From Candidatus Nanopelagicaceae bacterium (GTDB lineage: Bacteria; Actinomycetota; Actinomycetes; Nanopelagicales; Nanopelagicaceae): DNA of 33,821 bases. Under the pieces are notes generated by a model. That model was given only the letters and a program-made list of their open reading frames with translations, ran no database searches and was not told where the DNA came from. Made by a program: the position numbers and the translations under genes. The stretch covers positions 1-33,821 of the forward strand of contig VERH01000011.1 in the NCBI GenBank assembly GCA_018882735.1. Reading direction: 5' to 3'. Shown in pieces: positions 1 to 33,821 of the stretch; positions within the stretch are counted from its first letter, which is position 1; every line of letters begins with the position of its first letter.

Positions 1-1
1 T

Positions 2-1486
2 GGTGCCACAACTGATGGAGCTGGATATGTAATCCAAGTTCCAGCAAGATTTAGCGGAACTCTCTTCCTCTTTTCACATGGGTACCGCTACCCAATCAAT
101 ATCCCAGCATCAATTCCAGTAGTTGGCCCATACACGGTAGTTAACACACCGCAGCCAGCTCCTGGGCGAACTGCGGATCAAGTAACTGAAGTTGCGACCC
201 AGATGCTCACAAAGGGCTATGGAATTGCAGGTTCTGGTTTTGCTCGCCAAGGCTGGAATGCTGATTCAGGTGTTAAGACCAATGTTGAATTGATTGGAAT
301 CATCAAGAAGCAGTTCCCGAACGTTAAGCATGTTGTTGCTTGGGGAGAATCTCTAGGCGCATTCATCACCCAAGCTCTCTCCGAGAACAACTCAAGCTTG
401 ATTAGCGCAGCTGGAAATCTCTGCCCAGCGGCTGGTTCAGTTGAAGCTTCTCTGAAGATGGCGGGCGATGCGCTCTGGGGCTTGAAGACATTCTTCGATC
501 CAACTATCCAGGGTGGCAACTACAAATCAGTACTTGAGGTCTATGCAGATATGGGACGAGTTCTGATTGTGATTGATTCTTTGCGGACTGCATTCGGCGC
601 AAATGCAATTGCTCCGGCATGGCCAGCAACTTCAAAAGTTCCCGATGCAATTAAGGCGATTCCTTCACGCTCTGCACTCGTACTAGTTGCTGCAATGTCT
701 GGAGTACCAACCCAGAGTGCAAGCTTTGATGGCGCGACCGGACCTGGTGCTCCAGGATCACAGACAGCAATCCAATTCGCTGCTGCGATTTCACCTGCGC
801 TTGGTTCGCTTGAGAACGTCGCTGGAGCTGCAATTTTGGCGATCATGGCTACCTATGACATCGAGCAACAAGTTGGCGGTGCCGTCTTCGACAACACTGC
901 AACAAACTATGCAACGCAACTTGGAGATGGACTCTTTGAGTACAGCTCAGCTCTAAGCGGTCTAGATGCTGCACGAGGACTCCTAGGGTTCTTAGCTGCT
1001 TCACCAAGAGCTAAGGCAGATCCTGCTGCGGTCACAAAGATGCGTGCACTTGTTTCACACAAGGGCGTATTCAATGTTCCAACACTTACCCTTGGTGCGA
1101 CAGCTGACAACGTAACTCCAGCTGGACATGCACAATGGCTAGCAGAGCGCGCAGCTGAGAAGTATCTTGCTTCAGCTTCAAATAAGAACTCGAAGCTTGC
1201 TAATACTTGGCGCTCAAATAACGTCTCGCTATGGCAGAGAACTCCAGATTCATACACCAAGTTCAGTGCAACCGGCTCGCCGATTACACAATCTGGTGTG
1301 AATGGAACTGGCCACTGCGTAACAACCACAAAGCAGTACCTAGCAATCGCCGATATCTTGGCGAAGGCTGCTACTGACGGAAAGTTAGTTACCGATGGCG
1401 CTTTCCGCAGCGCGATCCGTAAGGCTGGCGGTCTCACATTCGACCGTGGCTTTAGCGTTCCATTGATGAAGTTCTACCAGAACTAA
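2..1486 (+). CDS. alpha/beta hydrolase, probably secreted (5' end missing)
   Basis: The frame is open from base 2, so the N-terminus lies outside the window; the internal ATG at 203 is not the start. The fold is alpha/beta hydrolase: an early LFLFSHGY stretch resembles the HG oxyanion-hole motif, the nucleophile elbow is G-E-S-L-G with Ser at 350-352, a candidate acid Asp lies in GATADNVTP (codon 1106-1108), and a candidate catalytic His lies in GTGHC (codon 1313-1315). A long Ala/Gly/Ser-rich insertion (about 690-1050) separates nucleophile and acid and probably forms a lid. Substrate cannot be inferred. Export is a guess, because the signal-peptide region is not visible. Codon choice (many AAG, ATC, TTC, AAC) resembles the highly expressed binding-protein gene at 27242. 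A strong hairpin follows, so it is a separate transcription unit from tsaE. Confidence 0.75.
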   Translation, partial: GATTDGAGYVIQVPARFSGTLFLFSHGYRYPINIPASIPVVGPYTVVNTPQPAPGRTADQVTEVATQMLTKGYGIAGSGFARQGWNADSGVKTNVELIGIIKKQFPNVKHVVAWGESLGAFITQALSENNSSLISAAGNLCPAAGSVEASLKMAGDALWGLKTFFDPTIQGGNYKSVLEVYADMGRVLIVIDSLRTAFGANAIAPAWPATSKVPDAIKAIPSRSALVLVAAMSGVPTQSASFDGATGPGAPGSQTAIQFAAAISPALGSLENVAGAAILAIMATYDIEQQVGGAVFDNTATNYATQLGDGLFEYSSALSGLDAARGLLGFLAASPRAKADPAAVTKMRALVSHKGVFNVPTLTLGATADNVTPAGHAQWLAERAAEKYLASASNKNSKLANTWRSNNVSLWQRTPDSYTKFSATGSPITQSGVNGTGHCVTTTKQYLAIADILAKAATDGKLVTDGAFRSAIRKAGGLTFDRGFSVPLMKFYQN

Positions 1487-1525
1487 TTAGGGAACAAATC
1501 AAGAAATAAGTCGTAACTGATCAAA

Positions 1526-1560
1526 AGCGGGGCTCGGGAAACCGGGCCCCGCTTCATTTC
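1526..1560 (+). terminator. Rho-independent-type terminator after the hydrolase gene
   Basis: A 12-bp GC-rich stem (agcggggctcgg / ccgggccccgct, one G:U pair) closes on a GAAA loop and is followed by a T-rich tail (ttcatttcc). It separates the hydrolase from the tsaE promoter. Confidence 0.85.
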
Positions 1561-1578
1561 CTCAATAGATTTTTTAGA

Positions 1579-1590
1579 TAGCCTTATCAA
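1579..1590 (+). promoter_or_regulatory. leaderless promoter of tsaE
   Basis: A -10 box TAGCCT (1579-1584) lies exactly 6 nt before the ATG at 1591, and no Shine-Dalgarno lies between. Transcription would therefore begin at or next to the start codon. No clear -35 is seen; the region is occupied by the terminator tail. Confidence 0.6.
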
Positions 1591-2037
1591 ATGCGCAAAG
1601 TGAAATCTGTCGATGAGATGCGCGAGCTCGGTCGAATCATTGCTACCAAAACAAAGGCCGGAGATCTAATTGTGCTCTCCGGACCATTGGGAGCTGGAAA
1701 GACTGCACTTACTCAAGGAATTGGCGCTGCCCTCGGCATTGCGGGGATCACTTCGCCAACATTTGTGATCTCTCGAGTTCATAAAGGAAGCGTGCCGCTG
1801 ATACATGTTGATGCTTATCGGTTATTAGGAAGCGCAAAGAGCACCTTTGAGTTTGATGACTTAGATCTAGATACCGGGCGCGAGAGTGCGCTCACCGTAA
1901 TTGAATGGGGCGGGGAAGTGGGAGCTCGCTTTGGTGAGGATTTCTTAGAAATAGTTATTGAGTTTGGCGCGAGTGAAGATGAACGAGAAGTAAAAGGAAT
2001 TCCACATGGAAAGAGATGGGAAGGGTTCACCCTTTGA
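1591..2037 (+). CDS. tsaE: tRNA t6A biosynthesis ATPase TsaE
   Basis: P-loop ATPase that works with TsaB and TsaD to transfer threonylcarbamoyl to A37 of ANN-decoding tRNAs in the cytoplasm. Walker A is GPLGAGKT at residues 31-38, followed by the family signatures ITSPTFVI (about 53-60) and HVDAYRL (about 71-77), and IEWGGE near residue 105. At 148 residues it has the usual family length. It is first in the operon tsaE-tsaB-rimI-tsaD. The ATG at 1591 is supported by the -10 box 6 nt upstream, implying a leaderless mRNA. Its stop overlaps the TTG start of tsaB. Confidence 0.95.
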   Translation: MRKVKSVDEMRELGRIIATKTKAGDLIVLSGPLGAGKTALTQGIGAALGIAGITSPTFVISRVHKGSVPLIHVDAYRLLGSAKSTFEFDDLDLDTGRESALTVIEWGGEVGARFGEDFLEIVIEFGASEDEREVKGIPHGKRWEGFTL

Positions 2038-2591
2038 ATTCTCTAGTTATCGATACCTCAACAACGCGCACTAGTTGTGCTTTATTTAATGTGTCGGAAT
2101 TACTCTTTGAGGGCCATCATGATGGCGCAATCGAGCACGCTGAAGCGCTACCGAAGTTAGTAGCTGAAGCGTTGAAGATCGAGGAGAAGATTGATCAAGT
2201 TGTTATTGGTATGGGACCTGGTCCGTTCACTGGTCTGAGAGTTGGCATTGTCTTCGGCCAAACTTTTGCTACAGCACGAAACATTTCTTGGGTAGGAGTC
2301 TGTTCGCTAGATGGAATCGATATTGATTCACAAAGTTACATAGTTGCTACTGACGCGCGGCGGAAAGAGATTTACTGGGCTCATTATCAAGATGGCGAGA
2401 GAGTAGAAGGGCCCTTTGTTGGAAAGTCGGAAGAGCTAGCGACAAAACTAGAGAAGAAGTTTGGTTTTGGATTTACTGAGCCGCTCTATCCCTCACCACA
2501 TTTACTTCTAGCAAAATCAATTTCTATGAATTTCCGTGAGCCCTTCTATTTACGTAGGCCAGATGCAGTTCCAACAAGTGAGCGCTCATGA
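2034..2591 (+). CDS. tsaB: tRNA t6A biosynthesis scaffold protein TsaB
   Basis: Inactive paralogue of TsaD that scaffolds the TsaB-TsaD-TsaE complex. The N-terminal VIDTSTTRTSCALF and central GMGPGPFTGLRVG match the family. I start it at TTG 2034, which overlaps the tsaE stop as TTGA and has a purine-rich GGGAAGGG 8 nt upstream; the upstream ATG at 2016 would add six residues not expected before the ASKHA beta-strand. The resulting 185 residues are shorter than many TsaB proteins, with a brief C-terminal part ending in the expected FYLRRPDAVP. The stop overlaps the rimI ATG (ATGA), so translation is probably coupled. Confidence 0.93.
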   Translation: MNSLVIDTSTTRTSCALFNVSELLFEGHHDGAIEHAEALPKLVAEALKIEEKIDQVVIGMGPGPFTGLRVGIVFGQTFATARNISWVGVCSLDGIDIDSQSYIVATDARRKEIYWAHYQDGERVEGPFVGKSEELATKLEKKFGFGFTEPLYPSPHLLLAKSISMNFREPFYLRRPDAVPTSERS

Positions 2592-3040
2592 TCGAATATC
2601 GCGAGATGTCTACCTTCGATGTTCCAGCTCTTGTTGGAATTGAAAAGGAAGTCTTTCCTGAATCTCCCTGGAGCGCTGCTCAATTCCGGGAAGAGCTCTC
2701 CGGAGTACCAAAGACTCGTCGCTACTTAGTCGCTCATGAACAAGGAGTAATCGTTGGGTATGCGGGGATTGCTCTGGCCGGCGATGTTGCCGATATCCAT
2801 AATGTCGCTGTTATCCCAAGTTATCGAAAGCGTGGAATAGCAAGCCATCTTCTAGATGAATTGGAGCGCTGGGCTGCTTCCAAGAAGGTAAGCGCATTAA
2901 TGCTTGAAATCCGCGAGGGAAATGGTGAGGCCTTTCCGCTCTATGAAAAGCGTGGCTACGTAGTGATTGCGCGGCGGGATAACTATTACGCCACCGGTGT
3001 TCATGCCTTGATTATGCGTAAGGAGCTTGCCGATGAGTGA
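2588..3040 (+). CDS. rimI: GNAT N-acetyltransferase RimI (ribosomal protein S18-alanine type)
   Basis: GCN5-related acetyltransferase of 150 residues. The acetyl-CoA pyrophosphate-binding motif is R-K-R-G-I-A within [15 protein letters not shown] (about residues 78-92), preceded by the beta-strand ADIHNVAV. The C-terminal LYEKRGYV and RDNYY stretches are typical of RimI. RimI acetylates the N-terminal Ala of S18 in enterobacteria; actinobacterial homologues may have broader N-terminal substrates, so the substrate is family-level inference. Placement between tsaB and tsaD is the standard actinobacterial arrangement. ATGA overlap with tsaB; the 3' end overlaps the tsaD start by 8 nt. Confidence 0.93.
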
Positions 3041-4067
3041 GCCATTAGTACTTGGAATCGAGACTTCTTGCGATGAGACTGCTGTGGGAATTGTAAAAGG
3101 GCGAAAACTTCTTGCCAATGTAATCGCTTCTAGCGTGGATGAACACGCTCGCTTTGGTGGCGTTGTTCCGGAAGTCGCATCACGTGCACATTTAGAGGCG
3201 ATGCAACCAAGTATTGAGCGAGCCCTGAAGGATAGTGGTGTAAAGCTAAAGGACCTCGATGGGATTGCTGTTACGGCTGGCCCTGGCTTAGTTGGTGCGC
3301 TATTGGTCGGCGTATCTGCGGCAAATGCGCTAGCGCTAGCTCTTGATAAACCACTTTATGGAGTAAATCATCTTGCTTCGCATGTTGCTGTTGATTTACT
3401 CACTCATGAAAAGGAATTTCGTCCGAGCATCGCGTTATTGGTTAGTGGGGGACATTCCTCAATCTTAAAAGTCAAAGAATTAACAAGTGAAATCGAAAGT
3501 CTTGGCCAGACCGTTGATGATGCGGCTGGTGAGGCATTCGACAAGATCGCTCGGTTGATGAACCTTGGTTTTCCGGGCGGTCCAATAATTGATCGTGAGG
3601 CAAAAGAAGGTAATCGAGAAGCGATTAAATTTCCCCGAGGTTTATCCCAACCAAAAGATATGCAAGCCCAACCTTTTGACTTCTCATTCTCAGGTTTAAA
3701 AACTGCGGTATCTCGATACTTAGTCGCTACACCTGAATACAAACGTGCCGATGTCGCAGCTTCATTTCAAGAAGCAGTCGTCGATGTATTACTTATGAAA
3801 GCAATCAAAGCTTGTGTTGATACCGGAATGGATTCACTCGTGATCGCCGGTGGAGTAGCTGCTAACTCTCGCCTTCGAGAGCTCGCTGTAGAGCGTTCTG
3901 CTTCTGCTGGCATTGAAGTACGCACCCCACCACCGGCGTTATGTACCGATAACGGCGCCATGGTTGCTGCCTTGGGCTCCCTTGCAATCTCGGCCGGGCG
4001 GGCCCCATCCAACCTCGGCATTGCTGCCGCTTCGGATACCCCACCTACCCAGCCCCTCTGGCTCTAA
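3033..4067 (+). CDS. tsaD: tRNA N6-adenosine threonylcarbamoyltransferase TsaD
   Basis: Catalytic subunit that transfers the threonylcarbamoyl group from TC-AMP to A37 of tRNA. It begins [12 protein letters not shown], and carries the metal-binding H-x-x-x-H as HLASH (about residue 110), the family signature VSGGHSS, and FPGGPIID and SGLKTAV in the central region. C-terminal [13 protein letters not shown] and TDNGAM complete the ASKHA fold. Of two in-frame starts, ATG 3033 is preferred over TTG 3027, because AAGGAG at 3020-3025 is spaced 7 nt from 3033 but abuts 3027. Length of 344 residues is normal. Last gene of the t6A operon. Confidence 0.96.
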
Positions 4068-4100
4068 CCAGGTTCGTCGGCTCCCCGCTCCGAACCGGAT

Positions 4101-4129
4101 TTGAGGGCTGGAATAACTCCGCCTAGGCT
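4101..4129 (+). promoter_or_regulatory. groES-groEL promoter
   Basis: -35 TTGAGG (4101-4106) and -10 TAGGCT (4124-4129) are separated by 17 bp, a strong match to housekeeping sigma promoters. The expected start point falls at about 4135-4137, on the left arm of the CIRCE operator. Confidence 0.7.
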
Positions 4130-4134
4130 TGGCG

Positions 4135-4161
4135 TTAGCACTCTCCGGGTGAGAGTGATAA
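4135..4161 (+). promoter_or_regulatory. CIRCE operator (HrcA binding site)
   Basis: TTAGCACTC (4135-4143), 9-nt spacer, GAGTGATAA (4153-4161). This matches the CIRCE consensus TTAGCACTC-N9-GAGTGCTAA with a single change in the right arm. The position at the transcription start and before groES implies heat-shock repression by HrcA, whose gene is not in this window. Confidence 0.92.
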
Positions 4162-4199
4162 GTCACCCGAATTTCACTAGATAAGAAGGAGCTACGAAG

Positions 4200-4493
4200 A
4201 TGGCCATTGCCATTAAGCCGCTAGAAGATCGCATCGTCGTAAAGACGAGCGAAGCAGAAGAGAAGACCGCATCTGGTCTCGTAATTCCAGATACCGCTAA
4301 AGAGAAGCCACAGGAAGGAACCGTTGTCGCAGTCGGCCCAGGTCGCTTTGATGATGGAGTCCGTGTTCCAATGGATATCAAAGTTGGCGATGTTGTTCTC
4401 TATAGCAAGTACGGCGGAACTGAGATCAAGCATGGTGGCGAGGAATATCTAGTTCTCTCTGCCCGCGACATCTTGGCTGTAGTCGAGAAGTAA
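4200..4493 (+). CDS. groES: co-chaperonin GroES
   Basis: Seven-fold ring cap of the GroEL folding chamber. The 97-residue protein has the family opening [11 protein letters not shown], the mobile loop around [18 protein letters not shown] (about residues 20-37) that docks on GroEL, and the roof and C-terminal strand ending [23 protein letters not shown] at about 4186-4191 lies 8 nt before the ATG. Controlled by the promoter and CIRCE site upstream; groEL follows after 18 nt in the same transcript. Confidence 0.98.
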
Positions 4494-4505
4494 TCGAGAC
4501 GATAA

Positions 4506-6146
<1,641 letters not shown>

Positions 6147-6162
6147 TTAGGAAGTAAAGGTC

Positions 6163-6195
6163 AGGGCCTCGAGGAATCGGGGCCCTTTCTCATTA
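6163..6195 (+). terminator. terminator after groEL
   Basis: A 9-bp stem (agggcctcg / cggggccct, one G:U pair) with an AGGAAT loop is followed by ttctcatt. It ends the groESL transcript immediately upstream of the terC promoter, which overlaps its tail. Confidence 0.8.
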
Positions 6196-6205
6196 CACTC
6201 GCCCA
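6194..6205 (+). promoter_or_regulatory. leaderless promoter of terC
   Basis: -10 box TACACT (6194-6199) lies 6 nt before the ATG at 6206 with no ribosome-binding site between. The box overlaps the groEL terminator tail. No convincing -35 is seen. Confidence 0.5.
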
Positions 6206-7144
6206 ATGCTCGAAGTAGGCAATGAAGCGATAACTGAAACCGTAAATGTCTCAACCACCGTCTGGTTCGTAACCCTCGGAATCGTAAGTTTGGTAATACT
6301 TTTAGACCTTGCCTGGGCGGTCTACCGGAGAAACTCAATAACCTCGCTTCGCGAAGCGGCCTCTTGGACCGCGATTTATGTAAGCGCTGCCATCATCTTC
6401 GGTATCTCGATGCGCAACTGGGATAGCCCAAAAGCAAGTGGTGAGTTCTTCGCCGGTTGGATAACTGAGTATTCGCTCTCAATCGATAATCTCTTCGTCT
6501 TCCTAATCATCCTCACGCGCCTGAAGGTTGAGAAGCAGAAAGAACAGCTAGTTCTATTGCTGGGCATCGTCATGGCGCTAGTTATGCGCGGAATCTTCAT
6601 CATCGTCGGAGCGGCTGTTGTTGAGCGCTTCGTCGCAATCTTCTTCCTCTTTGGCGCAATCCTGCTTTGGACGGCTTATAAGTTGGTCACCGAGGACCCA
6701 GATGAGGATGAGTGGCAAGAAAATCGAATAATCCAAGCCCTCCGTAAACGCGGCTACTCGACTTTTACAATTGCGCTGGTTGCTGTTGGAACCACAGATC
6801 TACTCTTCGCTTTAGATTCAATTCCAGCAATCTTTGGATTAACTCGAGATCCCTACATCGTATTTATGGCAAATGCCTTTGCTCTGATGGGACTTCGACA
6901 GCTCTATTTCTTAGTGGGCATCTTGTTAAAGCGCCTCGTATATCTCTCAAAGGGACTTTCCATAGTGCTCGGATTCATTGGAGTAAAACTTATAATTGAA
7001 GCGCTCCATGGAATCGGGATTCATGACATTGCCGGATTTAAGATTCCGGAAATTCCAATTACCGTTTCTCTCGGTGTCATCATCTCGGCTCTTGCTGTAA
7101 CTACAGTAATTAGCCTTCGGGTTAAACCAGAACCTCTCACTTAA
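6206..7144 (+). CDS. TerC family integral membrane protein
   Basis: Polytopic membrane protein of 312 residues with about eight or nine hydrophobic segments, starting with the one at residues 17-36. Family hallmarks are SLSIDNLFVFLIIL (about residues 90-103) and DLLFALDSIPAIFGLT (about 198-213), whose acidic residues in membrane segments are thought to bind metal ions. TerC proteins are linked to tellurite resistance and, in other bacteria, to manganese export and metalation of exported enzymes; which role applies here cannot be told from sequence. It stands alone between two terminators. Confidence 0.9.
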   Translation: MLEVGNEAITETVNVSTTVWFVTLGIVSLVILLDLAWAVYRRNSITSLREAASWTAIYVSAAIIFGISMRNWDSPKASGEFFAGWITEYSLSIDNLFVFLIILTRLKVEKQKEQLVLLLGIVMALVMRGIFIIVGAAVVERFVAIFFLFGAILLWTAYKLVTEDPDEDEWQENRIIQALRKRGYSTFTIALVAVGTTDLLFALDSIPAIFGLTRDPYIVFMANAFALMGLRQLYFLVGILLKRLVYLSKGLSIVLGFIGVKLIIEALHGIGIHDIAGFKIPEIPITVSLGVIISALAVTTVISLRVKPEPLT

Positions 7145-7175
7145 GTAAGTACCTAACCGACCGAATAAAAACTAA

Positions 7176-7202
7176 CGCCTCCGAGTGATGAGCTCGGAGG
7201 CG
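7176..7202. terminator. bidirectional terminator between terC and whiB
   Basis: A perfect 10-bp stem (cgcctccgag / ctcggaggcg) encloses a 7-nt loop. On the minus strand it is followed by a run of five T (from the plus-strand AAAAA at about 7167-7171), so it best fits whiB; on the plus strand the tail is only ctgttta. An outer complementary pair (aaccgac near 7154, gtcggtt near 7210) could extend the structure. Confidence 0.8.
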
Positions 7203-7230
7203 CTGTTTAGTCGGTTGGAAAGGAGGAGAA

Positions 7231-7533
7231 TTACGCAGTAAAGACCCGCGATTGCCGTTGGGCTTTGCTGATGATCTCGAAACGCTCTTCTTCAGTAAGG
7301 CCTCCCCAAATACCGTATGGCTCCTGCACTGCTAGGGCATGTGCTCGGCACTGTGCGAGTACTGGACAGGTTGCGCAGACCGCTTTGGCAGCAACTTCAC
7401 GAGCCTTGCGGCGGGGGCCGCGCTCGCCATCTGGATGGAAGAACATCTCAGTTGGAAGGGATCGGCAAGCACCCTCATACTGCCATTCCCAATTTGCTTC
7501 TACCGGCTTCGGTAAGCGGGTCGTTTCGGACAT
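7231..7533 (-). CDS. whiB3: WhiB-family iron-sulfur transcriptional regulator (WhiB3/WhiD-like)
   Basis: Small [4Fe-4S] protein that partners with the housekeeping sigma factor. Four Cys ligands are at residues 23, 53, 56 and 62 (C-x29-C-x2-C-x5-C), followed by the turn motif GIWGG (74-78) and a basic C-terminus. The stretches FFHPDGERG and AHALAVQEPYGIWGG resemble mycobacterial WhiB3 and streptomycete WhiD, and the neighbourhood near groESL and guaB also matches, so I favour that subfamily. I start it at the ATG 7533 (100 residues): a TATATT box ends 6 nt before it, whereas the TTG at 7548 would place the -10 inside the gene. WhiB3/WhiD proteins sense redox or NO state; the target genes are unknown here. 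Confidence 0.93.
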   Translation of the reverse strand: MSETTRLPKPVEANWEWQYEGACRSLPTEMFFHPDGERGPRRKAREVAAKAVCATCPVLAQCRAHALAVQEPYGIWGGLTEEERFEIISKAQRQSRVFTA

Positions 7534-7568
7534 AGGCGGAATATACAATCGCGCCGTAAGTTGTTCAA
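7534..7568 (-). promoter_or_regulatory. leaderless promoter of the whiB gene
   Basis: On the minus strand TTGAAC (7568-7563) and TATATT (7545-7540) are separated by 17 bp, then 6 nt lead to the ATG at 7533. This is the best-formed of the leaderless promoters in the window. Confidence 0.7.
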
Positions 7569-7619
7569 GTACCTCTATTTCAAGATGCGGGCGAGTCGCG
7601 CTACCCCCACCATTCGTCT

Positions 7620-8574
7620 ATGTCTTCACAAGGGCCTTCTCAAGGGTCTTCTCAAAATAGGGCCCCAGCTGAGGCTGTAACTGAAGCTCTCACGGTCGCC
7701 GCAGTTGCGAGAAGGCTGGGAGTTGCCCCAGCAACGCTTCGAACTTGGGATCGCCGATATGGCCTAGGGCCAACCGATCACAGCTCCGGCGAACACCGTC
7801 GTTACACGGCTGGAGATATTGCCCGGTTAACTCTGATGCGAAAGCTCGTTATCTCAGGGGTCTCCCCAGCAGAAGCAGCGCAGCGCGCCTTGGCATTTGA
7901 TGGCGAGAGCTCGGCTGAAGTTATCTCTTCCACTCTTGCCAAAGAGGTAACGGTTAAAGAAGAGCTAGTTGAAACGGTCCTACGGGCTGCACGTGCATAT
8001 GATCGAAATTTCGTTGAGGAGTTACTCCGTTCTGAAATGCAGATGCGCGGTATCACTAATACCTGGAATGAAGTGATTGTCCCGCTACTTATTCTTCTAG
8101 GTGACGAATGGGCAGATGCTGGTACTGGGATCGAGACCGAACATCTTGTTAGTGAAATCATCAAGCGCTTACTTCAAGAGTGGAATACAACTGTTGTCGA
8201 TCCAATAAATCCTCGCCCGGTATTGCTCGCCTGCATTGGTGAAGAGATGCACTCACTTCCACTTTACGCTCTGGCCGCAGCGCTCTCTGAGCGAAAGATT
8301 CAAGCGCAATTTTTAGGAGCACGCACTCCAATAGAAGCAATTAGCGCAGTCGTAAAACGTTCTGCGCCACCTGCAATTTTCCTCTGGGCACAACTCAACA
8401 AGAATGGCGATCTCACTGCGCTCGAACAGATTCCAAGTATTAGACCAGCTCCTCGAGTTGTAATCGGCGGTCCGGGCTGGGGAGCCCAAACTGCTCTTAA
8501 TAAGGGCTCGTTTCAAAAGAGCGCCGTTCATGTCGATGATTTAGTTGAAGCCTGCGAGGAGATTTTCCGCGCTG

Positions 8575-8585
<11 letters not shown>
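7620..8585 (+). CDS. MerR-type regulator with cobalamin-binding domain (CarH-like)
   Basis: A 321-residue regulator: a polar Ser/Gln tail (1-20), a MerR helix-turn-helix (about 24-90, with RLGVAPATLRTWDRRYGL and GEHRRYTAGD), a helical cap domain (about 105-190), and a Rossmann-like B12-binding domain (about 198-320). The cap carries W164-x9-E174-H175, the adenosylcobalamin-shielding signature of CarH photoreceptors. The B12 site has E-M-H-S-L-P with His211 as probable lower ligand, a variant of E/D-x-H-x-x-G, and the later GG at 283-284. The residue after W164 is Ala, whereas the Thermus CarH post-light ligand His follows the Trp. It probably represses in a B12- or light-dependent way (inference). 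Target unknown; neighbours are whiB (divergent) and guaB. No clear Shine-Dalgarno before ATG 7620; an in-frame stop at 7557 limits upstream extension. Confidence 0.85.
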
Positions 8586-9738
<1,153 letters not shown>

Positions 9739-9740
9739 TC

Positions 9741-10853
9741 GTGGTCGATATTGAGATCTCCGAGGGCAAGCGGGCGCGTACTGCATATTCATTTGATGAT
9801 GTCTCGATAGTCCCTTCTCGGCGCACCCGTGAGCCGCAAGATGTATCGCTAACTTGGCAGATCGATGCCTATCGCTTTGATTTGCCGTTGATGGCCGCTC
9901 CGATGGACTCGGTTGTATCACCTGAAACAGCAATTGCTATCGGCAAATTGGGGGGACTTGGCGTACTAAATCTTGAGGGCTTATGGACTCGATACGAGAA
10001 TCCAAAGATCCAACTAGGTGAGATCTCATCGATTCCAGCCGAGCAGGCAACTGCACGTATGCAAGAACTATATAAAGCGCCGATTCGTCCCGAATTAATT
10101 AAGGAGCGATTGGCCGAGATTCGCGCAGCCGGGGTAACTGTTGCAGGCGCGCTCTCTCCCCAACGTACCGCTGATTTTCATAAAACAGTAGTTGATGCTG
10201 GAGTTGATCTCTTTGTAATCCGTGGGACGACGGTGAGCGCTGAACATGTCTCAACAAAGGTCGAACCGCTCAATCTAAAAAAGTTTATCTACGAATTGGA
10301 TGTTCCTGTTGTTGTTGGAGGGTGTGCTACAACTGCGAGCGCTCTTCACTTAATGCGCGCCGGTGCTGCTGGTGTTTTAGTTGGATTTGGTGGTGGCGCT
10401 GCACACACTACGCGTCAGGTACTTGGAATCTCAGTTCCGATGGCCACTGCAGTTGCCGATGTCGCAGCAGCCCGTCGTCAATACTTAGATGAATCCGGCG
10501 GAAGATATGTCCATGTGATCGCCGATGGCTCAGTAGGAAAGAGCGGAGATATTCCAAAGGCGATTGCTTGTGGAGCTGATGCTGTAATGCTTGGCTCGCC
10601 GCTCGCGCGCGCCGAAGAAGCGCCTGGTCGTGGTTGGCATTGGGGTAGCGAAGCTCACCACGCTGAGTTACCTCGCGGAACTCGAGTACATGCGGGAACA
10701 ACTGGATCTTTGGAAGAAATTCTCATCGGACCTTCGCATTCAGCTGATGGAAGTATGAACATATTTGGCGCGCTCCGCCGGGCAATGGCAACTTGCGGTT
10801 ACTCAGAACTTAAGGAATTCCAACGCGTTGAGATCGTTTTAAATAAAGGTTGA
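9741..10853 (+). CDS. guaB3: GuaB3 family IMP dehydrogenase-related protein
   Basis: A 370-residue barrel related to IMP dehydrogenase, of the GuaB3 type found beside guaB in actinobacteria. It begins with a [14 protein letters not shown] stretch and has [24 protein letters not shown] and [14 protein letters not shown]. Like other GuaB3 it has no CBS domains. The segment aligning with the catalytic Cys loop reads GGGAAHTTR, with His222 at the Cys position, so ordinary IMP dehydrogenase chemistry is unlikely. A cyanobacterial GuaB3 has been described with GMP reductase activity; whether that applies here is unknown. Start GTG 9741 has AAGGAG 6 nt upstream. It sits between guaB and guaA in one probable operon. 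Confidence 0.92.
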
Positions 10854-10855
10854 CC

Positions 10856-12406
10856 TTGCAGCGAAGTAATCACGTTTTAGTCATTGATTTTGGCGCCCAA
10901 TACGCCCAATTAATTGCGCGCCGAGTCCGCCAGGCAAATGTTTACAGCGAGATTGTTCCATCGACGCTAAGCGCCGAAGAGATCATGGCGCGTAATCCGC
11001 GCGCAATCATCTTGTCGGGTGGGCCTGCCTCGGTTTATGTCGAAGGAGCACCAAGTCTTGATCCAAAAGTTTTTGAACTAGATATCCCTATCTTTGGAAT
11101 CTGTTATGGCTTTCAAGCGATGGCCCAAGCGTTAGGTGGCCAAGTAGCGAAGAACGATGTATCTGCATACGGTCGCACCCATTTCAACGCCGATACCACC
11201 TCACATCTCTTTACAGGTTTGGATTCAAATTTTGATGTCTGGATGAGCCATGGCGATAGCGTTGTGGCGCCTCCTGCTGGATTTACAACTATCGGCCGGA
11301 CTGAAAATACTCCAGTTGCAGCTTTTGAGAATGAGAGCGGCCAATTTGCTGGAGTGCAATTTCATCCAGAAGTTTTGCATACAGATTTCGGCCAAGAAAT
11401 CCTTAAACGTTGGCTACTTGATGTCATAAAGTGCAAACCGACTTGGACTTCTGAGAACATCATTGAAAACGAAGTTATTAATATAAAGTCACAGGTCGGC
11501 TCGGATCGTGTCATTTGTGGGTTATCTGGTGGGGTTGATTCAGCTGTTGCCGCTGCGCTCGTACAACGCGCGATTGGCCCGCAACTGACTTGTGTATTCG
11601 TCGACCACGGGCTACTACGCCAAGGTGAAACCACCCAAGTCGAAGAGGATTTTGTTAAGGCAACTGGGGTAAAGCTAATTGTTGTTGATGCAAAGGAGCG
11701 ATTCTTAGCCGCGCTTCACGGAGTTGTTGATCCAGAAGCAAAACGGAAGATAATCGGACGAGAATTCATTAGAGTTTTTGAAGCGGCTGCTCGAGATCTA
11801 ACAAGCGGTGGCGAAGTAAAATTTCTAGTCCAGGGCACTCTCTATCCAGATGTAGTTGAGTCCGGCGGTGGAAGTGGTACTGCAAATATAAAGTCCCACC
11901 ACAATGTTGGCGGACTTCCTGATGATCTCGATTTTGAATTGATAGAACCGTTACGTTCGTTATTTAAGGATGAGGTTAGGGAAGTTGGAATACAACTAGG
12001 ACTCCCATCTGAGATTCTCTGGCGACAACCCTTTCCGGGACCTGGCCTTGCGATTCGAATAGTCGGAGAAGTTACTCAAGAAAGACTTAGAATCCTCCGC
12101 CAGGCCGACTTAATCGTCCGACAAGAATTACAATTTGCCGGACTTGATCGGAGTATTTGGCAATGCCCGGTCGTGCTACTCGCTGATGTTAGAAGCGTCG
12201 GAGTACAAGGAGATGGTCGAACTTACGGCCACCCAATCGTGCTTCGCCCGGTCACTAGCGAGGATGCAATGACTGCGGATTGGGCCAGAATTCCTGATGA
12301 GGTACTCGCTCGAATATCTAATCGGATTACGAACGAAGTTAAAGAAGTAAATCGCGTGGTACTTGATGTCACATCAAAACCACCCGGCACAATCGAATGG
12401 GAGTGA
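10856..12406 (+). CDS. guaA: GMP synthase (glutamine-hydrolysing) GuaA
   Basis: Aminates XMP to GMP using glutamine and ATP. An N-terminal class-I glutaminase domain (about 1-190) has nucleophile Cys in [10 protein letters not shown] and the His/Glu pair in GVQFHPEV. The ATP-pyrophosphatase domain carries the P-loop [12 protein letters not shown], and the C-terminal dimerisation domain ends in the family's usual KPPGTIEWE. Start: TTG 10856 is preferred because AAAGG (10845-10849) is spaced 6 nt from it; TTG 10850 overlaps the guaB3 stop as TTGA but abuts the Shine-Dalgarno. Length of about 516 residues is normal. Confidence 0.96.
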
Positions 12407-12411
12407 AGAAG

Positions 12412-13077
12412 ATGCTTCGTAGACATCTTGGATTATCACTTTCGTTATCACTATTGGCCGGGCTTCTCATTCCTCTCTTCATATCAGCCCCGGTTGCACA
12501 AGCTGAAGAGAAAGAGATCGTTAAGTGTCGACAAGTAAGAGCTGTCGCACAAGCTCCGAAGAAAGTCACACCGCCAACTACGCTTCTTAAGCGCGGTCCA
12601 CGCCAAATCACTTTACAGACAAATTGCGGCGAAATTGAGATTCGAACCTTCTTTAGAGATGCTCCCGTTACTCTCACAGTTCTTGCCACCTTGATGAACG
12701 CTGGTTATTACAACCGAACTTCATGTCATCGTTTAACCACCGATGGAATTTATGTTGTGCAATGCGGTGATCCAACTGCAACCGGTATGGGAGATCCAGG
12801 CTTTAGATATAAAGATGAAAACCTTCCTAAAGCAGAAGAAGAGAACTATCCGCGCGGAACAGTTGCGATGGCAAACTCCGGTTCACCTGGAACAAATGGC
12901 AGCCAATTCTTCTTGGTCTACAACGACACCACTCTTGGCCCCAATTACACAATCTGGGGAGAAATAACTTCAGGTATTGAGATTCTCGAACATATCGCTA
13001 AGGCTGGAGTAAGGGGCGGCGGAGCTGATGGCACACCGCTTCGCAATCTTGTAATACAGCGGGTAGTTGTTCGTTAA
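12412..13077 (+). CDS. exported cyclophilin-type peptidyl-prolyl isomerase
   Basis: An N-terminal signal peptide (Arg-Arg, then a hydrophobic Leu/Ser-rich core, probably cleaved after APVAQA) is followed by a Lys/Val/Pro-rich linker and a cyclophilin domain. Domain motifs are LQTNCGEIEI, the active-site CHRL (for F-H-R), QCGDP (for Q-G-G-D-P), GSQFFLVY and NYTIWGEI, the last carrying the Trp near the cyclosporin site. It would catalyse prolyl isomerisation outside the membrane. No lipobox is visible. Three starts are possible (ATG 12397, GTG 12403, ATG 12412); GGGAG at 12399-12403 is well spaced only for 12412. It overlaps or abuts the guaA end, so is probably co-transcribed with the gua genes. 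Confidence 0.9.
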   Translation: MLRRHLGLSLSLSLLAGLLIPLFISAPVAQAEEKEIVKCRQVRAVAQAPKKVTPPTTLLKRGPRQITLQTNCGEIEIRTFFRDAPVTLTVLATLMNAGYYNRTSCHRLTTDGIYVVQCGDPTATGMGDPGFRYKDENLPKAEEENYPRGTVAMANSGSPGTNGSQFFLVYNDTTLGPNYTIWGEITSGIEILEHIAKAGVRGGGADGTPLRNLVIQRVVVR

Positions 13078-13808
13078 TCGGTATTTATTACTTTAAAAAT
13101 CTCAGCGACTCTTCCCGCGCTAAGCCCATTTGCTTCAGCATTCTTCTCGCCCCAACTTCTAACCATGTTCTCTAGTTCTGGGTTATGTGCAGTCTGGCTC
13201 ACGTGAGCATTTAGGGCAGCCATCTTCTTGGGGAAGGTTTCTGTGACATCTACAAAGTAATTTGGGGTTGGAGAGCCCGTTATCCAAACTTCTCTAACAC
13301 GCCACGGTTCAAAACCAGCAGCCTTCAAATCGGTAAAAGCATATGGATTTCTTGCATCGGGATAGACCGCTTGCAGGGCTGTCTCCCCAGCTGCAAGGTG
13401 ATCAGGATGACTTGCAAAGATACGTTCATAGTTTCGTTCGGGGGATTGGATGACCATTCGATCCGGTTTGGCTCTCCGGATTTCGCGCACGATATCTTTT
13501 CGAAGTTCTAATGAGGGAATTAGTGAGCCATCGCGATAATTTAGGAATTGAATCTCAGTCACGCCTAAAGCGAGGCCAGCATTACGTTGTTCGCGTTGTC
13601 GCACCGTGGCCATTTCTTCAAGCGGAACATCAGATTCTTCGCCACCTTGATCGCCATTTGTGATTATGCAATATGAGACATTTATTCCTTTAGCAGTCCA
13701 GTTCGCGATGGTGCCGCCAGCTCCAAAATCGCAGTCATCTGGATGCGCCATGACCACAAGAATCCGCTTGATTTCTTGATCTGGAATTGGAGTAGCTATC
13801 GAAGTCAC
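13074..13808 (-). CDS. PIG-L family deacetylase (LmbE-like)
   Basis: Zn-dependent N-acetylglucosaminyl-type deacetylase of 244 residues. The metal site is A-H-P-D-D (residues 21-25) with a downstream SHPDH (about 131-135), and GAGGTIANWTAKG follows the first motif as usual. The family includes the mycothiol enzymes MshB and Mca and bacillithiol BshB; the sequence alone does not decide which substrate is used. Start GTG 13808 is supported by a TAGAAT box 6 nt upstream. It is divergent from pcrA with only 23 nt between start codons, and its stop overlaps the cyclophilin stop tail to tail in the palindrome TTAA. Confidence 0.88.
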   Translation of the reverse strand: MTSIATPIPDQEIKRILVVMAHPDDCDFGAGGTIANWTAKGINVSYCIITNGDQGGEESDVPLEEMATVRQREQRNAGLALGVTEIQFLNYRDGSLIPSLELRKDIVREIRRAKPDRMVIQSPERNYERIFASHPDHLAAGETALQAVYPDARNPYAFTDLKAAGFEPWRVREVWITGSPTPNYFVDVTETFPKKMAALNAHVSQTAHNPELENMVRSWGEKNAEANGLSAGRVAEIFKVINTD

Positions 13809-13820
13809 CGCCGTATTCTA
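13809..13820 (-). promoter_or_regulatory. leaderless promoter of the PIG-L gene
   Basis: -10 box TAGAAT (13820-13815 on the minus strand) lies 6 nt before the GTG at 13808. It shares the TA of a CTAG core with the opposing pcrA -10 box. Confidence 0.6.
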
Positions 13821-13831
13821 GACTTGTTGAT
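13819..13831 (+). promoter_or_regulatory. leaderless promoter of pcrA
   Basis: -10 box TAGACT (13819-13824) lies 7 nt before the GTG at 13832, with no Shine-Dalgarno between. It overlaps the divergent -10 box on the other strand. Confidence 0.55.
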
Positions 13832-16051
13832 GTGCCAAATAGATTGCTTGAAGGGTTAAACCCACAACAGCAATCCGCAGTCATTCACCAAGGTGGCCCT
13901 CTATTAGTCGTGGCTGGCGCAGGTTCAGGTAAAACGAGAGTTCTAACACGTCGTATTGCATTCTTAATGGCCGAAAGAGGCGTGGAGCCATTTGAGATTC
14001 TTGCAATAACTTTCACAAACAAAGCAGCCGGTGAGATGAAAGAGCGCGTGGCTGCCCTCGTCGGAAAGCGCGCTAAGGCGATCTGGGTTTCGACATTTCA
14101 CTCCGCCTGCGTCCGCATCCTTAGGCAAGAAGCTACCCGATTGGGATTCTCCACTTCTTATTCAATTTATGATCAAGCCGATAGCGTCCGGTTAGTCACC
14201 TTAGTAATGCGCGACTTGAATCTTGACCAGAAACGCTACAACCCAAGAGCAGTCGCTGCCCTAATTTCAAATGCAAAGAATGAACTGTTAGGCCCTGCCG
14301 ATTACCGAAACGCAACCACCAACCACTTTGAGGAGATTGTTGCTGAGGTCTACGCCCTCTATCAACAACGCCTAACTAGCGCTAACGCTATGGATTTTGA
14401 TGATCTAATCATGAAGACAGTGGAAGTACTCCAAAAATTTCCGGATGCTAGGGAGCGATATCGCCACCGCTTTAAGCACATCCTCGTTGATGAGTATCAA
14501 GATACGAATCATGCCCAATACATATTGATCCGGGAACTAGTCGGAACAGATAGAGAAGGAATTCCTGCTGCTGAGCTATGCGTGGTCGGTGACGCCGATC
14601 AATCCATCTATGGCTTTCGCGGTGCGACGATTCGCAATATTTTGCAATTTGAAGAAGATTACCCAGATGCCACAACTATCTTGCTGGAACAAAACTATCG
14701 CTCCACCCAGAACATTCTTAGCGCTGCCAATGCAGTAATTACGAAGAATGAATCAAGAAAAGAGAAGAATCTCTGGTCGGATGCGGGTAGCGGCTCGAAA
14801 TTAGTTGGATTTGTCGCTGAGAATGAACATCACGAAGCAGAATTTGTGAGAGATGAGCTCTATAAATTGAGTGATAACGGTAAGTCTCGTTACGGCGATA
14901 CTGCAATCTTCTATCGCACCAATGCCCAATCCCGCGTCTTTGAAGAAATCTTCATGAGAGCGGGCGTTCCCTACAAAGTTGTTGGTGGAGTCCGATTCTA
15001 TGAGCGGAAAGAAGTAAAGGATTTACTTGCTTATTTACGAGTGTTGGTAAACCCTGATGACGAGGTATCACTCCGCCGGATTATCAATACCCCAAAGCGT
15101 GGAATTGGCGATCGAGCCCTTGATTCAATCGATGACATAGCTAAGCGCGATGCCATCTCTTTCTGGCAGGCCCTATCGAGAAGCGCCAGCTCTGATCTTT
15201 CGCCACGCGCTAACTCATCTATCCAAGCATTTGTCTCCATGATGACTGCGCTACAAGTACTTGTCGAAGCAAATCGACCACCCTCAACAATCGCAGCTGC
15301 AATCTTGGAACAATCCGGTTTATTAGATGAGCTACGAGCAAGCCATGATCCACAAGATGAAGTTCGCGTCGAGAACTTAGAAGAGCTAGTTGCGGTAATC
15401 GAAGAGCATGAAGAGCGAATTGTTAGCGAAGGGGAGACCCCGACCTTGGGTGGATTCCTGGAAGAAGTTTCGCTCGTTGCAGACGCTGATGAGATTCCCG
15501 AAGGCGAAGATCATGGTGGAGTTGTAACGCTGATGACGCTACATACCGCTAAGGGACTTGAATTCCCAACGGTATTTTTAACTGGAATGGAAGAAGGCGT
15601 ATTTCCGCACTCCCGAACTCTTGGTGAGAAGAAAGAGCTGGAGGAAGAACGAAGACTTGCTTATGTTGGATTAACTAGAGCGCGCGAGCGACTCTATCTC
15701 TCCCGCGCGGAGTATCGCTCTGCCTGGGGCGCTCCGAACTACAACCCTCCATCACGTTTCCTAGATGAGATTCCTGAAAATTTAATTGATTGGAACAAAT
15801 CTGCAAGCGGCTTTACATCATCACCAATCACTCGTAAAAAATTCCCATCTCCGCCACCACCAAGAGCGACCGGAAAACAGAGCAATTCATTGCAACTTGC
15901 TATTGGAGATCGAGTTTCACATGACACCTTTGGATTAGGAACCGTGATATCAGTCTCAGGTGAAGGTGAGAAGGCAGAAGCCACCATCAACTTTGGAAGC
16001 TATGGCGAGAAGCGTTTGTTGCTCCGCTATGCCCCAGTAGATAAGTTATGA
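13832..16051 (+). CDS. pcrA: ATP-dependent 3'-5' DNA helicase PcrA/UvrD
   Basis: Superfamily 1A helicase, 739 residues, acting in nucleotide excision repair and removal of stalled RNA polymerase. The Q-motif LNPQQQSAV (9-17) precedes Walker A GAGSGKT (29-35). Motif II is DEYQDTN, motif III VGDADQSIYGFRGA, motif IV LEQNYRS, motif V TLMTLHTAKGLEF and motif VI VGLTRARERL. After a proline-rich linker, the C-terminal 50 residues form the small beta domain of PcrA/UvrD (GDRVSHDTFGLGTV) that contacts RNA polymerase in homologues. GTG start chosen from the -10 spacing and the immediate family opening (LLEGLNPQQ). Confidence 0.96.
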   Translation: MPNRLLEGLNPQQQSAVIHQGGPLLVVAGAGSGKTRVLTRRIAFLMAERGVEPFEILAITFTNKAAGEMKERVAALVGKRAKAIWVSTFHSACVRILRQEATRLGFSTSYSIYDQADSVRLVTLVMRDLNLDQKRYNPRAVAALISNAKNELLGPADYRNATTNHFEEIVAEVYALYQQRLTSANAMDFDDLIMKTVEVLQKFPDARERYRHRFKHILVDEYQDTNHAQYILIRELVGTDREGIPAAELCVVGDADQSIYGFRGATIRNILQFEEDYPDATTILLEQNYRSTQNILSAANAVITKNESRKEKNLWSDAGSGSKLVGFVAENEHHEAEFVRDELYKLSDNGKSRYGDTAIFYRTNAQSRVFEEIFMRAGVPYKVVGGVRFYERKEVKDLLAYLRVLVNPDDEVSLRRIINTPKRGIGDRALDSIDDIAKRDAISFWQALSRSASSDLSPRANSSIQAFVSMMTALQVLVEANRPPSTIAAAILEQSGLLDELRASHDPQDEVRVENLEELVAVIEEHEERIVSEGETPTLGGFLEEVSLVADADEIPEGEDHGGVVTLMTLHTAKGLEFPTVFLTGMEEGVFPHSRTLGEKKELEEERRLAYVGLTRARERLYLSRAEYRSAWGAPNYNPPSRFLDEIPENLIDWNKSASGFTSSPITRKKFPSPPPPRATGKQSNSLQLAIGDRVSHDTFGLGTVISVSGEGEKAEATINFGSYGEKRLLLRYAPVDKL

Positions 16052-16054
16052 CCC
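16042..16054 (+). promoter_or_regulatory. possible leaderless promoter of sucC
   Basis: TAAGTT (16042-16047) lies 7 nt before the sucC ATG at 16055, and no Shine-Dalgarno is visible. The box overlaps the last codons of pcrA. It is weaker than the other examples, because TAAGTT departs from the usual TAGnnT. Confidence 0.4.
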
Positions 16055-17218
16055 ATGGACCTATTTGAATATCAGGCCCGCGATCTCTTCGAAGCAAAAG
16101 GCGTCCCTGTCCTTGGCGGTGCGGTAGCAACCACTCCGGAAGAAGCGCGAACTGCTGCGGAAAAGCTAGGCGGCAAAGTCGTTGTTAAAGCACAAGTCAA
16201 GATTGGCGGACGCGGCAAAGCCGGCGGCGTTAAGTTAGCCGAAAACCCGGATGATGCATTTGAAAAAGCAAAAGCCATTTTGGGTATGGATATTAAGGGT
16301 CACTTAGTTCGAAAGGTAATGATTGCGGGGGCCGCTCCAATTGAGAGCGAGTATTACCTTGCAATCCTCCTCGATCGCTCCGCCAGATCCTTTTTAGTAA
16401 TGGCATCAGTAGCTGGCGGAATGGATATCGAAGAAGTTGCGCACAAGACGCCTGAAAAGTTAGCGCGGGTCCACGTAAACGCAAATCAAGGTCTTGATAA
16501 AGCAAAGGCGATTGAGATTGTTAAAAAGGGTGCATTTCCCGAAGATGTAATTAATGATGTCGCCGATGTCTTAGTAACGCTCTGGAAGACCTTCCAAGAA
16601 TCAGACGCAACCCTCGTTGAAGTAAACCCACTTGTAAAGACGAAAGATGGTCGAATAATCGCGTTAGATGGAAAGGTAACTCTTGATGATAACGCCGCTT
16701 TCCGCCACCCAGATCATGAGTCGCTGATTGATCACGCTGCTACTAACCCGCTCGAAGCGCTCGCGAAAGAAAAAGATTTGAATTATGTAAAGCTCGATGG
16801 TGAGGTTGGAGTCATTGGTAATGGCGCCGGTCTAGTTATGAGCACTCTTGATGTAGTCGCTTACGCCGGCGAGAAATATGGAGTTAAACCAGCCAACTTC
16901 CTAGATATTGGCGGTGGCGCTTCTGCGCAAGTCATGGCCGATGGACTCTCAATCATCTTAGGAGACCCTGCGGTCCGATCGGTATTTGTGAATGTCTTTG
17001 GTGGAATAACTGCCTGTGATGCAGTTGCAAATGGAATTGTTCAAGCCTTGGAAATCTTGGGCGATAAGGCGACCAAACCACTAGTCGTTCGATTAGATGG
17101 AAATAACGTCAACGAGGGAAGAAGAATTCTTAATGAGGCGAACCATCCACTTGTTTCTCAAATAGACACTATGGATGGCGCTGCCGCACGCGCTGCAGAA
17201 TTGGCGGCGCAGCGATGA
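16055..17218 (+). CDS. sucC: succinyl-CoA synthetase (ADP-forming) beta subunit
   Basis: TCA-cycle enzyme: succinyl-CoA + ADP + Pi to succinate + CoA + ATP, as a complex with SucD. The ATP-grasp half (about 1-225) begins [19 protein letters not shown] and holds the nucleotide-site [20 protein letters not shown] and the metal-site LVEVNPLV. The CoA-ligase half contains [22 protein letters not shown] and [11 protein letters not shown]. At 387 residues it is full length. Overlaps sucD by ATGA. Confidence 0.97.
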
Positions 17219-18096
17219 CAATATTTATTGATGAGAACACAAAGGTAATTGTCCAAGGCATGACTGGCTCAGAAGGCACAAAGCACACTCGCCGGATGAT
17301 CGCTAGTGGAACAAAGATTGTTGGTGGCGTAACGCCAGGAAAAGGTGGCCAAGAAGTTGAGATAGAAGGAAAGAAACTTCCGGTCTTTAACACCGTCAAG
17401 GAAGCTGTCGCCGCCACCGGTGCAACCGCCTCCGTGGTATTTGTCCCGCCAAAGTTTGCCAAAGCAGCTGTTGTCGATGCGATTGATGCTGAACTGCCAC
17501 TAGTAGTAGTTATCACCGAAGGAATCCCGGTTCATGACACAGCCGCTTTCTTTGCTTACTCCCAAGAAAAAGGTAAGACTCGAATCATCGGACCAAACTG
17601 TCCAGGTCTAATCTCACCTGGAAAGTGCAATATCGGAATTACTCCTTCTGATATCACAGGCCCTGGAAAGATTGGATTAGTCTCTAAATCTGGAACTCTC
17701 ACCTACCAGATGATGTATGAGTTAAGAGATATCGGTTTCACAACCGCAGTTGGTATTGGTGGCGATCCGATTATTGGAACCACACATATTGATTGCCTCC
17801 GCGCATTCCAAGATGACCCCAACACGGAAGCAATCGTGATGATTGGTGAGATTGGTGGCGACGCAGAAGAGCGAGCGGCTGCATTTATAAAGGAGTATGT
17901 AACGAAACCGGTCGTTGGTTATGTTGCTGGATTTACTGCTCCGGAGGGAAAGACGATGGGACATGCTGGTGCAATCGTCTCGGGTTCGTCTGGAACTGCA
18001 GAAGCGAAGAAGGTCGCCCTTGAGGCAGCTGGAGTTAGAGTCGGCAAAACCCCCAGCGAGACCGCTCGACTACTCCGCGGAATCTTAAAAGCCTAG
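17215..18096 (+). CDS. sucD: succinyl-CoA synthetase alpha subunit
   Basis: Binds CoA and carries the transient phospho-histidine. The N-terminal Rossmann domain has [16 protein letters not shown] (14-29) and [23 protein letters not shown] marks the middle; the active-site His is His250 in [20 protein letters not shown]. Length of 293 residues is normal. The ATG overlaps the sucC stop, so the two subunits are translationally coupled. Confidence 0.97.
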
Positions 18097-18098
18097 TA

Positions 18099-19223
18099 AT
18101 GACGCGAATCCTGCGCGTTGGTATCCAACAAGGGATTCGTAGTCTTACTTTGATTCTCCTCCCAATATCTTTTATTTCATTAGTTGCCTGGGCGACTGCA
18201 GGAAGTTCATCTGGAAATACCGCCGATCCGCTCCGCGCAGCGCTCTGGTTTTTTCTTGCGCTTCACCAAGTACCGCTCCAACTCTCACTTTCTGATGCCA
18301 CCCTCTCTGGTTCACTTACATTCTTACCTGTCGGAGGCTTACTAATTCCGTTCTTTGCGACGAGAAGCGGGTATCTTCGAATGGTTGAGACGCTCGGCGA
18401 GCCAAACCATCGCGAGCGACGCTCTTACATAATCTCCTTCGCTGCTAGTTATGCTCTTCTAGGTTATCTATTTGTATTTACTTCACTGGGTGAGACGGTG
18501 AGAGTGGCTCCTTATATTGCAATCCCAATCCTCTTCATAGTCTCGGCGTTATCTGCATTTCTTGTTAGCGGAGCGCTACCAAAGCATGCTGTCCAATTCC
18601 CTTGGCAACGTGGGCTTCGCATAATTTGGATAGCCCTTGTTGGACTACTGGGCTTTAGCCTAATTATCTTGGCAGCCTCGTTGATCTATCACTTCGAGAT
18701 TGTTCTAAATCTAACTCGAGTTATTGAACCGGGAATTTTTGGGGGATTAGTCCTTCTTCTCGGTCAACTCTTGTATCTGCCAAATATCGCAGTCGCAACG
18801 CTTAGTTATCTCTCCGGTGCTGGGATATCAATCGGTGAAGGGAGCCTGCTTTCGCCGTTTAGCCATCGCATCGATGAGATACCAGCAATACCTTTACTAG
18901 GCGCGCTACCGGCTACTAATCATCTGCTAGTTCTATCGCTTTCGATTTTCACTGTATTTATTGGTGCAGTTATAGCTCGCTATGGTCTTAAAACATATAG
19001 CGATTTCAGCGAGACCAAACGTTTCTATCTTGCAACATCGCTAATCTCATTGGCGCTATTTCTTGCTATTGCACGAGCTAGTAGCGGTCAACTGTTATCT
19101 GGGAATCTGCCATCAGTTGGACCAATTTGGTGGGCCCTACCAATCGTCATCACAGCACAATTCGCCCTTGGTGGTGCGCTCTTCATCTTTGCTCCCAAAG
19201 TTCTCGCAAAGCTAAAGCGATAA
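18099..19223 (+). CDS. DUF6350-type multi-spanning membrane protein
   Basis: A 374-residue membrane protein with about nine or ten hydrophobic segments, including SLTLILLPISFISLVAWA near the N-terminus and a last one near 350-370. It begins 2 nt after the sucD stop. Actinobacteria have an uncharacterised membrane protein at this place after sucCD (DUF6350); sequence is poorly conserved, so the assignment rests mainly on position and topology. No catalytic motif is visible. In many actinobacteria purN and purH come next; here folD does. Confidence 0.75.
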   Translation: MTRILRVGIQQGIRSLTLILLPISFISLVAWATAGSSSGNTADPLRAALWFFLALHQVPLQLSLSDATLSGSLTFLPVGGLLIPFFATRSGYLRMVETLGEPNHRERRSYIISFAASYALLGYLFVFTSLGETVRVAPYIAIPILFIVSALSAFLVSGALPKHAVQFPWQRGLRIIWIALVGLLGFSLIILAASLIYHFEIVLNLTRVIEPGIFGGLVLLLGQLLYLPNIAVATLSYLSGAGISIGEGSLLSPFSHRIDEIPAIPLLGALPATNHLLVLSLSIFTVFIGAVIARYGLKTYSDFSETKRFYLATSLISLALFLAIARASSGQLLSGNLPSVGPIWWALPIVITAQFALGGALFIFAPKVLAKLKR

Positions 19224-19225
19224 AT

Positions 19226-19237
19226 TAGACTCTCCAT
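19226..19237 (+). promoter_or_regulatory. leaderless promoter of folD
   Basis: -10 box TAGACT (19226-19231) lies 6 nt before the folD ATG at 19238, and there is no Shine-Dalgarno. No clear -35. folD therefore probably starts its own transcript despite the 14-nt gap to the upstream gene. Confidence 0.55.
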
Positions 19238-20086
19238 ATGGCGACCACGGCGAAGATTCTTGATGGACGGAAACTCGCCGCCGATATAAAGGCCAAAATC
19301 GCCTCCCAAGTTAAATCGGAAAAGTTGAATTTGGGACTTGGAACAATCCTGGTCGGCTCAGATCCGAGCTCGCACTCTTACGTTGCTGGGAAACATCGCG
19401 ATTGTGCAGAAGTTGGAATCAACTCAATCCGAGTTGAGTTACCTGAAAGCGCCTCTGAGAGTGAGATTCTCCAAGCGGTAGCAAAGTTGAATAGCGATCC
19501 AAATTGCACTGGCTTCATAGTCCAACTTCCGTTACCTAATGGAGTTAATGCAAATAGAGTCCTAGAAAGTATCGATCCAACCAAAGATGCAGATGGACTG
19601 CATCCACTAAACCTTGGAAAGCTAGTTTTACAACAGAAAGCGCCGTTACCTTGCACGCCCCAAGCAATCCATGAGTTGGTATCTCAAAATGGAATTTCTT
19701 GGGAAGGAAAAAATGTAGTGGTTCTTGGAAGAGGAACCACGGTCGGAAGACCGCTAGGTCTGTTGCTCTCCGGAAAGGGCGCAAATGCGACCGTTACTCT
19801 CACTCATTCAAAGACAGCCGACTTAATCTCGCATCTAAGCCGCGCTGAAATAGTTATTGCAGCTTTAGGCAAACCTCATTTCCTAAAACGGGAAATGGTG
19901 AGAGAAGGCGCGGTTGTAATCGATGTCGGCTTAAGTCGAATCGGAGAGAAATTAGTCGGCGATGTAGACCCAAGTGTTTACGAGAGAGTAAGCGCATATT
20001 CACCAGTCCCGGGCGGAGTTGGTCCGCTGACGCGTGCCATGTTGCTTAGGAATGTTGTGGAACTTGCTCGAAAGGGCGTTCATTGA
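19238..20086 (+). CDS. folD: bifunctional methylenetetrahydrofolate dehydrogenase / methenyltetrahydrofolate cyclohydrolase FolD
   Basis: Interconverts 5,10-methylene-, 5,10-methenyl- and 10-formyl-THF, giving one-carbon units for purine synthesis and initiator tRNA. The catalytic region has SHSYVAGKHRDC with Lys52; the substrate-site GFIVQLPLP; CTPQAI; the NADP-loop VVLGRGTTVGRPLGLLL; and the C-terminal PVPGGVGPLTRAML. Length of 282 residues is usual. Its stop overlaps the TTG start of the small DUF3017 gene. Confidence 0.96.
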   Translation: MATTAKILDGRKLAADIKAKIASQVKSEKLNLGLGTILVGSDPSSHSYVAGKHRDCAEVGINSIRVELPESASESEILQAVAKLNSDPNCTGFIVQLPLPNGVNANRVLESIDPTKDADGLHPLNLGKLVLQQKAPLPCTPQAIHELVSQNGISWEGKNVVVLGRGTTVGRPLGLLLSGKGANATVTLTHSKTADLISHLSRAEIVIAALGKPHFLKREMVREGAVVIDVGLSRIGEKLVGDVDPSVYERVSAYSPVPGGVGPLTRAMLLRNVVELARKGVH

Positions 20087-20289
20087 AGCGGCTCTCTTAT
20101 TTGATTGCGGTAATTGCTCTTGTAATCTCCGCCGCTCTCTCAGTTCGAATTGGCGCCATCACACTTGCGCTAGCTCTCGCTACCTATTCGATCCCAGGTT
20201 TTAAATCGAGCCGACCCTTAGAGAAAATAGTTACGCTTCTCTTAGTGGTCTCGCTCATAACGGTCGCATTGGCGCTCCCGCGCAGGTAG
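20083..20289 (+). CDS. small DUF3017-type membrane protein
   Basis: A 68-residue protein with two or three hydrophobic helices (about 5-20, 25-38 and 50-65) and basic ends (MKR ... PRR). A small membrane protein of this type (DUF3017) commonly sits between folD and mdh in actinobacteria, which supports the call. The TTG start at 20083 overlaps the folD stop (TTGA) and has AAAGGG 6 nt upstream. Function unknown. Confidence 0.75.
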   Translation: MKRLSYLIAVIALVISAALSVRIGAITLALALATYSIPGFKSSRPLEKIVTLLLVVSLITVALALPRR

Positions 20290-20307
20290 CCGGTAGGTTC
20301 TGCCGCT
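20269..20307 (+). promoter_or_regulatory. candidate near-leaderless promoter of mdh
   Basis: TTGGCG (20269-20274), 19-bp spacer, TAGGTT (20294-20299), then 8 nt to the mdh ATG at 20308. No ribosome-binding site is seen. The -35 lies within the end of the DUF3017 gene. Confidence 0.45.
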
Positions 20308-21264
20308 ATGAGCAGATCAGGGAAAGTGACCGTTGTTGGAGCTGGTTTCTATGGATCTACGACCGCTCTTCGATTAGCGGAATATGACATCTTCGAAACT
20401 GTCGTTATCACCGACATAGTTGAAGGTAAGCCAGAAGGAATTGCGCTAGATATTAATCAATCAAGATCTATTGAAGGTTTTGAAACCAAAGTTGTCGGAC
20501 AGACCACCAACGCAGAAGGCGCCGGATATGAAGCGACCGCTAACTCTGATGTTGTTGTAATTACCGCGGGATTACCGCGCAAGCCGGGCATGAGCCGGAT
20601 GGATTTAATTGGAGTAAACGCAGGCATCGTCCGTGGCGTTGCAGAGAACATAGCTAAGCATTCTCCAAATGCGGTTTTGATTGTTGTTTCGAATCCACTT
20701 GATGAGATGACCGCACTCGCGCAGATCGCATCTAAGTTTCCACATAACCGTGTTATGGGCCAAGCTGGAATGCTTGATACCGCGCGCTTTACTCACTTTG
20801 TAGCTGAGAAGTTAAACGTCCCAATCTCCTCAGTTAAAACGCTAACTCTAGGTTCTCATGGCGAGACAATGGTTCCGGTCCCAAGTCGCTGTACGGTAAA
20901 TGGGAAACCATTAAGCGAATTACTCGGCGCAGCTGAGATTGAAGAACTAGTTACTAGAACACGTAATGGCGGCGCGGAGATTGTTGCGCTACTTAAGACT
21001 GGCTCTGCTTACTACGCACCATCGGCTGCTGCCTCTCGTATGGCGCGCGCTGTGATCACCGACTCGCGTGAAGTGATGCCGGTATGCGCCTGGGTTACTG
21101 GTGAATATGGAATTTCCGGCGTTTACCTCGGCGTAGAAGCTGAGATTGGAAGAAGCGGAATCTCCAAAGTTGTGGAAGGTTCCCTCTCGGCTAATGAACT
21201 GGAAGAACTAAAGAAAGCCGCTGAAGCAGTCCGCTCAAAGCAAGCAGATGTGAAGGATCTATAG
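20308..21264 (+). CDS. mdh: malate dehydrogenase (LDH-like type)
   Basis: NAD-dependent oxidation of malate to oxaloacetate. [16 protein letters not shown] (9-24) is the dinucleotide-binding loop and [10 protein letters not shown] carries the NAD-preferring Asp. The substrate loop [13 protein letters not shown] has the Arg pair typical of malate rather than lactate enzymes, and the catalytic His is in [11 protein letters not shown]. At 318 residues it belongs to the LDH-like MDH group rather than the longer cytosolic-type MDH seen in many high-GC actinobacteria. A 10-nt gap with a Shine-Dalgarno leads to icd. Confidence 0.93.
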
Positions 21265-21274
21265 GAAGGAAGCT

Positions 21275-22489
21275 ATGTCAAAGATAAAAGTACAAGGAAC
21301 AGTCGTTGAGCTAGATGGCGATGAGATGACCCGAATCATCTGGGACTTCATCAAGAAGCAACTCATCCTTCCTTACCTTGATATAAATCTTGAGTACTAC
21401 GACCTTGGAATTGAGTATCGCGATTCCACGAATGATCAAGTCACAATCGATTGCGCTAATGCCATAAAGAAGCATGGCGTAGGCGTTAAGTGCGCGACTA
21501 TCACTCCTGATGAGGCCCGTGTAAAAGAGTTCAATCTCAAACAAATGTGGAAGTCTCCAAACGGAACAATTCGAAACATCCTTGGTGGAGTGATTTTCCG
21601 TGAGCCAATCATCATTAAAAATGTGCCGAGGTTGATTCCTCATTGGAGCAAGCCAATCGTGATTGGCCGTCACGCATTTGGCGACCAATACCGCGCGACT
21701 GATTTCAAAGTTCCTGGCGCAGGAAAGTTGACCGTCACCTTTACCCCAGCCGATGGTTCAGCTCCGATGGAATTCAACGTCTTTGATTTCCCAAGTTCAG
21801 GTGTAGCGATGACGATGTACAACTTAGATCAATCCATCCGAGACTTTGCACGCGCTTCATTTAATTACGGACTAACTCGTAAGTATCCGGTTTATCTCTC
21901 AACAAAGAATACGATTCTTAAAGCTTATGATGGTCGTTTCAAAGATATCTTTGCCGAAATCTTCGAGAGCGAATTCAAAACGGAGTTCGACAAACTTGGT
22001 CTTGAGTATGACCACCGCCTAATTGATGACATGGTCGCAACATCACTTCGCTGGGAAGGTGGCTATATCTGGGCTTGTAAGAATTACGATGGCGACGTCC
22101 AGAGCGATACCGTCGCACAAGGATATGGATCTCTAGGTCTCATGACTTCAGTCTTAATGACCCCAGATGGCAAGACTGTGGAAGCCGAAGCTGCTCATGG
22201 AACGGTCACTCGCCACTATCGCGATCACCAAGCTGGAAAGGCAACTTCTACAAATCCAATTGCCTCAATCTTTGCTTGGACCCAAGGTCTACAACACCGC
22301 GCAAAATTAGATAACACCCCCGAAGTTGCGAAGTTCGCTTCTACTTTAGAGCGGGTATGTATCGAAACGGTTGAGAGTGGAAAGATGACCAAGGATCTAG
22401 CGCTACTTATAAGCAATGATGCGCCCTGGCTAAATACCCAAGAGTTCTTAGCTGCGATTGATGAGAATCTTCAGAAAGCCATGAAATAA
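21275..22489 (+). CDS. icd: NADP-dependent isocitrate dehydrogenase (homodimeric, eukaryote-like type)
   Basis: Oxidative decarboxylation of isocitrate to 2-oxoglutarate. The opening [29 protein letters not shown] (isocitrate-binding Ser/Arg), [26 protein letters not shown] (acidic metal ligands) and [15 protein letters not shown] (NADP site) identify the 400-residue homodimeric type also found in mitochondria, not the E. coli type or the large monomeric type. Length of 404 residues is normal. AGGAAGG (21264-21270) precedes the ATG. A bidirectional terminator follows. Confidence 0.96.
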
Positions 22490-22504
22490 ATCCAAGTTGA
22501 AAAG

Positions 22505-22533
22505 AAAAAGCCCCCGGGATTCGGGGGCTTTTT
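22505..22533. terminator. bidirectional terminator between icd and the sugar ATPase gene
   Basis: A perfect 12-bp stem (AAAAAGCCCCCG / CGGGGGCTTTTT) with a 5-nt loop is flanked by A-runs on the left and T-runs on the right, so it works on both strands for the convergent genes. Confidence 0.92.
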
Positions 22534-22543
22534 TATTGACTTA

Positions 22544-23626
22544 TTAGCTGATTCGCTCACCTGTTGTTGCGCTGAAGAGATGGATTGATTCTCCCTTTGC
22601 TGAGACCGTAACGGTCTGTCCGGCCTTTGGTGGGTTCTTTGGATCCCAACGGATGATTACTTGGGCGCCTTCATCGCTAGCGTTATTGAATTTAACTGCG
22701 CTATCGGTTGGCTTTCCATAAACGAATGCATCTGCACCAAGTTCCTCAACAACTTCTACTTGAACTTCGAATCCCTTAGAGGCAGGAGCGAAACCTTCTG
22801 GGCGAATTCCAACAATTACTGAATTTCCAGCCTTAGATGGAACATCAACATCAAGATGTCCGAGCTTTGCTTTACCGCCAGAGACTGGAGCGATTAGAAG
22901 ATTCATCGCAGGTGATCCGATGAAGCCGGCCACGAAAGCATTTGCAGGGCGATCATAAAGATTACGAGGGGTATCTACTTGTTGCAGTAGACCATCCTTT
23001 AGCACTGCAACGCGATCACCCATGGTCATAGCTTCGACCTGGTCGTGTGTTACATAAACAGTGGTGATTCCAAGACGGCGCTGGAGCGCTGCGATCTGGG
23101 TTCTTGTGGCAACACGGAGTTTGGCATCAAGGTTTGAAAGCGGCTCATCCATCAAGAAGACTTGTGGTTCGCGAACAATGGCGCGACCCATAGCAACGCG
23201 TTGACGTTGTCCACCAGAAAGCGCTTTTGGCTTACGCTCTAAATAAGGTTCAAGATCAAGTAACTTCGCAGCCTCAAGTACGCGGCGATCGCGCTCTTCT
23301 TTTGCGACTCCGGCAATCTTTAGCGCGAAGCCCATGTTTTCTGCGACTGTCATATGTGGATAGAGCGCATATGACTGGAACACCATCGCGATATCGCGAT
23401 CTTTTGGCGCGACATTTGTGACATCGCGATCTCCGATATAGATAGCTCCGGTATCAATCTCTTCTAAGCCTGCGAGCATTCGAAGTGATGTGGATTTTCC
23501 GCAACCAGATGGTCCGACTAGAACTAGGAACTCACCATCATTAACTGTGAGATTTAATTTATCTACAGCAGGAGTTGTGGTTCCGGGATAGATGCGAGAT
23601 GCATCTTTAAATACGACTGATGCCAT
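22544..23626 (-). CDS. msiK: ABC transporter ATP-binding protein for sugars (MsiK/UgpC/MalK type)
   Basis: Cytoplasmic ATPase of CUT1-type sugar importers. Walker A GPSGCGKST (about 38-46), Q-loop MVFQSYALYPHMTV, signature LSGGQRQRVAMGRAIV, Walker B VFLMDEPLSNLD and the switch THDQ are intact; residues after about 240 form the regulatory TOBE domain typical of MalK-like ATPases. No permease or binding protein lies nearby, so, as for MsiK of Streptomyces, it may serve several sugar transporters (inference). Start ATG 23626 has AAGGAAG 5-6 nt upstream and the conserved opening MASVVFKDASRIYPG; a longer frame to 23680 would run through the leader hairpins. Length is 360 residues. Confidence 0.93.
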   Translation of the reverse strand: MASVVFKDASRIYPGTTTPAVDKLNLTVNDGEFLVLVGPSGCGKSTSLRMLAGLEEIDTGAIYIGDRDVTNVAPKDRDIAMVFQSYALYPHMTVAENMGFALKIAGVAKEERDRRVLEAAKLLDLEPYLERKPKALSGGQRQRVAMGRAIVREPQVFLMDEPLSNLDAKLRVATRTQIAALQRRLGITTVYVTHDQVEAMTMGDRVAVLKDGLLQQVDTPRNLYDRPANAFVAGFIGSPAMNLLIAPVSGGKAKLGHLDVDVPSKAGNSVIVGIRPEGFAPASKGFEVQVEVVEELGADAFVYGKPTDSAVKFNNASDEGAQVIIRWDPKNPPKAGQTVTVSAKGESIHLFSATTGERIS

Positions 23627-23713
23627 TTTTTCTTCCTTCTCCGGGCAGGTACGTGCCCGACGGTCCGTTGGATGAAGCAAGGCCCCACCACTCGGTGGGA
23701 CGGGCGAAGGCTA
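23627..23713 (-). promoter_or_regulatory. promoter and two-hairpin 5' leader of the sugar ATPase gene (candidate msiK-type RNA)
   Basis: A -10 box TAGCCT (23713-23708, minus strand) predicts a start at about 23701 and a leader of about 75 nt. The leader has an 8-bp hairpin at its very 5' end (gtcccacc / ggtggggc, loop GAGT, 23701-23682) and a 6-bp hairpin (cgggca / tgcccg, 23659-23642) just before the Shine-Dalgarno. A structured 'msiK motif' RNA has been described in actinobacterial leaders of this gene; I could not test the match. The -35 (TTCCCT, about 23736-23731) is weak. Confidence 0.45.
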
Positions 23714-23739
23714 TGCGAGAGGTGAGCGTGAGGGAAGGG

Positions 23740-23768
23740 TTTTTCGCCCACTTTTTCGCCCACTTTTT
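23740..23768. repeat. 12-bp tandem direct repeat in a divergent promoter region
   Basis: tttttcgcccac occurs twice in a row (23740-23751 and 23752-23763), followed by a partial third copy (ttttt). It lies between the -10 boxes of the divergent msiK and CBS-protein genes and could be a paired operator or simple slippage. Confidence 0.8.
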
Positions 23769-23778
23769 CTAGGTCGGC

Positions 23779-23794
23779 TACCCTTAGCCAGCCT
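23779..23794 (+). promoter_or_regulatory. candidate promoter of the CBS-domain protein gene
   Basis: TACCCT (23779-23784) lies 10 nt before the ATG at 23795. There is no Shine-Dalgarno, so the mRNA would have at most a few leader bases. Weak -35. Confidence 0.35.
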
Positions 23795-25114
23795 ATGGAC
23801 CCCGATGGTGCGTTCTCGGTCGCTGCTTTCTCAAGCGACCTAATCGTTGTACTCCTCTTTATCCTCCTAGGATCAATCTTCGTTGCCGCTGAAATTGCCC
23901 TGATCTCATTGCGCGAGGGCCAGATCAAGGCGATGGCCGATAAGGGGCGCCGTGGCAAAAAAGTCGCCTACCTAGCAAGCCATCCCAAGAACTTCTTAGC
24001 CGCGGTCCAGGTTGGCGTGACCCTCTCAGGTTTTCTCTCAGCTGCCTTTGGCGCCGATCAATTGGGCGATTACCTAATTCCAGTTCTTGAGGGATGGGGA
24101 CTTAGTACAAACGTTGCCGCCGGAATCTCATTGGTTTTACTAACCCTAGTAATCGCGTACTTCTCTCTAGTCCTCGGCGAATTAGTTCCTAAGCGGGTTG
24201 CAATCTATAAGACCGAACAGATCGCACTTGCCGTTGCAACCCCGGTCTCAATCATCGCTGCGGTTTTTCGACCGCTAATTTGGCTCTTGGCTCACTCATC
24301 TGATCTGATTTTGCGCGCCTTCGGAATTGATCCAAAAGCTTCCCGCGAAGAGATTACGGAAGAGGAATTGGTAGATCTCGTAACCGGGCATAAAGCGCTC
24401 TCTGAAGAAGAGCGCGACATTGTCGAGGAAGTTTTTAATGCTAGCGAGCGCCAAGTTCATGAAGTCATGGTGCCGCGCACCGAAGTTGATTTTCTTGATG
24501 CTGGGCTCTCGCTCAACCAGGCAATAAAGGTGGCGATAGAAAAAGCGCACTCACGTTTCCCGGTCGTGCGTGGAACTAGCGATGAGGTAATCGGCTTTAT
24601 CCATGCCCGTGACTTACTTGAACGCCCAGAGAACAGCAAAACTGTTATGGATATCGTCCGCCCGATTATTTTCTTACCTGGAACGAAAGGCGTCCTACCT
24701 GCCCTTTCAGAGATGCGCGCAAAGCGCCAGCAGATTGCTATCGTGCTTGATGAATACGGTGGCACCGATGGAATTGTCACGTTAGAAGACTTAGTTGAAA
24801 CGCTGATTGGCGACATTCACGATGAATATGACGACTTATCGCAAGAAGTATCCAATACCCAAAAAACTGGCGTTTTTGAGATTGACGGCTTGATTGCGCT
24901 CGAGGATCTCGCTGAACAGACTGGAGTTGAGATTCCTGAGGGCCCTTATGAAACTCTCAGCGGTTATGTAATGCATGAACTCGGCCGAATTCCAGAAGTG
25001 AGCGATGTGCTAGAAGTTCCAGGTGCACAGATAAAGGTCTTATCAATGGAGGGCAAACGCGTAGGTTCACTTCTATTGACGAGCGCAAATACCAACAAAC
25101 ACCTGAGAGAATAG
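23795..25114 (+). CDS. CNNM/HlyC-CorC family membrane protein with CBS pair
   Basis: A 439-residue membrane protein. An N-terminal DUF21/CNNM transmembrane domain (about 1-190) has four hydrophobic segments and motifs [14 protein letters not shown] and [13 protein letters not shown] Bateman module (about 205-330) follows, with [12 protein letters not shown] and the second CBS ending [19 protein letters not shown], then a CorC/HlyC C-terminal domain (about 345-430). Family members are linked to magnesium or cobalt efflux; older 'hemolysin' labels are not a safe functional guide. The ATG at 23795 is the only good start. trpS begins 4 nt after the stop. Confidence 0.92.
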
Positions 25115-25118
25115 CGAC

Positions 25119-26129
25119 ATGAAGCGAATCCTCTCGGGCATTCAACCAACTGCCGAATCGCTCCATCTTGGAAATTATCTGGGAGCGGTAAAGCAATGGG
25201 TTGAGTTGCAAGAAGGTAATGATGCTTTTTACTGCATCGTTGATCTTCACGCGCTTACCATTGAAACTGAACCAGCCGCACTTCGCCGCCGTACCCTTGC
25301 ATCAGCCGCTCAATTAATTGCCCTGGGACTCGATCCAAAGAAATGCACACTCTTTATTCAGTCGCACTTGTCCGAACATAATCAACTTGGCTGGATCTTT
25401 GAGTGCATTACTGGTTTTGGCGAAGCTAGCCGGATGACTCAATTTAAGGATAAGTCGCAAAAATCTGGGACTGACCGGACGGTAGTGGGCCTCTTTACTT
25501 ATCCGATGCTCCAGGCTGCCGATATCTTGCTCTATCAAGCAAATAAAGTTCCGGTAGGCGAGGACCAGCGCCAACATATTGAACTCACGAGAGATCTAGC
25601 GCAAAGATTCAATTCCAAGTATGGCGAAACCTTCACAGTCCCCGAGGCACACATAATGAAGGCCTCTGCCAAGATAAATGATCTCCAAGATCCAACTGCC
25701 AAGATGAGCAAATCGGCCGCTTCAAATGCTGGCGTAATTGATATTTTGGATAGCGCTGATGTCAACGCCAAGAAAATCAAGAGCGCCGTCACGGATACTG
25801 GAAAAGAAGTTAAATTTGATGAGAAGCAAAAGCCAGGAATCTCAAATCTCTTAACAATTCACTCATCACTTTCTGGACGGTCAATTGCTGATCTTGAAAA
25901 TGAGTTTGCCGGAAAAGGTTACGGTGATTTCAAGAGCGCAGTCGCCGAGGTTGTCACTAGTTATTTTGCACCGGTTAAGTCGCGCGCCGAAGAACTCTTG
26001 AAAGATGAGCTTTCGCTCATTGAGATTCTTCGCGAAGGTGCAGACAAAGCTCGAGTTGTGGCAAATAAGACTTTGAAGAGTACTTACGATGCGCTTGGGC
26101 TAGTACCAGGCAACCAATTCCTACCATAG
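25119..26129 (+). CDS. trpS: tryptophanyl-tRNA synthetase
   Basis: Class I synthetase charging tRNA-Trp. The HIGH-like motif is HLGN (residues 16-19) in [18 protein letters not shown], and the KMSKS loop is exact at 195-199. [15 protein letters not shown] and [18 protein letters not shown] are family signatures. Length of 336 residues is normal. The start follows the CBS-protein gene by 4 nt with only a weak GAGAG Shine-Dalgarno, so it is probably co-transcribed. Confidence 0.97.
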
Positions 26130-26150
26130 ATATACCGAAGATATACCGAG
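26129..26150. repeat. 11-bp tandem duplication between trpS and the first BMP gene
   Basis: gatataccgaa (26129-26139) is followed directly by gatataccgag (26140-26150). It starts on the last base of the trpS stop and ends just before the next start codon, forming almost the whole intergenic region. No regulatory role can be assigned. Confidence 0.7.
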
Positions 26151-26157
26151 ATTGAAG

Positions 26158-27078
26158 ATGCGCTTACGAATAGCACTACTTGCCTTCTCTCTTCTTCTCC
26201 CACAAGCAGTTGCTGGGGCGCAAGAACGGACTCCTCGAATTGCAGTTGCTTACGACATCGGATTTAAGGGCGATGGTGGCTTCAATGATGCAGTAAGCGA
26301 AGCTCTTGCCCTTGCAAAGAAACGCTTCGATCTTGTTCCGCCCTTTGTTCGGGAAGTACCTACGAGTGGTACCCCAGTCGATCGCCTCTCAAAACTTCGG
26401 TTCTTAGCCAAGAATGGCTACACCTTGATCATCACTATTGGAAGTGGTTATCGGGAAACTGTTCGAAGAGTTTCGATGGAGTACCCAGAAACACAGTTCG
26501 CGCCAATTAACGATAAGACTCTCGGACAACTAAATGTTTCAAATATTTTCTTCAATGAAGTGGAAGCGGCGCGCATTGCAGGAACGATCGCGAGAGCCCG
26601 AAGTAAGACGAAAGTTGTTGCAGTTATCGCGGGAACCGAAGAAGTGAATAGTGCCTTTGCGGCAGCTGCTAATGGCGCTGAAGTTCTAAAGATTCCATTT
26701 AGCGGTGATGTTTCAACTTTGAACGCTTCACTTGGGCGAGCCGATGTTATCTACTCGCTCTGGGATAGAGACGCGAAAGTTTATGAATTTGTAATCAATA
26801 GAACTCCGAGGACGTTCTACATTGCTAGAAATCCAGATCAATACTTTGCTAATTTACAATCTCATCCAAGAGTTATCGCTGTAATTGAGAAGCGGTTAAC
26901 CAAACCAATCTCGCAACTCGTTAGATTGGCGTTAGAAGATCGCGCACTTATCGATGTCATCGACTCTGATCGTGGCATCTATGGAAGAAGTTATGGAGTG
27001 GCTAACGGGGGACTTACCTACAAACTCAAGGAAGGCCAACCTGCCGTTGTGAAAGCTCTAAGAGAGCTCAAAGGATAA
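26158..27078 (+). CDS. BMP-family nucleoside-binding protein (first of two)
   Basis: A periplasmic-binding-like protein of the BMP (PnrA/Med) family, 306 residues. A signal peptide (basic start, Leu-rich core, AVAGA before QERTP) is followed by IAVAYDIGFKGDGGFNDAV, the family's nucleoside-site opening. IITIGSGY, NIFFNEVEAARIAGTIA and the C-terminal IYGRSYGVANGG follow the family pattern. No lipobox Cys is present. Start ATG 26158 or TTG 26152; I prefer the ATG. It precedes a second, longer BMP gene and is only modestly similar to it, so the two may bind different nucleosides (inference). Confidence 0.85.
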   Translation: MRLRIALLAFSLLLPQAVAGAQERTPRIAVAYDIGFKGDGGFNDAVSEALALAKKRFDLVPPFVREVPTSGTPVDRLSKLRFLAKNGYTLIITIGSGYRETVRRVSMEYPETQFAPINDKTLGQLNVSNIFFNEVEAARIAGTIARARSKTKVVAVIAGTEEVNSAFAAAANGAEVLKIPFSGDVSTLNASLGRADVIYSLWDRDAKVYEFVINRTPRTFYIARNPDQYFANLQSHPRVIAVIEKRLTKPISQLVRLALEDRALIDVIDSDRGIYGRSYGVANGGLTYKLKEGQPAVVKALRELKG

Positions 27079-27185
27079 AGCCCGGGTTTAGAGTCCCACC
27101 CCTAAATCTGTGTCCCAAGGCACCAAAAGTGCGACATGAAAAATGGCTGAAACAAGTCGATTAAGCCTCGGTAATGCCTTCCCGA

Positions 27186-27241
27186 TAGGGTGCGCTCACG
27201 CTTCCCCAAACGTACGTACAAACCCCTCGGGAGGAAATAAC
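27186..27241 (+). promoter_or_regulatory. candidate promoter and leader of the second BMP gene
   Basis: A -10-like TAGGGT (27186-27191) lies 50 nt before the start, with a weak -35 (TTAAGC, 27161-27166, 19-bp spacer). The leader contains CGTACGTACA and a strong Shine-Dalgarno GGGAGG (27230-27235) 6 nt before TTG 27242. The intergenic region 27079-27241 holds nothing else I can support. Confidence 0.4.
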
Positions 27242-28258
27242 TTGAAGAAATCAACACGTCTAATCGCTGTAGCGGTTGCGGCTTCACTCTCCGTTCTCGG
27301 AGTAACAGCTCCAGCCTCAGCAAAGACAACTAAGGCATGCCTTGCACTTGATACCGGTGGTGTCGATGACAAGTCATTTAACGCATCTGCATGGGCTGGC
27401 GCGCAGTCTGTTGCAAATAGCTCAACCACAGTCAAGTACTTGGTTGCACAATCAGATGCTGATTACGCACCAAATATCAAGAAGCTTGTAGATGAAGGTT
27501 GCGACATCGTCATCGGTGTTGGCTTCTTGATCGCAGGCGCACTTGCAGATGCTGCAAAGAAGTACCCAAAGACCAATTTCGCAATCGTTGATGGTGGCGG
27601 AGCTGGAACTGCAAATCACAAGGGACTTCTATTTGCAACTAACCAATCATCATTCCTAGCTGGTTACCTCGCTGCTTCTTATACAAAGACTGGCGTTGTA
27701 GCTACCTACGGTGGAATGAATTTCCCAGCAGTTTCTGACTTCATGGATGGATTCGTAAAGGGCGTTGCTCATTACAACAAAGTGAAGAAGAAGAATGTAA
27801 CCGCACTTGGCTGGGATCCAGTCAAGAAGGATGGAACATTCGTTGGAAACTTCTCTGACCAAGCAAAGGCACTCCAGATCTCCAAGCAGTTCGAACTACA
27901 GAAGGCAGATGTAATCTTCCCTGTAGCTGGTGGTCTCGGTGGCGCAACTGCTCAGAACGCAATGACCAGCAAGCAATCAGTCGTTATCTGGGTTGACTCA
28001 GATGGCGTCATTGCTGCTCCACAGTACAAGTCGGTAATCATTACCTCCGTACTTAAGGGCGTTGGAGTCTCTGTTGCACAAGTAATCAGAGATACCCGTT
28101 CCAACAAGTTCTCCAGCACTTCCTACCTAGGAACGCTAAAGAACAAGGGAACTGGACTTGCACCGTTCTATGACTATGACTCAAAGATCTCAACTGCAAC
28201 AAAGAATGAACTAAAGCGTATTCAACTTGCAATCGCTGCCGGTTCACTCAAGATCTAA
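27242..28258 (+). CDS. BMP-family nucleoside-binding protein (second of two)
   Basis: A 338-residue BMP-type solute-binding protein. The N-terminus is a classic signal peptide (MKKSTR, Ala/Val-rich core, cleavage after APASA), then CLALDTGGVDDKSFNASAW, the nucleoside-site opening. VIGVGFLIAGAL, TNQSSFLAGYLAASYTKTG and VIFPVAGGLGGATAQNAM follow. The TTG start is fixed by GGGAGG 6 nt upstream; the longer frame from 27143 has no signal peptide at its end. The first Cys (residue 33) is not in a lipobox, so the protein appears to be a secreted rather than lipid-anchored binding protein. Codon use suggests high expression. A strong terminator follows, allowing more of this subunit than of the transporter. 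Confidence 0.92.
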   Translation: MKKSTRLIAVAVAASLSVLGVTAPASAKTTKACLALDTGGVDDKSFNASAWAGAQSVANSSTTVKYLVAQSDADYAPNIKKLVDEGCDIVIGVGFLIAGALADAAKKYPKTNFAIVDGGGAGTANHKGLLFATNQSSFLAGYLAASYTKTGVVATYGGMNFPAVSDFMDGFVKGVAHYNKVKKKNVTALGWDPVKKDGTFVGNFSDQAKALQISKQFELQKADVIFPVAGGLGGATAQNAMTSKQSVVIWVDSDGVIAAPQYKSVIITSVLKGVGVSVAQVIRDTRSNKFSSTSYLGTLKNKGTGLAPFYDYDSKISTATKNELKRIQLAIAAGSLKI

Positions 28259-28275
28259 CTGATCTAAGAGTAAAG

Positions 28276-28314
28276 CGAGCCAGGTGTGAGAAATCACCTG
28301 GCTCGTTTTCATTT
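28276..28314 (+). terminator. terminator after the second BMP gene
   Basis: A perfect 11-bp stem (cgagccaggtg / cacctggctcg) with an 8-nt loop is followed by ttttcattt. It separates the binding-protein transcript from the ABC transporter genes. Confidence 0.93.
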
Positions 28315-28363
28315 CAGCACTTTTCCGATAGATTTTCGCCCAATAGTTGGCGAGAAATAGGGG

Positions 28364-28375
28364 AATACTCGATTC
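28364..28375 (+). promoter_or_regulatory. possible leaderless promoter of the ABC ATPase gene
   Basis: AATACT (28364-28369) lies 6 nt before the ATG at 28376, the same spacing as the other leaderless starts, but the first -10 base is A instead of T. AGGGG at 28359-28363 is too distant (12 nt) to be a normal ribosome-binding site. Confidence 0.35.
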
Positions 28376-29884
28376 ATGTCAGTTGAGTTACGCGGCATAA
28401 CGAAGAGTTTCGGCTCCCTAGTCGCAAATGATGCGATTGATTTGAAGGTTGAAGCCGGCCAAATTCACGCCATCTTGGGCGAGAATGGCGCTGGTAAATC
28501 AACCTTGATGAATATTCTCTTTGGACTCTTACAGCCTGATCAAGGCGAAATTCTCATTGAGGGTAAGGCAATACAAGTGAATGAACCGAGCGATGCCCTC
28601 GCTGCTGGAATCGGAATGGTTCACCAGCATTTCATGCTTATCCCAGTCTTTACCGTTGCGGAGAATATTGTCCTTGGGCACGAGAAGATCCGTGGCGTTG
28701 GCTCACTTGACTTGAGAGAAGCTCGCACCCAAATCATGGAGATAGCGAAGCGCTTTAACTTTGAAATAGATCCTGATGCGTTGATTGAAGACCTTCCCGT
28801 TGGAGTACAGCAGCGAGTAGAGATCATCAAAGCGCTTTTCTTCAATGCAAAAATTATTATTCTTGATGAACCCTCTGCCGTTCTAACTCCACAAGAAACT
28901 GACGAACTATTAAATGTGATGCGGGAATTGAAGAAACAGGGCAAATCAATCATCTTTATCACTCATAAACTTCGCGAAGTCCAAGAAGTCGCCGACGAAA
29001 TCACCATCATCAGGCGAGGCAAGGTTGTAGGAAAGGCGAAGCCAACTGCAACTCAAGAAGAATTAGCTTCAATGATGGTGGGTAGACCTGTCGATCTTGA
29101 GGTCACGAAGAAGCCATTTACTCCAGGCAAAGTAATCTTGAAGATTAGCGATTTAAAGGTGACCGATAATCGAGGTCGCGCGCTTGTGAGTGAGATTAAT
29201 TTCGATGTTCACGCCGGCGAGATCCTTGCAGTCGCTGGAGTCCAAGGAAATGGCCAGACGGAGTTAGCGCGTGCAATTTTGAACTTAGAGCCCCATGTAT
29301 ACGGATCAATCACTATTGATGGAAGTGAAATTGTCGGTAGGACGGTAAATGAATCACTTGAATCCGGTATCGCTTTTGTTCCTGAATCGCGCGAGCTGGA
29401 TGGGTTGATTAGCTCATTTAGCATTGCTGAGAATTTGATTCTTGATACATTCCACAGCGCTCCAATATCGAAGTCAGGGATTTTAGATCTAGAGAAGATA
29501 AGGAGTAATGCTGAGGAATATACGAAGCAATTTGATGTTCGACTCCAGAGTATTTCTGATTCAGCATCATCTCTCTCCGGCGGAAACAAGCAGAAAGTCG
29601 TGCTGGCCCGCGAATTAACGCGTCCAGTCAAGTTACTAGTGGCTTCTCAACCAACACGCGGTCTCGATGTAGGCTCAATTGAGTTTGTTCACGAGCGGAT
29701 CCTGGCTGAGCGAGATGCAGGTCGCGCAGTTCTTTTATTTAGCAATGAATTAGATGAAGTTATGGCCTTAGCTGATCGAATCGCCGTTATGTATCACGGC
29801 AGCATCATCGATATCGTAGATCCGAGCGTTACACGTAATGAATTGGGACTCTTGATGGCCGGCGTGAAGGGTAAGACGGCGTGA
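28376..29884 (+). CDS. nucleoside ABC transporter, double ATPase subunit
   Basis: Two fused ABC domains, 502 residues, of the type that works with BMP proteins and two RbsC-like permeases. Domain 1 has Walker A GENGAGKS (35-42), a degenerate signature LPVGVQQRVEI and Walker B IIILDEPSAVLTP. Domain 2 (from about 255) has a degenerate Walker A (VQGNGQTE), an intact signature LSGGNKQKV, and Walker B with Gln in place of the catalytic Glu (VASQPTRGLD). This asymmetry is usual for the family. The stop overlaps the GTG start of the first permease. Confidence 0.93.
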   Translation: MSVELRGITKSFGSLVANDAIDLKVEAGQIHAILGENGAGKSTLMNILFGLLQPDQGEILIEGKAIQVNEPSDALAAGIGMVHQHFMLIPVFTVAENIVLGHEKIRGVGSLDLREARTQIMEIAKRFNFEIDPDALIEDLPVGVQQRVEIIKALFFNAKIIILDEPSAVLTPQETDELLNVMRELKKQGKSIIFITHKLREVQEVADEITIIRRGKVVGKAKPTATQEELASMMVGRPVDLEVTKKPFTPGKVILKISDLKVTDNRGRALVSEINFDVHAGEILAVAGVQGNGQTELARAILNLEPHVYGSITIDGSEIVGRTVNESLESGIAFVPESRELDGLISSFSIAENLILDTFHSAPISKSGILDLEKIRSNAEEYTKQFDVRLQSISDSASSLSGGNKQKVVLARELTRPVKLLVASQPTRGLDVGSIEFVHERILAERDAGRAVLLFSNELDEVMALADRIAVMYHGSIIDIVDPSVTRNELGLLMAGVKGKTA

Positions 29885-31041
29885 AAAGGTTACTTAACGG
29901 GTCGGCGCTACTTCCCATACTTTCATTTGCACTCGCGATGCTTATCGGAGGTTTACTAATTGCATTCTCCGATGCAAAGGTTCTTGCCCTTCGCTCTGAA
30001 CCTTGGGAAATGATTAAAGCCGGCGCTGCCACAGCTTGGAATGCATATGTCGCGCTCTTTGAGGGAGCTTTCTATGATCCTAACTTGGCGCGCCAAGGCG
30101 GTGGCCAAGGCTTCTATCCAATTTCCGAAACCTTAGTTGTTGCCGCACCACTAATTCTTGCCGGTCTTTCAGTAGCTCTTGCTTTCCGTGCTGGACTCTT
30201 CAATATCGGAGCCCAAGGCCAATTTATCTTCGGCGCGATTGGCGCTTCGTATATTGGATTCACCTATGAATTGCCGCCAATTCTTCACATTACCGCTGCC
30301 ATGCTATTTGGCGTATTTATCGCGGGAATCTATGGTGGAATCGTTGGTCTACTTAAAGCAAAGACTGGTGCGCATGAAGTTATCGTCACAATCATGCTCA
30401 ATTATGTTGCTAGCTACTTATTACTTTGGTTGTTGAAGACTGAGGCATTCTTACGCGAAGGGCGAAATGATCCGATTGCCCCAGATATTTTTGAGAGCGC
30501 TCGATTACCAAAGATTTTGGGCAGCGAATTCCGCATCAGCGTAGCGATATTGATCTCGCTTCTCGTTGCTTGGCTGATCGCTTTCTTACTAAACAAAACA
30601 ACCCTTGGTTTTAGATTCCGCGCTGTTGGCGCTAATGCCGCGGCGGCACGAACTGCTGGAATGTCGGTCGCTTTTGTCACCACATCGGTGATGATTGTTG
30701 CCGGCGCTCTCGCAGGATTGGGTGGAGCCTTAAATGTCCTTGGCGGCGAATATGCACTTACTGTGGGAATTGCGGGATCGTTTGGTTTTGATGCAATCAC
30801 CGTTGCGCTACTTGGACGGGCAAAGCCACTCGGAGTTGTTCTCTCCGCCTTCCTCTTTGCATCGCTTCGAGTCGGTGGCCAGATGATGCAGGCAAAGACC
30901 GATACTCCACTTGATCTAGTCCTTGTTATTCAGGCCCTCATAATTCTCTTTATTGCCGCTCCAGCTCTAGTCAAGGCAATCTTTAGATTGAAGAACATAA
31001 ACGCATCCACTGGTATGGCTGCGAAGGGTTGGAATGGATAA
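29881..31041 (+). CDS. nucleoside ABC transporter permease (first)
   Basis: A branched-chain-amino-acid/ribose-type permease (BPD_transp_2 fold), 386 residues with about nine hydrophobic segments. Family stretches are FRAGLFNIGAQGQFIFGAIGA, GAHEVIVTIMLNYVA and FRAVGANAAAARTAGM, the last being the loop that contacts the ATPase. The start is GTG 29881, overlapping the ATPase stop (GTGA), with AAGGG 9 nt upstream. It pairs with the second permease. Confidence 0.92.
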   Translation: MKRLLNGSALLPILSFALAMLIGGLLIAFSDAKVLALRSEPWEMIKAGAATAWNAYVALFEGAFYDPNLARQGGGQGFYPISETLVVAAPLILAGLSVALAFRAGLFNIGAQGQFIFGAIGASYIGFTYELPPILHITAAMLFGVFIAGIYGGIVGLLKAKTGAHEVIVTIMLNYVASYLLLWLLKTEAFLREGRNDPIAPDIFESARLPKILGSEFRISVAILISLLVAWLIAFLLNKTTLGFRFRAVGANAAAARTAGMSVAFVTTSVMIVAGALAGLGGALNVLGGEYALTVGIAGSFGFDAITVALLGRAKPLGVVLSAFLFASLRVGGQMMQAKTDTPLDLVLVIQALIILFIAAPALVKAIFRLKNINASTGMAAKGWNG

Positions 31042-32306
31042 TGGCAAAGATCTCTAATCTAACTCCTGCTCAACGGCGAACTCGACGAGGCATCTATACG
31101 CTCGGATTCTTTACAATCCTTGCGAGCATCCCGTTTATCTTCCTCGCTAAAGATTCAGCAAATGTCACATATGGCTTTGTGCTTCGCGATGAATGGGTAT
31201 TGATTAATGAATGGATCATTAACTCAAGAACAGCTGCAATTATCTTCATTTCACTGGCAGCGTTATCGACAATTGCTTCTTATCTATTTTTTATGAGGGG
31301 AAAGAAAGTTGGAGCCTTCTCCTTCATCGGTGCATTCTCACTACTAATGGCATTTCTCTCTTGGGCAGCCAAAGGAAGCTTTATTCCGCTAACCGGAGTT
31401 TTCCAAGGCGCGTTGTTGCTTGCGGTTCCGCTCATTTTTGGTGCGATGGCGGGCGTTATCTGTGAGCGCTCGGGTGTCATCAATATCGCAATTGAGGGGC
31501 AACTCTTAGCAGCTGCCTTTGCGGCGGGCGTTGTAGCGAGCCTTACCCAGAGCACGACTTGGGGGTTAATCGTTGCTCCATTCGCTGGCGCGCTGATCTC
31601 TTTGATCTTGGCAACTTTCGCTATCAAATACCAGATTGACCAAGTCATTCTTGGATTCGTTATCAACGTTCTAGTAATTGGCCTTACTGGATTCTTATAT
31701 AAGAAATTACTAATTCCATATCAAGATACTTGGAATAGTGGACCAATCCTCTCGCCCATAGAAATTCCATTACTTTCTAAATTACCGATTATTGGCCCAG
31801 TCCTATTCAAACAGACCATCATCGTTTACTTAATGTATTTAGCAGTTGGACTGACTCATTACTACTTGTTTAAGACTCGTTGGGGACTTCGTACCCGCGC
31901 GGTCGGTGAACATCCAACAGCTGCGGACTCTGTCGGTATAAAAGTCAATGCGCTTCGCTTTAGAAATGTGATCATTGCAGGCGCAGTCGCAGGACTCGGT
32001 GGCGCTTACTTCACTGTTGGCGCAGTCGGAATGTTTGGTAAAGAAATGACTGCAGGTAAAGGCTTTATTGCCCTCGCTGCCCTTATTTTTGGAAGGTGGA
32101 GTCCAAAGGGCGCAGTCGCCGCGGCTCTACTATTTGGATTTGCTGACAATCTACAAGTCGTACTATCGATTATCGGCACAGCCATCCCAAGTGAATTCCT
32201 ACTTATGGTTCCGTACATTGCAACGATAATTGCGGTATCTGGTTTTGTTGGCAAAGTAAGGGCGCCGGCGGCGGATGGAATTCCTTACACGCGCGGAAGT
32301 CATTAG
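31041..32306 (+). CDS. nucleoside ABC transporter permease (second)
   Basis: A second permease of the same fold, 421 residues from ATG 31041. Extra N-terminal membrane segments precede the core; the core contains ERSGVINIAIEGQLLAAAFAA, YQIDQVILGFVINVL and TRAVGEHPTAADSVGIKVNA (ATPase-contact loop). The start shares one base with the previous stop (TAATG). A TTG at 31029 is in frame, but AAGGG directly abuts it; the spacing for 31041 (12 nt) is long, so the start is uncertain. cdd follows after 12 nt. Confidence 0.92.
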   Translation: MAKISNLTPAQRRTRRGIYTLGFFTILASIPFIFLAKDSANVTYGFVLRDEWVLINEWIINSRTAAIIFISLAALSTIASYLFFMRGKKVGAFSFIGAFSLLMAFLSWAAKGSFIPLTGVFQGALLLAVPLIFGAMAGVICERSGVINIAIEGQLLAAAFAAGVVASLTQSTTWGLIVAPFAGALISLILATFAIKYQIDQVILGFVINVLVIGLTGFLYKKLLIPYQDTWNSGPILSPIEIPLLSKLPIIGPVLFKQTIIVYLMYLAVGLTHYYLFKTRWGLRTRAVGEHPTAADSVGIKVNALRFRNVIIAGAVAGLGGAYFTVGAVGMFGKEMTAGKGFIALAALIFGRWSPKGAVAAALLFGFADNLQVVLSIIGTAIPSEFLLMVPYIATIIAVSGFVGKVRAPAADGIPYTRGSH

Positions 32307-32318
32307 CTTAGGTAACAA

Positions 32319-32705
32319 ATGCAAATAGATTGGAAAGCGCTACAAGTCATCGCAACGGAGGCGATGGAGAAGTCCTACTCGCCATACTCCAAGTTTCCTG
32401 TCGGTGTTGCAGCTCTAGTAAATGACGGACGGATCATTAGCGGTTGTAATGTCGAGAACGCTAGTTATGGTCTAACTCTCTGCGCTGAGTGTTCGCTCGT
32501 TTCCGAGCTAATCATGAGTGGTGGTGGCCGACTTATCGCGGTTGTATGCGTAGATAAAGATGGAAACTTGCTCTCACCTTGTGGCCGATGCCGCCAACTT
32601 CTATATGAACATGGTGGAGATTCCTTAGAGTTATTGACCCCAGAAGGGCCGAAAAATATGACTGTGATTCTCCCCTGGGGTTTTGGTCCTAAAGATCTGA
32701 ATTGA
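32319..32705 (+). CDS. cdd: cytidine deaminase
   Basis: Zn-dependent deamination of cytidine and deoxycytidine to (deoxy)uridine. A 128-residue tetrameric-type enzyme: FPVGVAAL and NVENASYGLTLCAEC bring the Zn ligand Cys55 and the proton-shuttle Glu57, and PCGRCRQ gives Zn ligands Cys88 and Cys91. Its place directly after the permeases and before the phosphorylase gene marks an import-and-salvage operon. The stop overlaps the next ATG. Confidence 0.96.
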   Translation: MQIDWKALQVIATEAMEKSYSPYSKFPVGVAALVNDGRIISGCNVENASYGLTLCAECSLVSELIMSGGGRLIAVVCVDKDGNLLSPCGRCRQLLYEHGGDSLELLTPEGPKNMTVILPWGFGPKDLN

Positions 32706-33821
32706 TGATGGCCGAGTTATTCGCAGCCGTTGAGATCATCTCCGCAAAGCGAGATCGGCAAGAGTTAAGCGATCCTCAAATTGATTGGGTAATTGACGCC
32801 TATGTTCGAGGCGTTGTAGCCGATGAACAGATGTCTGCACTTCTCATGGCGATACTTCTTAATGGCATGAATTCCCGTGAGATATCGCGCTGGACTGATG
32901 CGATGATAAATAGCGGTGAGCGGATGAATTGGAGCGCGCTTGATAAACCTACAGTTGATAAACATTCAACCGGTGGCGTCGGCGACAAGATAACCCTTCC
33001 GCTAGCACCTCTTGTTGCAGCTTGTGGCGCCGCTGTCCCACAACTCTCTGGGAGAGGATTGGGACATACCGGGGGAACTCTGGACAAGATGGAATCAATT
33101 CCTGGTTGGCGAGCATCGTTAACAAATGCGGAGATGTTAAAGGTCTTACAAGATTGTGGCGCAGTTATCTGTGCCGCAGGAAGTGGGTTAGCGCCAGCCG
33201 ATAAGAAGTTATATGCGCTCCGTGATGTAACTGGCACCGTTCCAGCAATTCCACTAATCGCATCTTCAATCATGAGCAAGAAGATTGCGGAAGGAACCAG
33301 TGCGTTAATTCTTGACGTGAAGACCGGTAACGGCGCATTTATGTCAGATCCCGAAAAGGCGAAAGAGTTAGCAAGCGCTATGGTCGAGTTAGGTAAGCGC
33401 GCTGGCGTTACAACTCGAGCGCTCGTCACAGCAATGGATGTTCCGCTTGGACTTACTGCCGGAAATGCACTTGAGGTGCGTGAATCAGTTGAAGTCCTAG
33501 CTGGTGGCGGCCCATCTGATGTAGTGGAACTGACTTTGCTTCTTGCGCGAGAGATGCTTGATGCCGCTGGCGTAAGTGGAAAAGACCCCGAAGTGGCGCT
33601 TAAAGATGGAAGCGCTATGGATCATTGGCGCCGCATGGTGAAGGCCCAGGGCGGAGATCCAGATGCGCCACTTCCCGTCGCTAGAGAAAAGAAAGTAATA
33701 ACCGCGCAAAGTGATGGAGTCATCTCAAGTATGAACGCCCTTCAAGTTGGTATCTCTGCTTGGCGCCTTGGTGCAGGTCGAGAGCGACAGGGCGAGAAAG
33801 TCCAAGCCGGTGCAGGTATTG
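32705..33821 (+). CDS. deoA: thymidine/pyrimidine-nucleoside phosphorylase (3' end missing)
   Basis: Phosphorolysis of thymidine or uridine to base and (deoxy)ribose-1-phosphate. The frame runs from ATG 32705 (or the adjacent ATG 32708) off the window end, about 372 residues seen. The phosphate-binding KHSTGGVGDK is at 86-95; SGRGLGHTGGTLDKMESIPG and IMSKKIAEGTSALILDVKTG follow, as in this glycosyltransferase-3 family. Whether it is strict for thymidine or takes uridine too cannot be told. ATGA overlap with the cdd stop implies coupling. Confidence 0.95.
   Translation, partial: MMAELFAAVEIISAKRDRQELSDPQIDWVIDAYVRGVVADEQMSALLMAILLNGMNSREISRWTDAMINSGERMNWSALDKPTVDKHSTGGVGDKITLPLAPLVAACGAAVPQLSGRGLGHTGGTLDKMESIPGWRASLTNAEMLKVLQDCGAVICAAGSGLAPADKKLYALRDVTGTVPAIPLIASSIMSKKIAEGTSALILDVKTGNGAFMSDPEKAKELASAMVELGKRAGVTTRALVTAMDVPLGLTAGNALEVRESVEVLAGGGPSDVVELTLLLAREMLDAAGVSGKDPEVALKDGSAMDHWRRMVKAQGGDPDAPLPVAREKKVITAQSDGVISSMNALQVGISAWRLGAGRERQGEKVQAGAGI

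Follow-up and report, generated by a model that had tools for sequence, protein, structure and literature searches.

What does a CarH-like regulator sense when it lacks the second (upper) histidine, and which gene does it control? These questions are raised by a MerR-type gene in the window, by which we mean the whole stretch of 33,821 nucleotides that was analyzed. We consider it reasonably probable that this LitR/CarH-type regulator controls expression of the divergent whiB gene by binding a 20-bp dyad in its promoter, with photolysis of adenosylcobalamin (AdoCbl) as the most likely signal. The main new finding is the locus itself, namely the divergent whiB gene and the conserved block in its promoter, which is stronger than the residue changes in the protein.

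The regulator gene and the element in front of it lie at the following positions.

7608 to 7614, plus strand: −10-like CACCATT, 5 nt before the ATG at 7620
7620 to 8585, plus strand: LitR/CarH-type regulator gene, 321 aa, with a MerR helix-turn-helix (25–88), a four-helix cap (117–185) and a B12 Rossmann domain (201–286)

The start codon at 7620 is backed by the −10-like pattern CANNATW, which lies exactly 5 nt 5′ of the start codon in 82 of the 85 family loci that have the pattern, and the gene probably has a leaderless start. The protein has the three-domain LitR/CarH architecture, and all three Pfam models matched over their cut-offs: MerR_1 at 25–88 (E 2.6e-15), B12-binding_2 at 117–185 (E 4.7e-6) and B12-binding at 201–286 (E 6.2e-8). 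To map its residues, we aligned it with the complete Thermus thermophilus CarH (TtCarH; HB27 plasmid pTT27, L295). The alignment pairs W131, H132, E141, H142 and H177 of TtCarH with W164, A165, E174, H175 and H211 of the regulator, and G174, G180 and S222 with E208, P214 and W256; a GGPGW motif follows at 283–287. The two marks of the LitR/CarH family, W-x9-EH and the lower-ligand His, are therefore both present. The residue calls of the preliminary description (W-x9-EH at 164–175, Ala165 after the Trp, His211, and Pro214 in place of Gly) proved exact, and its identification of a CarH-like, B12-type MerR regulator is borne out by the domains, the conserved pocket residues and the fold.

The fold was examined in an AlphaFold2 model built from 26 family sequences (pLDDT 86). 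The nearest solved sequence is T. thermophilus CarH (phmmer E 8e-21), and the model matched full-length CarH with a Foldseek E value of 7e-15. In the VIA comparison of the cobalamin domain, CarH scored Z 19.3 and the photocobilin SasPcob was the top match at Z 19.9. Structural modelling against CarH supports a CarH/LitR-like fold. The regulator shares with T. thermophilus CarH (PDB 5c8d and 3whp; H132A, 8c35) the domain order, the fold and the counterparts of Trp131, Glu141, His142 and His177, but the identity is 28%, His132 is missing, Gly180 is replaced by Pro and Ser222 by Trp. It also falls below CarH proper in the NCBIfam equivalog NF052513 (105 bits against a threshold of over 400). Whereas T. 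thermophilus CarH acts at 11-bp direct repeats at carotenoid genes, the locus studied here has a dyad in the whiB promoter and a groEL/whiB/guaB context.

We then asked how widely the altered residues are distributed. The preliminary description had treated them as special to this protein; they turned out to be clade-wide. All 58 sequences from the family, the Candidatus Nanopelagicaceae, have W164, E174 and H211, and 57 have H175, while position 165, the site of the upper ligand in CarH proper, is occupied by Ala (25), Glu (19), Gln (5), Val (4), Lys (2), Ser (2) or Thr (1) and never by His. A class profile search found relatives in 121 of 247 genomes, representing 60 of 104 genera. In a quick tree, 86 family and class sequences form a group (SH-aLRT 99) apart from TtCarH and from four actinobacterial sequences of the canonical CarH-like type. 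Glu174, His175 and His211 occur in each of these 86 aligned sequences. At position 214, 68 have Pro and 17 have Ala, in contrast to Gly in the canonical proteins; position 256 is Trp in 82, where canonical proteins have Ser or Ala; and an extra Trp occurs at position 287 in 85. Trp164 is replaced in 18 of the 86, so that the adenosyl-stacking residue is not kept in every branch. The regulator has all the hallmarks of the actinobacterial LitR-type clade (HxL[P/A], Trp at the Ser of SxL, G[G/A]PGW and the clade support). As judged from these alignments and the quick tree, the altered residues mark an actinobacterial clade of 86 sequences separate from canonical CarH. One family genome without the regulator (G100, locus L052) has a canonical CarH-like protein, with KHEMG, Ser at the SxL position and Thr at the His132 position.

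Because SAerR contacts the dimethylbenzimidazole (DMB) tail of B12 through its Ser/Thr position and GG motif (PMC9144470), which correspond to position 256 and the GG motif here, the pocket for the nucleotide tail is, by homology to SAerR, remodelled throughout the clade, with Gly to Pro or Ala at 214 and Ser to Trp at 256. The effect of the missing upper ligand can be judged from known proteins. The H132A variant of TtCarH binds AdoCbl as the wild type does, keeps photolysis and is mostly tetrameric after light (PMC10442372). The cobalamin domains of CtMerR and of the photocobilins SasPcob and AbDPcob (8jbs, 8j2x) have Arg, Gln and Tyr, respectively, at the His132 position, and all three are photoreactive (PMC11796333). 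By analogy, the lack of His132 alone is not enough to eliminate photochemistry, and photochemistry differing from that of Thermus CarH is plausible. The photocobilins are more distant relatives of the regulator, with about 19% identity, a bilin domain and no MerR domain. Three of the four elements of the published SignatureFinder light signature (GxxW, EH, GxxH and GxxxP; PMC11796333) are present in the regulator, and in the fourth the Gly of GxxH is Glu208. Adenosyltransferase proved uninformative as an indicator of AdoCbl use, since the enzyme is nearly universal in the genomes examined, including those without the regulator.

Further indications come from relatives of the regulator. Members of the clade of the Streptomyces type carry the altered residues and adjoin genes for an ECF sigma factor, a DNA photolyase and a DUF2867 dehydrogenase, and one such paralogue has as neighbors a prenyl diphosphate synthase gene and a crtI-family desaturase gene that scores 590 bits with TIGR02734 (cut-off 238). 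S. coelicolor LitR is described as a photosensor based on B12, a repressor in the dark that activates litS in light, and the B12 dependence of LitR was seen in S. avermitilis (PMC12705666). S. coelicolor LitR would belong to this clade on the basis of its gene neighborhood. Streptomyces LitR targets sigma factor and carotenoid genes, whereas the predicted target here is whiB.

The tail-pocket changes make the ligand the main doubt about a light switch based on AdoCbl. The leading rival explanation, which we regard as unlikely, keeps the regulator on the whiB promoter but gives it another corrinoid, a tail-less corrinoid or heme as ligand, so that it would sense B12 status or redox. This explanation accommodates the clade-wide replacements of Gly180 and Ser222; in SAerR the Ser/Thr and GG positions touch the DMB tail, and the heme-binding SCHIC domain of AppA has the same fold as the cobalamin domain of the regulator (Z 17.6). 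However, W164, E174 and H175, which face the adenosyl group, are kept, the Streptomyces-type members have light-linked neighbors, and the Trp cap is missing from SCHIC (PMC9144470). It is still less probable that the regulator is independent of any ligand, the cobalamin domain serving only for oligomerization while a partner protein acts as the sensor. CarA and class II LitR provide precedents (PMC9304148, PMC9758184), and the loss of Trp164 from 18 clade members would fit, but a role in oligomerization only would not demand invariant His211, Glu174 and His175 in every clade sequence.

The neighborhood of the regulator contains the following conserved genes.

4512 to 6146, plus strand: groEL, the conserved upstream neighbor
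7231 to 7533, minus strand: whiB, encoding a WhiB-family Fe-S regulator of 100 aa from the ATG at 7533 (PF02467, E 1.8e-24)
8611 to 9738, plus strand: guaB (IMP dehydrogenase), the conserved downstream neighbor, named from sequence and conserved position

The divergence from a WhiB regulator noted in the preliminary description is real, and the link is stronger than first claimed: the regulator is divergent from a WhiB-family gene in all 56 family loci of the clade. The sole family match without whiB is the canonical CarH-like protein of L052. groEL lies upstream and guaB downstream in most family loci where the contig reaches, and the divergent WhiB–MerR pair with groEL and guaB recurs across many other families of the class. 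From its position between groEL and guaB, this WhiB would be of the WhiD/WhiB3 type, which is present in most actinomycetes (PMC4255298). No account of the pair turned up in the set of papers searched for LitR together with WhiB. A gene for a TerC-family membrane protein (window positions 6206–7144) lies between groEL and whiB almost only in loci of genus g1, with L016 as one locus from outside this genus; elsewhere groEL directly adjoins whiB. The GroEL of the window has a His-rich C-terminus, as in GroEL1-type chaperonins.

The DNA between whiB and the regulator gene contains a 26-bp conserved block that covers the whiB promoter and holds a dyad.

7540 to 7568, minus strand: whiB promoter, with −35 TTGAAC (7568–7563), a 17-bp spacer and −10 TATATT (7545–7540)
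7545 to 7564, no strand assigned: candidate operator dyad ACAATC-N8-AGTTGT (consensus ACAAYC-N8-RGTTGT), centered in the spacer of the whiB promoter

The promoter search found 2 promoters against 0.2 in shuffled sequences, and the whiB promoter is conserved in the family. The 20-bp dyad of the window is imperfect at its two inner pairs. Of 150 family loci with the regulator, 149 gave a score of more than 15 bits with a family weight matrix. Among 38 loci of the class with the regulator beside whiB, 24 scored above 5 and 34 exceeded the best of 50 shuffles, while the block was missing from all 21 class WhiB loci that have no regulator beside them. It was also absent from the five family loci in which whiB and guaB remain but the regulator is lost (scores −10 to −41), although the family losses represent only about two independent events and co-deletion of a contiguous stretch could explain part of the co-loss. 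In L230, the dyad retains its promoter-like TACAATCG half, and its other half has degenerated. Genomes lacking the regulator also lack the whiB orthologue in 18 of 24 cases, both genes being absent from genus g2 and several other genomes, and no family locus of the clade has the regulator without whiB. The family co-occurrence, the losses and the class-wide pattern together make the block the best candidate for the operator of the regulator. It is improbable that the block, which does include the −35 and −10 of whiB, serves only as promoter of whiB or as a site of WhiB autoregulation, with the MerR protein acting elsewhere, because conservation is as strong in the 17-bp spacer as in the hexamers, the block vanishes where the MerR gene is lost and whiB stays, and the genome has no other good site.

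We favor the whiB promoter as the predicted target, and the search of the genome itself agrees with this assignment. Allowing up to 3 mismatches, the only operator match that the genome contains is the one at this locus, which suggests a regulator devoted to whiB and perhaps also to its own gene. The idea that matching operators would lie near carotenoid or rhodopsin genes was not supported, as none was seen there in this genome. A second operator match, which seemed to recur in relatives at 3 mismatches, was rejected because it falls within a coding gene flanked by ispH- and ychF-like genes. Rhodopsin was likewise discarded as a partner, because its presence does not track the regulator: rhodopsin is found in genomes of genus g2, which lack the regulator, and is missing from several that have it. 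In two loci of family f26 (L205 and L208), a perfect inverted repeat, AACTTGTTCA...TGAACAAGTT, replaces the block between whiB and the MerR gene, which suggests a re-designed operator. In L202, L203, L207 and L213, a conserved ACTCGCATCGNTTNTGCGTCGTATAGT lies just 5′ of the litR-type start codon and resembles 11-bp direct repeats over a −10.

In the mechanism that we propose, the regulator would carry AdoCbl and sit on the predicted dyad within the whiB promoter in darkness, and light would cleave the Co–C bond of AdoCbl. With no second His, the resulting change would probably be smaller than the monomerization of CarH, and may consist in a switch of the DNA conformation instead of release. 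Repression is favored as the sign of regulation, since a spacer of 17 bp is already the optimum for sigma-70; activation of whiB is also possible, given the dual behavior of LitR. A broader proposal, which we hold only tentatively, is that an ancient light/B12 switch, present class-wide, has direct control over a WhiD/WhiB3-type Fe-S redox regulator. Its cobalamin photochemistry would need no bis-His ligation, and its corrinoid pocket would be remodelled and might exclude the tail.

These results provide very abundant freshwater bacteria with a candidate for a light sensor based on cobalamin; for freshwater actinobacteria of other genera that respond to light, a published study did not establish which sensor is used (PMC8591293). 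They also offer an input to a WhiD/WhiB3-type regulator that is concrete and can be tested, and they delimit a natural clade whose CarH photochemistry has to do without the second His. Elsewhere in the window, two adjacent genes for BMP-type lipoproteins (26152–28258) lie ahead of an ABC transporter (28376–32306), probably for nucleoside uptake.

What the first reader, a model, noticed from the sequence alone, without database searches (positions are those of the whole stretch)
9741..10853. GuaB3 has His at the catalytic Cys position
Aligning GPGSICTTR of GuaB with GGGAAHTTR of GuaB3 puts His222 where the covalent Cys should be. With cyanobacterial GuaB3 described as a GMP reductase, an enzyme without the usual Cys raises the question of whether it is catalytic or a regulator of its CBS-less neighbour GuaB.
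Basis: partly seen in the sequence, partly recalled or inferred. Interest (0 to 1): 0.5.

Follow-up and report, generated by a model that had tools for sequence, protein, structure and literature searches.

The report
Retired IMP dehydrogenase with rebuilt site
This bacterial gene looks like an enzyme of GMP synthesis, but it lost the cysteine that enzyme needs after another enzyme took over the step, and it is still strictly preserved even where the whole pathway is gone, so it probably has a different job that nobody knows.

Summary
Observation confirmed: GuaB3 residue 222 is His where the covalent Cys of IMP dehydrogenase/GMP reductase sits. Cys loss is known for M. tuberculosis GuaB3 (2015), so the bare fact is not new. 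His is not subfamily-wide: in 251 aligned rows position 222 is Cys in 126, His in 83, other in the rest. The split tracks another gene. Of 59 genomes with Cys-GuaB3, 54 lack canonical GuaB, so GuaB3 is their only plausible IMP dehydrogenase; of 38 with Cys-less GuaB3, 38 have canonical GuaB, often directly upstream. A tree needs at least five Cys/non-Cys changes; a tree-aware pair test was too small for significance. His-type GuaB3 also lost a C-terminal tail and carries a fixed new pocket (Arg161, Gly218, His222, Glu304). Three near-complete genomes of a sister genus lost guaB and guaA yet keep His-type GuaB3 under strong purifying selection (dN/dS 0.03-0.05). So it is very unlikely to be IMP dehydrogenase or GMP reductase, and its upkeep does not depend on GuaB. 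Most likely it is a retired IMP dehydrogenase reused as a nucleotide-binding protein or new enzyme.

The parts
9741..10853 (+). guaB3, 370 aa, GTG start; GuaB3 family (TIGR01304)
   Evidence: 594.4 bits vs cut-off 342.1; AlphaFold2 model mean pLDDT 83.8, best structural matches 8p37/8p4q Z 49.2 and 2qr6 Z 47.2
10386..10415 (+). former catalytic loop, residues 216-225 [10 protein letters not shown]; His222 codon 10404-10406 where Cys-type GuaB3 and GuaB have Cys
   Evidence: coordinates by arithmetic from the start codon; model confidence is low here (pLDDT < 50 at 218-221 and 226-230)
10221..10223 (+). Arg161; Gln in 125 of 125 Cys-type rows, Arg in 83 of 83 His-type rows; aligns with an Asp of GuaB that in canonical IMPDH binds the NAD ribose (function of that Asp recalled)
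10650..10652 (+). Glu304; Ala in 124 of 125 Cys-type rows (the other has a gap), Glu in 83 of 83 His-type rows; aligns with the GMGS purine-contact segment of GuaB (role recalled)
8611..9738 (+). guaB, 375 aa, canonical IMP dehydrogenase catalytic domain with Cys (GPGSICTTR, residue 183) and no CBS domains; 2 bases from guaB3
10850..12406 (+). guaA, GMP synthetase, overlaps the guaB3 stop codon
7620..8585 (+). MerR-type regulator with a B12-binding domain, upstream of guaB; not found, like guaB and guaA, in the g240 stretches searched

Best explanation
GuaB3 was the IMP dehydrogenase of the ancestors of this lineage [inferred from distribution]. Its Cys-type form is still the only IMPDH-family protein in most sampled genomes of other classes of the phylum, as in cyanobacteria. 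In the ancestor of most of the window's class a canonical guaB settled directly upstream of guaB3 and took over IMP -> XMP [inferred]. GuaB3, released from that task, lost the nucleophilic Cys and its C-terminal tail [shown by sequence]. In the main branch of the class it then fixed a new pocket (Pro54, Arg161, Thr164, Phe216, Gly218, His222, Met234, Glu304), while keeping residues aligned with the IMP phosphate/ribose site (Asp262-Gly263, Gly285) and Arg312 [shown by sequence; the ligand role is inferred from IMPDH]. The present protein therefore most likely makes neither XMP nor IMP. It most likely binds a purine nucleotide in the kept half of the site and acts through binding (sensor or regulatory subunit), or runs another reaction with the new polar residues [inferred]. 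Its function does not require GuaB or GMP synthetase, because it is kept under strong purifying selection where both are gone [shown].
For: Cys -> His at 222. PDB 8p37, Ser in place of this Cys in Synechocystis GuaB3, is titled catalytically inactive. Co-occurrence: Cys-GuaB3 genomes without canonical GuaB 54 of 59 (residues); Cys-less genomes with canonical GuaB 38 of 38 where the residue was read. Graded series inside the class: G459 Cys and no GuaB; G463 Cys with GuaB directly upstream; Frankiales/Frankiaceae MAGs with GuaB upstream and Cys -> Asn/Gly, C-terminal tail kept in L155 and L157, lost in L160; then His/Ser/Thr/Asp/Arg without tail. A second series in f32: G039, G162, G258, G247. 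Tail of 15 aa or more: 119 of 119 Cys-type, 0 of 58 His-type, 3 of 32 other. New fixed pocket. At least five Cys/non-Cys changes on starred branches, tree built without the active-site columns. Retention in 137 of 148 class genomes, 124 of 127 good ones. g240 retention without guaB/guaA, dN/dS 0.033-0.050.
Against: No ligand, assay or genetics was available for any His-type GuaB3; binding of a nucleotide is inferred from aligned residues only. Independent-pairs test on the tree: 3 pairs on starred branches; GuaB presence went the same way in 1.7 on average, never the other way, median p 0.5, so the association rests on few independent events. Five Cys-type genomes do have a canonical-like GuaB, so gain of GuaB is not at once followed by Cys loss. 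His itself is replaced by Ser or Thr within the same pocket in a few rows (f9, f2), so His is not indispensable. The f4 side, near C. glutamicum, has a different pocket (mostly Gln161, Thr222, Ala304) and may have another fate. Many genomes are MAGs, so absences can be assembly gaps.
Confidence: 0.68

Rival explanations
1. GuaB3 is a non-catalytic regulatory subunit of the neighbouring GuaB, for example a mixed oligomer that replaces CBS control.
For: guaB lies on the same strand in 77 of 82 His-type loci; the barrel fold is shared; near-universal retention beside GuaB in the class.
Against: In g240 (3 near-complete single-contig genomes) guaB and guaA are gone and His-type GuaB3 stays under strong purifying selection. 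CBS loss is limited, in what I sampled, to the window's family (56 of 58 guaB-bearing genomes of the order sample; G430 and G455 keep CBS length), whereas His-type GuaB3 is wider and sits beside CBS-length GuaB elsewhere. In f1 genomes without GuaB1 it also stays, so neither paralogue is an obligate partner.
Confidence: 0.17
2. GuaB3 is still an IMP dehydrogenase that uses His222 or another residue without the usual covalent intermediate.
For: Substrate-site residues Asp262, Gly263, Gly285 and Arg312 are kept; purifying selection.
Against: The Cys -> Ser form of Synechocystis GuaB3 is titled inactive; the NAD-side residue and the purine-contact segment are also changed; the C-terminal tail is lost; canonical GuaB is present in 38 of 38 such genomes; in g240 XMP would have no GMP synthetase to use it. 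M. tuberculosis GuaB2 was reported as the only functional IMPDH orthologue there (PMC3315515, abstract).
Confidence: 0.04
3. GuaB3 is a GMP reductase.
For: Member of the IMPDH/GMPR superfamily.
Against: Scores far below every GMP reductase cut-off (53.2 bits vs 397, 42.7 vs 492, 78.1 vs 675); GMP reductase needs the same Cys (recalled); the genome has a separate GuaB1 that passes the GMP reductase model (829 bits vs 675).
Confidence: 0.03
4. GuaB3 is decaying after replacement by GuaB, without function.
For: GuaB3 is lost altogether in some lineages: G247, f78; its catalytic loop is deleted or scrambled in f32 G258, f17, f70, f71, f75.
Against: In the window's family dN/dS is 0.01-0.05 where it could be computed, 92 sites are 99% or more conserved among His-type rows, and 124 of 127 good class genomes keep it.
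Confidence: 0.04

Closest known systems
Synechocystis GuaB3 (PDB 8p4q; inactive mutant 8p37)
   Same: Same family and fold (Z 49.2, 49% identity), canonical flap absent, PRGTR segment with Arg312, no CBS domains
   Different: Has the Cys (GPGAACTSR), Gln161, Met303-Ala304; cyanobacterial GuaB3 is described as an IMP dehydrogenase (PMC13273366 passages; Hernandez-Gomez 2023 known only from its reference entry and from recall)
Cys-type GuaB3 of Acidimicrobiia, Thermoleophilia/Solirubrobacterales, Rubrobacteraceae and others
   Same: about 54-65% identical to the window protein, usually next to guaA (109 of 125 loci)
   Different: Keeps Cys222 and the C-terminal tail; the only IMPDH-family protein in 51 of 56 genomes searched
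Corynebacterium glutamicum GuaB3 (PDB 2qr6)
   Same: Cys-less GuaB3, fold match Z 47.2
   Different: Loop three residues shorter (VG---GGENTNS), pocket differs from His-type
M. tuberculosis GuaB3 (Rv3410c)
   Same: Reported to lack the catalytic Cys (PMC4594927, S1 Fig legend)
   Different: Its pocket was not read here; if it belongs to the f4 side, as I suspect from recalled taxonomy, it has Thr at 222 and Gln161 rather than His/Arg
Canonical GuaB (window 8611-9738) and GuaB1 (GMP reductase model, L002)
   Same: IMPDH/GMPR superfamily barrel
   Different: Both keep Cys ([18 protein letters not shown]); GuaB also has the flap segment that GuaB3 lacks; GuaB3 aligns with GuaB at about 30% identity

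Membership tests
GuaB3 family (TIGR01304) | score above curated cut-off 342.1 bits | tested here: met
   594.4 bits over residues 4-366
GuaB3 family (TIGR01304) | no CBS domains, no canonical flap, PRG segment | tested here: met
   370 aa, alignment with GuaB and 8p4q
catalytic (Synechocystis-like) GuaB3 | Cys in GPGxxCT/SxR loop | tested here: not met
   GGGAAHTTR; His222
catalytic (Synechocystis-like) GuaB3 | C-terminal tail after residue 367 seen in all full-length Cys-type rows | tested here: not met
   119 of 119 Cys-type, 0 of 58 His-type; the window protein ends three residues after 367
IMP dehydrogenase (TIGR01302) | score above cut-off 481.5 bits | tested here: not met
   142.2 bits; the true CBS-less GuaB next door also misses it (439.9), so this cut-off is not diagnostic here
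IMP dehydrogenase | covalent Cys and mobile flap with Arg-Tyr (recalled) | tested here: not met
   His222; the flap segment that holds DRY in GuaB is not matched in GuaB3
IMP dehydrogenase | NAD-dependent oxidation of IMP | not testable with these tools
   no assay
GMP reductase (NF052358, NF003470, TIGR01305) | score above curated cut-off | tested here: not met
   78.1 vs 675, 53.2 vs 397, 42.7 vs 492.15 bits
GMP reductase | covalent Cys (recalled) | tested here: not met
   His222
regulatory subunit of GuaB | always found with GuaB | tested here: not met
   g240: no GuaB in 3 of 3 genomes with His-type GuaB3
regulatory subunit of GuaB | physical contact with GuaB | not testable with these tools
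   no interaction data

The most novel reading that the evidence does not exclude
His-type GuaB3 is a new enzyme or nucleotide sensor: after canonical GuaB took over, its pocket was rebuilt around Arg161, His222 and Glu304 (each in 83 of 83 His-type rows, in none of 125 Cys-type rows), and it now performs a widely conserved actinobacterial task outside the XMP/GMP pathway, which is why streamlined genomes without guaB and guaA still keep it.
Probability: 0.35. Interest if true: 0.75.

Novelty: new variant of a known kind. Interest (0 to 1): 0.55.

Why it matters
GuaB3 is kept in nearly all sampled genomes of the window's class and its function there is unknown. As recalled, that class includes Streptomyces, mycobacteria and very abundant freshwater bacteria. 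The data turn 'GuaB3 lacks a Cys, function unknown' into an ordered hand-over: which genomes still use GuaB3 as their only IMP dehydrogenase, where canonical GuaB arrived, and what changed afterwards. They make two things directly testable: Cys-type GuaB3 of Acidimicrobiia should complement a guaB mutant, and His-type GuaB3 should not but should bind a ligand through Arg161/His222/Glu304. They also name natural knockouts (g240) that rule out a purely GuaB-dependent role.

Tried and rejected
Rejected: another Cys in the catalytic role (Cys195/277/352 also occur beside Cys222 in Cys-type rows); GMP reductase and IMP dehydrogenase readings (see rivals); a sequencing error (37 of 37 loci in the order); His as a subfamily-wide trait.

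Inconclusive: the phylogenetic independent-pairs test. The AlphaFold2 model is poor exactly in the catalytic loop and gives no coordinates, so distances between Arg161, His222 and Glu304 were not measured. A search for guaB3 locus tags gave mostly chance hits (one S. coelicolor paper that holds SCO4771 was listed and not read). Searches for 'IMP dehydrogenase' + 'pseudoenzyme' + 'GuaB', 'IMP dehydrogenase' + 'Acidimicrobiia' and Nanopelagicus + purine + auxotroph, and a find in PMC7527133, gave nothing. The key paper (Hernandez-Gomez 2023, Structure) and the GuaB1 paper are not held, so whether the His-type pocket or the Cys/non-Cys split is already in print could not be checked beyond the searches. 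PMC6299477 lists guaB3 in a table of its section on knockdowns and knockouts; which was made of it I could not tell.

Rows and limits: the pairwise alignment put Val at 222 in eight f4 loci where the multiple alignment puts Thr; both are non-Cys. Identical and contained proteins were dropped before counts (231 to 214; likewise, where the number dropped was not printed). The window's own protein is in the 251-row set twice (WIN and L001). Only 55 of 70 tree rows bore both traits. GuaB3 residues of G482, G496, G415 and G434 were not read and these genomes are not in the 59 and 38; nor are those other than G162 and G039 (G039 is among the 56).

Full report
Observation. The ORF at 9741-10853 is GuaB3 (TIGR01304, 594 bits, cut-off 342). 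Its loop [11 protein letters not shown] aligns without gaps with [11 protein letters not shown] of the GuaB encoded just upstream and with GPGAACTSR of Synechocystis GuaB3. His222 stands at the Cys. A 2015 paper already says that M. tuberculosis GuaB3 lacks the catalytic Cys and may not be an IMPDH (PMC4594927, figure legend passage). The printed sequences of these two differ, as far as I see, only at this Cys, which is Ser in the mutant.

Breadth. TIGR01304 passes its cut-off in 309 of 396 genomes of the phylum sample. I read the residue in 102 loci first, then in 251 aligned rows: Cys 126, His 83, Ser 17, Thr 14, Asp 4, Asn 3, and one each of Ala, Gly, Arg and gap. The sampling is mine (about one per family, plus 80 named loci and the window's order) and is not random; 37 His loci come from the window's order. 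Named Cys-type carriers are Acidimicrobiia, Solirubrobacterales/Thermoleophilaceae, Rubrobacteraceae and some MAGs with odd labels; named His carriers are Streptosporangiaceae genera, Streptomyces and Yinghuangia. In the window's class GuaB3 is kept in 137 of 148 genomes, 124 of 127 good ones.

Who else makes XMP. In 56 genomes with Cys-GuaB3, a PF00478 search finds no further IMPDH-family protein above 50 bits in 51, a GuaB1-like one in two (G140, G086, about 320 bits) and a canonical-like one in three (G199, G028, G208; 435-505 bits). Adding G162 (has GuaB), G459 (none) and G463 (has GuaB) gives 54 of 59 without canonical GuaB. The 25 genomes with Cys-less GuaB3 all have canonical GuaB (in G382 split over one 883-aa frame), and so do 13 more for which I had read the residue (G470, G540, G474, G466, G464, G493, G507, G556, G562, G479, G402, G418, G441; in G466 split over one 889-aa frame): 38 of 38. 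The three g240 genomes below are the exceptions. Neighbours agree: guaA lies on the same strand in 109 of 125 Cys-type loci and guaB in one, while guaB lies on the same strand in 77 of 82 His-type loci (flanks are short, so absences mean little).

Order of events. A tree built without the active-site columns and tail needs at least five changes between Cys and non-Cys on starred branches (with all columns one search gives five, four of them forced). Two graded series show how it may go. In the window's class: G459 has Cys-GuaB3 and no GuaB; G463 has Cys-GuaB3 with GuaB directly upstream; Frankiales/Frankiaceae MAGs L155, L157 and L160 have GuaB upstream and Gly or Asn at 222, with the C-terminal tail still there in L155 and L157 and lost in L160; the rest have lost Cys and tail. 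In family f32: G039 Cys alone, G162 Cys plus GuaB, G258 loop deleted plus GuaB, G247 GuaB only. The association is striking but the number of independent events is small: the independent-pairs test had 3 usable pairs and cannot reach significance.

What changed. Besides Cys222, the tail after residue 367 is present in 119 of 119 full-length Cys-type rows, 0 of 58 His-type and 3 of 32 other. Cys-type rows share Ala54, Gln161, Val164, Val216, Pro218, Cys222, Gln234 and Met-Ala-Thr 303-305 (115 of 125 identical at the twelve positions compared), while His-type rows share Pro54 (82 of 83), Arg161 (83), Thr164 (82), Phe216 (81), Gly218 (83), His222, Met234 (83), Glu304 (83) and Ala305 (82). Arg312 is kept in both. 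Asp262, Gly263 and Gly285 are kept too. In canonical IMPDH the aligned positions serve the NAD ribose, the Cys loop, the purine contact and the phosphate/ribose of IMP (roles recalled; alignment). So the base/cofactor side was rebuilt and the phosphate/ribose side kept. Some rows with this pocket have Ser or Thr at 222 (f9, f2), so His is not indispensable; the f4 side (C. glutamicum nearby in the tree) and f91 have other pockets.

A natural knockout. In genus g240 of the window's family (G403, G406, G414; one contig each, 99-100% complete) there is no canonical GuaB and no GuaA beyond weak hits of about 1e-11, yet His-type GuaB3 lies between groEL and the peptidyl-prolyl isomerase gene as in the window, 75-76% identical to the window's. 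dN/dS among the three is 0.033-0.050; neighbouring genes give 0.02-0.11. These genomes keep GuaB1 (the one of G403 passes the GMP reductase model) and HGPRTase. Conversely 15 of 61 genomes of the order sample lack GuaB1 but keep GuaB and GuaB3; by match counts GuaB3 is in 61 of 61 (G434, G415, G418, G402 and G441 rechecked). GuaB3 is thus the paralogue never lost there, and it needs neither GuaB nor GuaB1.

CBS-less GuaB. 56 of 58 guaB-bearing genomes of the order sample have the short form; G430 and G455 have frames of 505-521 aa. His-type GuaB3 is found well beyond this family, beside GuaB of CBS length, so CBS loss and His are not cause and effect.

Structure. The model (pLDDT 83.8, pTM 0.86, 21 sequences) is a barrel whose best matches are 8p37 and 8p4q (Z 49.2), 2qr6 (47.2), then IMPDHs (about 34). 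Residues 163-171, 218-221 and 226-230 have pLDDT under 50, so no claim on side-chain geometry is made.

Judgement. Loss of IMPDH/GMPR chemistry in this protein: about 0.93. Descent from a once sole IMPDH after take-over by GuaB: about 0.75. Present role by ligand binding or new chemistry, independent of GuaB: about 0.7; which of the two is open.

Noticed in passing
window 7620-8585: The gene upstream of guaB is a MerR-type regulator with a B12-binding domain, an odd partner for a purine operon; it was not found, like guaB and guaA, in the g240 stretches read.
   Followed up: no
window 8611-9738; order sample: GuaB has lost its CBS (Bateman) domains in 56 of 58 guaB-bearing genomes of the window's order sample; G430 and G455 keep them.
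   Followed up: partly
L234, L235, L236 (G403, G406, G414): A genus of streamlined relatives lost guaB and guaA, which predicts a guanine requirement; HGPRTase and GuaB1 are kept. In L276 a transporter-like membrane ORF (2559-3980) lies convergent next to guaB1.
   Followed up: partly
G199, G028, G208, G162, G463: Genomes with both a Cys-type GuaB3 and a canonical-like GuaB: possible snapshots before the hand-over.
   Followed up: partly
G247, f78 (G457, G480, G494), f79 (G458): Genomes that have canonical GuaB but no GuaB3 match.
   Followed up: partly
L161, L164, L152, L173: Cys-type GuaB3 on records titled Armatimonadetes, Acidobacteria and Bifidobacterium breve MAGs; possibly mislabelled bins.
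   Followed up: no
PMC5504048 Table 1: The paper lists Rv3410c (GuaB3) as orthologue of C. diphtheriae GuaB with active-site peptide [12 protein letters not shown]; by sequence that is the canonical GuaB type, not GuaB3.
   Followed up: no
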